A stretch of 64,000 nt of DNA. It comes from a bacterium. GTDB taxonomy: Bacteria; Oederibacteriota; CAKKQC01. The position numbers and the translations under genes were made by a program. Of the stretch, positions 1 through 64,000 are shown in pieces. The notes beneath the pieces are model-generated. The model was not told where the DNA came from, made no database searches, and was given only the letters and a program-made list of their open reading frames with translations. Within the stretch, counting starts at the first letter, position 1. Each line of letters opens with the position of its first letter. The stretch is taken from positions 265,741 to 329,740 of the forward strand of contig CAKKQC010000001.1 of the NCBI GenBank assembly GCA_919901855.1, in the 5' to 3' direction.

Positions 1-282
1 GGCAACCCCCTGCTCGGTGAAAGCCAAGGCGGGATACCGCCGGCCCCCCCGGCCCTTCTTTGAGATCACAATTTGTGATCTCAAACCGGCCTCCTCTTCC
101 AGCGTCAGGGATATCAGGAAGTCCTCGGGGAATCGGGTGCGGTTCCGCTTGACCTGCTGATTGAGGATGCGCGTGGGTACCCCATAGAGTCCCGCAAGGT
201 CCCGATCGAGGATCACCTTGACGCCCCGAATCAGGTGGATGAGCCCTTCGGCGCTGACAACCGGTACCGGCGAAGTCTTCAT
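1..282 (-). CDS. ORF6N (KilA-N-like) domain protein, C-terminus beyond window
   Basis: Ninety-four residues are visible before the window edge. The N-terminal ORF6N domain is clear: [11 protein letters not shown] (25-35), NQQVKRN (41-47), FPEDF (51-55), LRSQIVISK (67-75) and AFTEQGV (87-93). The family is found in phages and bacterial accessory DNA and is thought to bind DNA. The ATG at 282 is chosen because AGGAGGTGG lies just upstream and the domain starts shortly after it. The codons for LRSQIVISK are themselves a 27-bp palindrome (59-85), and the same palindrome recurs twice upstream of the gene, which suggests self-recognition or a dispersed repeat. The C-terminal half, usually a variable domain, is not visible, so the precise role is unknown. 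Confidence 0.85.
59..85. repeat. 27-bp palindrome, copy 1, inside ORF6N coding sequence
   Basis: Arms TTTGAGATCAC and GTGATCTCAAA flank the centre AATTT, giving 13-bp perfect arms around one base. Read on the minus strand it encodes LRSQIVISK in the ORF6N domain. The same arms occur at 392-418, and a co-varied version occurs at 500-526. Confidence 0.9.
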
Positions 283-391
283 GGGCCACCTCCTGATTCC
301 ATCGTCGCCCCAGGTTGCCCCTCGGGCACCCCCGCAGTTGCGGTGTTTGCCAGACGCTGGGCAAGCAGATGCGGACGATCGGGCTGACCTC

Positions 392-418
392 TTTGAGATC
401 ACAAATTGTGATCTCAAA
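392..418. repeat. 27-bp palindrome, copy 2, upstream of ORF6N gene
   Basis: The arms TTTGAGATCAC and GTGATCTCAAA are identical to copy 1, with centre AAATT. It lies about 110 bp upstream of the ORF6N start codon, where an operator could sit. No gene is recognised around it; bases 283-531 hold only this copy, copy 3 and the ORF6N Shine-Dalgarno. Confidence 0.9.
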
Positions 419-499
419 CGAACCGCCCCCAGGCCTCAGCTGGCAATAGCCTATTCCTGTCTATCCTTGTGGCGCAGATCGCCACTTTGAGGGCCCCCG

Positions 500-526
500 T
501 TTGAGGTCACCAATTGTGACCTCAAA
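500..526. repeat. 27-bp palindrome, copy 3, with compensatory change
   Basis: Arms TTTGAGGTCAC and GTGACCTCAAA surround CAATT. Compared with copies 1 and 2, one A-T pair per arm has become G-C on both sides, so symmetry is kept. It ends 5 bp from the stop codon of the ABC transporter gene. There is no T-tract, so it is not a classical terminator. Confidence 0.88.
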
Positions 527-531
527 CAGCC

Positions 532-2301
532 TCAGGCCTGGGGAGTCGAGGCCTCCTGGAACTGGAGGTCGCAGAGCTTGCGGTAGAGTCCGCCCTGCGC
601 GTACAGGGCGTCGTGGGTGCCGGAGGCCACGATCCTCCCCGCCTCGAGCACGACGATCCGGTCGGCGCGGCGCACGGTCGCGAGCCGGTGGGCGATCAGG
701 AGCACGGTCCGGTTGGCCATGAGCTGGTCGAGCGCGGACTGGATGAGCGCCTCCGAGGCCGCGTCGAGCGAGGCCGTCGCCTCGTCCAGGATCAGGATCG
801 GGGCGTCCTTGAGGAACGCGCGCGCGATCGAGAGCCGCTGGCGCTCGCCGCCCGAGAGCTTGACCCCGCGGTCGCCGATTACGGTGTCGTACCCCTCGGG
901 GAGGGCCTTGAGGAAGTCGTGGGCGCCCGCGGCGGCGGCCGCGTCTTCGACGGCGTCATGCGACGCCCCCGGCCGCGCGTAGAGGAGGTTGTCCCGCGCG
1001 GAGGCGTTGAAGAGCAGGACCTCCTGGGTCACGAGCGCGACCTGGCTCCGGAGCGACGCCACCATTACACCCCGGAGGTCGTGGCCGTCGATGATGAGCG
1101 ACCCCGCGTCGGGGTCATAGAACCGCATCAGGAGGTCGATGACCGTGGTCTTGCCCGCCCCCGACGGCCCGACGAACGCGAGCCGGCTCCCGTGCGGAAT
1201 GTCCAGGGAGAGATCGTGCAGGACCGGCTCGCCCTCGCGGTACGCGAAGGTCACGTGGTCGTACCGGATCGCGGTCGAGAAGGTCGGGAGGACGACCGCC
1301 GCCGGGGTGTCGCGGACCTCGGGCACCTCGTCCAGGATCGGGAAGACGCGCTCGGTCGCCGACAGCCCGGACTGGAGGTTATTCCACAGCCCGTTGAGCG
1401 CCTTCACCTGCGGGTAGAGGAGGAGCACGGTCCCGATGAACGACCCCAGCTCGCCCCCCGTCATCGCGCCCTTCATGTGGATCTGCCAACCCGCGACGAG
1501 GATGAGGAAGAAGAACCCGATGACCCCGATCGTCTCCATGATGGGGGAGGAGCGCGCCTGGACGCGGAGCACGCGCAGGGTCACGGAGAGCTGTTCGAGG
1601 AGCTTGTGACGCCAGCGGTGGATCTCGCGGTCCTCGCCCTCGTACGCCTGCACGAGCTTCATCTGGCCAAGCGTCTCCTGGAGATGCGCCGCCAGATCGG
1701 ACGCGAGCTCCTGGACCTGGCGCGAGTACCGGCGAAGCGCGCGGCCGAACTTCCGGATCGGCCAGACGGCGACGGGGAAGACGAGGAGGGCGACGGCTGC
1801 GAGCTTCCAGTTGAGGTGGACGAGCCAGGCCGAGAGCCCGACGATCGAGACCGCGGACAACGACGCCGGACCCACGATCTGGGTCAGCATGACCTGCATC
1901 GCGGCGACGTCGTTGATGACCCGGGACAGCAGGTCGCCCGTCTTGCGCGCGTGGTAGAACTTCAGCGACAGCCGCGACAGTCTGGTGAAGAGCGCGAGCC
2001 GCAGGTCGAAGATCACGAGCTGGCCCACGGACCCTGTTAGGTAGTCGGAGCCGTACTTGGCGAACGCCTTGAGGATCGTCGCGCCCACCAGCAGGCCCGC
2101 GATCTCGGCCAGCTTGAGGAACGCCGCCCACCGTTCGGGGTCGGTCGCCGGCCGCGCGAAGAGGCCCTGGTCCAGGAACGGCTTGATGAGCCACGCGGTC
2201 GCGACGTTCAGTCCCGCGAACGCGGCCATGCACAGGAGCGCGAGGGCGAGGCGGCCCGAGTAGGGCGCGAGCCAGCCGAGGAGGCGGCGAAGGAGGGTCA
2301 C
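532..2301 (-). CDS. MsbA-type ABC exporter (TMD-NBD half-transporter)
   Basis: A 589-residue protein, the usual length for a half-transporter that dimerises in the inner membrane to flip lipids such as lipid A precursors, or to export drugs. The N-terminal membrane domain begins LLRRLLGWLAPYSGRL and runs to about residue 330. The ATPase domain has Walker A GPSGAGKTT (about 378-386), signature LSGGERQ (about 480) and Walker B ILILDEATASLD (about 500). The GTG at 2301 is preferred because upstream in-frame sequence lacks similarity and reads antisense to the next gene. It is 8 bp downstream of the outer-membrane protein gene and probably in one operon with it. The substrate cannot be read; MsbA is the best guess in a diderm. 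Confidence 0.85.
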   Translation of the reverse strand: MTLLRRLLGWLAPYSGRLALALLCMAAFAGLNVATAWLIKPFLDQGLFARPATDPERWAAFLKLAEIAGLLVGATILKAFAKYGSDYLTGSVGQLVIFDLRLALFTRLSRLSLKFYHARKTGDLLSRVINDVAAMQVMLTQIVGPASLSAVSIVGLSAWLVHLNWKLAAVALLVFPVAVWPIRKFGRALRRYSRQVQELASDLAAHLQETLGQMKLVQAYEGEDREIHRWRHKLLEQLSVTLRVLRVQARSSPIMETIGVIGFFFLILVAGWQIHMKGAMTGGELGSFIGTVLLLYPQVKALNGLWNNLQSGLSATERVFPILDEVPEVRDTPAAVVLPTFSTAIRYDHVTFAYREGEPVLHDLSLDIPHGSRLAFVGPSGAGKTTVIDLLMRFYDPDAGSLIIDGHDLRGVMVASLRSQVALVTQEVLLFNASARDNLLYARPGASHDAVEDAAAAAGAHDFLKALPEGYDTVIGDRGVKLSGGERQRLSIARAFLKDAPILILDEATASLDAASEALIQSALDQLMANRTVLLIAHRLATVRRADRIVVLEAGRIVASGTHDALYAQGGLYRKLCDLQFQEASTPQA

Positions 2302-2309
2302 CTGGGGGC

Positions 2310-3242
2310 TTACTCGCCGCCGGGCTTCAGGCGCTTCGTGAACCTGAGCGTGAGACCGATCCGGTGAACGAGCCCGAGCTCGCCCGCGGGCGCGAGCGTG
2401 TAGTCCAGATTCCACTGGTCGCGGCGTCCGCCCAGCCCGATCGCCCAGCCGAAACCGTGCCCTTCGCGGAGCTCGACCATGCCGCGGAAGAACGCGCCGT
2501 ACCAGTCGCCGAGCTCGACCGCGAGCCCGCCGGCCGTCGGCCCCCAGAGCGCCAGGCTCGTGCCTCCCCAGGCCCGCAGGGGCACCGGAATCCACTCGGG
2601 CGGATCGTAGCGGACCGACGCGTCAAACGTCATCGGGAACGGGTCCCGGGACGTCCGGGACTGGATCGTTCCGCCAAACCCGCGCATCGCGAGGCCGACC
2701 GCCCAAGAAGGGTCCGGCAGCCAGACCCCGCCGAGGTCCAGCGCCATCCCCTCGATCGCGGTGTCGCCGAACGACTCGTGCACCACGCGAACCCCGGCCC
2801 CCACGGCCAGGGCCTCGTGGAGGAAAGACGCCCCGAGCACGGAGGCCTGCACGCCCAGGGGCCGCATGAGCGCCCCGGTCCCGTCGGGCAGGATCTCGGA
2901 CGTCACCGTGACTGGATCGTGCAGGACGAAGGCTCCGCCGACGCCCACGACGGCCTCCTCGCCAACGGGCAGCATGGTCGCGAGCGATTCGCCGATGAAC
3001 CCGTCGGTCCACGACACGTGCGTGAGGCCCGCCGTGTACTCGAGCTTGAGCGGGGCGGCGGCCGGGTTGCCCCACACCGCCCCCTCGCCCTCGACCAGCG
3101 CGGCGGCGCCGACCCCGAGTGCAGCCCCGCGGGCGTCGCCCGCGAGCGACGTGAAAACGAAGGCCTCGCGGCCCCCCGGCCCCGCGGCCACGGAGCCAGC
3201 CAGGACCAGCCACGGGGCGGCGGCGACGGCCAGGCGCCTCAC
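2310..3242 (-). CDS. PorV/PorQ-like outer-membrane beta-barrel protein
   Basis: A 310-residue exported protein with an N-terminal hydrophobic signal (LAVAAAPWLVLAGSVAAG). It then has the PorV/PorQ/UPF0164 pattern: an early AFVFTSLAGDARGAALG segment, a GNPAA turn (common as NPA in the family), and alternating amphipathic strands ending in an aromatic-containing C-terminal strand (RIGLTLRFTKRL). Relatives are long-chain-fatty-acid-transporter-like barrels, and in Bacteroidetes PorV serves type IX secretion. The GTG start at 3242 overlaps the preceding stop by 4 bp (GTGA), so translation is probably coupled to the secreted propeller protein, whose C-terminal FlgD-like domain fits a shared export route. 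That link is inference. Confidence 0.65.
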   Translation of the reverse strand: MRRLAVAAAPWLVLAGSVAAGPGGREAFVFTSLAGDARGAALGVGAAALVEGEGAVWGNPAAAPLKLEYTAGLTHVSWTDGFIGESLATMLPVGEEAVVGVGGAFVLHDPVTVTSEILPDGTGALMRPLGVQASVLGASFLHEALAVGAGVRVVHESFGDTAIEGMALDLGGVWLPDPSWAVGLAMRGFGGTIQSRTSRDPFPMTFDASVRYDPPEWIPVPLRAWGGTSLALWGPTAGGLAVELGDWYGAFFRGMVELREGHGFGWAIGLGGRRDQWNLDYTLAPAGELGLVHRIGLTLRFTKRLKPGGE

Positions 3243-5215
3243 CGCTTCACCACGAGGATCAGGCCCTTCGCCGTCTTCCCCGATTTCGCGTGCACCCGGA
3301 AGGGGTAGCTGCCCGTAGCCGCGGGCTTGCCGTTCCGGATCCGGCCGTACCATGTCGCCACGCCGGTCACGGGCGAGTAGTCGATCCCCCCCCCGAGCGA
3401 GGCCACGAGCTCGCCGCGAATCGTGTAGATATCGAGCCGATCCACGTCCGCGGGCAGGCGGTCGAAGGTCACCGTCTCGCCTTTCCCGGGATCGACCGGA
3501 TTCGGGTACAGCCGGAGATTCTGGAGGTCGACCTCGGACGTCACGCTCCGGAAGGCCGCGATCCGCGCCGCGCTCGCCCACCCCAGGAGATCCCAGGCCA
3601 CCGTGATGCTCCCGCCCGACGGGAAGTCCGGCGGCCAGCTCGTGAGCGTGATGTCGGTCCGGGGACATCCGGCCTGCGAGTACTCGATGTATCCGGACCA
3701 GGTCTGCCCGGCGACCGCGGTCTTCACCCGCAGGTAATACGTCCCGGACACCGACGGTGTGTACGTGAACCGGAACTGCTCGTTCGACCCGGTGTTGTCG
3801 TCGGAAGCGACGAGGATCGAGCCAAGGGCGTCGCTGAAGAGGTCGCCCCGCACATCCCCGATCCCGCCGTTGACCGCGACGCCCGCCGGGTAGGTCGACG
3901 CGAACGTGTACGCGCACCCTGCCGTCATGCCGATCCGAAACCAGTCCTCGGGGTCCGAGAAGCTCAAACAGTGAAGCCCATGCGTCTGCACGGTACCGGT
4001 CGGGATCAGGTTCGTCCCGCCGGCCCCCGTGTTGTCCCCGAACGGGGCGGCGTCCCACGGGTCGCAGACGCCGGTCGCCGCGATCACGTACTCCGGCGAG
4101 TAGTAGTCGAGTCCGGCCAGCCGCGCGTGGATCGCGAAGTACGTCGTCGTGTTCGACGGAAACGTGTCGGTGTAGCCCCCGAGCGGCCCGCTCTGGGGGC
4201 AGGTGGCGAACGCATACCCGAGGGGCCACACGCCGGCCGTGATCCCATAGACGACGTTCGTCTGGCTCACGTTCGTCCCGCCGACCGCCTGGCCTTCGCG
4301 TTCGTTGAGGACATCCACGCCGCGCAGGTCCTGGCCGCCGGCGGCGTCCAGCTCAAAGCCTGAGCCGTTGAACCGCAGGCGCACGCCGGCGTCGCCGACG
4401 ACCATCCCGGCCGCCATGCCGGGAAGCATCGAGATGCCACGCAGGGCCTGGGTCGTTAGCGAGCTCGCGGCAGAGTCCGGCCCGAAGCACGGCGGAATGT
4501 TGCCCGAAGAGTACTTCCAGACGAGGCCGCCGTCGCCGACCACCCAGCCCGTGTTCCGGAATGGGAAGGCCAGCGCGTACCAGGCCTTCCCGTCGCCGAT
4601 CGTGCACGGGAGCTTGGTGAACCCGGCGCCGTCGAAGTGCATGAGCCGGCGGTTCCCGCCGCAGAACCAGACGTTGTCGTCGGCGAGGACCTCGACTCCG
4701 TAGAGGGGGTCGTCCGTCGTAGTCGCGGACACCCAGGCCGTCCCGTTGTACCGCAGCGCGATCCCGGACTGGCACGGCCGTCCCCCGACGGCCCAGCCGA
4801 TGTCGGGGGTGAGGAACCGGACCATCGTGAGCGGCAGGACGGTGAGCGTGCGGCTCTGGGGACTTACGCTCCAGATCGAGCCGTTAAAGTGGACGATGGT
4901 TCCGTTACGGCCCACCGCCCAGGCCTCCCCGGTCCCGAGCACGGTCACGGAGAGGAGGTCTTCGTCGGTCCCGGACGGGAAGTTCTCCCATTTCCCTTTC
5001 GCGTACCGGACGACGGCTCCGCGGTCGCCGACGGCCCAGCCTTCGGCGCGGTTCAGGAACTTGACGGCATTCAGGAGGGTGGCGGTGGGGGAGGTGAGCT
5101 CCGTCCAGACACTGCCGGCTCCCGCGGGCGCCGCGGCCAGCCACGCGGCCGTCAGTGCCGGCAAGAAAAACAGGCAGGGACCGTTTCCCTGCCTGTGCGG
5201 CCGACGCGTCCTCAA
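3239..5215 (-). CDS. Secreted Ycf48-like propeller protein with PPC and FlgD-like C-terminal domains
   Basis: About 658 residues. The N-terminal half has repeated GWAVG-type blades (for example GWAVGDRG, AWAVGRNG, GWAVGG, GWVVGDGG), as in Ycf48/BNR propellers. A pre-peptidase C-terminal-like beta domain follows (DPEDWFRIG ... GTYYLRV), then a FlgD/T9SS-like Ig domain (LYPNPV ... IYTIRGELV ... GSYPFRV). The start is uncertain. The TTG at 5215 is chosen because it gives a convincing signal peptide: an Arg-rich start, a hydrophobic core LFFLPALTAAWLAAA and an AGA cleavage site. The start codon is 5 bp after the preceding gene, and a terminator-like hairpin lies in its first codons. The role is unknown; it is probably a cell-surface or released protein. 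Confidence 0.7.
   Translation of the reverse strand: MRTRRPHRQGNGPCLFFLPALTAAWLAAAPAGAGSVWTELTSPTATLLNAVKFLNRAEGWAVGDRGAVVRYAKGKWENFPSGTDEDLLSVTVLGTGEAWAVGRNGTIVHFNGSIWSVSPQSRTLTVLPLTMVRFLTPDIGWAVGGRPCQSGIALRYNGTAWVSATTTDDPLYGVEVLADDNVWFCGGNRRLMHFDGAGFTKLPCTIGDGKAWYALAFPFRNTGWVVGDGGLVWKYSSGNIPPCFGPDSAASSLTTQALRGISMLPGMAAGMVVGDAGVRLRFNGSGFELDAAGGQDLRGVDVLNEREGQAVGGTNVSQTNVVYGITAGVWPLGYAFATCPQSGPLGGYTDTFPSNTTTYFAIHARLAGLDYYSPEYVIAATGVCDPWDAAPFGDNTGAGGTNLIPTGTVQTHGLHCLSFSDPEDWFRIGMTAGCAYTFASTYPAGVAVNGGIGDVRGDLFSDALGSILVASDDNTGSNEQFRFTYTPSVSGTYYLRVKTAVAGQTWSGYIEYSQAGCPRTDITLTSWPPDFPSGGSITVAWDLLGWASAARIAAFRSVTSEVDLQNLRLYPNPVDPGKGETVTFDRLPADVDRLDIYTIRGELVASLGGGIDYSPVTGVATWYGRIRNGKPAATGSYPFRVHAKSGKTAKGLILVVKR
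5166..5195 (-). terminator. Terminator-like hairpin with T-tract at a gene junction
   Basis: On the minus strand a perfect 10-bp stem (CAGGCAGGGA / TCCCTGCCTG) with a 5-base loop is followed by TTTTTCTT, an intrinsic-terminator signature. It follows the 59-residue gene but falls inside the signal-peptide codons of the next gene if that gene starts at 5215, so it may act as an attenuator. Confidence 0.75.
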
Positions 5216-5220
5216 CCGGG

Positions 5221-5400
5221 TCAGTTCCGTTCCAGCTCCCGCTTCATGGCGTCGATATCCCGCTTCGCGCGCTCGAATTGGAGCGCGTTCTTCTTGGCCT
5301 CGTGAAACAGGAGGTAGACCTCCACGGAGCCGGTGCGCTCGAAGAGCTCCCACAGGACGTCCAAATCCCCGACTGGCGACGACTTCGGCATGACTTTCAT
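5221..5400 (-). CDS. Small charged helical protein, function unknown
   Basis: Fifty-nine residues, not recognised. The sequence is rich in E, K, R and L, predicts mostly helix, and ends in a coiled-coil-like stretch (ERAKRDIDAMKRELERN). The ATG at 5400 is chosen over an upstream in-frame start because GGGAGAGGG lies immediately before it. There is no signal peptide or membrane segment, so a cytoplasmic protein or small adaptor is likely. It lies between the TrmH-type methyltransferase gene and the secreted propeller gene on the same strand, with a terminator-like hairpin just downstream. Confidence 0.6.
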   Translation of the reverse strand: MKVMPKSSPVGDLDVLWELFERTGSVEVYLLFHEAKKNALQFERAKRDIDAMKRELERN

Positions 5401-5439
5401 CTTCCCTCTCCCAAACCTTAGCACCGGCCTCCGGAGGTG

Positions 5440-6258
5440 TCAACGGATATTCCCGCTGTGCCCGCCGCGCTGGCGGGCCGCTTCCGCCAGCAGGATCGCG
5501 GCGGCAGCCGTCACGTTCAGCGATTCCACGGAAGCGGCCAGCGGGATGCGGACCCTGATCGCCCCGGCCGCGGCGAACCCCGGATCCGCCCCGGCCCCCT
5601 CGTTGCCGAGCACGAGCGCGACCCGGCCCCGCCAGAGAGGCTCGCGGAAATCGCGGGCGCCGCCAGCGTCGGCCACGAGCACCCGTCGGCCCCCCTGCCC
5701 AAGCTCGCGGGCGAGCGGGGCCGCCGCCACACCCTCGCAGACCGGCAGGCCCGGCCACGCGCCCGCCGCCGCGCGCGCGGCCTTGGGATTCGCGGCCTCG
5801 ACCGTCCCCGCCGTCGTCACGACCGCGTCCACCCCGAACGCGCGGGCGCTCCGGAACAGGGCGCCGAGGTTGCCGGGATCCTGGATGCGGTCGGCCACGA
5901 GGACGAAGGCGCCGCCGAGCGCCGCCGCCAACCCCGCCCGCGGCGGCGGCGCCAGGAGCGCGATGCCCTGCGGCGCCTCCACGATGGACACGGCCCGGAA
6001 GAGCGCCTCGTCCACCTCATACACGGGAACCCCATGCGCCGTACAGGCCGCCACGACCTCGCGGCCCCGCGGGCCCGCGAGGATCTTCGGCGTCACGAGG
6101 ACAGCTTCCCCTCCCGCGGCGATCGCGGCTTCGACCGCTCGCAGTCCCTCGAGGAGCACGAGGCCCCGCTTCTTCCGGCCGTGCGCGCCCCCCAGCTCGC
6201 GCGCCAATTTCAGAATCCTATGGGCCGCGGAGGTAATCCGCACCGGGCCGGCGGCCAC
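5440..6258 (-). CDS. TrmH/SpoU-family RNA 2'-O-methyltransferase
   Basis: 272 residues. An N-terminal substrate-binding domain (KRGLVLLEGLRAVEAAI) is followed by the SPOUT catalytic domain with its three motifs: motif 1 DPGNLGALFRSARAFG, motif 2 LVLGNEGAG and motif 3 IPLAASVESLNVTAAAAIL. These mark trefoil-knot enzymes that methylate ribose in tRNA or rRNA with S-adenosylmethionine. The layout resembles RlmB/TsnR, but the target nucleotide cannot be assigned. The GTG start at 6258 has GGAGG 8 bp upstream, within the end of comM, which stops 3 bp before it. Confidence 0.85.
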   Translation of the reverse strand: MAAGPVRITSAAHRILKLARELGGAHGRKKRGLVLLEGLRAVEAAIAAGGEAVLVTPKILAGPRGREVVAACTAHGVPVYEVDEALFRAVSIVEAPQGIALLAPPPRAGLAAALGGAFVLVADRIQDPGNLGALFRSARAFGVDAVVTTAGTVEAANPKAARAAAGAWPGLPVCEGVAAAPLARELGQGGRRVLVADAGGARDFREPLWRGRVALVLGNEGAGADPGFAAAGAIRVRIPLAASVESLNVTAAAAILLAEAARQRGGHSGNIR

Positions 6259-6261
6259 GGG

Positions 6262-7818
6262 TCAGGCCTCCATCCGGTCGAGGGCCCGGTACTGGAGCGC
6301 CTCGGCCACGTGCTCGGCCGCGAGGGCATCCACGCCTCCCAAATCCGCGATCGTGCGCGACACCTTGAGCGCCCGGTCCACGCCGCGCGCCGAGAGGCCG
6401 AACTGGGCGACCGCGGCCTTCAACAATTCCTCCGACGGCCCGTCGAGCCGGCACGCGGCCCGCACCTGCCGGGGGGTCATCTGGGCGTTCATGTGCGCCC
6501 GCGAGCCCCGGAGCCGCCGCGACGACCGCGCGCGGGCCACGCTGACCCGGGCGGCGATGACCCGTGATGGCTCGGCCGAAGGCCCCGCCGCGCTCCCTAG
6601 CGCGAGCCGGCCCCACGCCACCGGCGGCACCTCCACGTGGAGGTCGATCCGGTCGAGGAGCGGCCCCGAGATCCGGCTCCGGTACCGGGCGACCTCCGGC
6701 GGCGTGCACCGGCAGGACTTCGTCGGATGCGTCAGGTTCCCGCACGGGCACGGGTTCATCGCCGCGATGAGGCTGAACCGCGCCGGGTAGTCGACGCTGT
6801 ACCCCGCGCGCACGATGGAGACATGCCCGTCTTCGATCGGCTGGCGCAGAACCTCGAGGACGTGGCGGTGGAACTCGGGGAGCTCGTCCAGGAAGAGCAC
6901 GCCGAGATGGGCGAGCGAGACCTCGCCCACGCGGGGAGTCGCCCCGCCGCCGACGAGTCCCACGTCGGACACCGTGTGATGCGGGGCGCGGAACGGCCGG
7001 GACGCGAGGAGGCCCGCCCCCGCCGGCAGGCGTCCCGCGACGCTGTGGATCTTCGTGATCTCGAGCGATTCTTCCCGCGTCAGCGGGGGCAGGATCCCCG
7101 GCAGGCGCCGCGCGAGCATCGTCTTGCCGGTGCCCGGCGGCCCGATCAGGAGAACGTTGTGGCCGCCGGCGGCCGCGATCTCGAGCGAACGCTTCGCGTG
7201 CTCCTGCCCGCCCACGTCCGCGAAATCCGCCTCGTCGACGGGGGCGGCCCCGCCGCGGGGCCGCCCCCGCGAGGGCCTCCCCGGCGCCTCCCGGCCAGCG
7301 AGCAGGCCGACCGCGTGGGACAGCGTCCGGACCGGCCAGATTTCGAGGCCGCTCACGACCGCGGCCTCGGCGGCGTTCCCCTCGGGCACGAGGAAGCGGC
7401 GGCAGCCGGCCGCCCGGATCGCGAGCGCCGCGGGCAGGACGCCGTGGACGGCCCGGCACTCTCCCGTAAGCGAGAGTTCCCCGAGAACCGCCGCGCCCGC
7501 GAGAGCGGACGCCGGGACCTGGCCGGACGCGACGAGCACGCCCAGCGCGATGGGGAGATCGAACCGTGGACCTTCCTTGCGGATGTCCGCGGGCGCGAGG
7601 TTGACCGTGATCCGGCGAACGGGGAAGTCGAAGTCCGCGTTCTTCACCGCGGCCCGCACGCGCTCGCGGCTCTCGCGCACGGCGGCGTCCGGCAGACCGA
7701 CCATGGCGAAATGGGGCAGGCCTGCCGAAAGGTCTACCTCGACTTCGACCAGGAAACCATCCACGCCCTGCAGGGACGCCGACAGCACCTTCGCGAGGTC
7801 GCCCTGGGCGGTTGTCAC
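6262..7818 (-). CDS. comM: ComM/YifB family Mg-chelatase-like AAA+ ATPase
   Basis: 518 residues, the usual length. An N-terminal Lon-protease-like domain (DLSAGLPHFAMVGLPDAAV) is followed by a linker and a Mg-chelatase AAA+ core with Walker A LIGPPGTGKTMLARRLP and Walker B GVLFLDELPEF. A four-cysteine loop (CPCGN ... CRC) and a C-terminal sensor domain follow. ComM is a hexameric helicase that promotes branch migration when transformed DNA is integrated. The GTG start at 7818 begins the conserved N-terminus. The gene is closely followed by the methyltransferase gene (3-bp gap). Confidence 0.92.
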   Translation of the reverse strand: MTTAQGDLAKVLSASLQGVDGFLVEVEVDLSAGLPHFAMVGLPDAAVRESRERVRAAVKNADFDFPVRRITVNLAPADIRKEGPRFDLPIALGVLVASGQVPASALAGAAVLGELSLTGECRAVHGVLPAALAIRAAGCRRFLVPEGNAAEAAVVSGLEIWPVRTLSHAVGLLAGREAPGRPSRGRPRGGAAPVDEADFADVGGQEHAKRSLEIAAAGGHNVLLIGPPGTGKTMLARRLPGILPPLTREESLEITKIHSVAGRLPAGAGLLASRPFRAPHHTVSDVGLVGGGATPRVGEVSLAHLGVLFLDELPEFHRHVLEVLRQPIEDGHVSIVRAGYSVDYPARFSLIAAMNPCPCGNLTHPTKSCRCTPPEVARYRSRISGPLLDRIDLHVEVPPVAWGRLALGSAAGPSAEPSRVIAARVSVARARSSRRLRGSRAHMNAQMTPRQVRAACRLDGPSEELLKAAVAQFGLSARGVDRALKVSRTIADLGGVDALAAEHVAEALQYRALDRMEA

Positions 7819-7887
7819 GGGATTGCGCTCGGGCTCAGCCGCCAGCGGTCGACTCGATCATTCCGATCGCATCGACCGCAGCGCCGC

Positions 7888-8445
7888 TCACGCGGCGCCA
7901 GCCGCCACCCGGGCGGCCTTCATTTTCTGGGCCAGCGTGCCGATCTTCGCGTGGAGCGCGCGGGAGTCCGCATCGCCCTTGTTCCTCGCCGCGTGGTCCG
8001 CGAGCCACTGCAGGGCGTCATTCATCCGCTCGATGGCGAGGAAGCAGACGCCCATGTTGAAACCGATGTTCGGGTAGCCGGGGTCCGCATCGTAGACCTT
8101 GCGGAAGGCGCCGATGGCCTGCTCGACCTCGCCGCTCTTGTACTTCTCGATTGCTTCCCGGAAGAGCGGGTCCAGGTCTTTCGACTTATTCCGGCCGAAG
8201 AGACCCTTCTTCGGCAGGTCCTCCCGCAGCTTGACCGTCCGCATCACGTCGTGATGCAGGCGGCGGGCCGAATCGGACAGGATGTGGTACGCCTCGACGA
8301 GCGACATCGTCTGCTCGACCGCCCACTCCTCCTTGCCCTTGTTGTGATCCGGGTGATAGCGGAAGAGGAGAAACCGGAACGCGTCCTTGATCTCCTGCTG
8401 GGTCGCATTCGGGAATACCTGGAGGACCTCGTAATAGTTCCGCAT
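7888..8445 (-). CDS. DnaJ-domain protein with TPR-like C-terminus
   Basis: 185 residues. The N-terminal J-domain (YYEVLQV ... YHPDHNKG, HPD at 31-33) should stimulate an Hsp70 ATPase. The middle is basic, and the C-terminal half (about 90-170) looks like two TPR-type helical hairpins (EKYKSGEVEQAIGAFRKVYD and the segment after it). There is no G/F region or zinc domain, so this is a class III co-chaperone rather than DnaJ. It starts 4 bp after the large nucleotidyltransferase gene and probably shares its transcript. The 69 bp between it and comM hold nothing recognisable. Confidence 0.8.
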   Translation of the reverse strand: MRNYYEVLQVFPNATQQEIKDAFRFLLFRYHPDHNKGKEEWAVEQTMSLVEAYHILSDSARRLHHDVMRTVKLREDLPKKGLFGRNKSKDLDPLFREAIEKYKSGEVEQAIGAFRKVYDADPGYPNIGFNMGVCFLAIERMNDALQWLADHAARNKGDADSRALHAKIGTLAQKMKAARVAAGAA

Positions 8446-8449
8446 GCGG

Positions 8450-10954
8450 CTACTCGTGCTCCTGCCAGGTCCGGATCAGGTCGATGTACTTCTGGGCGAG
8501 CGAGCGCGCCTCGGACTCCGTCGCAGCCTCGGCATTCACGTGGAACAGGGGCCGGTCGCCGTCGGGCACGACGATGACCCAGGACCCGTCCTGGAAGATC
8601 TTGACCCCGTCCAGGAGCTCCACCCGCGTGCCCTGGGTCTCGTCGATCAGGTGCCGCATGATGGCCCCCTTCATCTCCCACTGGCAGGGGATGTGCTCCC
8701 GGACCATGCGGTACGCGGGCACCGTGGCCCGGATGCGCGAGAGCGGCTCGCCGGCCCGGGCGAGCCACTCGAGGGTCTTGACCGTGGCGCACTGGGCGTC
8801 CATCGCGGGGTGGAACCGGGGGAAGATGAATCCCCCCTTGCCTTCGCCCACGAACTGCACCTTGCCCGAGGCGGCCACCTCCATCATGGATCGGTACGCC
8901 ATCCGGGTCCGGATCACCTCGGCTCCGAAGGGGTCCGCCATCTGCTCGATGGCCTGGGAGGCCGAGACCGGCACCGCCAGGGCATGCACCTCGCCGGATT
9001 TCAGTCCCAGCAGGATCAGGGCGGACAGGGCCTCGTCGCCGGACAGAATCCTCCCCATCTCGTCCACGAGGAAGACCTTTTCGCCCCCCGCGTCCATGAG
9101 CACCCCGAGGTCCGCCTTGAGGGTCGGGACGATCGTCGAGAGCTGGGTGAGCGCGGCGTTGAACTCCTCGGCGCTGCGCGTGAGCTTGGTCTCGTCCAGG
9201 TACGCGTTCAGGGCGACCACGTCGCACCCGAGCTCGCCCAGCACGGAGGGGAAGATCGTGGCCGCGGTGCCGAATGCGTAGTCCACGACCACCTTGAGCT
9301 TGGCCCGTCCGAGCACGCCCGGGTCCACGGACGCGAGGAGCGCTTCCTTGTAGTACTCGAGCACCCGCTGGGGGAACGTGATCTCGCCCGTCTTCTCGGC
9401 GTCCGCGCGGCGGAAATCCTCGCGAAAGAACAGCCCTTCGATGCCCTTCTCCTTGCCGGATGAGACATCCATTCCGCCGCCGTCGAAGAACTTGATGTCC
9501 GTGAGCCGCCGGTCGAACGGCGACCGCCGGACGTGCAGGCCCCCGGCGTCCCCCGTAGACCGAACGGCGAACCGGGCCAGGGGGATCGGGACCGCCTGGA
9601 GATCGTGCACGTTGACGCCGCTCGAGAGGATACCCGACATGAGCGCGCGGCCGATCAGCCTAGAGCTCTTGTGCAGGTCCCGGCTGAAGATCATTGTCGC
9701 GCCCTCGGGCAGGGTCGCGCCGTACGCCGCGCCGAGCTTCGCCGCGAACTCGGCCGTGATCTCGACGTTCGTCAGCCCCGAGACGCCGTACGCGCCGAAG
9801 AGCGACCGCGACCACTTTTCCCCCCACACGAGGCTCGTCGAGAGCGTCGCGCCCTCCTCGACGGTCTTGTACGGCCACAGCTTGACGTCCGCCTTCACCG
9901 TGGCCTCGGGACCGATCTGGCAGTGGTCGGCCACGACGACGCCTTCCGCGAGGAAGGCCTTGCGCCCGATGGCGCAGTGCGACGCGACGACGTCTTCCTT
10001 GAGCTCGGCTTCCGCGCCGATCGTCACGTGATCCCAGAGCACGGAGTCCGCGACGCCCGCGCCGTCCTCGACCACGCAGTCGTCGCCGATGATCGAGTTC
10101 GCGAGCTGAACGCCCGGCCCGATCCGCACCCGCTTGCCCAACACGACCGCGCCCCGCATCTTGGCGCTCGGGTCCACGCGCGTCCCCTCGCCGACCCACA
10201 CGTCCTTGCCGATGCGGCCCATCTTCTGGCCCTGCACGTCCACGTCGACCTCGCCCCGCAGGATGTCCACCTGCGCCTGCCGGTATTCGGAGAGGCTCCC
10301 GATATCCCGCCAGTACCCGGTCGCAATACACCCGTAGAGCGGCACCCCGCGTTCCATGAGTGCGGGGAAGAGGTCGCGCGAAAAGTCGAACTCACGCCCC
10401 TCGGGAACGCGCTCAAGCGCCTCGGGTTCCAGGACGTAGATGCCGGTGTTGACCGTATCGCTGAAGACCTCGCCCCATGACGGCTTCTCGAGGAATCGCA
10501 CGATGCGGCCGTCGGGTTCCGTGATGACCACACCGTACGCGAGCGGATTCGTCACGCGCGTGAGCACGAGCGTCGCTTTCGAACCGCGCTCGCGGTGGAA
10601 TTCGAGAATGGCGCCGAGATCGAAATCGGTGAGCACGTCGCCGCTGATAACAAGCACGGGCTCGTCGAGCCCCTGCTGCGCGAACCGCACGGCGCCCGCG
10701 GTTCCCAGGTCGGTCTCGGTGGTCACATAGGTGAGCGACACGCCCTGCGCCGAGCCGTCGCCGAAAAACTCGCGGATCACCTGGGGCTGGTAGTAAAGGA
10801 GCACGCGGATATCGTCGAACCCGTGATGCTTGAGCAGGCGAAGGCCGTGCTCCATCACCGGCCGGTTGGCAACGGGTAGCATGGGTTTCGGAACGTTGCA
10901 CGTCAGCGGGCGCATGCGTGTACCGAATCCGCCTGCCATGACGATCGCGATCAT
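8450..10954 (-). CDS. Sugar-1-phosphate nucleotidyltransferase fused to phosphomannomutase-like domain
   Basis: 834 residues. The N-terminal NTP-transferase domain has MAGGFGTRMRPLT (6-18) and the YWRDIGS signature. Left-handed beta-helix hexapeptide repeats follow (about 240-360), then an alpha-D-phosphohexomutase-like region to the end. Fusions of this kind are annotated as mannose-1-phosphate guanylyltransferase/phosphomannomutase and would make GDP-mannose or a related nucleotide sugar. The mutase half looks catalytically altered: the phosphoserine loop reads GLHVRRSPFD rather than a TASHNP type, and the metal loop reads MDAGGEK rather than DGDADR. It may be regulatory. The ATG at 10954 is chosen because MIAIVMAGG is the conserved N-terminus; sequence upstream is repeat DNA. 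Confidence 0.82.
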   Translation of the reverse strand: MIAIVMAGGFGTRMRPLTCNVPKPMLPVANRPVMEHGLRLLKHHGFDDIRVLLYYQPQVIREFFGDGSAQGVSLTYVTTETDLGTAGAVRFAQQGLDEPVLVISGDVLTDFDLGAILEFHRERGSKATLVLTRVTNPLAYGVVITEPDGRIVRFLEKPSWGEVFSDTVNTGIYVLEPEALERVPEGREFDFSRDLFPALMERGVPLYGCIATGYWRDIGSLSEYRQAQVDILRGEVDVDVQGQKMGRIGKDVWVGEGTRVDPSAKMRGAVVLGKRVRIGPGVQLANSIIGDDCVVEDGAGVADSVLWDHVTIGAEAELKEDVVASHCAIGRKAFLAEGVVVADHCQIGPEATVKADVKLWPYKTVEEGATLSTSLVWGEKWSRSLFGAYGVSGLTNVEITAEFAAKLGAAYGATLPEGATMIFSRDLHKSSRLIGRALMSGILSSGVNVHDLQAVPIPLARFAVRSTGDAGGLHVRRSPFDRRLTDIKFFDGGGMDVSSGKEKGIEGLFFREDFRRADAEKTGEITFPQRVLEYYKEALLASVDPGVLGRAKLKVVVDYAFGTAATIFPSVLGELGCDVVALNAYLDETKLTRSAEEFNAALTQLSTIVPTLKADLGVLMDAGGEKVFLVDEMGRILSGDEALSALILLGLKSGEVHALAVPVSASQAIEQMADPFGAEVIRTRMAYRSMMEVAASGKVQFVGEGKGGFIFPRFHPAMDAQCATVKTLEWLARAGEPLSRIRATVPAYRMVREHIPCQWEMKGAIMRHLIDETQGTRVELLDGVKIFQDGSWVIVVPDGDRPLFHVNAEAATESEARSLAQKYIDLIRTWQEHE

Positions 10955-10986
10955 GCGGCGCGCATTCCTCGGACGGATTATACCTC

Positions 10987-11114
10987 CGGCTTGCGGCCTA
11001 TGGCCGCATGATGCCGCCCGGCCTGCGCCGTAGGCGCCATGAGAAGCCGCTCGGCCGGCGCCGCAGGCGCCATGATGCCGCCGGCCTGCGCCGTAGGCGC
11101 TATGAGAAGCCGCG
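10987..11114. repeat. Array of four ~30-33 bp hairpin repeats
   Basis: Units at 10987-11018, 11019-11051, 11052-11081 and 11082-11114 each hold a short stem-loop followed by a CATGA or TATGA-type linker. The stems differ but stay paired: TGCGGCC/GGCCGCA around TAT, GCGCC/GGCGC around GTA (twice), and GGCGCC/GGCGCC around GCA. Paired variation argues for selection on structure. The array lies between the nucleotidyltransferase gene start and a promoter at 11120. Confidence 0.85.
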
Positions 11115-11119
11115 TTCAC

Positions 11120-11148
11120 TTGACAAGCTCCGGGCCGTGCTGTATTGT
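11120..11148 (+). promoter_or_regulatory. Near-consensus sigma-70-type promoter with no ORF downstream
   Basis: TTGACA (11120-11125), a 17-bp spacer and TATTGT (11143-11148). The expected start is near 11155. No credible reading frame follows on the plus strand until dnaA at 11815, so it drives either a long dnaA leader or an untranslated RNA. Confidence 0.65.
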
Positions 11149-11154
11149 GCCGAC

Positions 11155-11640
11155 GGTTTCAAGGTAGCCGTGACGAAACGAGCGAACGTGATTGTTGAGA
11201 CAGGCTCACACGCCTGTGCCGCGGAGAACGGGGGGCCCAGCGCCCCCGTCCGGATCCGGTTCGGGATCCCCGCGATGCGGCGTGCGGACAGCGACGATCA
11301 CCCCTCCGGACCTGCGGTGAGCCGACCCGTCCGTTTCCTCCCCCGGCCCTGACCCCTCGGTTGAGTGTCCGCCTCCGGGCGGACCGAACGGCATTATGGC
11401 GCCTGCGGCGCCAGGCCGAGGGTGCGGTCAGTCGGGACGAGACGGACGTGTCGGGCGGACGGCGGGTCCTCGTTGCGAGTACCTCGCGGGGGTTCCGACC
11501 CCAAGCCCTTGTGGGGCTGATGGGGTTCGTTCCGTGGCCAGGTCGTTGCGACCCGTGCTGGCGGACATCTCCCGGCGGACCCGGCAGTCTGACCTGGCCG
11601 GCCCGACCGGAGGGAGAGCGGAGCCCACCCCGGAACCGGT
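11155..11640 (+). other. Non-coding stretch with several hairpins, possible structured RNA
   Basis: No convincing gene on either strand. Stem-loops seen: ACAGGC/GCCTGT (11200-11217), CGGGGG/CCCCCG (11229-11248), TGGCGCC/GGCGCCA (11397-11413), and an 11-bp stem with a 2-base bulge made of ACCCCA+AGCCC pairing with GGGCT+TGGGGT (11498-11526). I found none of the conserved RNase P, tmRNA, SRP or tRNA elements. It lies between a strong promoter and oriC. High GC makes chance hairpins likely, so an RNA gene is only a hypothesis. Confidence 0.35.
11392..11418 (-). repeat. Isolated inverted copy of the hairpin repeat
   Basis: The stretch containing TGGCGCC, TGC and GGCGCCA is nearly identical to the reverse complement of the repeat unit around 11052-11077 in the array about 315 bp upstream. 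The hairpin (7-bp stem, 3-base loop) is perfect. Confidence 0.75.
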
Positions 11641-11649
11641 GTGGACCGA

Positions 11650-11798
11650 TGTGAACAAAATGTGGATAAAGGAAGGGGAGGACTGTCCTCACCGATGCTT
11701 GAATTGTAGGGGTGTGGGGAACAGTGTGGGCAGGATGTGGATAAGATGTGGTCCAAAAACAGTGACTTCTTAACATGTCATCACCGGGCTGTGGATAA
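11650..11798. other. oriC: oriC: DnaA-box cluster upstream of dnaA
   Basis: Three perfect TGTGGATAA boxes (reverse complement TTATCCACA) at 11661-11669, 11736-11744 and 11790-11798 share one orientation. There is a weaker box TGTGAACAA at 11650-11658. The cluster ends 16 bp before the dnaA start codon. Position, spacing and the change of coding strand at this point (minus to the left, plus to the right) fit a chromosomal origin. Confidence 0.85.
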
Positions 11799-11814
11799 CT
11801 AACGGGGGGGACTT

Positions 11815-13224
11815 ATGGCTGAGTTGAACGAGATTTGGCGGGGTGCGTTGGAACAGCTGAAGAGCCGGATGCCGGCGTCCCAGGTTGAGACCTGGATTTC
11901 ACCCCTGCGGCCGCTCCGGGTCGAGACGGATACCGTCGTCGTCGGGGTCGGAAGCGAGCTCCACAAGGCCTACGTTGCCCGCAACTGCCAGGCCCGGCTC
12001 GAGGAGGCCCTTTCAGCGGCCGCCGCGAGCCCGGTCAAGATCCGGCTCGAAGTCGAGACCGAAGGACAGGGCCTCCTGTTCCCGAACCCGGAAGTGATGG
12101 TCGCAACGACCACGGCCCCTGACGCTCGCGCCCCGCGCCCCGCCGCGGCCACGTCCAGCCTGTCACGCTCCCGGAGCGGGCGGGGGAGCCTCGGCGGCGA
12201 TGAAGGCGGCCTGCCGCTCAACCCCAAGCACATCTTCGAGACCTTCGTCGTTGGCGCCAACAACCGCTTTGCCCACGCCGCGGCGCTGGGCGTGGCCGAG
12301 AAGCCCGGGCGGATGCACAACCCCCTCTTCCTGTACGGCGGCGTGGGGCTGGGCAAGACCCACCTCCTGCACGCGATCGGGCACGCGGTCAAGGCCGCGT
12401 TCCCCCAACGGCGCGTCCTCTACACGACAATGGAGAAATTCACGAACGACATGATCAAGGCGATCCGGGAGCAGAACACCGTCGACTTGCGGCGCAAGTA
12501 CCGGTTCCCCGATCTCCTCCTCATCGATGACATCCAGTTCCTGCAGGGCAAGGAAAGCACCCAGGATGAGTTCTTCCACACGATCAACGACCTCATGGCC
12601 GGCCAGCGCCAGATCGTGGCGACGTCGGACACGCACCCCAAGGACATCAAGGTCGAGGAGCGGCTGAAGTCGCGGTTCCAGGGCGGCCTCGTGGCGGACC
12701 TCCAGGCGCCCGACGTCGAGACCCGGATCGTGATTCTCAAGACCAAGACCGACCGCGAGGGGCTCCAGGTGCCCGAAGAAGCGCTCGCCGTCATCGCCGA
12801 GGCCGTCCAGTCGAACATCCGCGAGCTGGAAGGTGCGCTCAACCGCGTCGTGGCCATGGCGGCCATGACGGGCCAGCCCGCGTCCGCCGCTCTTGCGCGG
12901 GACGCACTGCGGGACCTCATCTCGGTCAACCGTCCCCCGCGCACGTTCGACCGCATTCAGCAGGCCGTCGCGCACCACTTCGCACTCGAAGCCTCTGTCC
13001 TGTCGGACAAGACTCGCACGGACGCGGTGGCTTATCCCCGCCAGCTCGCCATGTACCTCTGTCGCGAGATGCTTGGGGCGTCGTCCGTTCTCATCGGCAT
13101 GCAGTTCGGCGGCCGCGACCATTCGACCGTCCTGCACGCGATCGAGAAGATCAAGCGCCTGCACGACGCGGACCCCCAGACACGCGATCACCTGTCACAG
13201 ATCCGCCGCAGTCTGGACCTCTAA
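11815..13224 (+). CDS. dnaA: Chromosomal replication initiator DnaA
   Basis: 469 residues. Domain I (about 1-85) is followed by a variable Ala/Ser/Arg-rich linker. The AAA+ core has Walker A GGVGLGKT (175-182) and Walker B LLLIDD (234-239). Domain IV has the DNA-binding signature GGRDHSTVLHA, and the protein ends RRSLDL. DnaA-ATP binds the boxes at 11650-11798, melts the origin and loads the helicase. The ATG at 11815 has GGGGGG upstream. Because boxes lie 16 bp or less from the start codon, autorepression is likely. All key residues seem intact. Confidence 0.98.
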   Translation: MAELNEIWRGALEQLKSRMPASQVETWISPLRPLRVETDTVVVGVGSELHKAYVARNCQARLEEALSAAAASPVKIRLEVETEGQGLLFPNPEVMVATTTAPDARAPRPAAATSSLSRSRSGRGSLGGDEGGLPLNPKHIFETFVVGANNRFAHAAALGVAEKPGRMHNPLFLYGGVGLGKTHLLHAIGHAVKAAFPQRRVLYTTMEKFTNDMIKAIREQNTVDLRRKYRFPDLLLIDDIQFLQGKESTQDEFFHTINDLMAGQRQIVATSDTHPKDIKVEERLKSRFQGGLVADLQAPDVETRIVILKTKTDREGLQVPEEALAVIAEAVQSNIRELEGALNRVVAMAAMTGQPASAALARDALRDLISVNRPPRTFDRIQQAVAHHFALEASVLSDKTRTDAVAYPRQLAMYLCREMLGASSVLIGMQFGGRDHSTVLHAIEKIKRLHDADPQTRDHLSQIRRSLDL

Positions 13225-13383
13225 GCGGATGCGTCTTGTGCACAGTGGTCCGGCACGCTTCGCCCCCGTGTGCGACATGTTTTTTCGTCTTCTCCGGACC
13301 CATCCACGTACGGATACTACTGTATTAATATCTTCCGTCATAGTAGGATGTGGACAGCTGGGACCAAAGGGGGAATCTCCCGC
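13225..13383. other. dnaA-dnaN intergenic region, AT-richer patch
   Basis: 159 bp without a gene. A patch at about 13310-13350 is unusually AT-rich for this window (TATTAATATC core), and a DnaA-box-like TGTGGACAG follows near 13349. It could carry the dnaN promoter or a second, downstream part of a bipartite origin with the unwinding element. Neither can be decided from sequence. Confidence 0.4.
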
Positions 13384-14481
13384 ATGGAACTGAAGATCGG
13401 CCGCAAGGAGCTCACCGCCGCGCTCGAGACGACCAGCAGCGTGGTATCCACGCGACCCACCCTCCCGATTCTCGGGAATGTGCTCATCGACGTCCGGAAG
13501 AAGGACGCCGTCCTGTCGGCCACCGACCTTGAAGTCGGTATCGTCCTCTCCGTGCCCGCCGAGGTGAAACGCGAGGGCAAACTCACGGTGCCCGCCCGCA
13601 AACTTCTGGACATCGTCCGCGAGCTTCCGGGCGATTCCGTAAGCCTCGAGACCGACGCTGCGTCGCGCATGCTGCTCAAGGCCGGCGCCGTTGAAATCAA
13701 GCTACTCGGGCTCGCCCCCGACGAGTTCCCGCAGCTTCCGGAGGTCAAGAAGGAGGCGGAGGTCAAGGTCGCGTGCGCGACCCTGGCGAAGATGATCGAC
13801 CGCACGCTCTACGCGGTGTCGAACGACGAGACGCGGTACGTGCTCAACGGCGCCTACCTTGTCTGGGAGAAGAGCGAGCTGAAGATGGTCACGACCGACG
13901 GCCGGCGGCTGTCGTTCATCCGGGCGGCGCTGGAAGGCACCGGCGGGAAGGGCGAAGCCGTGGTGCCCACGAAGGCCCTGCAGGAGCTCGTGCATCTCTT
14001 CGGGTCCGCGGAGGGCGAGGTCACCGTCGTGCTGGGCGAGGGGTACGCGAAATTCACGGTGGGCAGTGCCACGCTGACGACGCGACTCATCGACGGGAGG
14101 TTCCCGGACTACGAACAGGTGATCCCGAAGGCGCAGGACAAGAAGGTCACCGTGGCGACGGATGCGTTCCTGGCGGCCACGCGCCGCGCGGCGCTGATCG
14201 CCGCCGACCGTTCCTCGTCCGTGCGCCTCGACGTCCGGAAGGGCTTCATCACCTTCAGCGCGGCCAGCCACGAGCTCGGCGAGGCCCGCGAGGAGGTGCC
14301 CGCCGCCTACGACGGCGAAAGCCTGTCGGTGGCCTACAACGCACGGTATCTGACGGATGTTCTCAAGCACATCGAGACGAAGGAAACCCTGCTCGAGCTG
14401 TCGACGGCGCTGGCGCCCGGGGTCCTGCGGCCCGCCGGGGACGAGACCTACGTGTGCGTCGTCATGCCAATCCGCCTCTAA
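13384..14481 (+). CDS. dnaN: DNA polymerase III beta sliding clamp
   Basis: 365 residues with the three-domain clamp architecture. It opens MELKIGRKELTAAL, has the TRPTLPILGNVLI segment in domain I, DGRRLSFIRA in the middle domain, and the typical C-terminus YVCVVMPIRL that forms part of the partner-binding cleft. It forms a ring dimer on DNA that tethers polymerase III. The ATG at 13384 is chosen because it starts the conserved N-terminus and GGGGGAA precedes it; an in-frame upstream extension lacks similarity. It is followed 13 bp later by the CsgG-like lipoprotein gene, so the two may be co-transcribed. Confidence 0.97.
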   Translation: MELKIGRKELTAALETTSSVVSTRPTLPILGNVLIDVRKKDAVLSATDLEVGIVLSVPAEVKREGKLTVPARKLLDIVRELPGDSVSLETDAASRMLLKAGAVEIKLLGLAPDEFPQLPEVKKEAEVKVACATLAKMIDRTLYAVSNDETRYVLNGAYLVWEKSELKMVTTDGRRLSFIRAALEGTGGKGEAVVPTKALQELVHLFGSAEGEVTVVLGEGYAKFTVGSATLTTRLIDGRFPDYEQVIPKAQDKKVTVATDAFLAATRRAALIAADRSSSVRLDVRKGFITFSAASHELGEAREEVPAAYDGESLSVAYNARYLTDVLKHIETKETLLELSTALAPGVLRPAGDETYVCVVMPIRL

Positions 14482-14494
14482 GGAGGAAACCGCT

Positions 14495-15439
14495 ATGACC
14501 CGATTTCCCAGCGTGTTCCGCGCGATGCCCGGTGCCCTGGTCGCCCTGCTGATCGCCGGCCTGACGGGGTGCGGTGGCAAGCAAACAGTGCGTCCCGCGG
14601 AGCCCGTGCTCGCGGAGAAGATCACGGGGCCGCGCCTGCGTATCGCCGTCGTGGAGTTCGAGAACAAGACCGTCTACGGCTCCCGGCTGGGCACCGCCGC
14701 GGCGGATATCCTTGTCACGGAGCTCGCGAAGACCAACCGGTTCATCCTCATCGAGCGCCAGAAGCTCGAGAAGGTCATGGCGGAGCAGAAGCTGGGGCTC
14801 ACGGGCGCCGTGGATCCCGACACCGCCGCGCGGATGGGCAAGGTCCTGGGCGCGGCCGCCATCGTCTCCGGCGCGGTCTCCCAGTTCGGGGTCCACACCG
14901 AGGGGAGCGACATGCTGATCACCGAGTCCAAGCGCCAGGTGGCCGAGGCGGTCGTGGACGTGCGGATCATCGACGCCGAGACGGCCCAGATCCTCTTTGC
15001 CGAGTCCGGCAAGGGGAAGACGGTCAACTCCACGGGGTCGTTCCTCGGGCTGGGCACGCGCTCGTCGTACGACGAAGCGCTCGAGGGCAAGGCCCTCAGA
15101 GAGGCCATCACGTCTTTCGCGGCCAACGTCGTGGCCCGGCTGGTCCAGATCCCGTGGTCTTGCCGCGTGGCCGAGATGGACGGGCCGACGATCTACCTCG
15201 ACGCCGGACTGGCGTCGGGGCTCGAGGTCGGCTCCATCCTCGAGGTCATCAAGCTCGGGGCCGAGATCAAGAGTCCCTCGACGGGGCTCGTGATCGGCCA
15301 CAAGGAAACCCGGCTGGGCCGTCTCAAGGTCCTCGCGCGCATGGGCGAGGACGCCTCGACGGCGCAGATGATCGAGGGGAACAATCCGGCCCGCGGCGAC
15401 CTGTGCCGGATGATGCGGGGCGTCAACCCCGGGTACTGA
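14495..15439 (+). CDS. CsgG/HfaB-like outer-membrane lipoprotein
   Basis: 314 residues. The signal peptide ends in lipobox LTGC near residue 26, so the mature protein should be lipid-anchored. The CsgG fold follows: RIAVVEFENKTVYGSRLG, ILVTELAKTNRFILIERQKLEKVM, LGAAAIVSGAVSQFG, and VDVRIIDAETAQILFAESGKG. CsgG homologues form outer-membrane secretion channels for curli-type fibres, and related proteins act in attachment or cell-envelope assembly. The ATG at 14495 has a textbook AGGAGG upstream. No csgA, B, E or F gene is near, so the exported partner is unknown. A decayed relative lies at 60977-61379. Confidence 0.85.
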   Translation: MTRFPSVFRAMPGALVALLIAGLTGCGGKQTVRPAEPVLAEKITGPRLRIAVVEFENKTVYGSRLGTAAADILVTELAKTNRFILIERQKLEKVMAEQKLGLTGAVDPDTAARMGKVLGAAAIVSGAVSQFGVHTEGSDMLITESKRQVAEAVVDVRIIDAETAQILFAESGKGKTVNSTGSFLGLGTRSSYDEALEGKALREAITSFAANVVARLVQIPWSCRVAEMDGPTIYLDAGLASGLEVGSILEVIKLGAEIKSPSTGLVIGHKETRLGRLKVLARMGEDASTAQMIEGNNPARGDLCRMMRGVNPGY

Positions 15440-15458
15440 CCCTCTCGGGTCCTTCAGC

Positions 15459-15782
15459 TCAGAAGAATCTAATGCCGACCTGGTAGTGGTTGGGGGTGAC
15501 TTCGCGGACCCAGACGACGCGGGCCCGGCGGAGGCCCCCCTTCGTGGCCGGCGACCTCGGCACCCGGACCTCGAGGATCGTGCCCGGCAGGAGCAGGCTG
15601 GAACTCGTGAGGCTCATCCCGCTGCGGCTCACGTTCTCGGCCTTGCCGCCCCGAACCGTGTTCAGGAGCGAGACCATCCTCGCCGGCGGCGGGAGCCGGC
15701 GGACCTTGTAGCCCAGCCCCACCGAGAGGGCGAATCGCGGATCGTGCCGGCGCTCCTTCGTGGGCTTCCTCATCGCCGTCAT
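15459..15782 (-). CDS. PilZ-domain protein (putative c-di-GMP receptor)
   Basis: 107 residues forming a single PilZ domain. The c-di-GMP-binding RxxxR motif is RHDPR (12-16), and the NxSxxG motif is NVSRSG (50-55). It ends YQVGIRFF, as PilZ domains often do. The ATG at 15782 overlaps the stop of the NlpC/P60 gene by 4 bp (ATGA), which implies coupled translation with the murein-peptide recycling genes. The second motif has N in place of the commoner D. The partner or output is unknown. Confidence 0.85.
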   Translation of the reverse strand: MTAMRKPTKERRHDPRFALSVGLGYKVRRLPPPARMVSLLNTVRGGKAENVSRSGMSLTSSSLLLPGTILEVRVPRSPATKGGLRRARVVWVREVTPNHYQVGIRFF

Positions 15783-16591
15783 CGTACCACCACGCGCCGG
15801 CAACTGTCCCGCAGGGCGGCCCAGTGGGGGTCGTCGACGGCCGTGACCTGTACTTGCGGGATGCCCGCCGTCGTGGCGTGAATGAACTCCTGGGGTGATA
15901 CGGCCAGCCCGACGTGGGTCGCCTGGCGGAAGAACAGCAGGTCCCCGGCGGCCAAGGCGCCGCGCGGGACCTCCGTGAGCCGGGGGTCGCGAGCCTGGTC
16001 CCCGGCATCCCGGGGCAGGTCGACGCCGTGGAGACGGAACAGGAGCTGGATGAACCCCGAGCAGTCGAGGCCGAAGGGCGTGGTGCCGCCCCAGCGGTAG
16101 GGGAGGCCGAGCATGGCGCGCGCCTGCCGCACGACGCCCGCCGCCAGATCGTCAACGCTGGTCCAGCTCCAGGAGGCGGTCGCATCGCAGACATCGCCGG
16201 ACTGGACGAAGGCCGGCAGCGCCCCGGGCGCCTCGACCGGGAGCCATCCATCGACGCCGTCGCCCGTCCGGACGAGCGGCGAGCCCAGCGGCGCCGTGAA
16301 GAGCAGGGGCGCCCTGACGCCAGGGGCTGCATGGAGGTTGGCGAACAGGGACCGGACCGTAACGACCGCGGCCGCTACGGGAGGCCAATCGCCGGGCACG
16401 AACCCGTCCGCCGCCGCCCAGCCGGCGTAGCCGTCGTGCCGGAAGCGGAGGTGCAGGTACGCGACCGGGGGTGCGATGCGTTCCGTCACGACGGCGACGT
16501 CGCCGAGCCGCGCCTGCGTCACGACTTCGCTCGTGGGGTCGGGGTCCCGGTACACGTTGACGACTGGTTCGGCCGCCACGACGAGGCTCAT
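15779..16591 (-). CDS. NlpC/P60 endopeptidase with SH3-like domains (YkfC type)
   Basis: 270 residues. Two N-terminal SH3b-like regions (NVYRDPDPTSEVVTQARLGD and VRSLFANLHAAP) precede an NlpC/P60 domain with catalytic Cys177 (DCSGF) and His226 (THVGLAV), and a likely third polar residue His238. YkfC enzymes cut gamma-D-Glu-meso-diaminopimelate bonds in released murein peptides. No signal peptide is apparent, which fits a cytoplasmic recycling role. It overlaps the dipeptide epimerase gene by 4 bp (ATGA) and the PilZ gene by 4 bp, so all three form a translationally coupled unit. Confidence 0.85.
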   Translation of the reverse strand: MSLVVAAEPVVNVYRDPDPTSEVVTQARLGDVAVVTERIAPPVAYLHLRFRHDGYAGWAAADGFVPGDWPPVAAAVVTVRSLFANLHAAPGVRAPLLFTAPLGSPLVRTGDGVDGWLPVEAPGALPAFVQSGDVCDATASWSWTSVDDLAAGVVRQARAMLGLPYRWGGTTPFGLDCSGFIQLLFRLHGVDLPRDAGDQARDPRLTEVPRGALAAGDLLFFRQATHVGLAVSPQEFIHATTAGIPQVQVTAVDDPHWAALRDSCRRVVVR

Positions 16592-17700
16592 GGGGCCGAG
16601 GGCTCCGCGTCCCGGTACCGCTCGAGGACGGCCTCGTCGACTTCCACCCCGAGCCCGGGCTCCGGCCCCAGATGCTGCGCGCCTGCGGTCATCCGCGCGC
16701 CGCCCGCGACCACGGGATCGGCTTCGAGCCCGAACGCGCCATCGAGGTCGATCCAGCGGACGTTGGCGAGCCCGAGCGCGACCGCAAGCCCGGCCGAGAT
16801 GGAAACCCGGGTCTCGATCATGCATCCGACCATGACCGGGACGCCGGCGGCCTCGGCCATCCGGACCATGAGCGCGGCCTCGTCGGGTCCGCCGCACTTC
16901 TGGAGCTTGACGTTCACGGCCTTCACGACGTTCCCGGCGAGCACGCGCGCGAGACTGGCCGGCCCGGTCACGGCTTCGTCGGCGGCCACGGGTACGGGGG
17001 AGCGACGGGCGACCTCGAACAGCCCCTCGAGGTTGACGGCGGCCACCGGCTGTTCGAGGAGCTCGACGCCGGCCGACCGAAGCCGGTCGGCGAAGTCGAG
17101 CGCTCCGGCGAGCGTATAGCCCTGGTTGGCGTCGGCGAGGAGCCGGGTCCCGGAGCCGAGCGCCTTGCGTACGGCAATGACCCGGGCGGCGTCCGCTGCC
17201 GGGTCGACGCCGACCTTGAGCTTGACGACGGGGAAGCCTGCGGCCACCGCGCTGCGCGCGGACGCAATGGTCGTGGCCTCGTCCGCCAGCCCGAGGGTAA
17301 GGCAGGCGGGAGCCGCCTCGCGGGCGCCGCCGAGCAGGCGGGCGAGCGGGAGCCCGAGGGCGCGGGCGCGCAGGTCGGCGAGCGCGGTGGAGGCCGCGCA
17401 GCGGGCCGAGGGCAGGGAGGCGAGGTCGCGCTGGAGCACGAGCCGAAGGACTTCGGCATCCATCGGGTCGGCGCAGACGAGCCGCTCGGTTGCCACGCGG
17501 CCGAGGGCTTCCCGGACGTCGCCCAGCCGCTCGCCCGTGACCTCGCGCACGGGTACCGCCTCGCCCCAGCCCAGCGTGCCGTCGTCGGCCTCGAGCCGGA
17601 GGAGGCACGCCCGGCACGCCGTGCGGGTGGCATAGGCGAGCACCAGGGGCGCGCGCATGGGGATCGCCACGGGGAAGACCGTGGCGCGGATGATCCGCAT
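16588..17700 (-). CDS. L-Ala-D/L-Glu epimerase (dipeptide epimerase)
   Basis: 370 residues, enolase superfamily. A capping domain comes first, then a TIM barrel with KLK (160-162, first acid/base lysine), metal ligands Asp190 (DANQGY), Glu216 (EQP) and Asp241 (ADE), and the second lysine in NVKLQK (263-268). The GCMIETRVSISAGLAVAL stretch is typical of L-Ala-D/L-Glu epimerases (YkfB/YcjG). It would convert L-Ala-D-Glu from murein peptides to L-Ala-L-Glu for reuse. Its coupling to a YkfC-like endopeptidase strongly supports this. It is the first gene of the three-gene unit, after a terminator that closes pnp. Confidence 0.9.
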   Translation of the reverse strand: MRIIRATVFPVAIPMRAPLVLAYATRTACRACLLRLEADDGTLGWGEAVPVREVTGERLGDVREALGRVATERLVCADPMDAEVLRLVLQRDLASLPSARCAASTALADLRARALGLPLARLLGGAREAAPACLTLGLADEATTIASARSAVAAGFPVVKLKVGVDPAADAARVIAVRKALGSGTRLLADANQGYTLAGALDFADRLRSAGVELLEQPVAAVNLEGLFEVARRSPVPVAADEAVTGPASLARVLAGNVVKAVNVKLQKCGGPDEAALMVRMAEAAGVPVMVGCMIETRVSISAGLAVALGLANVRWIDLDGAFGLEADPVVAGGARMTAGAQHLGPEPGLGVEVDEAVLERYRDAEPSAP

Positions 17701-17712
17701 GCCTTAGCTTGG

Positions 17713-17757
17713 CACAAAAGACGAACCGGCCGGAGGACAAAGCCCCCGGCCGGTTCG
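17713..17757 (-). terminator. Intrinsic terminator of pnp
   Basis: On the minus strand a 12-bp stem (CGAACCGGCCGG / CCGGCCGGTTCG, at 17746-17757 and 17722-17733) with a 12-base loop is followed by TCTTTTGT. It lies 28 bp after the pnp stop codon and 12 bp before the epimerase start. Confidence 0.85.
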
Positions 17758-17785
17758 GTTGTTATCGTTCGACAGGATGGGTGAC

Positions 17786-20629
17786 TTACCGGTTGCCGCC
17801 GTAGCCTCCGCCACGGTTCCCGCCGCCACCGGTTCCACCACCGCCACCGCCGTAGCCGCCGCGGCCACCACCACCGCCGCCATAGCCGCCACGACCACCA
17901 CCGCCACCGCCGTAGCCGCCGCGGCCACCACCACCGCCGCCATAGCCGCCACGACCACCACCACCTCCCCCGTAGCCACCGCGGCCACCACCACCGCCGC
18001 CTCCGTAGCCGGGACGACCACCACCGCCACCGCCGTAGCCACCGCGGCCGCCACCGCCGCCTCCGTAGCCACCACGGCCTCCGCCACCGCCGCCGTAGCC
18101 GGGGCGGCCACCACCACCGCCGCCATAGCCGCCACGACCGCGACCCCCGCCGCCACCACCACCACCGCCGTAGCCGCGGCCACCACCACCACCGCCGCCG
18201 CCCTGGCCTTGGCGAGGCGTCCCGGCTCCGTAGAACCCGCCGTACGAGCCGCGCCCGCCGCCGGACAGGGCCGGATCGTGGCTACGTTCGTGCGCGCCGG
18301 GTCCGGGCTGGGGCCCGTCCTCGTCGATGAACTCGTCGGGGTTCAGCGGCTCGGGCATCCCCTCGGGGGACGCCTGCGGCTCGGGTTCGCGCCGCGGTTC
18401 CTCGCGGCGACCCTCGTCGCGCGGGCGTTCGTCGCGCCGGCCCTCGTCCCGGCGACCCTCGTCGCGCGGACGGTCGTCGCGCCGGCCCTCATCGCCGCGG
18501 CTCTCGGAAGCTCCGCCCTCCTCGCGCCGCGGGGTTAGGTTCTCGTTCCCCTCCACGTCGCGCAGGGTCAGCCGGATCTTGCCGGTTCCGGCATCGACCT
18601 CGATCACCTTCACGCGCACCTCGTCGCCCTCCTTGAGGACGTCGGACGGGTGCCGGACGCGCTCGTGCGAGATCTGGGACACGTGGACGAGCCCGTCCGT
18701 GCCCGGCAGGATTTCGACGAATGCGCCGAAGTCCGTAATCTTCTGGACCTTGCCCACGTAGACGCGGCCGACCTCGGCCTCCTCGGTCATCGCCTTGATC
18801 ATGGCGACGGCCTTCGCCATCGTCTCCGCATTCTGCCCGACGACGAGGATGCGCCCCGTCTCGTCCAGGATCTCGATCTTCAGGCAGCCCGATTCCGCGA
18901 TGAGCTTCCGGATCGTCTTGCCGCCCGTGCCGATGACGCCGCCGATCTTGTCGGGCGGAATCTGGACCACCTCGACTCTGGGGGCGTGCGGCGAGAGCTC
19001 CGGCCGCGCGGCCGGGAGCGTCGCGTTCATGACGTCGAGGATCTTGAGCCGCGCGTCACGCGCCAGGCCCAGCCCCTCCGTGAGGGCGTCCAGGGCCACG
19101 CCGATCGTCTTGACGTCGAGCTGGATGGCCGTGACCCCGGTCACGGTGCCCGCGACCTTGAAGTCCATGTCGCCCATCCCGTCCTCGATCCCCTGAATGT
19201 CCGTGATCAGCGCGCGCTTGTCGCCGCGCGAGATCATGCCGATCGAAATGCCGGCGACGGCGGCCTTGATGGGCACGCCGGCGTCCATGAGGGCGAGCGA
19301 GGTGCCGCAGACCGTCGCCTGGGACGAGGAGCCGTTGGACTCCAGGATCTCGGACACGGCGCGGACCACGTACGTGAACTCCTCCTGCGTCGGGAGCACG
19401 CACCGGAGGGCCTTCTCCGCGAGCATCCCGTGACCGATGTCACGCCGGGACGGGCCGCGGTTCGGCTTGACCTCCCCGACGCTGTACGCGGGGAAGTTGT
19501 AATGCAGCATGAAGCGCTTGAAGCTCGTGCTCTCGAGCGTCTCCATCTTCTGCGCGTCGGCCTCGGTGCCGAGCGTGAGGGTCACGAGGGCCTGGGTCTG
19601 CCCGCGCTGGAAGATCGCGCTCCCGTGCGTGCGGGGGAGCACCCCGGTCACGCAGGAGACGGGACGCAGCTCGGTCCAGGCGCGGCCGTCGGGCCGCGAG
19701 CCGGAGTCGATGACCATGTCCCGGACGACTTCCCACTCGATTTCGGCGAGCACGCGCTCGACGTCGGAGCCCTGCTCGGGGAACTTCTTTGCGAAGGCGG
19801 CTTCCTGGTCGGCCTTGACCTTCTCGGTGCCCTCCTCGCGGGCCAGTTTGTCCGGGTTGGCGATCGCGGCCTTGAGCGGCGCGGTCGCGGCGGCGCGCAC
19901 GGCTTTGGCCACCGCCTCGTCGACCTGGGGCAGCTTGACCTCGGCCTTGGGCTTCCCCGCGGCCTTCCGGAGGTCCGTCTGCAGGCGGAGCAGGGGCGCG
20001 ATTTCCTTGCGCGCGAACTCGAGGGCGGCGGCGATCTCGGCCTCCGGCACCTGGAGGGCGCTGCCTTCGACCATCACGATCTTCTCCTCGTTGGCCGAGA
20101 CGATGAAGTCCAGGTCCGACGTCAGGAGCTGTTCGAGGGTCGGATTGGCGATGAGCTCGCCGGCCACGCGACCGACTCGGATGGCCGCGACGGGCCCGGC
20201 GAACGGGGTCGCCGAGAGGTGGAGGGCGGCGGCGGCGGCGTTGAGCGCCAGCACGTCGGGATCGTTGGCGCCGTCGGCGCAGAGGACGAGCACGTCCACC
20301 TGGACTTCGCGGCGCAGGGTCTCGTCGAACAGGGGGCGGAGCGTGCGGTCAATGAGCCGGCTCGTGAGCGTTTCCTTGTCGCGGGGCCTCGCCTCGCGCT
20401 TGAAGAACCCGCCCGGCACCTTGCCGCCCGCGTACATGCGCTCCCGGTAATCGACCATCAGGGGGAAGTAATCCTTGCCGGTGATGTCGGCCTTGGACAT
20501 CACGCACGCCGCCAGCACGACGGTTTCGCCGTACTGGGCGAGCACCGCGCCGCCAGCCTGGCGGGCGAGCGAGCCGGTGTCGAACGACAGGGGTCTCCCT
20601 GCAAATGTGATCTGAATCTTCTCAGCCAT
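17786..20629 (-). CDS. pnp: Polynucleotide phosphorylase with long RGG/glycine tail
   Basis: 947 residues, compared with about 700 for most PNPases. The core is normal: two RNase PH domains (including GDMDFKVAGT), a KH domain (IGGVIGTGGKTIRKL, about 555-570) and an S1 domain (about 618-690, ITDFGAFVEILPGTDGLVH). It degrades RNA 3'-5' by phosphorolysis. After S1 comes an acidic/basic segment of RRDE repeats (about 705-760), then about 160 residues that are nearly all Gly, Arg and Tyr in GGRGGY repeats, unlike typical PNPases. This resembles RGG RNA-binding or condensate-forming tails. The ATG at 20629 begins the conserved AEKIQITFAGRPL. It is downstream of rpsO, as in many bacteria. Confidence 0.97.
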   Translation of the reverse strand: MAEKIQITFAGRPLSFDTGSLARQAGGAVLAQYGETVVLAACVMSKADITGKDYFPLMVDYRERMYAGGKVPGGFFKREARPRDKETLTSRLIDRTLRPLFDETLRREVQVDVLVLCADGANDPDVLALNAAAAALHLSATPFAGPVAAIRVGRVAGELIANPTLEQLLTSDLDFIVSANEEKIVMVEGSALQVPEAEIAAALEFARKEIAPLLRLQTDLRKAAGKPKAEVKLPQVDEAVAKAVRAAATAPLKAAIANPDKLAREEGTEKVKADQEAAFAKKFPEQGSDVERVLAEIEWEVVRDMVIDSGSRPDGRAWTELRPVSCVTGVLPRTHGSAIFQRGQTQALVTLTLGTEADAQKMETLESTSFKRFMLHYNFPAYSVGEVKPNRGPSRRDIGHGMLAEKALRCVLPTQEEFTYVVRAVSEILESNGSSSQATVCGTSLALMDAGVPIKAAVAGISIGMISRGDKRALITDIQGIEDGMGDMDFKVAGTVTGVTAIQLDVKTIGVALDALTEGLGLARDARLKILDVMNATLPAARPELSPHAPRVEVVQIPPDKIGGVIGTGGKTIRKLIAESGCLKIEILDETGRILVVGQNAETMAKAVAMIKAMTEEAEVGRVYVGKVQKITDFGAFVEILPGTDGLVHVSQISHERVRHPSDVLKEGDEVRVKVIEVDAGTGKIRLTLRDVEGNENLTPRREEGGASESRGDEGRRDDRPRDEGRRDEGRRDERPRDEGRREEPRREPEPQASPEGMPEPLNPDEFIDEDGPQPGPGAHERSHDPALSGGGRGSYGGFYGAGTPRQGQGGGGGGGGRGYGGGGGGGGGRGRGGYGGGGGGRPGYGGGGGGRGGYGGGGGGRGGYGGGGGGRPGYGGGGGGGRGGYGGGGGGRGGYGGGGGGRGGYGGGGGGRGGYGGGGGGRGGYGGGGGGTGGGGNRGGGYGGNR
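17800..18265 (-). repeat. Low-complexity tandem repeat encoding the PNPase RGG tail
   Basis: About 460 bp of imperfect 24-30-bp units on the plus strand (CCACCGCCGCCGTAGCC with a variable GCGGCCACCAC part), coding on the minus strand for GGRGGYGGGG and GGRPGYGGGG. Units differ mainly at third positions, so the array may change length by slippage yet keep frame. Confidence 0.9.
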
Positions 20630-20659
20630 GGGTACGTCAGTCTCCTTTGTGCGTCCGGG

Positions 20660-20743
20660 CCCCGTCGCCTTAGAGGGCGTCCTTACGGGGATCCCGCGAT
20701 CGCTTGTGTCATCTTCATGGCCCGGGCCCTCCGTCCTGGAGGG
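20660..20743 (-). promoter_or_regulatory. Two stem-loops in the rpsO-pnp intergenic transcript
   Basis: Stem-loop 1 (20660-20690): CCCCGT pairs with ACGGGG, enclosing CGCC/GGCG. Stem-loop 2 (20727-20743): CCCTCC pairs with GGAGGG. Stem-loop 2 follows the rpsO stop by 12 bp and lacks a U-tract; stem-loop 1 lies in the pnp leader. In enteric bacteria the same junction carries a terminator and an RNase III site through which PNPase limits its own expression. A similar role here is inference. Confidence 0.5.
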
Positions 20744-20755
20744 TCAGGGGCCGGT

Positions 20756-21025
20756 TTATTTGCGCAGGCCCAGCTTGTCGAGGACGGCCCGGTACCGCTC
20801 GAAGTTATGCACCTTCAAGTAGTTGAGGAGCCGCCGACGCTGGTTCAGGAGCTTCAAGAGCCCCCGCCGCGACGCATGGTCCTTGCCATGCACCTTGAAA
20901 TGTTCCGTCAGCATCTCGATCCGCTTCGTGAGGATGGCCACCTGCACCTCAGGTGAGCCGGTGTCCTTGTCATGGACGCGGTGCTGGACGATCAGGTTCT
21001 GCTTCTGGTCTTTCGGAAGAGGCAT
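20756..21025 (-). CDS. rpsO: 30S ribosomal protein S15
   Basis: 89 residues, the family length, with the conserved core [16 protein letters not shown] and the [16 protein letters not shown] segment. S15 binds the three-way junction of 16S rRNA early in small-subunit assembly. AAGGAGAA lies 12 bp before the ATG. A promoter is visible upstream (21103-21132), and pnp follows on the same strand, the common rpsO-pnp arrangement. Confidence 0.98.
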
Positions 21026-21102
21026 CCTTGAGTTGTTCTCCTTCGTTGAAACTTCCCGCCGACGGAGCCGTATGCCATTCGGTCTCCCCAGCGCGATAGC
21101 TC

Positions 21103-21132
21103 ATGGTAGCCGTCCCGGTCCTCCCTTGTCAA
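21103..21132 (-). promoter_or_regulatory. rpsO promoter
   Basis: On the minus strand, TTGACA (21132-21127), an 18-bp spacer and TACCAT (21108-21103). The predicted start is near 21096, giving a leader of about 70 nt that could hold an S15 control site. Confidence 0.6.
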
Positions 21133-21167
21133 CGGAGGGGTCGAATGGCGGCCAAAAGCGTCGCGGG

Positions 21168-22619
21168 TCAGCTTGGGGGCCTCCGCGTCCCCAGACGCCA
21201 GCGCAGGATCTGGAGTGCGAGCGCGATCCCGCCACGCACGAGCTGCCAGACTTCGAGGGCATTCGAAGCGTGTTTCAGCATGCGCCACACCTGACCCGGC
21301 CGGCCGTAAAACCGGCGGTTGGCGTCCGCGACGACGCGCTCGAGCGGCGGCAGGCCCTGAACCTGGACCGCGGCGTGCGGCCCCACGGCGACCCAGTCCT
21401 CCCAGCGCACGCGGTCCAGCGGGGGGCCCGCCTCGCCGAAACAGGCGCGGTACGCCTCGGTGCCCGGGTAGGGGACCATCATATTGAAGAACGCGAGGGC
21501 GGGGTTCAGCTCCTGCGCGAACCGGACCGTGCGCTCGGCGCTCGCGGGCGTCTCCCCGGGACTCCCGAAGACGAAGAAGCACTGGGTCTTGAATCCCAGG
21601 TCGTTCGCCCAGCCGACTGCCTGCCGCATCTGGTCCAGGGTTTCGTTCTTGTGCATCGCGCGCAGCACGTCGGGGTCGCCGGACTCGATCCCGAATCCGA
21701 CCGAGTAGCAGCCCGCGCGATTCATGAGGGCGAGGAGGTCGCGCGTGACGCCGTCCGCGCGCGCGAAGCAGAACCACGAGATGCGCAGATTCCGTTGCAG
21801 GATCAGCTCGCAGATTGCCACGTCACGGGCCCGGTCCGTCGTGAACGCGTCGTCGTTGTAGATGATCTGGTCCACGCCCTGCGTCCGGACGAGGTGCTCG
21901 ATCTCGCCGACCACGTATTCGGGCGAGTGCCGCCGGAATCCGCGGCCCAGGACGACGTGGGAGGCGCAGAACGTGCACGGGTAGGGACATCCGCGGCTCG
22001 AGATCGCGGTCGTGGCCCGCCGTCCGCGGCGGTTGTGCGCGTGCGGGACGTAGTCGCGGAAGTCCACGAGGTCCCGCGCGGGGAAGGGGAGGCTGTCGAG
22101 GTCCCGGATCCAAGGCCGCATGGCGTTGACCCGCACCGCGTCGCCGTCCCGGAAGGCGATGCCCGGGACCGCCCGGAGGACATCCGGGGACAGGGGCCCC
22201 TGGGCGAGCCGGGACGCGAGGTCGACCATGGTCTCCTCCCCCTCGCCCAGCCCCACGAGGTCGATCCCGGGCGCCTGGGCCAGGACCGCGGCCGGCAGGG
22301 CGGTGGCGTGGACGCCGCCGAGGATCGTGACCGCCTCGGGCACCGCGGCCCGGGCCACGGCGGCCAGCCGCCGGGCCGCCGGGAAGGAGGGGGTGGCGCA
22401 GGTGATTCCGACCAACAGGGGCCCGAAGGCCCGGAGCCGGGCCGCGAGGGCGTCGTCCGGCAGGCGGCGGGCCTCGGGGTCGAGGAGGATGACCTCGTGG
22501 CCTGCCCGCCGGAGAACGGCGCCGAGGTACCCCAGCCCGAGCGGGAAGTATCGCCCGGAGGCGGACTTCAGGGGGCCGTAGGCCGCGGCGTAGGGCGCAT
22601 TGATCAGCGCGACCCGCAT
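21168..22619 (-). CDS. B12-binding-domain radical SAM protein
   Basis: 483 residues. The N-terminal cobalamin-binding-like Rossmann domain (about 1-140: MRVALINAP, GYLGAVLRRAGHEVILLD, ITILGGVHAT-type segment) lacks an obvious DxHxxG histidine motif. A radical SAM core has Cys211, Cys215 and Cys218 in CPYPCTFC, and GIESGDPDVL later. Relatives are BchE-like methyltransferases or cyclases acting on lipids, hopanoids or natural products. The reaction cannot be assigned. The ATG at 22619 starts the conserved domain, and a perfect TATAAT lies only 14 bp upstream, so the mRNA may be nearly leaderless. Confidence 0.85.
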   Translation of the reverse strand: MRVALINAPYAAAYGPLKSASGRYFPLGLGYLGAVLRRAGHEVILLDPEARRLPDDALAARLRAFGPLLVGITCATPSFPAARRLAAVARAAVPEAVTILGGVHATALPAAVLAQAPGIDLVGLGEGEETMVDLASRLAQGPLSPDVLRAVPGIAFRDGDAVRVNAMRPWIRDLDSLPFPARDLVDFRDYVPHAHNRRGRRATTAISSRGCPYPCTFCASHVVLGRGFRRHSPEYVVGEIEHLVRTQGVDQIIYNDDAFTTDRARDVAICELILQRNLRISWFCFARADGVTRDLLALMNRAGCYSVGFGIESGDPDVLRAMHKNETLDQMRQAVGWANDLGFKTQCFFVFGSPGETPASAERTVRFAQELNPALAFFNMMVPYPGTEAYRACFGEAGPPLDRVRWEDWVAVGPHAAVQVQGLPPLERVVADANRRFYGRPGQVWRMLKHASNALEVWQLVRGGIALALQILRWRLGTRRPPS

Positions 22620-22633
22620 GGCTGGCGTAATAG

Positions 22634-22639
22634 ATTATA
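22634..22639 (-). promoter_or_regulatory. -10 element of the radical SAM gene, nearly leaderless
   Basis: A perfect TATAAT on the minus strand, 14 bp before the ATG. Transcription should begin about 6 nt before the start codon. A -35 element at the expected distance is weak (GGCACA). Confidence 0.5.
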
Positions 22640-22650
22640 GAAAAGGGGGT

Positions 22651-22680
22651 TTGCCTTGTGCCGGCAGGGTCCGGTAAAAT
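22651..22680 (+). promoter_or_regulatory. recF promoter
   Basis: TTGCCT (22651-22656), an 18-bp spacer and TAAAAT (22675-22680), facing recF. The leader would be about 70 nt. It overlaps the upstream area of the divergent radical SAM promoter. Confidence 0.55.
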
Positions 22681-23791
22681 GAAAAATGCATATGGCGCAA
22701 GCACTTTCCCGGTCGATGGCCGGTTTTTCCGGTCTCGTCGGATAACCCGAACCTCATGCCCCTCGCGTCGCTCAAGCTCACCTGTTTTCGCGGCTACGAG
22801 TCGGCGAGCGTGGACCTCGGGCCGGGGCTCACGCTCTTCGTCGGGGACAACGCCCAGGGTAAGACGAACCTCCTGCGTGCGGCCGAGGTCCTCGGGTTGG
22901 GCGCGGCGCCCGAAGCCGCGGCCGGCGATCTCGTGCGCTGGGGCGCCGCCGCCGGCTCGATCGAGGGGCGAATCGCGACGGACGAAGACGTCGCCCCTGT
23001 CCGCCTCGTCGTCGGACTTGCCCGCGGGGGCCTCCGGCTTGCCCTGAACGGGAAGATGGCTCCGCGGCCCCGCTGGATCGGGCTGTGCCCCGTGCTCTTC
23101 GTCGGGCCCGAGGACCGCGACCAGGTTACGGGGCCGCCGTCCGCGCGCCGGGCCCTCCTCGATGAACTGCTCGAGCAGGGCGAGCCCCGGTACCTGGCCG
23201 CGTTGCGGGAGTACCGGCGGGCCCTGCGCCAGCGGAACCGGGCCCTCGGGGATCAAGAATCCCAGGACGGCGAGATCGAGATCTGGGAGGAGCCGATGGC
23301 CCGCGCGGGCGGGGTCCTGCTCGCGCACCGCGTCCGCGCGCTCGACCAGCTCGGGCCTCGCGCGGCGGCGTGGCACCGCGAGCTCGCGGGCGGGGACGCG
23401 GACCGCGGGCTCGGGCTCGCGTACCAGAGCGGCGTGGCGGCGCCGGCCGGGAGCGGCGCCGAGGCTTGGGGGGCGGCCCTGGCGGACGCCCTGGCGGCCG
23501 GCCGGCTCCGGGACCGGGCTGTCGGCACCACGCTGACGGGGCCGCACCGGGACGAGGTGGCCATCGCGCTCGCGGGCCATCCGCTCAAGGGTTCGGGGTC
23601 CTCGGGCGAGATCTGGACCGCGATCCTCGCCCTCGCGCTGGCCAGCGCGGAGGCGCTGTCGAGCCGGCTCGGCCGCCTCCCCGTACTCCTGCTCGACGAC
23701 GTGCTGGCGGCGCTGGACCGGACGCGGTGCGATCGCCTGCTCGGGATCGCGGCGAGCCTGCCCCAGGTTCTGCTGACGGCGACGACGGTGT

Positions 23792-23815
23792 CGGGAGCTG
23801 CAGGAGCAGCTCCCG
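23792..23815. repeat. Perfect hairpin repeat inside recF
   Basis: CGGGAGCTGC and GCAGCTCCCG around loop AGGA: a 10-bp stem and 4-base loop, in frame, coding for low-complexity Gly/Ala residues. It resembles in architecture the hairpins at 47417-47440 and 59782-59820. Confidence 0.7.
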
Positions 23816-23885
23816 CGGCCGCGACCTGGACGGTCCGGAACCACGCGCTCGAGCGGCTTGGGACCGGGCGGGAACGGGATGACGG

Positions 23886-26805
<2,920 letters not shown>

Positions 26806-26815
26806 GCGGGACCCG

Positions 26816-29350
26816 ATGGGACGATTGAGCCGACGCAAGCACAAGCCGGCCGCGGGGCCGGCCGCCCGGGCCGGGAAGAAGGCGGGGTCGGCCCAGCTCG
26901 AGCTCCCGGTGGTGCCGGGCGGGAAGCTCGCGCTCACGGTGGAGAACGTCGACATCGAGGACGAGATGAAGTCCTCGTACATCGACTACGCGATGAGCGT
27001 CATCATCGGCCGGGCGCTCCCCGACATCCGCGACGGTCTCAAGCCCGTTCAGCGCCGGATCCTCTACCAGATGCACGACATGGGGGCGACGCACGAGAAG
27101 CCCTTCAAGAAGTCCGCCCTCATCGTCGGCGACGTGATGGGCAAGCTCCACCCGCACGGCTCGGACCCCATCTACGAGAGCCAGGTGCGCATGGCCCAGG
27201 ACTTCTGGACCCGCTACCCGCTCGTGCAGGGGCAGGGGAACTACGGGAGCATGGACGGCGACCCGCCCGCGGCGATGCGGTACACGGAGTGCCGGCTCGC
27301 CTCGATCGCAACCCTCGTGCTCGCGGACATCGGCGAGGAGACCGTGGACTTCATCCCGAGCTACGACAACTCCCGCACCGAGCCCGTCGTCCTGCCCACG
27401 CAGGTGCCGCTCCTCCTCGCGAACGGGACGTCCGGCATCGCGGTCGGAATGGCGACGAACATTCCGCCGCACAATCTCAGCGAACTGTCCGACGCGCTGA
27501 TCCTCCTCCTCGAGAGCAAGGATGCCACGCTGCCTGAGCTCATGAAGGTCCTGCCCGGTCCAGACTTCCCCGGAGGCGGGCTCATCCTGGGCCGCGAGGG
27601 CATCAAGGACGCGTACGCGACGGGCCGCGGGAGCATCCAGATGCAGGCGCGGGTCGGCATCGAGGAGATGAAGGGCGACCGCCAGCGCATCGTCGTGACC
27701 GAGCTGCCGTACCAGGTCAACAAGGCCCAGCTCATCACGCACATCGCCGAGCTGGCGAAGGCGAAGACGATCGAGGGCATCTCCGACCTCCGCGACGAGT
27801 CGGACCGCGACGGCGTCCGGATCGTGATCGAGGTGGGCCGCGGCGAAATGCCGCAGGTGATCCTCAATCGCCTCTACAAGCACACGGAACTGCGGACGTC
27901 GTTCGGCGTGATCATGCTCGCGATCTCGCACGGCCAGCCGCGGATCCAGGGGCTCAAGGGGATCCTCGAGGAGTTCATCGCGCACCGGAAGGACGTCGTC
28001 GTGCGCCGCACGCGGTTCCAGCTCGCGCGGGCCGAGGCGCGGGCGCACATCCTCGAAGGGCTCAAGAAGGCGGTCTCGGCGCTCGAGCGGGTCATCAAGC
28101 TCATCCGCAACTCGAAGGGCCCGGATGACGCCCGGGTCGGGCTCATGAAGCTCCTGCGCATCGACGCGCTCCAGGCGCAGGCGATCCTGGACCTCCGGCT
28201 CGCCCAGCTTTCGCAGCTCGAGCGGCTGAAGCTCGACGAGGAGTACCGGGAGACGCTGAAGACGATCGCCCGGCTCAAGGGGATTCTCGATTCGGAGCGG
28301 CGGGTCCGCGAGGTCATCAAGGACGAGCTCGAGGAGCTGAAGAAGCGTTTCGGCGACCCGCGGCGGACCGAGATCACGGGGGCGGCGCCGGAGGAGATGA
28401 AGATGGAGGACCTCGTCCCGAAGGAGGAGGTCGTCATCTCGGTCTCGCACGCCGGCTACGTCAAGCGCCAGCCGCTCGAGCAGTACCGGTCGCAGAAGCG
28501 CGGCGGCAAGGGCGTAACGGGCGCGGAGACGAAGGAGGAGGACTGGCTCGAGGAGCTCTTCATCGCGGACACGCACGCGGACCTCCTGTTCTTCACGAAC
28601 CTGGGCCGCGTCTTCTGGCTCAAGGCCTACCAGGTGCCCGAGGCCGGCCGGTACGCGCGGGGCAAGGCTCTCGTGAACCTCCTCAAGTTCCAGGAGGCCG
28701 AGCGCGTCTGCGCCTCGATCGCGGTCTCCAAGTTCCGGGACAACGACTGGCTGACCATGGCCACGCGGATGGGCAACGTGAAGCGCATCGCGCTGACGGA
28801 GTTCCAGAGCGCCCAGTCGCGCGGCGTCAAGGCGATCAGCATCCGCAAGGGCGACGAGCTGATCGGCGTGGGGCAGTCCGGCGGGACGCACGAGGTCGTG
28901 TTCGCGACGGCGCACGGCAAGGCCATCCGGTTCAAGGAGAAGCAGGTGCGGGCGATGGGGCGGTCCGCGGGCGGCGTCCGCGGCATTTCGCTGGCCAAGG
29001 GCGACCGCGTCGTCGGGATGGCGCTCACGGACGGCAAGGGCGCCCTGCTGACGGTGGCCGAGCACGGTTTCGGCAAGCGCACGCCCATGACCCAGTACCG
29101 GGTGACGGGGCGTGGCGGCAAGGGCATCGCGAACCTCAAGGTGACCGACAAGACGGGCCCCGTGGTCGCGGTCCTGCGCGTCGACGACGAGGACGAGGTG
29201 ATGCTTACGACCGCGAAGGGCATCTTCCTGCGGTCGAAGGTCGGTGACGTGCGCGTGATCGGCCGGAACGCCCAGGGCGTCCACCTGATCCGGCTGGAGC
29301 CGGGCGACAAGCTGGTGGCGGCCGCGCGGCTTGCGAGGGAGGACGCGTGA
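26816..29350 (+). CDS. gyrA: DNA gyrase subunit A
   Basis: 844 residues. Catalytic Tyr156 is in AAMRYTE, and the C-terminal wrapping domain has the GyrA box QKRGGKG (from 560), so this is gyrase rather than topoisomerase IV. The ATG at 26816 is chosen after gyrB. It gives a basic Arg/Lys/Ala-rich extension of about 45 residues before [24 protein letters not shown]. The quinolone-determining loop reads [11 protein letters not shown] (112-122) rather than the usual HPHGDSAVYD. The stop overlaps the GTG of the next gene by 4 bp. Confidence 0.97.
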
Positions 29351-32300
29351 AGCTGTCGGTCCGGTTCGCCGTCCTCGTGACCGCCATCTTCCTCGTGACC
29401 GTCGGCTTCGTGTGGTGGCTCCTGGGCACCCGGTTGAACGCCGCCGGCCGCACTGTCGCCGCGATGTCGGCCCAGCTCGCCGAACAGACCCAGCGGGAGC
29501 GCGAACTCAAGACGAAGCTGTCCTCCGTTGCCGCCGCCCAGGGGGCGGGCGACATCGCCACCCGGGCGGCGAGCGTCCTGTCCGCCTTCGTGGCCGACCG
29601 GACCGCGGAGCTCAAGGACGACGAGTTGCTCGCGTCCTTCTCCGCGGCCGAGGAGCAGGAGGGAGCCGCGGCCAAGATACTGGCCGGGGCGAAGATGCTC
29701 GACCAGGTGATCGTGACGGACAGCTCGGGGGCCGTGACCGCCGTCATTCCCGCGAACGCGAGCCTGCTGGGCCAGTCCTACCTGACGGCCGCCGAGACCG
29801 CGGCCTGCCGGAAGGCGACGGCGCCGCGCGTGTCCGTGAAGGTTTCGGACAAGTCTCCGGCCCGTCTCCTCACGGTCGCGGCGGGGGTCCGGGCGAAGGT
29901 GGGGACGCGGACGACGTTCGTCGGGGTCGTCGTCGAGGTCGCCGCCTTCGAGAACATCCTCAAGGGCGTGACGGGCAGCATGGCCGGCGAGACCGAGACG
30001 CGGTTCCTGCTCGTCGATTCGAAGGGCCTGGTGGCGTTGTCGCCGTCGCCCGATCTCGTGGGCCGCGCCGTCAAGGACTCGCCCGAGCTCAAGAACTTGC
30101 TGGAGGCCGCGGAGGGCCAGGTCGTCGAGGTGAGTGTCGACCTGCGCCGCTGGATGGCGGTGCGTCAGCCGGGCCCGCTGGGGATGACCGTCATCGGGCT
30201 GGGCGCCATCAGTCCCGCGCCGGCTGCGGCGGGGGCCGCGGCCACGGTGTCGGTCCCGGGATCGCCGTTCATGATCCTCGGCCTGGTGGCGGCCGCGGGT
30301 CTCGCGGGCATCCTGGTGATCGTGCTCCTGCCCCTCGGCCGCCTCGGGTTGCTGGCGAAGTCGGCGGAGGCGCTGGCGGCGGGGTCGAGTTCGGTCGAGT
30401 TCAAGAGCGCGGGGGCGAACGACGAGATCGGGGCGGCCGCGCGCGCCCTCGAGAAGGTAGGCGAGAAACTCTCGGGCGAGATCGCGCACCGCGAGGAGAC
30501 CGCGTCGGCCTACGCCACGATCCAGCGCGATCTTCAGCGAATGCAGACGGAGAACCGCGAGCTCCAGGAGTACCAGCGGAACCTGGAGTCCAAGGCCCGC
30601 CAGCAGCAGGCGGCACTGGAGGGCGAGGTGGCGACCGCCCGGCAGGAGCTCGAGAACGCGCGGTCCGAGCTCGAAACCGGACGGAATGCGCTGGCCGCCC
30701 AGCAGGCGGCGGTGGCGACGCAATCCGCGGCTGTCGCGGCGCGGGACACGGCGATCGCCGAGCGCGACGCGGCCCTCGTCCAGGCGGGCCAGCACATCCA
30801 GTCGCTGACCGAGAACGTCGCCGCGCTCCAGCAGTCGGTCGAGTCCCTTTCGGCGCGGATGGCCGAGGCCAACGTCGAGCTGGACCGGCGCCGGTCCGCG
30901 CCGGCGGCCGCGTTCGGGCTCTTCGCGGAGGCCAGCGAGGCGCTCTCGGTCGAGCTTGCCGGCCTGGTCGAGCTCGTGCAGGGCTACATCGGCCAGCTCG
31001 TCGAGGCCGGCGCCATCACGGAGGAGCAGCAGCAGTTCCTGTCCACGGTCATCACCCGGTCGGCCCGCTCCCAGCGGCTGATGGGCGATCTCCGGGACTT
31101 CTCGAACATCGTGCGGCCCGACGGCCTCGCGCGCGAGCCGATCGACCTCGGCGCCCTCCTGACCGACGTGGTGGGATCGGCGCAGGAAGGCGCGGAGGCG
31201 CGTGGGATTACGCTGGACGCCGACGTGCCCGTCCTGCCCGAGATGATGGGGGACGAGGGGCGCCTGCGCCAGCTCTTCACCATCCTGTTCCAGAACGCGG
31301 TCCGGTTCACGCCCGAGGGCGGGAACGTGATCATGCGCGTCGGGGTCCGCGAGGGCGTGGCCGGGATCCGGATCGAGGACAGCGCGGAGTCCATCCCGGT
31401 CAAGTCGGAGGAGGTCTTTGACCACTTCCATCCGCCCGACGAGGAGATCCTCGCCCTGCGCGGGTCGGGCCTCCGGTTCCCGATCCTGCGCGCGATCGCG
31501 GCCGCGCACGGCGGGTCCATCGACCTCGCGATCACGGAGCAGGGGTCGAACCTGTTCTTTGTCCGCCTCCCCGTGCGCAGCGAGGCCCCGACCGCGGACC
31601 AGACCGCGGCGCTGTTCGCGGGCGTGTCGGCGGGTGAGGGGGCGCATCCGGCCGCGGCCGCCGCATATGTGCAGCCGCCGGTCGAGTTGGCGGCGGAGCC
31701 GGCGGCTCCTGCTGCGGAGACCGACGCGTTCGCCCAGGCGTTTGCGGCCTTCGCCGCGTCCCCTGCGGCGGCAGCGCCGTCGGAGCCCGCCGACCTGGCT
31801 GCCGGACCTGCGCCGGCCCCTGCCGAGCTGTCCGCGGAACCCGTGGCGCCCGCGCCGGGGGTCGATGCGTTCGCCCAGGAGTTCGCCGCGTTTGCGGGAA
31901 CGGCTCCTGCCGCAGCGGACACCCCGGAAGCGGCGGCGGAGCTGTCCGCCGAACCGTCTGCCGAACCTGCGGCTGAGGCAGGGGTTGAGCCGGGCGCGCC
32001 GTCGGCCGAGGCCGATGCGTTCGCCCAGGCGTTCGCGGCCTTTGCCGCGTCGCCGGCGGCCGAACCCGTGCCGCCATCCGCCGACTTGCCGGCAGAGCCG
32101 CCCGCGGCGGGCGTGGAGACGACCGAGTCGATCCTGGCGGCCCCGGGCGAGGCTCCGCCGGGCATCGGGCTCGAGGATCTCTGGACGGTGCCCGACGGGA
32201 CCACGGCGCCGACGGTGGAGGCAATCGAGAATGCCTCGCAGGGCTCCGAGTCCGCCCCCGGGGAGCCGGGGACGGACGTGGTGTCCTCGCCACCGGCCAA

Positions 32301-32364
32301 TCCTCCGGACGGAACCGAGGGGAAGCCGTTCTCGTTCGGGAGCGACGAGATTCTGACGGAGTAG
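29347..32364 (+). CDS. Membrane histidine-kinase-like protein, probably kinase-dead
   Basis: 1005 residues. Membrane segments at about 7-27 and 308-331 flank a periplasmic sensor-like region. A HAMP-like stretch and a long coiled coil (about 375-520) follow, then a HisKA-like helix pair and a GHKL-like domain. The HisKA equivalent of SHELRTPL reads SEALSVEL, so the phospho-acceptor His is absent. The N-box is kept (QNAVRFTP), but the G1 motif reads EDSAESIP. The tail (about 745-1005) is Ala/Pro/Glu-rich with three [11 protein letters not shown]-type repeats, ending GLEDLWTV ... [11 protein letters not shown]. The GTG start overlaps gyrA (GTGA). It may be a scaffold or sensor; its function is unknown. 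Confidence 0.6.
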
Positions 32365-32370
32365 ACGCCG

Positions 32371-34542
32371 CTGCGCACCGGCACTGGCCCATCCCGCCGA
32401 ACCGCCTCCGTCCTTCCCCTCGCGACCCCGCTCCTTGTCGTCTGGGTCCTCGCCGTCCTCGCGCTCTCGCATCCCTGGCGGGGGCTGACCTCCGGCGCAC
32501 TCCTGAACGCCTGGCGGCCGGACCGGCCGTCGTCGGCCTTTTCCGCGGGGACGCTGGCAGACAATTGGTGGCGGCTGGCCGGCGGGCACCTGGCTGCCGT
32601 CGCCGTCATCGCCGCGCTCTTCGGGCTCGGGGCCGGGCTTCTCGGCCTCTTCCGTCCCGTTCGGCGACAGGCCCTCGCTGACCGGCGCGTCTTCGCGGCC
32701 GCACTCGGGGCGGGCGCCGGGATCATGGGCTTCCTCGGGTTGGGGTGTTGCGGGCTGTGGTGGCCCTCCGTGGGCTGGGTGACCGCAGCGGCGGGATGGT
32801 GGATGGGACGGCGGCACCGGCGAGCCTGGGCCGCGAAGAAAGCCGCTTGGCGCCCGACCGTGGTGGAGTGGCTGTCCGCCGCTGCGGCGGCAATCGCGGT
32901 GCTTTTCGTGGCGGCGGCGTCACTCGATCTCGACTCGGCCGAGGATGCGCTCGTGTATCACCTCTCTCTCCCGCTGCGGTTCGCCGCCGATCACCGCGTC
33001 ATGGGGCTCCCCGGCGTCCTGCATGCGTCCTTCCCCCAGGGCGGACCCATGCTCTATGGCTGGCTGGTGCTCCTCGGGGGCGAGCCGGCGGTCCGCGCGT
33101 GGCGGCCGTGGCTCGTTCTCGGGCTCTGCGCCCTCGTCTGGCGGCTCTGTACCCGGGAGGGGCGCCCGGACGCAGGATGGCTGGCGGCGGGACTGGTCGC
33201 GACGCTGCCGTACACGTTCTGGCTCGGCCCCGCGACGATGCCCGATCTCGAGTGCGCCGGGCTCCTGGTCGCGGCGGCGCTGGCCCTGCGCGCCGGCGCG
33301 GGATTCCGCCGGGCGGCCGCCGCGCCGGCGCTGTCCATGACGCTCGCCGCCGCCGCGTGCGCGATCAAGTACCAGGCGCTCTTCGCCGCTCCGGCGCTGG
33401 CCCTGGCGTCCTGCGGCTGGCGGTTGCGGGGCCGGCGGTTCGCCATTGCCTCGGTCCTGGTCTTGGCCGCGCTCGCGCCGTGGTGGTGGCGGAACGCGGC
33501 GGCTACGGGCAACCCCGTCTTTCCGTACGCCGCGCGCGTGTTTCCTTCGTTCGTTCCGCAGCCGCCGTCGGCAGGTGCGCGGATCGACTTCTTCAACCGC
33601 TCGTACCTCATCTCCCGGCCCGCCGAACTCCCGCTCCTGCCGTGGCGGATCTCGACCGTGGGCCGCGGCGCCCCGTTGGGTCCGCTTTTCGTCCTCGGGG
33701 CGCCCCTGCTCCTGCTTGTCCGCCCGCTGGGCGCGGCCGCATTCTCCGCCGCAGTGGCCGGCGTCGCGCTCGCCTGCTGGGTTCCGTTCTCCCACAATCC
33801 CCGGTACGCCCTGGCCGCGTGGCTCCTCCTGGCCGCTGCAATCGCGCTGAGCGTGGGTGATGCAGTGGCGGGGCGGCAGACCCGGCGCCGCGTCCTCGGG
33901 ATGACCGCCCTCGCGGCGTGCCTCGTCCTCGCGGTGGCGGGGCTGGCTCGCGCGTGGGTCGCCACGGGCCCGCGGGTGGCCTCGTACCTCACGGGACGCG
34001 ACTCGCCGGCCGCCCGGTGGGACCGGACCACGCCCTTCCCGTTCGCTGCCGCGTCCGCCGCACTGGATCGCGTCGCATCGCCCCAATCCCGGGTCCTCGT
34101 CGTCGGCGACATATACGGTGCCTACTGGGGTCGCCCGACGGTCTGGTCGACCCGTTTCGACGTCCCGGTGGCCGAGACGATCCTCCGGACTTCCCGGACC
34201 GGGGCGGAAGCGGCGAAGCGGTTCCGCCAGATTGCGCCCTACATCTATCTGAGCGATCCGGCGGCGGGCTCTGTGGCGTTCGGCTGGACCTCCGGAAACT
34301 TCTCTTTCTCAGCGCGTGAGGCAGGTGTGGCAACCGTTGTCTGGGCGCGGTGGATGGACTCGGTAGCGACGGGCCCGACTGGCAACATCTGGCGGGTGCG
34401 GCGTTCACGTGCGGGGATGGTCTCCCGTGTTCCCATCCCCCTCGTCTTCCGGCCCGAGGCCTTCCGCCGCGCCTATGGTCCCTGGACTTCGATCTCGTGG
34501 GACGGCGCGGGTGTCCGCACCAGGACGGTCGCGCCCAGGTAG
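32371..34542 (+). CDS. GT-C-type membrane glycosyltransferase paralogue 1, CTG start suspected
   Basis: About 723 residues, polytopic. The loop DSAEDALVYHLSLP (about 188-201) is the acidic GT-C motif shared with the other paralogues here. AIKYQALF and APWWWRNAAATGNPVFP are further shared signatures. It probably moves a sugar from a polyprenyl-phosphate donor on the periplasmic face. The first in-frame ATG (32725) would cut off the first membrane segments that align with the paralogue at 39041. No ATG, GTG or TTG lies between the upstream stop and there, so CTG at 32371, 9 bp after GGAG, is proposed. The 3' end overlaps the convergent YfhO gene by 70 bp. Confidence 0.65.
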   Translation: MRTGTGPSRRTASVLPLATPLLVVWVLAVLALSHPWRGLTSGALLNAWRPDRPSSAFSAGTLADNWWRLAGGHLAAVAVIAALFGLGAGLLGLFRPVRRQALADRRVFAAALGAGAGIMGFLGLGCCGLWWPSVGWVTAAAGWWMGRRHRRAWAAKKAAWRPTVVEWLSAAAAAIAVLFVAAASLDLDSAEDALVYHLSLPLRFAADHRVMGLPGVLHASFPQGGPMLYGWLVLLGGEPAVRAWRPWLVLGLCALVWRLCTREGRPDAGWLAAGLVATLPYTFWLGPATMPDLECAGLLVAAALALRAGAGFRRAAAAPALSMTLAAAACAIKYQALFAAPALALASCGWRLRGRRFAIASVLVLAALAPWWWRNAAATGNPVFPYAARVFPSFVPQPPSAGARIDFFNRSYLISRPAELPLLPWRISTVGRGAPLGPLFVLGAPLLLLVRPLGAAAFSAAVAGVALACWVPFSHNPRYALAAWLLLAAAIALSVGDAVAGRQTRRRVLGMTALAACLVLAVAGLARAWVATGPRVASYLTGRDSPAARWDRTTPFPFAAASAALDRVASPQSRVLVVGDIYGAYWGRPTVWSTRFDVPVAETILRTSRTGAEAAKRFRQIAPYIYLSDPAAGSVAFGWTSGNFSFSAREAGVATVVWARWMDSVATGPTGNIWRVRRSRAGMVSRVPIPLVFRPEAFRRAYGPWTSISWDGAGVRTRTVAPR

Positions 34543-36731
34543 ACGGCCACCGCGGCCCAGGCGAGGCACGAGACCCAGAGCCCGATCCGGAACGGCAGCG
34601 ACGAGTAGACCATCTCGACCGTGTGCCGGCCTTCCGGAAGCGCTATCCCCCGGAACATGACGTTCACGCGCTCTATGGGAACCCGGACACCGTCTACGAA
34701 TCCCGTCCACGCCGGATACCAGGCCTCGGAGAAGAAGAGGAAGCCGTCGCCGGCGGAGGCCACTTCGGCCGTGATCCGGTTGGGCTTGAGGTCGAGCCGT
34801 CCGACGGCTCCGGTGGCCTTGCGTCCAGCCAGCTTGGGGCTGCGCGGCCCGGTGACGAAGACCCGGCGCGCGGAGGCGGGCGTGCGGCACAGGGCCGCCA
34901 GCACCTCGTCGTCGGTCCCCGCGGCGTCCACCCGGGCCGCAAAGAACGCGCGCGGCAGGGGGGCGGGGTCCTCGCAGAGCACGAGCCGCTGACCGGCCAG
35001 GTTGGTCACCGGCGCCACCGGCCGCAGGCCCGGGGTCCGCTCCGGATTGCCGAGGAGGTAGTAGCGGGTGTTGAACCACGTGAAGAGCCCGGGCAAGCCC
35101 GGGCACCGGGACACGCCGGCGTCGTGGAACCGGGCGAACGACGCCAGCGGCGCCCCGTGGTAGCCCTGGACCCATTCGAGTCCCGACGTCATCCGCATGT
35201 TCGGGAAGGTGTGGAACTCCTCGGTGAAGACCCGGAACGGTCCCGGCCGTCTCCGCAAGTCGGAGGCGAGCATGTCCTCGGGCAGGCCCACTCCCGGGAG
35301 GGTCGCCGGCGGCGCGATGATCTGCCGCCCCAGCCCGCGCGCGAGGAGCTCCCCGGCGGCGAGGACGCCGGCCGAGACCGCGAGCGCCGGCAGGGGATAC
35401 ACCGACGCCGCAGCCGCCGCCACCGCGGCGCCGCCGCACGCGACGGCGTCGCGGCGCAGGGCCCGGCGCATGGCATCCCCGGCCGCCTCCGGCGAGCTCC
35501 CGTCCGCGGCGATCCGGGCGACGGCTGACGGGCTTGTCCGCACGCGCGCGAAGAGCGCGTCGGTGCTCCAGCCGCCGATCCCGAGCACGACGGCGCCGGC
35601 CAGGCCCAGCGCGGTCAGGAGGCGCCAGCCCCGGCGCGGGGCCTCGAGGAGCACGTCGACACCGACGGCGGCCGCGACGGCGGCGGCGAGGGAGAACAAC
35701 GAGAGCCAGTGGGCGGAGGTGCGGAACCCCCGGTACAGGGGCAGGGACGCCAGCAGGGCCCCCGCGGGCGTAGCCGGCCCGAGCGCGAAGACGACCGCGA
35801 GGGCTCCCAGGAGGGCCCAACGCCAGCCGGCGCGGGGCCGGCCAGCCAGCCCCAGGCACGCAAGGCCGGTCGCCACCGCGCCCAGGTACTTGCCGGTGTC
35901 GCCGACGCCATTTCCCCAGAGCGAGGGGAGGACGAGGAGCGGCAGGTCGAACACCTCCGTACGGCCCATGCCGCTGAGGTCCAGTCCGCCGCCCGATCTC
36001 AGCGAAAGGCTCAGGTATCGGAGCGAGGGAAGCAGGGCGATCGCGGCCAGCACGCCGGCGCCCGCGAACGCGGCAGCGACGCCGGAGGCTCCCCGTCCGG
36101 CCCGTGCGGGAGGCGCCAGCGTGACGGCGAAGACCGGGAGGATGAGCGCGAGGTAGGCGAAGAGTTGATGGCCGGCCGACAGCGGGAGGAGGGCGAGCAG
36201 GGCGGCCGAGGCGATCCATTCGCGCGCCCGGCCGGCCGCGACTGCCCGCGACACGGCCCAGAAGATCCAGGGCATCCAGGCGGTGCCGCGCAGGAAGACG
36301 AGCGTGCCCGTGCGCACGAGATCGACCGGATAGCCGCCGAGCATGAAGATGAGCCCTCCGATCACGGCGGCCGCCGGCCGCGCGCCGAACGCGCTCGCCA
36401 GCCGGCACATCCCCGTTCCCGCGATGGCGAGATGGAGCCAGACGTCGAAGACGACCCGGCGATCCGGGGGTATGTGCAGAAGCCAGCCGGCCACGTCGGT
36501 CGGGTAGAAGAGCGAGGGCCCCAGGGATTCCCCCAACGGCATGCCGCCAAGGAGATTCGGGATCCATTCGGGCAGCGTCCCGGTCGTCCGGAAGGCCTCG
36601 CCCGCGAACCCGAATAGGGGGTACCAGTACGTCACGTAGTCGCCGCCCGCGAGCGCCTGCGTTCCCATCAGGCACGGACCCAGGAGGATCGCGGCGGCGA
36701 GGGGGAAGAGGGCGAGCCACCAGCCGGCCAT
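34473..36731 (-). CDS. YfhO-family membrane protein 1
   Basis: 752 residues with many membrane segments. The YfhO pattern is clear: an early GGDYVTYWYPLFGF loop, LGGMPLGESLGPSLFYP, and a C-terminal soluble beta domain (FFSEAWYPAWTGFVDGV ... ALPEGRHTVEMVY). YfhO proteins are multispanning proteins related to GT-C enzymes and implicated in glycosylation of lipoteichoic acid or other surface polymers. The ATG at 36731 is chosen because WWLALFPLAAAILLGP opens the first membrane span as in the paralogue. It follows the second YfhO gene by 7 bp in one operon and converges with the glycosyltransferase gene. Its C-terminal 250 residues are far closer to that paralogue than the rest. Confidence 0.75.
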   Translation of the reverse strand: MAGWWLALFPLAAAILLGPCLMGTQALAGGDYVTYWYPLFGFAGEAFRTTGTLPEWIPNLLGGMPLGESLGPSLFYPTDVAGWLLHIPPDRRVVFDVWLHLAIAGTGMCRLASAFGARPAAAVIGGLIFMLGGYPVDLVRTGTLVFLRGTAWMPWIFWAVSRAVAAGRAREWIASAALLALLPLSAGHQLFAYLALILPVFAVTLAPPARAGRGASGVAAAFAGAGVLAAIALLPSLRYLSLSLRSGGGLDLSGMGRTEVFDLPLLVLPSLWGNGVGDTGKYLGAVATGLACLGLAGRPRAGWRWALLGALAVVFALGPATPAGALLASLPLYRGFRTSAHWLSLFSLAAAVAAAVGVDVLLEAPRRGWRLLTALGLAGAVVLGIGGWSTDALFARVRTSPSAVARIAADGSSPEAAGDAMRRALRRDAVACGGAAVAAAAASVYPLPALAVSAGVLAAGELLARGLGRQIIAPPATLPGVGLPEDMLASDLRRRPGPFRVFTEEFHTFPNMRMTSGLEWVQGYHGAPLASFARFHDAGVSRCPGLPGLFTWFNTRYYLLGNPERTPGLRPVAPVTNLAGQRLVLCEDPAPLPRAFFAARVDAAGTDDEVLAALCRTPASARRVFVTGPRSPKLAGRKATGAVGRLDLKPNRITAEVASAGDGFLFFSEAWYPAWTGFVDGVRVPIERVNVMFRGIALPEGRHTVEMVYSSLPFRIGLWVSCLAWAAVAVYLGATVLVRTPAPSHEIEVQGP

Positions 36732-36738
36732 CGGAGGG

Positions 36739-39003
36739 CTACCGCAGGCCTTCCCGGGGCCGCAGCGCCCTCCCGGCTCTCGAGACGGCCGCACCGGCCA
36801 GCCCGGCCCACCCCAGGAGCGAGATCCAGAGCCCGATGCGGAACGGCAGCGACGAATACACCATCTCGACCGTGTGCCGGCCCTCCGGCACCGCGATCCC
36901 CCGGAACATGACGTTCACGCGGGCGATGGGCACCCGGACGCCGTCCACGAACCCCGTCCACGCCGGGTACCAGGCCTCGGAGAAGAAGAGGAAGCCGTCA
37001 CCGGCGGTCGCGACGTCGGCCGTGATCCGGTTGGGCGTGAGGTCGAGCGTCCCCACCGCCCCCGGGGCCTTCCGTCCCGCCAGCGCGCGGCCACGCGGCC
37101 CGGCGACGTAGACCCGGCGCGCGGACGCGGGCGTGCGGCACAGGGCGGCCAGGACTTCGTCGTCGGTCCCCGCGGCGTCCACGCGCGTCACGAAGAACGC
37201 GCGTGGCAGGGGGGCCGGGTCCTCGCGGAGCGAGAGCACCTGCCCGAAGTAGTTGGTGACGGTTCCCCGATCCGCGAGATCCCAGCGCTCGCCGGGTTTC
37301 ACGAGATAGTACCGGCTCCCGAACCACGCGAAGGGACCGGGTCGGCTGGTGCATCCATACACGGCAGCGTCCCAGAAGGTTCCGAAGGAGGCCAGCGGCG
37401 CACCGTGATATCCCTGGACCCAGGGGAGTCCGGCTGGAAGCCGGGCATTGATGAGATAGTGCGGCTCTTCGGTGAAGACTCGAGATGATCCGGAGCTTGC
37501 TGGAGGCAGTCGAGGCACGGCGGCGATGGCAGCTATCTCACCGGGACGGGCGTAGACCGAGCGGAGTGTGGGCAAGGCCGGGATGACAAGGTCGGCGGCA
37601 CCCATCGCGCACCACGCGGAGGCGATCACGACGGGGGATGCCACCCCGGTCAATGCCGTAAGTCCGGCCGCGGCGATCCCTCGCGCGCCGATCCCGGCAA
37701 ATGCGCGGCCAAAGGCCCGGCGCATGGCCGGTTCTGCTTCCGGTCGAGCGGCGATGGCTCGCCGCACCCACGGACGGCCTTCGACGTTCGCCCAGGCCGT
37801 ATCGCGGACCAGCCAGACTGAGCCGCCCACGAGAGCGACGACAATCCAGATGGCCGTCAGTCGGCGCTTGGCCCGGGCGGCGCCTCGGAGGAGGGCACCG
37901 AGACCCAGTGCTGCCAGGACTGACACCGCTAGCTGGACAAAGACCAGCCAGCGGGTGGAGACCCGGAATGAGGACATGAGGGGAATGGATCCGAGGACCC
38001 GGCCTGCGGGAGTCGCCGGACCGAGGGCGAGAATCATGGAAACGATCATCACCGGCACCCAGCGTTTCGCCGCGCGCGAGTTAGTGGCTGCGGCGTAGGC
38101 GGCGAAGGCGAAAGGGATCAGCCCGAGATACTCGGTGCTGGCGGCTGTCGCGGGCCCGAACCAGAGATCGCCGGAGCCCCAGATGCCGGGGAGGAGCAGA
38201 CCGGGTAGACCGGCGATAGGCAGCGAGGCCATCGTGGTCCAACCATGACTCGAATCGGCCCGGAGGCTCAACTGCACGGCGCGGATCGCGGGCATCACGG
38301 TTAGGGCGGAGAGCGCGGCCGCTCCCCCCAGCGCGGCGGCGCATCCGGCCAGTGCGGGCCATGCCCGCCGACCCGGCGTTCCGCCGACGATGAGGAGGGG
38401 AAGCGCGACCACGAGGTAGGCGAAGAACTGGTGTGTCGCACCCAAGGGAAGGAGGGCGCAGACTGCGGACATCGCCGCCCACGATCGGGGCCGGCCATCC
38501 TCGGCGGCGCGCAGGGCGAGCCCTGCGATCCACGGGATGATGGCGCAGCCGCGAACGAAGGTGGCGATCCCGACGGAGAACGTCCCGAGCACGTGCCCGC
38601 TCATCAGGTAGCAGAGGCCGCCGAACATCGCGCCACCACGGGAAGCTCCCATCCTGCGGGCCAACCAGGCCGAGCCGATCCCGGCGAGCGAGAGATGCAG
38701 CCACGCATCCCAGGCGTAGAAGATCCCTGACGGGATGCCGAGGCTCCACGCCAGCAGGTCCGTCGGATACCAGACGCTGGGCCCCAGCGACTCGGCGAAG
38801 GGGATCCCGCCGAAAATCCCCGGGAGCCAGAGGGGGGGCTGGCCGAACCGGTGCCAGCCGTCCTGGGCGACCCGAAGGAAGGGATGCCAGTAGAAGATAT
38901 CGTCGAACGCGCCGAGGATGCGCGCGCCCGTGAGGCATGGCCCCACGAGCGCGGTGGCGGCTAGGGGGAAAAGGGCAAACCACCAGGCGCTCACAAGGGC
39001 CAT
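36739..39003 (-). CDS. YfhO-family membrane protein 2
   Basis: 754 residues, a tandem paralogue of the next gene. Shared features are LFPLAATALVGPCLTG at the start, a FDDIFYWHPFLRV loop, GGIPFAESLGPSVWYPTD, and the C-terminal beta domain FFSEAWYPAWTGFVDGV. The ATG at 39003 starts the first membrane span and has no clear Shine-Dalgarno. The gene diverges from the glycosyltransferase gene at 39041 with only 37 bp between start codons, so promoters for both must overlap or lie within coding sequence. Function as for the paralogue: probably transfer or presentation of a surface sugar. Confidence 0.75.
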   Translation of the reverse strand: MALVSAWWFALFPLAATALVGPCLTGARILGAFDDIFYWHPFLRVAQDGWHRFGQPPLWLPGIFGGIPFAESLGPSVWYPTDLLAWSLGIPSGIFYAWDAWLHLSLAGIGSAWLARRMGASRGGAMFGGLCYLMSGHVLGTFSVGIATFVRGCAIIPWIAGLALRAAEDGRPRSWAAMSAVCALLPLGATHQFFAYLVVALPLLIVGGTPGRRAWPALAGCAAALGGAAALSALTVMPAIRAVQLSLRADSSHGWTTMASLPIAGLPGLLLPGIWGSGDLWFGPATAASTEYLGLIPFAFAAYAAATNSRAAKRWVPVMIVSMILALGPATPAGRVLGSIPLMSSFRVSTRWLVFVQLAVSVLAALGLGALLRGAARAKRRLTAIWIVVALVGGSVWLVRDTAWANVEGRPWVRRAIAARPEAEPAMRRAFGRAFAGIGARGIAAAGLTALTGVASPVVIASAWCAMGAADLVIPALPTLRSVYARPGEIAAIAAVPRLPPASSGSSRVFTEEPHYLINARLPAGLPWVQGYHGAPLASFGTFWDAAVYGCTSRPGPFAWFGSRYYLVKPGERWDLADRGTVTNYFGQVLSLREDPAPLPRAFFVTRVDAAGTDDEVLAALCRTPASARRVYVAGPRGRALAGRKAPGAVGTLDLTPNRITADVATAGDGFLFFSEAWYPAWTGFVDGVRVPIARVNVMFRGIAVPEGRHTVEMVYSSLPFRIGLWISLLGWAGLAGAAVSRAGRALRPREGLR

Positions 39004-39040
39004 TACATCATGTGCGGCCGGCGTAAGATGGGGAGACCCG

Positions 39041-41215
39041 ATGCCGCCTGCACGGATCGCGCGCGCCGCCACTCCGGCCGGACTCCGGCCCGCGTGGATC
39101 TCCGCCTCCGTGCTCCTCGTCTGGGGGGCGTTTCTGTTCCTGGCCTTCCGGCCGTTCGCGGGGGTCGATTTCGCGGCGATGCTCCGCGTGGCGGCGGATG
39201 GCTGGCGGGCCACGTCGTTCCATCCCGCGTATCTCGGGGAGACCGCGTGGCGGCTGGTCGCGGGGCACGCCGGGGTCCTGGTTTGGGCGTGCGCGGTGGC
39301 GGGACTCGGGGGTCCGCTCCTGGGGCTGTTCCGGCTCGGTGGGATCGCCCCCCGGGCGGAGCGGCTCGCGTTCGCGTGTGGGTTGGGATTCGGTATGGGT
39401 TCGCTCGGCTGGCTCGGGCTCGGGCTGGCGGGGCTGTGGGAGCGGGGCCTCGCGTGGGGGCTCATCACCGCCGGGATCGCGCTTCTGTGGCGGCAGCGGG
39501 GAATGCGGCGACGGAGACCGCCGACGAAAGCGAGGATAGCCGATCCGATTCCGCGGTGGATCGTAGGAGTATTCCAGGCGATGTCGGCCGTACTCCTGAT
39601 CGTCTTCTTTGCCGCCAGCCTCATCCCCGAGACCGCAGCCGATCCCCTCCTCTATCACCTCGCGCTGCCCCAGGTCTTCGCCATGGAGCACCGGATCACC
39701 GGCGTCACCCAGATGTTCCACGGGTCGCTCCCCATGGGCGCGCCCATGCACTACGGCTGGATGCTCCTGACCGCGGGGGAGCCGGCGGTCCGGGCGTGGC
39801 GGTGGTGGGTCCTCGTCGCCACGGTCTGGCTCATCCTCCGGATATGCGCGCGCGAGGGGCGGCCCGAAGCGGGGTGGATCGCAGCGGGAGTTTTCCTCTG
39901 CCTGCCGCAGACGGTCTGGGTCGGGGCCGCCGCGTTCGTGGACATGGAGGTCTGCCTCCTCGGGCTGCTCGCCGTGTTGGCCGTGCGACGAGTGGGGGAG
40001 AATCGCGGCCGGGCGGGATGGCTGGTCGTGTCCGCGTTCCTCGGCGCAGCCGCGTGTGCCGTCAAGTACCAGGGCGTCTTCCTGCTCCCCGGGCTCGTGG
40101 TCGCGGGGCGGTGGCGGGCGGCCCCCAGGCGCGCGGTGCTCGTCGCGGCCGTTGTCGCGGTCGTGCTCGCGCCGTGGTGGGCGCGCAACGAGGTGCTGAT
40201 GGGTAACCCCGTCTACCCGTTCGCGGGCCGGGTCTTTCACGCGTACCGGGCGATGCCGCCGGGGAACCGGGCTCTCCTCGCGCGTCACACGGAATCGCGG
40301 GTGCTCTGGGGCCCGCGCGAGGCGCTCCTCTTCCCGTGGCGAAGCGCGAAGGGGATGAACGAGGAGACCCGGCTCGGCCCCGTCTTCCTGCTCGCGGTGC
40401 CGTGGCTCGTCCTCGCGCCTCCGGGGGGGGCATTCGTGACCTACGCCTGGATCGCGGGCGGCTCCGCCGCCGCGTGGGTGATGACCACGCACGTCTCCCG
40501 GTACCTGACGGCGGGGTGGGTGCTCGCGTGCATCCTCATCGCGGCGGGATTGGCGGGGCCCGGGAAGCTCCGCGTCGTCCGGTTTGGGCTGCTCGCGGTC
40601 TTCGGGCTCGACGTTCTGGTCCGCTCGCTCCCGGCCTTCGCGGCGGGGGGGCTCCTGGTCCTCGCCGGCCGCGCGTCCCCGCGCGACGTGTGGGCGCGGT
40701 CGCTTCCGAACTCGTACGCGGGGATCGCCCGTCAGGCGGAGCGCCTGCCGCGCGCGGCCCGGATCCTGCTCGTCGGGGACATCCGCGCGGCATACTGGCC
40801 GCGTCCCGCGATCAACCACAGTCCGTACGACGTCCAGCTCGCCCAGGAAATCCTCGCCGGCGCGAGGACTCCGGCGGAGGCCGCGAAACGGTTCCGCCAG
40901 CTTGGCGGGTGGCTCTACGTGAACGACCGCGAGTCGGCGCGGCTCAAGTACACGCGAGACTTCCCGATGCTGGCGTTCGATGCCCGGACGGAGCGGCTGG
41001 CGGCGGCGGTGTGGCGCGTATGGATGGATGAAGCGGCGCGCGACGGCGACGCCGGGCTCTGGCGGGTCCGTCGGGTGCCGCGGCCGGCGGCCCCCTGGCC
41101 CCGGGTGCCGCTCACATTCGACGATGCCGCGCTCCGGAAGGCCTACGGGTCGGAGACGTCCCTGACCTACGAGGCGCCCGGGGGCGGAACGACGACGATC
41201 CGGCTCGACCGATGA
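39041..41215 (+). CDS. GT-C-type membrane glycosyltransferase paralogue 2
   Basis: 724 residues. An N-terminal membrane span, then further spans with the signature loop ETAADPLLYHLALP (about 197-210), AVKYQGVFLLP, and APWWARNEVLMGNPVYPF. A C-terminal soluble region ends near residue 724. It aligns along its whole length with the gene at 32371. The ATG at 39041 has GGGGAG 6 bp upstream. The stop overlaps the next ATG by 4 bp (ATGA). It probably uses a polyprenyl-phosphate sugar; the acceptor is unknown. Confidence 0.75.
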   Translation: MPPARIARAATPAGLRPAWISASVLLVWGAFLFLAFRPFAGVDFAAMLRVAADGWRATSFHPAYLGETAWRLVAGHAGVLVWACAVAGLGGPLLGLFRLGGIAPRAERLAFACGLGFGMGSLGWLGLGLAGLWERGLAWGLITAGIALLWRQRGMRRRRPPTKARIADPIPRWIVGVFQAMSAVLLIVFFAASLIPETAADPLLYHLALPQVFAMEHRITGVTQMFHGSLPMGAPMHYGWMLLTAGEPAVRAWRWWVLVATVWLILRICAREGRPEAGWIAAGVFLCLPQTVWVGAAAFVDMEVCLLGLLAVLAVRRVGENRGRAGWLVVSAFLGAAACAVKYQGVFLLPGLVVAGRWRAAPRRAVLVAAVVAVVLAPWWARNEVLMGNPVYPFAGRVFHAYRAMPPGNRALLARHTESRVLWGPREALLFPWRSAKGMNEETRLGPVFLLAVPWLVLAPPGGAFVTYAWIAGGSAAAWVMTTHVSRYLTAGWVLACILIAAGLAGPGKLRVVRFGLLAVFGLDVLVRSLPAFAAGGLLVLAGRASPRDVWARSLPNSYAGIARQAERLPRAARILLVGDIRAAYWPRPAINHSPYDVQLAQEILAGARTPAEAAKRFRQLGGWLYVNDRESARLKYTRDFPMLAFDARTERLAAAVWRVWMDEAARDGDAGLWRVRRVPRPAAPWPRVPLTFDDAALRKAYGSETSLTYEAPGGGTTTIRLDR

Positions 41216-42876
41216 GGCTCGGGCTGGCGGCGCTCTTCCTCGGCACGTTCGGGCTCTACCTGCACACGCTTTGCGGGAGCTACGACGTCGTGGACGGGGG
41301 CGAGTTCCTGGCCGCCGGGAGCGTCCTGGGCGTCGCGCACCCACCCGGGTATCCGCTGTTCGTCCTCGTCGAGCGGCTCCTGCTCGTCCTGCCCGCGGGG
41401 GGGCCCGAGTTCCGGATGGCCCTCGTGGCCCCGCTGGCGGGGGGTGCCGCCGCCGTCGCGGTCGCCTGCGCGCTCAGCCGGGTCTGGGGACCGCTGACCG
41501 GGGGCCTGGTGGCCGCCGCGATCGCGGTCGAGCCGTCGGTGTGGGCGCAGGGCACGGGGCTCAAGGACGCGACGAATCTCTGGCACCTCTGGGCGGGCGC
41601 GATCGTCTGCGGCGCGCTCGCCCGTCAGGCGGAGCGCCTGCCGCAGGGCGCCCGGGGCGTCCTCGCGGGCGCACGGGGTCTGCTCGTCGCGGCTCTCGGG
41701 CTGGGGCTGGCGGCGGCCAACCTCGCCGTCGGGGCCGCGGCCCTCGCGGCGGCCGCGGGCGGGGCGCTCCTCCTGGCGTCGGACGTGCGACGCGGGCTCG
41801 ACGGCCGGCGGGTCGCGTTGGCCGCGGTCGTGGCGGGGCTCGCAATCAGCGCCTACCTCGTCCTCCCGATCAGGGCGGCGGCGCCGCCGGCCGTGTGCTG
41901 GGGCGACTGGCACCGGCTCACCGGAGTCGGGCGCGTAGTGGACTGGCTCCTCGGCTGGCGGCGGACCGAGTTCTTCCATATGGACTGGGCCGGATGGCGG
42001 CTCCACCGGGGACTCGTGAGCGGGCTGGTCCTGGTCGCGGCGGCCGGCGGGTTCCTGGGACGTAGAGCGGACCGGGGGAACCCGGTCTGGGTCTTCGCCG
42101 CGCTCGCCGCGCTGGCCACGGCCTGGATCGGGCTCGCGAAGGACGTCGCCCGGGGCGAGCTCCAGTACCTCCTGCCGCTCTTTCCCTGCGCCGCGATCGG
42201 GGCGGCGGGAATCGCGCGGTGGGCGGGACGGGCGGTCGCGGGTCCCGTGTTGGCGGCCCTGGCCGCCCTCATGATCATCGTGCGGGTCGCGGGCGCGGGT
42301 CCGCTGGACCGGAGCAGGTACTACCTCATGCACGACGCCACGGAGAACACGCTGGCGTCCCTGCCCGATGGGCCCTCGACGGTCCTGTGCTTCGGCGACT
42401 ACGACTACGACGCACTCCGGTGGCGCCAGATCGGGTGGGGGGAACGGCCGGGTGCGGCCCTGGTGCACCTCCGGATCGTGCTGCTCGCGCCCGCGCACGG
42501 CGATCACCTCGCCGAAGTCCGCCGGTCGTACCCGGGATTCGTGGCGCCCGCGGGCCGGGTGGCGAGTCCCGCGGCGCTCGACGCCCTCGCTGCGGCCGTC
42601 GTCCGGGAGAACCGGCGTAGGGGACCCGTCTTCGCGGAGTCGTCGGACCTGATGCCCGGGGACTTCTGGGTCCGGCTCCGGGCGATTCCCTCCTGTGCCG
42701 ACGGCTTCGTCCGCCGCTTCGGTCCTCCCTGTCCGGTGCCGGCCGCGCAGACCCGGCGGCTCCGGCGGTTCCGGTTCCGCGGGGCCTGGGACCCCTCGCT
42801 CGCGCACGACCGGTGGGACACGACGCTTGCCGGGGACATCCGGGCCGCGGTCGCGACCAGCGGGGGATCGCGATGA
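41212..42876 (+). CDS. DUF2723-family membrane protein (protein O-mannosyltransferase-like)
   Basis: 554 residues. The diagnostic N-terminus has DVVDGGEFLAAGSVLGVAHP followed by PGYPLF, the DUF2723 pattern. This places it near GT-C O-mannosyltransferases; the conserved acidic GGEF may be catalytic. Several membrane spans follow, and the C-terminal 200 residues are soluble. It overlaps both neighbours by 4 bp (ATGA at each end), so it is probably made with them. The acceptor is unknown. Confidence 0.8.
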   Translation: MRLGLAALFLGTFGLYLHTLCGSYDVVDGGEFLAAGSVLGVAHPPGYPLFVLVERLLLVLPAGGPEFRMALVAPLAGGAAAVAVACALSRVWGPLTGGLVAAAIAVEPSVWAQGTGLKDATNLWHLWAGAIVCGALARQAERLPQGARGVLAGARGLLVAALGLGLAAANLAVGAAALAAAAGGALLLASDVRRGLDGRRVALAAVVAGLAISAYLVLPIRAAAPPAVCWGDWHRLTGVGRVVDWLLGWRRTEFFHMDWAGWRLHRGLVSGLVLVAAAGGFLGRRADRGNPVWVFAALAALATAWIGLAKDVARGELQYLLPLFPCAAIGAAGIARWAGRAVAGPVLAALAALMIIVRVAGAGPLDRSRYYLMHDATENTLASLPDGPSTVLCFGDYDYDALRWRQIGWGERPGAALVHLRIVLLAPAHGDHLAEVRRSYPGFVAPAGRVASPAALDALAAAVVRENRRRGPVFAESSDLMPGDFWVRLRAIPSCADGFVRRFGPPCPVPAAQTRRLRRFRFRGAWDPSLAHDRWDTTLAGDIRAAVATSGGSR

Positions 42877-44858
42877 GCCGTATCCTCCTGTGGGGCGCCG
42901 GGCTCGCCTGGGCAGGGCTCGTATGGGTGAATGCCGTCTCCGCCCACTCCCTGAACCTCGACTGGGTGTGGCGGTTCTTCTGGTCGCCGGTCGGGCACTG
43001 GACTTGGGGCGGGTTCCGGGCCGCGCAGGCGAGGAACGCCGGCGCCCTGGTCGCGCTGGCCCTCTTCGATCTCGCCGCGTGGAGCGCGGGGGCGAGATTG
43101 GTTGCGTGGGTCGGGGGTGTCGTCCTCCCCGGCATCTTCGGATTGGGGGTCGCGGTCGCCGCCGGGATGGCCGTGCTCGGGATCACGGCCGCCGCGCTCG
43201 GGCTGGCCGGGCTCGCGTACCCGGGCGTAATCGTTGCCCTCTTCGCCGCGTCGCTGGCGTGCATCCGGCGACTCCCGGCATTCGGGGCGCCGTCGCTTCG
43301 CGGCATGCCGGTGGGACTCTTCGCCGTCGGCGCGGTCCTCGTCCTCGCGGGCTTCCTTGGCGCTCTGGCCCCCGAGGTGAGCACGGACGCCCTGCGCCAC
43401 TGGCTCGAGGCGCCGCGGCAGGCCCTCATACTCCACCGGATCGTGGCTACGGAGCGCTGGCCGCTCGGCTGGATGCCGCTCCAGCCCGTCGGGGAGAACC
43501 TGTGCCTCGTCGCGGTCGCCGGGGACCTCCCCGTCCGCCTGCTCTCCTGGCAGGCGTCGCTCTTCGTCGCCGCAGCGCTGCTCGGGTGGGGCGGGGCGTG
43601 GGGTCCCGTCGTGGCGGTCGCCTGGCTCGCCGGGCTGAACCACGTCGTGCTCGCCCAGCTCGCGTGGACGGACATGCGCGCCGCGGCGTGGGTCCTGCTG
43701 GCCGCGTTCGCGCAATTCGCCGCCGGGCGGCGCCGCCTCGCCGGGCTCTGCTGGGGCGCCGCGGTGGCGACGAAACCGCAGGCCGCGATCTTCCTCGCGG
43801 CGGCCGTGGGTGGCGAGGCGCTGGTACGCCGGCCGCGGGACGCGGCCCGGCTGGCGGGCTGGGCGCTCTGGCCCCTCCTGCCGTGGCTGGCGCGGAACTG
43901 GATGGGCGCGGGGTCCCCGGTGGCGCCGTACGGGACGGACGTCCTGCCCGCCTTCTTCCTGCCGCAACTCGCGTGGCTCCGGCACGAGTCCTGGGCGGCG
44001 GTCGCCGCGGCTCCCTTCACGGCGGCGGCCAGGGCGTCGTCCTGGGACGCGCTCCTTTCGCCCATGCTCGTGGCCGCCCTGCCGCTCGTCGCGTGCGCCG
44101 GCCCGGGAGTGCTCGCCAGCTCGGTGGCGCTCGCGCCTGCGGTTGCCCTCGGCCTCGCGGGCTGGGCGTGGACGGCCGGATATGCGGGCCGGTACCTCGT
44201 GCCCGCGATACCGCTTCTGCTGGCCGGGTGCGCCCTTGGCGCCGGACGGCTCGAGATCCCACGGCGCGTCCGTTCCGCCGCCATCGCCGCGCTGACCCTC
44301 GCGTTCGCCTGGGAGGGCGGGGTCTCGATCGCGCTGGCCTTCCATATATTCAACCCCGCCGGGGTCGCCCTGGGCCGGGAGACGCCCGACCGGTATCTCG
44401 AGCGCGTGTTGGCGCCCCGGCCCGCGACCTGGGAAGCGGGCCGGGTCCTGCGCCGCCGCGTGGCCAAAGCCGCGCGCGTGTATGTGAGCGGCGCGGGGGA
44501 CGCGCACTACTGGCCGGGTGTGGCCGTGCTCGAGGGCGAAGGGCTCGCGCCCCCGCTCGCGGCCTGGGGCGCGGCGGCGCCGACCGCCGCGCGCCTGCGC
44601 GCGACCCTGCGCCAGCGCGGCGTGCGCTGGCTCGTGGACGAGGAGACGGGAGCGGCGCTCATCCCGGGGCTGCACCCCGCGTACGAGGCCTGGACGCCGC
44701 GGGCCCGGGGGCGCTGGCGCGAGGTGCTGGCGCGCTGGGGACGCCCCGTCGCCGTGATCGGGGACGGGGCGGGGAGATACGCTCTCTGGGCCATCGATCT
44801 CCGGCCGCACCCGCCGATCCGCCTGCCGGAGCGAACCCCCGCTACGGGATATCCCTGA
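42873..44858 (+). CDS. GT-C-type membrane protein paralogue 3
   Basis: 661 residues. It has the family scaffold: the loop EVSTDALRHWLEAP (about 168-181), where the usual YH pair is replaced by RHW, then ATKPQAAIFLA and LPWLARNWMGAGSPVAPY. Because the signature tyrosine-histidine is altered, activity is less certain. The ATG at 42873 overlaps the previous stop (ATGA). It ends 40 bp before the TPR lipoprotein gene, with no terminator seen between them. Confidence 0.65.
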   Translation: MSRILLWGAGLAWAGLVWVNAVSAHSLNLDWVWRFFWSPVGHWTWGGFRAAQARNAGALVALALFDLAAWSAGARLVAWVGGVVLPGIFGLGVAVAAGMAVLGITAAALGLAGLAYPGVIVALFAASLACIRRLPAFGAPSLRGMPVGLFAVGAVLVLAGFLGALAPEVSTDALRHWLEAPRQALILHRIVATERWPLGWMPLQPVGENLCLVAVAGDLPVRLLSWQASLFVAAALLGWGGAWGPVVAVAWLAGLNHVVLAQLAWTDMRAAAWVLLAAFAQFAAGRRRLAGLCWGAAVATKPQAAIFLAAAVGGEALVRRPRDAARLAGWALWPLLPWLARNWMGAGSPVAPYGTDVLPAFFLPQLAWLRHESWAAVAAAPFTAAARASSWDALLSPMLVAALPLVACAGPGVLASSVALAPAVALGLAGWAWTAGYAGRYLVPAIPLLLAGCALGAGRLEIPRRVRSAAIAALTLAFAWEGGVSIALAFHIFNPAGVALGRETPDRYLERVLAPRPATWEAGRVLRRRVAKAARVYVSGAGDAHYWPGVAVLEGEGLAPPLAAWGAAAPTAARLRATLRQRGVRWLVDEETGAALIPGLHPAYEAWTPRARGRWREVLARWGRPVAVIGDGAGRYALWAIDLRPHPPIRLPERTPATGYP

Positions 44859-44898
44859 CGACGGGCAATCTCCCCCCCGCGATATGATGGGGAATCAC

Positions 44899-46206
44899 AT
44901 GAAACGGACCGTCAAGGGATTGGCCGCGCTCGCGCTGGCGGTGCTTGGTGCCTGCGGCACTGGGTGTTCCCGGCAGGGGCCCGCGGCCGAGGCGCGGCTC
45001 GCGCAAGCGCTCGAGGCGATGCAGCAGGGCCGGCTCGACGACGCGGCGCGCCAGCTCGCGGCGATCAAGCCCACGGGCGGCTGGTTGCGCAGCGCCGCGT
45101 TCACGGCGCCGCTCGCCCTGCGCCTGCGGGCGCAGATCGCCCTGCGGACGGGCGCGTTGGAAGAGTCGCTCCGCCTCTTCCGCGAATACGACAGCCGGTA
45201 CGGGAGCCTCGCGCCGGTGGCCTGGGTCCGCGCCGGCCTCGCGCTGGTCCAGAAGTACCACGATTGGCAGGGCGTCCCCGCCCTCCTGTACCTGCGCGGG
45301 CTCGAGGTCGAGGAGGACAATCCCGCGCTCGCGCTGCGGACGTGGCGTGGTCTGCTCCGGGACTACCCGCGCGCGACCATCGCCCCCGCGGCGCAGTTGA
45401 AGCTGGGCCTGCTCCAGGAGCGGCTCGAGAACCCGACGTGGGCGCTCGCGGATCTCACCGCGGTCTCGGACCTGCCGGCGGACGCCGTGGACCAGGACGG
45501 CAACCCGGTCGCGCCCCGGGCCCTCCTCGCGATCGGCGAGATCCACCGCGACCTGCGCCAGGACCCTCCGTCCGCGCGCGCGGCGTTCGACGCCGTCATC
45601 GCCAAGTACGGGAAGACGACGTTCACGTCGGCCGACGGCTTGGTCAAGGGGTCCCCGGCGGCCCTGGCGAAGCTCGAGCTGGCGCGGATGGCCCCCGACG
45701 GCGGCCCCGGGCTCCTGGAAGCGGTGGCGGGGTGGACGGGGCCGACCGGTTTCGTCACGGCGGACCGGGTCGGGGACGTGCGGATGGAGGCGCGGTTCCG
45801 GCTCGCGGAGCTGGCGCTCAAGCGCCGCTCGCTCGATGCGGCGAAGACCCGCGTTGTCGAGATCGTGATCCGGGCGCCGGACGTTCCCGCCGGCCCGCCG
45901 TCGGGGCCGCGGCCGTGGTACGGGTACCAGGCGCTGGACTGGCTCGGGGATCAGCTCGGCAGGCGCTCGCCGGAGACCGCGCTCGCGGGGCTGGCGGAGG
46001 TGGAGAAGGAGGCGCGCCACCGCGAGATCTGGGCGTACGCCGCCTTCCAGCACGTCCGCCTGCTGGCCCGGCTGAACCGGCAGCAGGAGGCGCGCGCGGT
46101 GCTCGCCGAGCTGGAACGGCGGTTCCCGAATCTAGAGTGCGACGCGGACGGCACGGGACTGACCCTCGTTCCTGCCCGCGAAGCAAGGAAGGTGCTGGGC
46201 GGATGA
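44899..46206 (+). CDS. TPR-repeat lipoprotein
   Basis: 435 residues. A basic start MKRTVKG, hydrophobic core and lipobox LGAC predict a lipid-anchored protein. The rest is alpha-helical with TPR-like pairs (for example ALEAMQQGRLDDAARQLAAI, and LRLFREYDSRYG), similar to YbgF/YfiO-type envelope adaptors. The ATG at 44899 is preferred over two upstream ATGs because GGGGA lies 8 bp before it. The stop overlaps argJ by 4 bp (ATGA). It is probably an adaptor at the cell envelope; partners are unknown. Confidence 0.7.
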   Translation: MKRTVKGLAALALAVLGACGTGCSRQGPAAEARLAQALEAMQQGRLDDAARQLAAIKPTGGWLRSAAFTAPLALRLRAQIALRTGALEESLRLFREYDSRYGSLAPVAWVRAGLALVQKYHDWQGVPALLYLRGLEVEEDNPALALRTWRGLLRDYPRATIAPAAQLKLGLLQERLENPTWALADLTAVSDLPADAVDQDGNPVAPRALLAIGEIHRDLRQDPPSARAAFDAVIAKYGKTTFTSADGLVKGSPAALAKLELARMAPDGGPGLLEAVAGWTGPTGFVTADRVGDVRMEARFRLAELALKRRSLDAAKTRVVEIVIRAPDVPAGPPSGPRPWYGYQALDWLGDQLGRRSPETALAGLAEVEKEARHREIWAYAAFQHVRLLARLNRQQEARAVLAELERRFPNLECDADGTGLTLVPAREARKVLGG

Positions 46207-47393
46207 GCATCACGGCGGCTTCGGGGTTCCGGGCGGCGGGGGTCTGGGCGGCCATCAAGGGGTCCGGCAAGCCGGATCTTGCGCTGATCGTTTCCGATCG
46301 CCCCGCGGCGGCGGCCGGCGTCTTCACCGTCAACCGGTTCCGGTCCGTGGATGTCGAACTCGACGAGGCGCGCCTCGCGGCCACGGGCGGGCGGGCGTCC
46401 GCGATCGTGGTGACGAGCGGATACGCGAACACAATGACCGGCCCGGGGGGACGTAGAGACGCCGTCGCCATCGGCCGGGCTGCGGCGCGGCTCCTGAAAG
46501 TGCCCGAGCGCGAGGTCCTGATCTCGTCCACGGGCGCGATCGGGTTCCGGCTGCCGGTGCCCCGGGTGATCCGGGGCCTGCGGAAGGCGGTCCGAGCGCT
46601 GGCGGCGACGAAGGAGGCGGGGATGGCGGCGGCGCGCGGGATCATGACGACGGATACGCACCCGAAGCAGGCGGAGGCCAGGTTCTCGGACGGGGGCCGG
46701 GTCTTCACGGTCGGTGGGATCGCCAAGGGCGTTGGCATGGTGGCGCCGTCGATGGCCACGATCCTCGTCTACGTCACGACGGATGCTGCGGTGCCCCCCG
46801 CGCCGCTTCGCCGCGCACTCGTGGCCGCGTGCGCGGACACGCTGAACGCGATCACGGTCGACGGCCAGATGAGCACGAACGACTCCGCGATCTGTCTCGC
46901 GAACGGCGCGGCGGCGTGCAGGGCATTGTCGGGGCCGGGGGTGCGCCGGTTCGCGGCGGCCCTGCACGAAGTCTGCGCCGCGCTCGCCCGCCAGCTCGTG
47001 GCGGACGGTGAGGGTGCGACCCGGCTGATCCGCGTGTCCGTGACCGGCGCGCTGAACGCCCGGGAGGCCGCGCTCGCGGCCCGCGCGGTCGCGGATTCGG
47101 CGCTGGTCAAGACCATGTTCTACGGCCGCCAGGCGAACTGGGGGCGGATTGCCCAGGCTCTTGGAGCTTCCGGGGCCCGGTTCGATCCTCTCCGGGTGAC
47201 GGTCCGCGTGGGCGGGTACCCCGCGATCCGGGGCGGCCTCCTCGTGAAGCCGCGGTTCGAGCTCTACTCCCGGCTCGCGGAAGCCGAAGTCCCGGTCGCT
47301 ATCGACCTCGGAGCGGGGCGCGCGCGGGCGAGCGTACTCACCTGCGACCTGACGGAGCGCTACGTCAGGATCAACGCCGGATACCTGAGCTAG
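46203..47393 (+). CDS. argJ: ArgJ, glutamate N-acetyltransferase/ornithine acetyltransferase
   Basis: 396 residues. The self-cleaving site is in VAPSMATILVYV, with Thr as nucleophile, and SSTGAIGFRLP forms the oxyanion-hole region. ArgJ recycles the acetyl group in arginine synthesis by transferring it from N-acetylornithine to glutamate. The ATG at 46203 overlaps the lipoprotein stop (ATGA). It is out of context: no other arg gene is visible, and it lies in a membrane-protein locus. A perfect hairpin follows 23 bp after the stop. Confidence 0.9.
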   Translation: MSITAASGFRAAGVWAAIKGSGKPDLALIVSDRPAAAAGVFTVNRFRSVDVELDEARLAATGGRASAIVVTSGYANTMTGPGGRRDAVAIGRAAARLLKVPEREVLISSTGAIGFRLPVPRVIRGLRKAVRALAATKEAGMAAARGIMTTDTHPKQAEARFSDGGRVFTVGGIAKGVGMVAPSMATILVYVTTDAAVPPAPLRRALVAACADTLNAITVDGQMSTNDSAICLANGAAACRALSGPGVRRFAAALHEVCAALARQLVADGEGATRLIRVSVTGALNAREAALAARAVADSALVKTMFYGRQANWGRIAQALGASGARFDPLRVTVRVGGYPAIRGGLLVKPRFELYSRLAEAEVPVAIDLGAGRARASVLTCDLTERYVRINAGYLS

Positions 47394-47416
47394 TGCGGTC
47401 CCAAGCGACCGCAGCC

Positions 47417-47440
47417 GGGTTTCAGCGGACGCTGAAACCC
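47417..47440. repeat. Perfect hairpin between argJ and adenosyltransferase gene
   Basis: GGGTTTCAGC and GCTGAAACCC around loop GGAC: a 10-bp stem and 4-base loop. No U-tract follows. It ends 9 bp before the ATG at 47450 and could hide or expose that start, or be a dispersed repeat like the one in recF. Confidence 0.7.
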
Positions 47441-47449
47441 TGGACGGGC

Positions 47450-47971
47450 ATGGTCAGGCGGGCAGGAACCGCGACCCGTCTGGGTGATCTGGGGACCACG
47501 TCGCTCGGGGCCGGGCGGCGGGTCCCGAAGACCCACCGCAGAGTCGAGGCGCTCGGGGCGATCGACGAGCTCTCGTGCGTGCTTGGGCTCGCGGCGCCCG
47601 AGGCGCCGCGAGCCATGCGCCCCCTCCTGGTCTCCATCCAGCACGACCTCTTCGACGTTGGCGCCGATGTCGCCGCAGGCCCGCGGGCTCACGGCCGCGT
47701 GACGGCCGCATCCGTCCGCCGGCTCGAGGCCGAGATGGCCCGACGCGCACGGCGCCGGGCGCCCGTGCGGAGGTTCGTGGTGCCGGCCGGGTGGCTGCAC
47801 CTCGCGCGCGCCGTCTGCCGCCGGGCGGAGCTGAGGCTCTGGGCGGTCGCCGAGCGCGACCGCGTCAACCCGGAGGCGTGCCGGTACCTGAACCGGTTGT
47901 CGAGCCTCCTGTTCGCGCTCGCGGTCGCGGCGGCGGGGCGCCCACGCCGGTGGACACCGCTCGCCCGCTGA
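47450..47971 (+). CDS. PduO-type cob(I)alamin adenosyltransferase
   Basis: 173 residues. The ATP-binding motif is ATRLGDLGTTSLGAGRRV, followed by VPKTHRRVEALGAIDELSCV, both hallmarks of PduO-type enzymes. The C-terminal NPEACRYLNRLSSLLFALA helix matches too. It makes adenosylcobalamin from ATP and cob(I)alamin. The ATG at 47450 is chosen because upstream residues read through the perfect hairpin and show no similarity; a GTG at 47393 overlapping the argJ stop is an alternative. It may serve cobalamin enzymes such as the radical SAM protein at 21168, though that is inference. Confidence 0.85.
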   Translation: MVRRAGTATRLGDLGTTSLGAGRRVPKTHRRVEALGAIDELSCVLGLAAPEAPRAMRPLLVSIQHDLFDVGADVAAGPRAHGRVTAASVRRLEAEMARRARRRAPVRRFVVPAGWLHLARAVCRRAELRLWAVAERDRVNPEACRYLNRLSSLLFALAVAAAGRPRRWTPLAR

Positions 47972-49539
47972 TCACGACGGAGGCCGCCGCCGGCGCGATC
48001 CTGGCGGTCGCGGCGGCGATCCGGTTCTTCCGGCTCGGTCTCTTCGCGCTCGGGTTCGACGAGGCCATGAGCGTTCGGTGGGCGAGCGGGCCCTCGTTGC
48101 GGGCCGTCTGGGGAGAGCCGCCCGCCCGGGCCCCGGCGTTCAACGACGTCTATAACTCCCTCCTGCACTACTGGATGGTGCTGGGCTCGGATCCGGCGAC
48201 GGTCCGGGCGCTCTCGGCGATCCTGAGCATCCTTGCCCTCTGGCTGGGATGGCGAATCCTGAGCCGGCTGCTCCCGCCGGGGCCCGCGCTGGCGGCGCTC
48301 GCCCTGTTCGCGTTCTCGCCCTTCCAGGTCCAGTACGCCCAGGAGGCCAGGCAGTACATGCTTACGCTGGTCTTCGAGTTCGCGGCGACGCTGGCCCTGC
48401 TCCGGGCCGTGGCGCCCGGGCGCGCGGGCGTCCGGGCCGGCGGCGCCTGGGCCCACGGCGCTTGGGTCAACGGCGCCTGGGCCGCGTGGGCCGCGGGTTG
48501 TGCGGTGGCGGCCGTGACCCATCTGGTCGCGCTGGCCTGGATTCCGGCGTCCGCGGTGTACGTCCTGTTGCTTCCCGGCGCGCGCCGGAACCTCGCGCCG
48601 CTGGCCGGCTGGGGCGCGCTGGCCGCCGCCCCGGCGGTCGTCCTCGCGGTCGCGGACGCCCGCGCGATCACGCTCGTCAATGCCACGTCCCCCAAGGCAT
48701 ACAACCTGCCCGAATTCCTGCTCGGGATCGACAACTTCTTCGGCCCCGGCGCCTGGGTGCCGGACGCCATGATCCTGCCGGCGCTCGCGGTGTTCGGTGT
48801 GGCGATGGTCGTCGGCGTTGTGGTCTGCGCGGTCCCGGGGCGCCCAATGCGCGCACCCGGGCTCCGAGCCGCGGTGCTCGCCTTCGGACTGGTGCCGCTG
48901 GCGTTGCTGCTGGTCGGGAACTGGACCGGCGCCGTCTACCGGCCGAAACTCAGGTACGCGATGGCGTCCCAGCTCTTCCTGATGGCCGCATCCGCCCGCG
49001 GCTTCTGGGCCCTGCCGTGGCCCGCGGCGCGGGCGGTCGTGCTCGCGGCTTTCCTGGCGCTGGACGTCGCCTCGCTGGTCCGGTACTTCGGCGGGGGGAC
49101 GCCGTCGCTGGACCTGCCGCCGTGCAAAAAACCTTTTCACGAGGTGGCGGAGGACCTCGTCGCGCGCGCGCGCCCGGGCGACGGCGTTCTCAGCGTCGGA
49201 TTCGAGACTTACCTGCCACTCGACCGGTATCTGGGCGGGCGGCTGGCGCACGGCTACATCCTGCGCGATCCCCTAATGTCGGACGGGGAACTGGAGGTGC
49301 TGGGATTCCCGTCGGAGGTCCGGGGGTTCATCCGCGCCCACGGGCGGGTATGGGTCGTGAGCGCCCCGGTCTACTACACGGCGCCGACAGAAGTCCCCGG
49401 AGACGTTCTCGCGGTCCTCCGCCGCGTCGCAGTCCTGTGCGAGGAGGCGCTCCGCCCCGGGATTAGGATCCAGCGGTGGGAGGCGCGCCGCCCGTCGGCC
49501 GCCCGGCCCCCGGCCGGGCGGCGGGGGATCGGGCCATGA
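47950..49539 (+). CDS. GT39-like membrane glycosyltransferase, tandem copy A
   Basis: 529 residues. Motifs: LGFDEAMSVRW early (acidic GT-C loop), then FQVQYAQEARQYMLTL, the EAR signature of ArnT/PMT-like enzymes. About ten membrane spans and a C-terminal soluble part follow (LPPCKKPFHEVAEDL). The GTG at 47950 overlaps the adenosyltransferase gene by 22 bp. A short in-frame tandem repeat (GAWAH GAWVN GAWAA, about 48450-48490) is absent from copy B. The last 30 residues are nearly identical to copy B. It is likely to use a polyprenyl-phosphate sugar. Confidence 0.8.
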   Translation: MDTARPLITTEAAAGAILAVAAAIRFFRLGLFALGFDEAMSVRWASGPSLRAVWGEPPARAPAFNDVYNSLLHYWMVLGSDPATVRALSAILSILALWLGWRILSRLLPPGPALAALALFAFSPFQVQYAQEARQYMLTLVFEFAATLALLRAVAPGRAGVRAGGAWAHGAWVNGAWAAWAAGCAVAAVTHLVALAWIPASAVYVLLLPGARRNLAPLAGWGALAAAPAVVLAVADARAITLVNATSPKAYNLPEFLLGIDNFFGPGAWVPDAMILPALAVFGVAMVVGVVVCAVPGRPMRAPGLRAAVLAFGLVPLALLLVGNWTGAVYRPKLRYAMASQLFLMAASARGFWALPWPAARAVVLAAFLALDVASLVRYFGGGTPSLDLPPCKKPFHEVAEDLVARARPGDGVLSVGFETYLPLDRYLGGRLAHGYILRDPLMSDGELEVLGFPSEVRGFIRAHGRVWVVSAPVYYTAPTEVPGDVLAVLRRVAVLCEEALRPGIRIQRWEARRPSAARPPAGRRGIGP

Positions 49540-51128
49540 TCGGCGCCAGGGGCGCCCGCGGCAGGCGACCGGGGGAGCTGGGGTCCCCGGGCGGCGGCGG
49601 CCTCCGTGCCGGCCGGTGGGCGGGGGGGATCGTGCTCCTCGCGGCGGCGGTCCGCTTCTGGCGGCTCGACGGCTTTGCGCTGGGCTTCGACGAGGCGATC
49701 AGCGTCCGCTGTGCCTCGGCGGACTCGCTGCGCGCGGTCTGGGGGATCGCGCCGGCCCGCGCCCGGTTGTTCACCGACGCGTACAATTCCCTCCTCCATG
49801 CCTGGATGGCGCTCGGGTCCGACCCGGCGACCATTCGGGCGCTCTCCGCGTGCCTGAGCGTCGTCGCGCTCGTGCTCGCGTGGCGAATCCTGCGCGGGCT
49901 GCTGCCGGCCGGCTGGGCGCTGACGGCGCTGGCCCTGTTCGCTTTCGCGCCGTTGCAGGTCCAGCATGCGCAGGAGGCGCGGCCGTATGCCCTGGTGCTG
50001 GTACTGGAATTCGCCGCGACCCTCGCGCTGGTCCGGGCCGTGACGCACGGGGAGCGCGTGGCCTGGGCCGCGTGGGCGTTCGGCTGCGCGCTCGCCGGGG
50101 CGAGTCACCTGCTGGCGTTGAGCTGGATTGCGGCGTCGGCCGTCTACGTCTGGCTCCTGCCGGGGGCGCGACGATCCCTTGCGCCGCTGGCGGGCTGGGG
50201 CCTGGCCGCGGCGGCGCCCGCGATCGTGCTGGCGGTCGCGGACGCCCGCGGGATCGGGCACATGAACGCCACCAGCCTCGCCATCGTCCCGGCGCAGGAC
50301 TTCCTCCTCGGGATCGACCAGTACTTCGGGCCCTATGCGTGGGTGCCGGAGCCGCTGGTGGGGCCCGCGCTCGTGGCCTGGGGGGCGCTGGCCGTGGCGG
50401 GCGTGTGCCTCGCGGCGGCGCCGACAGGCACCGGGTACGGCGATCGGCGACTGCGGGCGGCGGTGGTCGCCTTCGGGCTGGTGCCCCTCGTGCTCGTGCT
50501 CGCGGGGAACTGGGCGGGGATCGTGTACCGGCCGAAACCACGGTACGCGATGGGGGCCCAGCTCTTTCTGGTGGCGGCAGGCGTACGCGCGTTGATGGCC
50601 GTGCCGTGGCCGCCCGTTCGGGCGGTGGTGCTCGCCGGGCTGCTCGCGAGCGACGCCGCCTCGCTGGTCCGGTACTTCGGGCACGGGATTCCGACGTTGG
50701 ACCTGCCGCCGTGCAAGAAGCCGTTTCACGAGGTGGCGGCGGACCTCATCGGGCGCGCGCGACCGGGCGACGGCGTGCTCAGTTGCTACTTCTGGACGTT
50801 TCTCCCCCTCGACTATCACCTGGGGGGACGGCTGGCGCATGGGTATGTCCTCGGGGACCCGATCTTTGCAGAGGGGGAACTGCGGATGCTGGGCTTCCCG
50901 TCCCGCGTGGAGGCATTCCTGCGCGCGCACCGGCGTGTCTGGGTGGTGACCGCCCCGGCGAACTGGACCGAACCGACGGATGTGCCCGAAGATGTCCTCG
51001 TGGGTCTGCAACGGGTTGCGGTCCTGCGCGAGGAGGCGCTCCGCCCCGGAATCCGAATCCAGCGGTGGGAGGCGAGGCACCCGTCGGCCGCCGGGCCTGC
51101 GGCCGGGCGGCGGGAGATCGGCCCATGA
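49536..51128 (+). CDS. GT39-like membrane glycosyltransferase, tandem copy B
   Basis: 530 residues, a close paralogue of copy A along its whole length: LGFDEAISVRC, LQVQHAQEARPYALVL and LPPCKKPFHEVAADL. The ATG at 49536 overlaps the previous stop by 4 bp (ATGA). The C-terminal codons form a GC-rich stem-loop just before the next start, as in copy A (49498-49522, perfect 11-bp stem). Its own stop overlaps the next gene by 4 bp. A recent tandem duplication is the simplest explanation. Confidence 0.8.
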   Translation: MIGARGARGRRPGELGSPGGGGLRAGRWAGGIVLLAAAVRFWRLDGFALGFDEAISVRCASADSLRAVWGIAPARARLFTDAYNSLLHAWMALGSDPATIRALSACLSVVALVLAWRILRGLLPAGWALTALALFAFAPLQVQHAQEARPYALVLVLEFAATLALVRAVTHGERVAWAAWAFGCALAGASHLLALSWIAASAVYVWLLPGARRSLAPLAGWGLAAAAPAIVLAVADARGIGHMNATSLAIVPAQDFLLGIDQYFGPYAWVPEPLVGPALVAWGALAVAGVCLAAAPTGTGYGDRRLRAAVVAFGLVPLVLVLAGNWAGIVYRPKPRYAMGAQLFLVAAGVRALMAVPWPPVRAVVLAGLLASDAASLVRYFGHGIPTLDLPPCKKPFHEVAADLIGRARPGDGVLSCYFWTFLPLDYHLGGRLAHGYVLGDPIFAEGELRMLGFPSRVEAFLRAHRRVWVVTAPANWTEPTDVPEDVLVGLQRVAVLREEALRPGIRIQRWEARHPSAAGPAAGRREIGP

Positions 51129-53653
51129 TCGATATATGGACGTTCTCCGGCTGGTTCCTGTTCGGGAGCCGGCTCGTCGGGCTGGCCGCCGTGTCCGCGC
51201 TCCTCTGGGACGCCGTCGCGCGGGTCGGCGGCGGTCCGTTGGCGCTGTTCCGCGTCCGCCCCCGCGGCGGGCTCGCGGACTTCGGGCTCGGCCTCCTGCT
51301 CGGCTGGGCCCTCCTCGGGTTCGTGTGGCTCGGGCTCGGGCTGGCCGGACTCTACTACCCGGGGCTGGTCCTGGGCGGCGGGCTGGCGGCGCTCGCGGGG
51401 TCGCGAGGGGGCTGGCGGGTGCGGAGCCCGGTGGCTTCCGCTATCGCGCAGGTGAAGGGTCTGGGGGCGGCGGCGGCGGTGTCGGCGGCCGGCGTCTCCG
51501 CCCTGATGGCCGGGCTCATGTGCATCCCCGAGTTCGAGATGGACTGCGCCTACTACCATTTCGGCCTCTCGTGGCAGTGGTGGCAGGTGCACCGGACCCT
51601 CCTTGACTGGGTGCCGTTCACGAACCACGTGCCCCTGCCCGTCGAGATGCTGTACGTCATCCCCGTCATGCTCGGCGACGGCCGGCTGGGCAAGTGGATC
51701 ACGCTCTCGTTCTTCCTCGCCGCCGCCGCCGTCTGGGCGGGCCGTTGCCTCACCCGGCGTTCCGGATCGCCCGCGGCGGGATGGTTGGGTCCGCTGCTCG
51801 CGCTCTCGGGACCGCTGATCCTGTGGCTGGTGACCGCGAGCAAGAACGACGTTCCCGCGGGCGGCTGGCTCGTCGCGGGCGCCGTGGTCTGGGCGGCGGG
51901 GAGCCGCGAGCTGGGGGCGCTCCTCCTCGGCTGCGGGCTGGCGGCCAAGTACACGGCGGGCCCGCTCGCGATCGCGTGGCTGCTAGCGTATCCACCATCG
52001 CGACGGCGCTGGATATCTACGGGGGTCTGGCTCGCGCTCCCGATGACCCCCTGGCTGGTGAAGGCGTGGCTCGCGACGGGCAACCCGTTCTACCCGCTGG
52101 CCGCACAGTGGCTCCCGTCGCTGAACTGGACGGAGGCGAACGGGGTCGCGTTCGCGGACTATGCGAACCGGCTCGGGGACCCGGCCACGAAGGCCGTCGC
52201 GACCTTCCCCGCGGCCTTCTGGGCGTTCCTGCGGCACGACCACCTGATCGTGGCGCTCGCCCTGCCGGCTCTGGCTTTGATCGGCCGTTCCCGCCGGGCG
52301 GCGTGGTGCGTGATCGGCGGCCTCGTCGTCATCCTCGCGGCCGGCCACTACGGCCGGTTCATGCTCCCGGGGCTCTGGCTCCTCGCCTTCCTTGCCGCCG
52401 ACGAGCTGGCCGCGCTCCCGCCGCGCTGGCGCCGGGTCGCGATCCCGGCGGCCGCCGCGATGGCTTTTTGCTCCATCGCGGGGTCGTACCAGCTCCGCTG
52501 GTTCGACCAGGTGAAGGCGTTTCGGCCGGAGGGGCCCGTCTGGCGCGAGTTCATCTCGACGCGGGGCGAGATCATCGACGTCCTCGGGAGCCGTCCGCGC
52601 GTGGCCGGACGGGCGATGCGAATCCTGTGCTCGGGGGAGGGGCGGACGTGGCTCCTGCCCGCGCGCGTCGTGTACGGCGGCGTGCAGGGGGAGACCCCGC
52701 TCGTCTGGCAGATCGTGAAGGCCTCCGCCACGCCGGACGACATCCGGCGGCGCATTCGTCAGCTCGGCACACCGTATCTCCTTCACAACTTCGTGAGCGC
52801 GGAGTGGCTCAACGAGCGCTACCGCGCGTTCCCGTGGGATGTCCGGATGCTCCGGCTCTACGTCGCCTACTGCCTCAAGGCTCTGGTGGTCGAGGCCGCG
52901 CCCGAGCGCAGCGACTACGGGAACGGCGGCTACTACCTCTTCCGGCTCCTGCCGCGTCCCCTCGCGCGTCCCCAGCCGTATCTCTTCTTTCTCCCGGGCA
53001 CCGAATCGCTGTATGGCCCCGTGACGACGCTCGAGAATCTGAACCGGCCCGACGATGCCCTGGAGGTGTCCCGCCGGCTCCTCGCGCTGATCCCCGAGGT
53101 AGGCCACGCCTGGAACGAGGTCGGGCACTTCCTCACGGTGAAGGGCAACACGAAGGGCGGCTTCGAGGCCCTGTGGCCGTTCGTCGAGCGGGGGATGCTG
53201 GACGGCATGAACGTGGGGGAGTGCGGCGCCAATGCCGTGCGCATCCGCGCGTACGCGATCGGGTCGCGCCTCCTGGCCCGGACCTTGCGGTGCCAGCCGG
53301 ATCACCGGAACGTCGTCTACGTGAACCTCGCGTTCCTGTGGGTGCTGCAGGCGGTGGACGCGCTGGGCAAGGGGCGCATGGACCTCGCCGACTCGCTCGC
53401 GGACCGGGCATGGTGGGCGCTCGCCCAGATGCCACCCGGGACCTCGATGTCGGGCGCGCAGGCGCGCGCGCGGCAGGAGACCTTGTCCCTCATCTGGGCC
53501 CTGCGGGGCGAACTGGCGCGGGTTGGAGGGCGGACGAGCGAAGCCGCCGAGGCGTTCCGGACCGCGTGGCAGACCACGCCGGACATGGGGCTCTCGCCCC
53601 GCTGGAAGGAAATGGCCGAGATGCTTTCCCCCCGGATGTTCGGGACGCGGTAG
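51125..53653 (+). CDS. GT-C membrane glycosyltransferase with helical C-terminal domain, paralogue 4
   Basis: 842 residues. The membrane half has EFEMDCAYYHFGLSW (about 136-150), AAKYTAGPLAI and TPWLVKAWLATGNPFYPL. From about residue 490 the protein is soluble: LLHNFVSAEWLNERY, YYLFRLLPRPL, then TPR-like helices to the end (RRLLALIPEVGHAWNEVG). The last part is shared with the genes at 53677 and 56897. The ATG overlaps the preceding stop (ATGA). The C-terminal repeats may bind a partner or acceptor protein. Confidence 0.75.
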   Translation: MIDIWTFSGWFLFGSRLVGLAAVSALLWDAVARVGGGPLALFRVRPRGGLADFGLGLLLGWALLGFVWLGLGLAGLYYPGLVLGGGLAALAGSRGGWRVRSPVASAIAQVKGLGAAAAVSAAGVSALMAGLMCIPEFEMDCAYYHFGLSWQWWQVHRTLLDWVPFTNHVPLPVEMLYVIPVMLGDGRLGKWITLSFFLAAAAVWAGRCLTRRSGSPAAGWLGPLLALSGPLILWLVTASKNDVPAGGWLVAGAVVWAAGSRELGALLLGCGLAAKYTAGPLAIAWLLAYPPSRRRWISTGVWLALPMTPWLVKAWLATGNPFYPLAAQWLPSLNWTEANGVAFADYANRLGDPATKAVATFPAAFWAFLRHDHLIVALALPALALIGRSRRAAWCVIGGLVVILAAGHYGRFMLPGLWLLAFLAADELAALPPRWRRVAIPAAAAMAFCSIAGSYQLRWFDQVKAFRPEGPVWREFISTRGEIIDVLGSRPRVAGRAMRILCSGEGRTWLLPARVVYGGVQGETPLVWQIVKASATPDDIRRRIRQLGTPYLLHNFVSAEWLNERYRAFPWDVRMLRLYVAYCLKALVVEAAPERSDYGNGGYYLFRLLPRPLARPQPYLFFLPGTESLYGPVTTLENLNRPDDALEVSRRLLALIPEVGHAWNEVGHFLTVKGNTKGGFEALWPFVERGMLDGMNVGECGANAVRIRAYAIGSRLLARTLRCQPDHRNVVYVNLAFLWVLQAVDALGKGRMDLADSLADRAWWALAQMPPGTSMSGAQARARQETLSLIWALRGELARVGGRTSEAAEAFRTAWQTTPDMGLSPRWKEMAEMLSPRMFGTR

Positions 53654-53676
53654 GGCATGGATACGGGGAGGCCGGC

Positions 53677-56193
53677 ATGCTGAACGGGGTGCCGCTGTTG
53701 GCGGTCCGGATGATCGTCCTGGCCTCGCTCGCGGGCCTGTTGGCGGCGGCCCTGGCGCGCGCGGGCGGCGCGGTGCTCGAGTTCGTGAGCTGCGCGGCGG
53801 ACCGGCCGGTGCCGGTTCCCCCGGCCGATCCGGGCGGCATGCCCGGTGCTAGGCTGGAGCGGTTCGGGTTGGGCTGGCTCCTGGGAGCGGCGGCGCTCGG
53901 CGTCACCTACCTCGGGATCTCGCTGGTCGGGCTCTGCACGGCGTTCGTGCTCGTCGCCGCGCTGGCGGCCTTGGTGGCCGCCGCGTCGGCCGGACGCGCC
54001 CGACGCTGGCTCCTCGTGGACGCCGTCCGGGAAGCGTGGGGCGCGGCGCCCCGCTGGCTGATCTCGATCGTCGTCGCCGCCCTGCCCTTCGCAGTGATCT
54101 GGTGCGTTCCCGACACCGAGCAGGACTGTTACGTCTACCATCTGGGGCTGCCGTGGCAGACCGTGCTGACCCACCGCCTGCTTCTCACGAAGGTACCAGC
54201 GGCGTTCCACCTGGCACTGCCGGCGGATCTCCTCTACGCCTTGCCGATCTCGCTGGGGGACGAGAGGCTGGCGAAGTGGATGCTCGCGTCCTGGTTCGTG
54301 GCGGCCATGGGCGTCTTCGCGGCGCGCGCCCTGCGCCAGCGCCGACCGGGAGCTCTGGCCGGGATTCTTCTGATCCTGGCGTGCCCCGGCGTGACCTATC
54401 TTGCCGTGAACACGAAGAACGATCTGGCGGCCGCGGCGCTGTTCGCGACGGGCGCGCTGCTCCAGCTCGATGGGCGATGGCGCTTGGGCGCCCTCCTGCT
54501 GGGGGTGTGCCTGGCCGTCAAGCTCACGGTGGCTCCCGTCGTCCTGTGCTGGCTCGTCATCCTCCCTCCGCCCCGGCGACTTAGGCTGTTGGCGGCGGTG
54601 CTTCTCGGCTTGCCGTCGCTGCCGTGGTGGCTGAAGTCGTGGCTCGCGGTGGGCAATCCCGTTCTGCCGTTTGCCGTAGGACTGTTTCCGTGTCCGGAGT
54701 GGGGTCCCCTCAACGAGGGGATCCACCGGGTCGAACAGCAGGGCCTCCAGCTGCCTGACACGTTCGGTGCCAACCTGCCTCTTGGTTGGGCGCGGCACAT
54801 GGCCGACGACCAGATGCCGGCGCTGCTCGCTCTGCCCGGACTGCTCCTGGTGCCGGCCTTCCGCAAGCCCGCGCTCGCCTGTGCGCTGGGTAGTGTGGTC
54901 ACCCTCATGATTGGGCACCAATCGCGCTACCTCCTGATCGCGGGGGTGTTCCTGTGTCTCCTCGCCGGCGAGGGCTTGGGTCGGCTGACCGGGCGGACCG
55001 GCGCGGTGGCACGCGTCATTGCGGCCGGCTGGGCGCTCGCCAGCGTCGGGCTCTCCGGCCACCTCTGGCGGCTCCCGTGGCGCGAGGCCCTGCGCCCCCT
55101 CCCGGCCTCCTACGCCGGGATGCTCACGACACTCGGCGAGGCGCACGCCAAGGTTCGGGCGGTCCGGCCGGGACGGCTTCTCGTTCTCGGCGAAGGGCGG
55201 ACCCATCGGATGCCCGCCCGGGTCGTGTACGGAGGGACGTTCGGCGAGACTCCGCCGCCCTGGCAACTGGCGCGGGAATCGCGGACGCCGGCCGAGGTCC
55301 GCAAGCGGGTCCGCCAGCTTGGCACCCGCCATCTCCTCTACAACTACGTCACGATCGAGTGGGTGTCCCTCACGTACCGGGGACTGTTGTGGGACGACCG
55401 GGCGCTGCGGCTTTGGGTCGACTTCTGCAAGCGGTATCTTGTTCCGGTGTGGCGCACCGAGACGAGCGAGTACTTCAACGGCGGGTTCTACCTGTTCGAG
55501 ATCCAGCCCCGTCCGGCGAAGGCGCCGCCGGCCACGGTCTGGTTTGCGCCCGGGACCGAAAGCCTCTACGGCGATGGCATCCTACTCCACAACTCGGGCC
55601 GGCCGATGGACTCGCTCCAGCACTATCTCTCGGTGTGGCTGCGCCTGCCCGACGTGGGGACGTCCTGGAACCTCGTCGGACACGAGTACGCGGTCCTCAA
55701 CGACTCCGTCATGGCGTACAAGTACCTCGAGAAATTCGCCCACCAGGGGATGATGGACAGCCTGAACCTCGGCGAGTTCGGGGCCGCGTGCGTGCGGACC
55801 GACCGCCTGGAGGAGGGGGGGAAGCTCCTGGAGGAGGCCGCGCGCCGGTACCCGGGCCACCAGACGGTCGTGCGCGTGAACCAAGGGGCCTGGTGTGGAC
55901 GGATGGCGGTCCGGGCCCTGGGGCATCGGCGGGCGGCGGAGACGATCGAATGGCTGGATCGCGGCGACGCGTTCATGGCGCAGGTCCCGCCGCAGGGCGA
56001 CGGTCCGAACGAGGCGGCGCGGCGGTCGACGCAGGCCTACCTCCTGGGCCTGCGCGGCGAGCTCTACGTGATCGCGGGCAAGCGGGAGGAGGCGGCCCGG
56101 TTCCTCCAGCAGGCGCTCGGGCTGGCACCGGACTCGAACCTCGCGGGCCGCTGGCGCGCCCTGCTGGAAGTCGCCTCTCCCCGGCTGTTCTGA
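53677..56193 (+). CDS. GT-C membrane glycosyltransferase with helical C-terminal domain, paralogue 5
   Basis: 838 residues. Motifs: DTEQDCYVYHLGLPW (about 146-160), AVKLTVAPVVL and LPWWLKSWLAVGNPVLPF. The soluble C-terminal part contains LLYNYVTIEWVSLTY, then TPR-like repeats (LLEEAARRYPGHQTVVRVNQ, and EEAARFLQQALGLAPDSN). The ATG at 53677 has GGGGAGG 5 bp upstream. It follows the previous gene by 23 bp and overlaps the AlkZ-related gene by a single base (TGATG). Confidence 0.75.
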   Translation: MLNGVPLLAVRMIVLASLAGLLAAALARAGGAVLEFVSCAADRPVPVPPADPGGMPGARLERFGLGWLLGAAALGVTYLGISLVGLCTAFVLVAALAALVAAASAGRARRWLLVDAVREAWGAAPRWLISIVVAALPFAVIWCVPDTEQDCYVYHLGLPWQTVLTHRLLLTKVPAAFHLALPADLLYALPISLGDERLAKWMLASWFVAAMGVFAARALRQRRPGALAGILLILACPGVTYLAVNTKNDLAAAALFATGALLQLDGRWRLGALLLGVCLAVKLTVAPVVLCWLVILPPPRRLRLLAAVLLGLPSLPWWLKSWLAVGNPVLPFAVGLFPCPEWGPLNEGIHRVEQQGLQLPDTFGANLPLGWARHMADDQMPALLALPGLLLVPAFRKPALACALGSVVTLMIGHQSRYLLIAGVFLCLLAGEGLGRLTGRTGAVARVIAAGWALASVGLSGHLWRLPWREALRPLPASYAGMLTTLGEAHAKVRAVRPGRLLVLGEGRTHRMPARVVYGGTFGETPPPWQLARESRTPAEVRKRVRQLGTRHLLYNYVTIEWVSLTYRGLLWDDRALRLWVDFCKRYLVPVWRTETSEYFNGGFYLFEIQPRPAKAPPATVWFAPGTESLYGDGILLHNSGRPMDSLQHYLSVWLRLPDVGTSWNLVGHEYAVLNDSVMAYKYLEKFAHQGMMDSLNLGEFGAACVRTDRLEEGGKLLEEAARRYPGHQTVVRVNQGAWCGRMAVRALGHRRAAETIEWLDRGDAFMAQVPPQGDGPNEAARRSTQAYLLGLRGELYVIAGKREEAARFLQQALGLAPDSNLAGRWRALLEVASPRLF

Positions 56194-56900
56194 TGAAGCC
56201 GGCGAAGACGCCCCGTCCGGCGCGCACGGTCGAGGCGGCGGCACGGTGGATCGACCGCACCGGGTTCGCGCTGCTCATGCCGCACGCGGGGTTGCCGATG
56301 CCCACACTCTGGGAGGCGATCCGGGGGCGGCCTGGCGGTCACCCGTTCCGGCCCTGGACCGAGGACTCCGACCGGGTGTGGGAGTTTAAGGACGAGCTCC
56401 CGAAGCGGCGGCTCGCCTTCTACGGCAGCCTGTGGAGGAACCACCCCGGGTTCGTCTCGCTCGCGCTCCTCCCGTGCCTCATGAAACTCTGGGGATGTCC
56501 GCCGGGCGAAGACGGGTTCCGCGCCGCGTACCGGGAGGGGCGGCTCTCGTTCGACGCGAACCGGATCGGCGAGGCCCTGCTCCGGAGCCGGGCGATCAAC
56601 ACGTACCGCCTGCGGCTCAAGTCCGGGCTCTCGCCGAACACGTTCAAGCGCGCCTTCGTCGAGCTTCAGCGGAAGCTGATCGTGGCCAAGTGCGGCTCCG
56701 ACGAGACCGACACGACGTGGGCCGCGGAGGTCGTGGACCTCTCGGCGCGCGTGTTCCCCGGGCCCCACGCCGAGGTGCGCGGGATCTCGTTCCTCGAGGC
56801 GCGCGAGGAGGCGCTCGCGACCTTCGCCAAGGCGGCGCCGAAGCTCGGTGCCGGGCCGACGGCTCGGCTCCTGCGCGTCGGGCCCGAGGTGAGGCCGTGA
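56193..56900 (+). CDS. AlkZ-related winged-helix protein (tentative)
   Basis: 235 residues, no signal peptide or membrane span. The sequence resembles the AlkZ-related family (HTH_42 type): WIDRTGFALLMP, PTLWEAIRGR, KDELPKRRLAFYGSLW, and a C-terminal RVFPGPHAEVRGISFLEARE. AlkZ/YcaQ proteins are DNA glycosylases that unhook crosslinks, but this small relative may lack the catalytic QxQ motif, which I could not find. It sits between two glycosyltransferase genes with 1-bp and 4-bp overlaps, an odd context. A regulatory DNA-binding role is possible. Confidence 0.55.
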   Translation: MKPAKTPRPARTVEAAARWIDRTGFALLMPHAGLPMPTLWEAIRGRPGGHPFRPWTEDSDRVWEFKDELPKRRLAFYGSLWRNHPGFVSLALLPCLMKLWGCPPGEDGFRAAYREGRLSFDANRIGEALLRSRAINTYRLRLKSGLSPNTFKRAFVELQRKLIVAKCGSDETDTTWAAEVVDLSARVFPGPHAEVRGISFLEAREEALATFAKAAPKLGAGPTARLLRVGPEVRP

Positions 56901-59341
56901 CGGACTGGCTCGGGGCCGCGGCGGCGGCGCTGAAGCTGGCCGCGGTCTCGCTCGTGTTGTGGGAGGCCGCTATCCGGATCGGGGCGGCGCCGGCGGCGCT
57001 CTTCCCGCGTCCGCCCGGCGGGGAGCCGGTCCGGACCGGCTCCGACCTCCTGCTGGGCTGGTCGGTCTGGGGTCTCGCGCTCCTGGGCCTCGCGGCCTCG
57101 GGCCTCTTTCAGCCGGTCATGCTCCCGGCGTCCGGGCTCGCGCTCCTGCTGGGGTCCCGGCCGGCCCGGTTCCGGCGCGTCCGGCTCGGGGACGCGTTCG
57201 CGGCCTTGCCGCCGGTCACGCTCGCGGTCGCCGCGGCTGTGGCGCTCTGCCTGCTCCCCCGCCTCCTCGCTCCGGTCTCCAACGCGGACGCGCTCTGGTA
57301 CGAACTGGGGGCGCCGGCGCAGTTCCTCGCCGCCCACCGGCTCCTGCTCGATCACGTGCCCAACCCCTTCCACCTCCCGGTCCCCGTGAACCTCGATTTC
57401 GGGATCGCGCTCGCGCTCGGGGACGAGCGGCTGGCGCTCTGGATCGTTGGCTCTTTCTTCCTGGGCGCAGGACTCGTTGTCGCGGGGCTGACGGAAGCGG
57501 CGGGCCGAGCCGCGGCCGGATGGCTCGGACTCCTGTTCGCCCTGTCCCTGCACTCCGTCGCGTTCGGGCTGAGCGTAACCAAGAACGACCTGCCGGCGGC
57601 GGCGCTGGTCGTGGCGGGGCTGGGCCTCTGCCGGGCGGGCGCGCCGGGGCTCGGATACCTGCTGGCCGGATGCGGGATTGCGGCGAAGCCCGTCACCGCG
57701 CCGCTCGTCCTCGCCTGGTTCCTGGTCCATCCGACGTGCCGGCGCCGGATGACCGGCGCCCTCGTCCTCCTCGCGGGGCCCGTCCTCGCGTGGGGGGTCA
57801 AGACCTGGCTGGCGACGGGGAACCCGTTCTACCCCGTGGGCTGGCAGGTGATTCCGTCGCTCGGCTGGGACGCGCGCAACGAGGCGGCCAACCTCGCGTA
57901 CCACCGGTCGCTCTGTCTGCCGGACGCCCTGCATCTCGCTACGTTCCCGCGGGGGCTCCTGACGACGATCTGGGGCGAGTCGCCGCTCCTCCTCGCCGCC
58001 ATCCCCTGGCTCCTGGCTCGGCGTGGGACGCGCCGGGCCGCTTGGGCGGGCCTGCTGGGGGTGGTGCTGACGCTCGCGATCGGCAGGATGCCCCGTTTCG
58101 GCCTCGCGGCCGCGTGGTGGCTGGCGGCCCTGGCCTCCGTCGAGCTTGCCGCCCTGTCCCGGGCGACGATGGTCCGGACGGCGGGCGTGGTGCTCGCCGG
58201 AGCTGCCTTGCTGCGGCTGGCTTTCGACCCCGTCCTGCCGCGCGTGACCGTGCACCTCCTGGCGATGTCGCCCGCGGATCAGCGGGCGGAAGTATGGGGG
58301 ACGTACGGCGAGGTCGGCTCGACCCTCTCCGCGGCGGCGCCCGGCGGGATCGCCGTGTTCGGGGACCTGCGCACGTTCGGCCTGCCCGGCCGTGTGATCG
58401 CGACCGGCGGCATCGGGGAGACCCCGCTCGCCTGGGCGCTTTCGGCCGAGTCGTGGGGCCCGGACGGCGTGCGCAAGTGCGCGCGCCAGCTCGGCGTCAC
58501 GTGGGTCGTCCACAACTTCGTGAGCGGCGCCTATCGCGCGTCCGCCGCCCTCCCGTTCCCGTGGTCCGACCGCCAGCTCGTCGTGTATCGCGAGTTCGTG
58601 CGCCGGTATCTGCGCGTGGCGTTCGCGCCGTCCCGCGTCGACCACGTCCAGGGCGGGTTCTACGTCTACGGGCTCCTCCCGCGTCCGGAGCCGGGACCCA
58701 GGCTGATCTACGATCTCCCGGGCGCCGAGGGCCTCCTCGCCGGGGCGGAGGCGCTGGTGCGGGCGGGGAAGTCGGATGACGCCGCCCGCGAAGTCGCCCG
58801 GCTGGGCCGGCTCCTTTCCGACGTCGGACACCTGCGCAACGTCATGGCGTTCTCGTTCCGCAGCGCCGGCCGGTGGGACGGGGCCTACCGCATGTACGCT
58901 CCCGGCGTCCAGGCCGGGATGGTGGACGATGAGAACTGGCTCGGGTTCGCGATGGCCGCCCTCGAAACCGGACGGATCGACGAGGCTCTGGTTGCCGCGC
59001 GCCGCGCGGCCGTACTCTATCCGTCCCGGACGCCCGAGATCGACCAGTTGACCGCGACGCTCGAGCACCACGCGGGGGAGCGGGCTCTGCGCGAGGGGAA
59101 GTTCGCGGAGGCCGAGGCCGCGTATCGCGCGTGCCTCGAGAGCCTCAACCGTCTGCCCAGGTCGGTCCAGCTCGACGAGTCGAGGCTGTACGCGACGGTC
59201 AAGCTCGCGGATGCGCTCGCCCGGCAGGGGCGGCGGCGCGAGGCGCAGGATCAGCTCAACGAGGCCGCGCTCATCCGGGAGACGGCGCTCCAGACCCCGG
59301 AGGCCCGCGCCGTCCTCCGCCGGATCGGCACCGAGCCGTGA
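56897..59341 (+). CDS. GT-C membrane glycosyltransferase with helical C-terminal domain, paralogue 6
   Basis: 814 residues. The family loop reads NADALWYELGAP (about 130-141), with Glu where His is usual. AAKPVTAPLVLAW and VKTWLATGNPFYPV follow. The soluble C-terminus has WVVHNFVSGAYRAS and TPR-like helices (ALEHHAGERALREGKFAEAE, and LADALARQGRRREAQDQLNE). The GTG start overlaps the previous stop (GTGA), as does its own end with the following lipoprotein gene. Confidence 0.75.
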   Translation: MTDWLGAAAAALKLAAVSLVLWEAAIRIGAAPAALFPRPPGGEPVRTGSDLLLGWSVWGLALLGLAASGLFQPVMLPASGLALLLGSRPARFRRVRLGDAFAALPPVTLAVAAAVALCLLPRLLAPVSNADALWYELGAPAQFLAAHRLLLDHVPNPFHLPVPVNLDFGIALALGDERLALWIVGSFFLGAGLVVAGLTEAAGRAAAGWLGLLFALSLHSVAFGLSVTKNDLPAAALVVAGLGLCRAGAPGLGYLLAGCGIAAKPVTAPLVLAWFLVHPTCRRRMTGALVLLAGPVLAWGVKTWLATGNPFYPVGWQVIPSLGWDARNEAANLAYHRSLCLPDALHLATFPRGLLTTIWGESPLLLAAIPWLLARRGTRRAAWAGLLGVVLTLAIGRMPRFGLAAAWWLAALASVELAALSRATMVRTAGVVLAGAALLRLAFDPVLPRVTVHLLAMSPADQRAEVWGTYGEVGSTLSAAAPGGIAVFGDLRTFGLPGRVIATGGIGETPLAWALSAESWGPDGVRKCARQLGVTWVVHNFVSGAYRASAALPFPWSDRQLVVYREFVRRYLRVAFAPSRVDHVQGGFYVYGLLPRPEPGPRLIYDLPGAEGLLAGAEALVRAGKSDDAAREVARLGRLLSDVGHLRNVMAFSFRSAGRWDGAYRMYAPGVQAGMVDDENWLGFAMAALETGRIDEALVAARRAAVLYPSRTPEIDQLTATLEHHAGERALREGKFAEAEAAYRACLESLNRLPRSVQLDESRLYATVKLADALARQGRRREAQDQLNEAALIRETALQTPEARAVLRRIGTEP

Positions 59342-60525
59342 CAACGCGAGCCGCGGAGTTGCGGCGTTGGGAGCAGCTCCGAAACGCCCGTCTTCGGGTG
59401 TTCGGATGTGCGGCGGCCATTCTGGCCGCCGGCTGCCTGCGCCCCGGGGGGGTGCCGGAAGTCCCGGTTCGCGTCCTCCGCGTGCCCGCGGGCGGCGCGG
59501 TTCCCGACGCCCTCGTCGACGCCGGCGTGATCCATGCCGTGTACGTCCGCGCCAACGACGTGTGGCATGTGGCGTCGCCGGACGCCGGGCGGTCGTGGAC
59601 GCCGCCGGTCCGCGTGAACGCCGACCCCGGCAGCGTGGACGAGCCCGGCATGTTCCGGGGGCCGTCGCTCTGCCTCGGGCCCGCCGGCCGGCTGCACGCG
59701 GTCTGGTACCCGCTGCGCCGGGACCGGCCCGCGTCGGAGTGGGGCATCCGGTACGCGCATCTGGACCTCGCCGCGGCGACGCCGGACCCGTCCGGGTCCG
59801 GAACGCGACCATCCGGTCGCACCTGGAGCCGGCCGCTCGCCCTCTCGCGCGACCCGGCCGACGGGTCTTCGGTCGCCGCCTCGGAGGAGGGCGCCGTGGC
59901 CGTTGGTTGGGTGGACGAGGACGGGCTGAGGATCGCTCGAAGCACGGACGGCGGCGACTCGTTCGCGCCGCCCGAGTCGGTCCCGGGCGCCGACCCCGTC
60001 CGGTCGTGCGTGAGCCGGGGCCGGTTCCTGCCCGGCGGCGAGTTCCTGCTCCTCTACCGCGACCGGAGGGACTCCGCCCGCCGCGAATCGGTCATGGCGT
60101 GGGGGCGCGGGATGACGGTGTCCGACCGCGCGACCCTCTCGGGGCGGCCCTGGCCCGAGGATGCGTGCCCGACGACGGGCGGCTGGCTCTCCGTGGTGCC
60201 CGGCCCTTCCTCCGCTCCCGCGGCGGTCGCGGCGTGGGAGACGGGCGAGGAGATCTCGTGGGCCGGCCTCGACGCGCGAGGCCGCCTGACGGGTGCGGGC
60301 GAGGTCCGCACCCACGCCGTGGGCGGCCGCTGGCCCGTAGTCGTCGCGAACGCGAGCGGGCACGTCTGCGTGAGCTGGAAGGAGTCCGCGACGATCCAGT
60401 GGCAGGTCTTCAACTGGGCCGGCGCGCCGCTGGGGCCCGTTCGGTCGCAGGCCTCCCTCAGTCCGCACGCGCACTCGGCTGTCGTCCTGCCCGACGGATC
60501 CTTCCTCCTGGTCGACGCGGGCTGA
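59338..60525 (+). CDS. Lipoprotein with BNR/sialidase-like repeats
   Basis: 395 residues. Lipobox LAAGC near residue 31 follows a hydrophobic stretch. Asp-box-like motifs SPDAGRSW and STDGGDSF suggest a sialidase-type beta-propeller. The catalytic arginine triad of true sialidases cannot be confirmed, so it is probably a surface glycan- or protein-binding propeller. A 39-bp in-frame pair of hairpins (59782-59820) inserts PDPSGSGTRPSGR. The GTG start overlaps the preceding stop by 4 bp. Confidence 0.65.
   Translation: MTTRAAELRRWEQLRNARLRVFGCAAAILAAGCLRPGGVPEVPVRVLRVPAGGAVPDALVDAGVIHAVYVRANDVWHVASPDAGRSWTPPVRVNADPGSVDEPGMFRGPSLCLGPAGRLHAVWYPLRRDRPASEWGIRYAHLDLAAATPDPSGSGTRPSGRTWSRPLALSRDPADGSSVAASEEGAVAVGWVDEDGLRIARSTDGGDSFAPPESVPGADPVRSCVSRGRFLPGGEFLLLYRDRRDSARRESVMAWGRGMTVSDRATLSGRPWPEDACPTTGGWLSVVPGPSSAPAAVAAWETGEEISWAGLDARGRLTGAGEVRTHAVGGRWPVVVANASGHVCVSWKESATIQWQVFNWAGAPLGPVRSQASLSPHAHSAVVLPDGSFLLVDAG
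59782..59820. repeat. Two adjacent perfect hairpins in the BNR lipoprotein gene
   Basis: Hairpin 1: CCGGACCC/GGGTCCGG around GTCC. Hairpin 2: GCGACC/GGTCGC around ATCC. Together they add 13 codons in frame. The architecture and loops are similar to the hairpins at 23792 and 47417. Confidence 0.65.
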
Positions 60526-60534
60526 GGTTTGTGG

Positions 60535-60909
60535 TTACAGCCTGGCGGTCATGCAGGCGGCCATGATGGTGGCCGAATGGATCGCTTTGAGGACCCGCTT
60601 GCGGGGATCGACCGCAAAGCCGAGCGTTTCCAGCGTTTCCGCGCCCATGAGCACCGAACCCCCGTTCGGGGTCACCAGGATGGTCGCCGGCACTTCGCGT
60701 CCGCGGACCGTGATCAACGCCGTGGCGCGATCCAGTTTTCGCCGGCGCCCGTCCGCCATTCTGCACCAGACACCCTCGAAGGTTGGCAACCCGATTCGCT
60801 CCGCCAGTGCCCGCGGGATCACGGTGAACGACGCCCCGGTATCGACCAGCGCCGACACCTTCGCCGACCTCTTTCCCTTGATCGTCATCGTGACGTGCAT
60901 GATACCCAT
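60535..60909 (-). CDS. Retropepsin-like aspartic protease (clan AA)
   Basis: 124 residues forming one retropepsin-like domain. The active-site motif is DTGAS (23-27), followed by FTVIPRALAERIGLP. GSVLMGAETLETLGFAVD matches the second conserved loop (usually a hydrophobic stretch with G-x-x-x-L). It would act as a dimer, each subunit giving one Asp. There is no signal peptide, so it is likely cytoplasmic. It converges with the lipoprotein gene (9 bp apart). Start ATG at 60909; ATG at 60900 is an alternative. Its substrate is unknown. Confidence 0.8.
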   Translation of the reverse strand: MGIMHVTMTIKGKRSAKVSALVDTGASFTVIPRALAERIGLPTFEGVWCRMADGRRRKLDRATALITVRGREVPATILVTPNGGSVLMGAETLETLGFAVDPRKRVLKAIHSATIMAACMTARL

Positions 60910-60940
60910 CCGGCCTTGATTCTAACAGACCCGCCCCGCC

Positions 60941-60968
60941 TTGACGTCCCATCCCCAGCAGGTATAAC
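60941..60968 (+). promoter_or_regulatory. Promoter of the decayed CsgG-like gene, leaderless type
   Basis: TTGACG (60941-60946), a 16-bp spacer and TATAAC (60963-60968). The predicted start falls at or within 2 nt of the ATG at 60977, so the transcript would be leaderless. Confidence 0.55.
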
Positions 60969-60976
60969 CTGTCGGC

Positions 60977-61379
60977 ATGCCAGTTGCACCGTCCGTCGGT
61001 CCGTTAGTCCGTAGGTTCTACCTACCCTTCTTTGCCGTTCTGGCGGTCGTGGCGTCTGCGCTCGGAGCTGGTCAAGACGAAGGCGTTCAACATCCTCGAT
61101 CGGCGGAACATGGAGAAGGTGCTTTCGGAACACGCATTCCAGCAGACGGGCTGCACCTCGGACGAGTGCGCGGTGAAGCTGGGCCGGTTGCTCAACATGC
61201 AGAGGATGGTGGTCGGGAGCTTCGGCAAACTCCTGAGCTCCTATCTCGTCACGGTCCAGGTGGTGAACGTCGAGACGGGCGCGATCATCTTCAGCGAAAC
61301 GGTCAAGGGCCGCGACGAGGACGAGCTGACGAAGCGGGTTGCGGATCTCGCCCGGATGATCGCCCGGCAGGCGCGGTAG
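60977..61379 (+). pseudogene. Decayed CsgG/LpoB-like lipoprotein or exported-protein gene
   Basis: Frame A from the ATG at 60977 encodes a signal peptide (RRFYLPFFAVLAVVASALG). At about 61060 the homology moves to the next frame (+1) and continues LRSELVKTKAFNILDRRNME, SEHAFQQTGCTSDECAVKLG and VVNVETGAIIFSETVKG to a stop at 61377-61379. Relatives have an AVLDF-type strand and more residues between signal and LRSELVKT, so a deletion of a few dozen codons that broke the frame is likely. A promoter remains. It could instead be an assembly error. Confidence 0.6.
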
Positions 61380-61382
61380 AGC

Positions 61383-62636
61383 CTAAAGCCTTACCCGCTC
61401 CACCGTCCCGCGGAGCCGGGCGCGCTCGGCGGCGAAGACCATGAGGTGAGACTCCAGCGACTCGGTCGGCCCGGACAGGATCCCGGTCCGGTCGCCGGTC
61501 GCCACCGCCTTCACGAAGGCCTCCATGAGCCCGCCGTCGCCGCCGCCGTGGCCGCCGAGGATGCCGTGGCCCGCCTTCGAGGTGTCGATCGCGCGCTTCT
61601 TCCTCGTGAGGAAGTCGTAGATCCAGACCATCTGCCCGTTGCCGTAGAGCTCGCCGCGCGTGCCGAAGATCCGGGTGCGGCGGTCCCGGGTCTCGGTGAA
61701 CGCGGTCATCGTGAAGCTCGCCGTCCGCTTGCCCGTGAACTCGAAGTTCACGACATGGTGGTCGACGACGTCGTTGTCACAGGCCCAGACGCACCGGCCG
61801 TAGGGCCCCTCGCGCAGAGCCTTCGTGACGCCCGGGAGGGTGAGGTCGGTCGTGAGCACGTCCACGGGCCACCACGGCTGGTGCTTGCGGATCATGCCGA
61901 GGTAGAGGCGCTTGGCCGAGTACGGGCACGTGCGCTCGATCCGGCAGGACAGGCACCTGGGCGCTGCGCCACGGGGGCGTTCGGCCTTCCGGAAGTGCTT
62001 CAGGAATCCGAACGACGAAACCCGGGTGCAGGGGACTCCGACGACGTGGCGGAGCCAGTCGAGGTCGTGGCAGGACTTCGCGAGGAGCATGAACGAGCTC
62101 TCCCGGCTGTTGCGCCAGCTCCCGCGGACGAACGAGTGGGCCTGGTGCCAGAACCCGACGGGCTCGAGGTGCTGAACCGAGACGATGTCCCCGATCGCGC
62201 CCCCGGCGAGCAGGGCCTTGAGGGCGCGCGTGTAGCGCGTGTAGCGCATGACGTGGCAGACGGCGAACGTGACCCGCGCCCGCTTGACCTCGGCCGCGAT
62301 CCGCCGGCACTCGGCCTCGGTCGGGGCCATCGGCTTTTCGAGGAGGATGGCGTAGCCCTTGCGGGCGAACGCGATCGCGGGCGCCGAATGCATCCGGTCC
62401 TGGGTGGCGATGATGACCGCGTCCGCGAACTTCGGCCGGGCGGCCATCGCCTCCCAGCCCCGGAAGACCTGTCCCGCCGGGATGCCGTGAGCCTCCGCGA
62501 GCCGGCCGCGGTTGTAGTCCCTGGGTTCCGCGACGCCGACGACTTTGGATTCACGGGGTTTGGCGAGGGCGTAGGAGGCGTAGCCGGTTCCGCGGCCACC
62601 GGCGCCGGCGACGATCAGGGTCACGGGGTTCTTCAT
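61383..62636 (-). CDS. Gfo/Idh/MocA-family oxidoreductase
   Basis: 417 residues. A Rossmann NAD(P)-binding start (LIVAGAGGRGTGYASYAL) and the EKP motif (LLEKPMAP, about 100), then the Gfo C-terminal domain with SCHDLDWL. Four cysteines in PRCLSCRIERTCPYSAK could bind a metal, a feature of a subset of the family. Such enzymes oxidise or reduce sugars, often in glycan breakdown. It converges with the decayed gene (3-bp gap), and its ATG at 62636 lies 28 bp from the permease stop on the same strand. The substrate is unknown. Confidence 0.85.
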   Translation of the reverse strand: MKNPVTLIVAGAGGRGTGYASYALAKPRESKVVGVAEPRDYNRGRLAEAHGIPAGQVFRGWEAMAARPKFADAVIIATQDRMHSAPAIAFARKGYAILLEKPMAPTEAECRRIAAEVKRARVTFAVCHVMRYTRYTRALKALLAGGAIGDIVSVQHLEPVGFWHQAHSFVRGSWRNSRESSFMLLAKSCHDLDWLRHVVGVPCTRVSSFGFLKHFRKAERPRGAAPRCLSCRIERTCPYSAKRLYLGMIRKHQPWWPVDVLTTDLTLPGVTKALREGPYGRCVWACDNDVVDHHVVNFEFTGKRTASFTMTAFTETRDRRTRIFGTRGELYGNGQMVWIYDFLTRKKRAIDTSKAGHGILGGHGGGDGGLMEAFVKAVATGDRTGILSGPTESLESHLMVFAAERARLRGTVERVRL

Positions 62637-62664
62637 GGGTCGATTGTACCGCCGGCGAGGGCGA

Positions 62665-63921
62665 TCACTCGTACCGGAGGGCCTCCGCGGGGTGCAGGCG
62701 CGCGGCGCGGCGGGCAGGCCAGAACCCGAACCCGATGCCGACGGCGGCCGAGAATCCGAAGGCCAGGATCACGGACCAGGCGGTGACGACGATCGTCCAT
62801 TCCAGGAAGTAGGCGAGGAGCCACGAGATGCCCGTGCCGAGGAGGATGCCGAGCGTGCCGCCGAGGAGGCTGATCGTGACCGCCTCGAGGAGGAACTGGA
62901 AGAGGATGTCCCGCTGGCGCGCGCCCACGGCCTTGCGCAGGCCGATCTCGCGCGTCCGCTCGGTCACGGAGACGAGCATGATGTTCATGATCCCGATGCC
63001 GCCGACGAGGAGGCTGATCCCGGCGATGACGCCGAGTAGGACCGCCATCGTCTGCGAGACCTGGACCCAGGCCTGCCGCATCGCGATCTCGTTGCGGACG
63101 TCGAAGGACTCCTCGCGGTCGCCCTTGAGCCGGTAGCGGTCGATCAGGAAGCGCTTGACGCGGTCCACGATCTCGTCGACGTCGGCTTCGGGGTCCACCT
63201 GGATGTCGACCGACGAGATGTAGCGGTCGCCCCCGAGCCGGTACATGCCGGTGCCGAGCGGGACGAGCACGTTGTCATCGGGGTCCCAGCGGCCCATGCT
63301 GCCCTTCTCGGGCAGGATGCCGATGATCGTGAACGGGATCTTGTTCACCCGGATGACCTGGCCGATGGGGTTCACGCCCTCGCCGTAGAGTTCGCGGTAC
63401 GGCGTGCGGCCGAGGAGGATGACGCGGGCGCGGTCCTGGGCCTCGGCCGCGGTGTAGAACCGGCCCACCGACGGGTGCTGGGCCCGGACCTCCGCGTATT
63501 CGGGACTGGAGCCGATGCAGGAGCAATTCCAGTTCTTGCCGTTCGCGGTCAGGGCCACCGAGCACCAGTAGACGGGCGCGGTGCGCCGGATCGCCGGGTG
63601 CGCGCGCTTGAGGGCGGCGGCGTCCTCGGTCGTGAGCCGCGTAATCGCGAACTCACGGCCCCCGCCGCCGTGCCCGTGGGCGCGCCACCAGTTGGGCATG
63701 ACCGAGATGACGCTCGACCCCATCTTCGAGATCGTGTCGGTCATACTCCGCTTCGCCCCGGTGCCCAGCGCGACCATGGCGATGACGGCGGCCACGCCGA
63801 TGAGGATGCCAAGCGTCGAGAGGGAACTCCGGACCTTGTTGGCGCCCAGCGCGCGTCCCGCCTCGGCGAGGTGCGAGCGGCCCATGGTCAGGAGGATGCG
63901 GGAGGAGGGGGCGAGCGCCAT
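62665..63921 (-). CDS. MacB/FtsX-family ABC transporter permease, start uncertain
   Basis: 418 residues as called. An N-terminal membrane span (STLGILIGVAAVIAMVALG) is followed by a large periplasmic MacB_PCD-type domain (about 65-270), then three spans with the FtsX signature GIGIMNIMLVSVTERTREIG and KAVGARQRDIL. It should pair with an ATPase and a MacA-like partner to export lipoproteins, peptides or drugs. The ATG at 63921 is the first clear start, but the frame stays open to the window edge with Ala/Pro/Gly-rich sequence. The real start may be a downstream ATG near residue 13 (MGRSHLAEAG) or beyond the window. Confidence 0.85.
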   Translation of the reverse strand: MALAPSSRILLTMGRSHLAEAGRALGANKVRSSLSTLGILIGVAAVIAMVALGTGAKRSMTDTISKMGSSVISVMPNWWRAHGHGGGGREFAITRLTTEDAAALKRAHPAIRRTAPVYWCSVALTANGKNWNCSCIGSSPEYAEVRAQHPSVGRFYTAAEAQDRARVILLGRTPYRELYGEGVNPIGQVIRVNKIPFTIIGILPEKGSMGRWDPDDNVLVPLGTGMYRLGGDRYISSVDIQVDPEADVDEIVDRVKRFLIDRYRLKGDREESFDVRNEIAMRQAWVQVSQTMAVLLGVIAGISLLVGGIGIMNIMLVSVTERTREIGLRKAVGARQRDILFQFLLEAVTISLLGGTLGILLGTGISWLLAYFLEWTIVVTAWSVILAFGFSAAVGIGFGFWPARRAARLHPAEALRYE

Positions 63922-64000
63922 CGCCCGGTCGAGGACGCGGGTGCGCAGGCCCGGCCAGCCCGCACGTCCGGGCGCGGCCGCGGGGGCGCCCGCGGCCGCC

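Follow-up and report, generated by a model that had tools for sequence, protein, structure and literature searches.

Intragenic operators as such are already known: lac O2 in lacZ, gal OI in galE and a site reported in purR are symmetric repressor sites in coding DNA, with looping or blocking as their presumed mode of action. They are individual cases, and lie outside the coding sequence of a DNA-binding domain. Other palindromes, the Rickettsia palindromic elements and REP, occur in part within coding sequences; there, one sequence is repeated across genes. A nucleic-acid-binding segment that targets its own coding sequence has been described for RGG motifs encoded by RNA G-quadruplexes (PMC11789052), at the RNA level, with low specificity and following codon composition. 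The Bro-N, KilA-N and ORF6N domains of phages and satellites form a network of domain shuffling (PMC10111431). These are the families considered here, but that paper covers domain shuffling only, and the term palindrome is absent from it.

The arrangement described below differs from the known intragenic operators in that the palindrome lies in the codons of the domain itself, at a fixed place across whole families, and appears to diversify together with its reader. As opposed to the RGG motifs, the candidate target is double-stranded DNA, 27 bp long and base-specific, and the peptide encoded by the palindrome is not the main candidate reader. In contrast to the Rickettsia elements and REP, each gene has its own sequence at the fixed place. 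No report of a self-encoded palindrome in ORF6N, RhuM, Bro-N or KilA-N genes was found in the open-access literature. The family-wide embedding of a palindrome in the codons of the binding domain itself, for which the open-access papers yielded no precedent, thus appears to be new.

The analysed window (64,000 nucleotides) starts within an ORF6N gene read from the minus strand. Its 5' part occupies positions 1..282, with the ATG at 282..280 and the Shine-Dalgarno sequence AGGAGG at 289..294 of the same strand, 6 bases 5' of the ATG. The gene runs beyond the window start to about G000:C1:265390 and encodes a protein of 210 amino acids. This protein belongs to the ORF6N family (PF10543, E 5e-29, 100.9 bits against the curated cut-off of 27.8; G000:C1:265726-265980, open reading frame in L004). 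No sigma-70-like promoter was recognised 5' of the gene. The C-terminus of the protein (HPPPPLVKGRFPIKG; L004:3390-3480) resembles read-through into an intergenic repeat.

The first-pass annotation had noted three 27-bp palindromes here, one in the ORF6N domain and two in upstream non-coding DNA. They were found at exactly 59-85, 392-418 and 500-526 and are distributed as it had claimed. The first, TTTGAGATCACAATTTGTGATCTCAAA (59..85), comprises codons 67-75 (LRSQIVISK) and is the proposed self-encoded binding site. The other two fall in the stretch that separates the ORF6N ATG from the end of the ABC-transporter gene next to it (532-2595, minus strand). Palindrome 2 (392..418), the own-like copy at -333, lies 110-136 bp 5' of the ATG and has the arms of copy 1, the two being mutual reverse complements apart from the centre base. 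Palindrome 3 (500..526) lies directly past the ABC-transporter stop codon. The change of one pair on both of its arms, reported previously, is indeed present (A to G and T to C, making pair +-7 G-C); that its pair +-2 is broken had gone unmentioned. The GC content of copies 1 and 2 is 30%, that of the surrounding region 60-70%. With at most 3 mismatches, the pattern occurs three times in the 64 kb and in none of 100 dinucleotide shuffles.

The palindrome is not a local curiosity, a reading that we rejected upon analysis of the family. The window genome encodes five ORF6N genes, each with a palindrome at the equivalent codons and each with different arms. A set of 157 non-redundant ORF6N genes was compiled from 44 other genomes of the phylum, 80 loci in GTDB genomes spanning many phyla and IMG/VR contigs; the evidence consists of sequences, and most of the genomes are metagenome-assembled. 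At least 9 of the 12 pairs at the loop are symmetric in 157/157 genes and at least 10 in 152, whereas windows of equal size from other parts of these genes reach at least 10 pairs in 3/646 cases. Symmetry exceeds 90% from pair 2 to pair 13 and is down to about half at pairs 14-15, a sharp end at +-13. T at -6 and C at -3 are invariant in essentially all genes.

Several observations concern the level at which this sequence is constrained. Among 65 distinct palindromes, changes on both sides occur in 200 pair-cells, compared to 50 in shuffles, and the arm covariation score is 0.69, compared to at most 0.14 for slid control structures. The GC content of the palindrome is independent of that of the gene (slope -0.05), as opposed to a neighbouring control 27-mer (slope 0.95). 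Finally, the palindrome is read in two frames, encoding an LRSQIVTSS-like peptide in most ORF6N genes and an ELVTNCDRF-like peptide in the others. These paired changes, the independent GC content and the use of two frames indicate that the constraint acts on the DNA. One ORF6N copy, broken by a TAG codon (L009:1584, G000:C16), keeps a 12/12 palindrome that matches Lys at position 44.

Every arm position was compared by mutual information with all protein columns not encoded by the palindrome, with residues numbered by the L093 protein. A few residues stand out. Pairs -5,-4 are linked to residue 44 (z 66, other columns having a mean of 1.9). CA occurs with Gln in 78/78 genes, CG with Glu in 24/24, GC with Arg in 14/14 and TC with Lys in 12/12; in asymmetric palindromes ending in C, residue 44 is Arg. 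The pairings Gln-A, Arg/Lys-G and Glu-C are chemically ordinary. Genes with the alternative frame included, 144/146 obey this code. The exceptions are L017, where the first unit of a tandem array agrees with residue 44, and L068, whose start is truncated and misaligned. One could suppose that residue 44 merely packs against the peptide encoded by the palindrome. However, in the ten genes with the alternative frame, where that peptide is different, position 44 agrees in 10/10 cases, which excludes packing within the protein.

Further positions follow the arms as well. At position 40, Lys accompanies G at -7 (75 of the 81 genes having a residue there), and A is mostly accompanied by Arg or a small or aromatic residue. 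At position 84, G at -10 occurs with Arg (99/109) and A with Lys (22/22). Tyr at position 85 occurs mostly with G at -8, and position 80 is Trp with C at -13 and Arg or Lys with T. The window gene fits all five rules. In its candidate recognition helix (codons at 145..174, minus strand), delineated by covariation and by helix 39-48 of the predicted structure, Gln42 (family position 44, codon 157-159) would read CA at -5,-4, and Arg38 (position 40, codon 169-171) pairs with A at -7. Among the putative wing codons (34..51, minus strand), likewise assigned by covariation, Arg78 (position 80, 49-51) matches T at -13, Arg82 (position 84, 37-39) matches G at -10, and Tyr83 (position 85, 34-36) matches G at -8.

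Common descent was taken into account with a tree built without the code columns. On this tree there are at least 38 changes of the base state, and the independent pairs with support are all concordant (10/10, 7/7, 4/4 and 5/5). For position 40 with pair 7 the ratio is about 7:0, and for position 84 with pair 10 it is 6:0. The covariation of the wing residues could in part be linkage, since these residues are close neighbours of the palindrome. Overall, the covariation points to a helix and a wing that read particular base pairs. The structure model (pLDDT 83) is weakly similar to DNA-binding winged helices, namely Dachshund/SKI (Z 5.6-6.9, the best value), RacA-DNA (4.9) and pSK1 Par-DNA (4.7), with MerR-like winged helices at Z 4-5. 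A sequence search of solved structures retrieved no relatives of RhuM or ORF6N.

The earlier suggestion that the ORF6N protein binds the palindrome is strongly supported by this residue-base covariation, seen in about 150 genes irrespective of reading frame. As the letters of the palindrome change in step with the residues encoded nearby, it is almost certain that the protein recognises the gene encoding it, and we are highly confident that it would do so as a symmetric dimer. In the proposed mechanism, a winged helix-turn-helix regulator would bind, as a homodimer, a 27-bp palindrome within its own coding sequence, at the codons of the loop that joins the recognition helix to the wing. Helix positions 40, 41, 44 and 45 would read the inner base pairs 4-7, and positions 80-85, just past the palindrome, the outer pairs 8-13. 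Since helix, wing and target share about 150 bp, specificity and target would move as one unit, being inherited, transferred and diversified together. A dimer sitting about 210 bp 3' of the start codon would block transcription, leading to negative autoregulation. Autorepression is the likeliest purpose of binding, inferred with less certainty than the binding itself. Repression from within the gene, helped by the upstream copies in the window gene, is predicted with moderate confidence. The explanation as a whole, a self-binding dimer at an intragenic palindrome with negative autoregulation as the likeliest result, is in our opinion quite probable.

The two upstream copies make the window gene an unusually complete case, and they would aid the block by covering the promoter or by looping. 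An own-like upstream copy was observed for 12/146 ORF6N genes, compared to 2.9% in mismatched controls, for 0/64 RhuM genes and for 1/22 Bro-N genes; these statistics vary with the length of the flank considered. An operator upstream that matches the gene's own palindrome is therefore not a general rule, given 12 cases in 146. Upstream copies being rare, repression would usually need to act from inside the gene.

Similar structures were observed in related families. At the corresponding place, at least 10/12 pairs are symmetric in 68/75 RhuM genes (control windows, 5/282) and in 23/27 Bro-N genes (control windows, 0/111); the few Bro-N genes without a clear palindrome are L207, L214 and L226. 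In RhuM, the helix motif S-T-I-S-x-H varies together with the palindrome centre. TTGCAA occurs with Arg, or with Lys if the context is ST/SV; PAISK occurs with TTTCC or GTTCC, Glu with CGG, and aliphatic residues mostly with AAG; the outer pairs are tracked by residues past the palindrome. The Bro-N code is YWxK with TGAC, YWxV with TTAC and YWxD with CCGA. RhuM has been proposed to be a toxin domain (PMC3710099). In these same genes the covariation indicates a sequence-specific DNA-binding N-terminal domain, a signature carried by L263-L291 and L292-L371. ORF6N, RhuM and Bro-N genes occur together on one contig of 109 kb (G044:C14), two of each family. In E. coli, a search with a viral RhuM gene gave no match.

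KilA-N was chosen as a negative control and came out positive: an even-centred palindrome around CGAATTCG was present in 38/38 genes, with weak residue covariation at two adjacent helix positions (z 7-10). Another candidate control family, pRha, yielded merely weak matches on ORF6N genes and was unusable as such. The dinD genes carry a palindrome at codons ~58-67, which in E. coli K-12 dinD reads ACCATTTCGAGGA-GA-TCCTCGATATGGT. In this SOS gene (L423:5761-6585) it is a near-perfect 28-bp palindrome within a Bro-N-like domain, and its arms vary between homologs.

In several ORF6N genes (L016, L017, L034, L041, L045, L051, L141, L142) the coding loop contains a tandem, in-frame series of two or three palindromic units of 27 bp with different arms. 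Residue 44 in such arrays usually matches a fully symmetric unit, and the unmatched units are often eroded. L017 and L045 contain corresponding arrays of three units, where Arg44 of L017 fits the GC unit and Glu44 of L045 the CG unit. Tandem palindromes thus look like intermediates on a route by which specificity may be switched.

One alternative, possible if unlikely, is immunity between elements: the resident protein would recognise and silence this gene when a related phage or plasmid brings it in, in the manner of a prophage repressor. Many of the matches come from viral contigs, and the specificities are highly diverse, 58 different half-sites being found in 132 genes, as such a role would favour. 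On the other hand, it would also require autorepression of the resident copy, and the chromosomal copies of the window genome have no phage neighbours in the surroundings examined. Nor do paralogs of one genome repel each other; they avoid each other's half-sites no more than by chance (1/45 compared to 26/1083). The suggestion that paralog specificities are kept apart within one genome was rejected for lack of this signal.

The palindrome could also spread with the domain as a target of recombination or insertion, or as a mobile palindromic repeat similar to the Rickettsia elements; the first-pass annotation had suggested a recombination target. Being part of the domain, it does indeed travel with it. 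There are tandem, in-frame 27-bp units, isolated copies lie away from the gene, and the distribution is patchy over many phyla. However, this explanation does not predict that helix residues track single base pairs, leaves the sharp limit of 27 bp unexplained, and faces copies that vary in sequence rather than one repeat; we consider it improbable. The genomic distribution also differs from that of a dispersed repeat. The exact pattern has 3 copies in the whole 4.68-Mb genome, all at the window locus, and of the 13 family palindromes in this genome 10 are at ORF6N genes. A covariance model of the palindromes was searched over the 44 genomes, and among the 82 best matches listed 55 were in ORF6N domains, 9 within 600 bp of them and 18 elsewhere. 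Hence 64/82 of the best matches listed fall in ORF6N surroundings that make up about 0.09% of the DNA, as expected if copies cluster at these genes, which was the check proposed earlier. Some of the other 18 are remnants of ORF6N genes, two are in Bro-N genes, and the rest are unexplained. In some genomes isolated palindromes, such as three at G000:C30, match no ORF6N protein found there. Two clusters with three different arms each (L178:1775, 1825, 2621, at G000:C30:24762-25634, and L185:1441, 1521, 1576) have no ORF6N gene within the few kb examined, and their arms fit none of the ORF6N proteins found in that genome.

It is very improbable that the protein serves in partition, as a centromere-binding factor, or in replication, with the palindrome as its site. 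Such a role could draw on a weak resemblance in fold to pSK1 Par and to the winged helices of P1-type ParA. However, the Z values are below 8, there is one palindrome per gene, a chromosome has several specificities, and no partner ATPase was seen.

An RNA hairpin in the mRNA, serving as an attenuator or as a stem bound by protein, could be imagined from the twelve potential pairs and the short loop, but is hardly credible. Tolerance of G-U pairs would be expected on the transcribed strand, whereas mismatches show no strand bias (G-T 41, A-C 42), which argues for double-stranded DNA and not RNA, and the variation would be explained by residues of a DNA-reading helix. In the absence of strand-specific wobble the hairpin was rejected. 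Template switching is a known source of mutations in quasi-palindromes and might restore symmetry between the arms without selection, but its probability is negligible, as it cannot make residues ~80 bases away follow the arms or hold T at -6 and C at -3 fixed, and it was rejected since it leaves the residue code unexplained.

Self-binding at an intragenic palindrome is probably an ancient general principle in ORF6N, Bro-N, RhuM, KilA-N and DinD: the target would lie inside the codons of the DNA-binding domain and be read by a simple residue-to-base code, regulator and operator forming one portable, evolvable unit, with tandem palindromes as intermediates of specificity switches. For ORF6N, RhuM, stand-alone Bro-N and DinD, common families without a known target, it provides a candidate target and an explicit code, by which the palindromic site may be predicted from four or five residues. 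The dinD gene of K-12 brings the arrangement into the standard E. coli strain. A reason for the embedding would be that regulator and site stay matched when the gene is transferred horizontally or its domains are swapped, events familiar from these families (PMC10111431). The coding sequence would then be shaped by the specificity of its own product.
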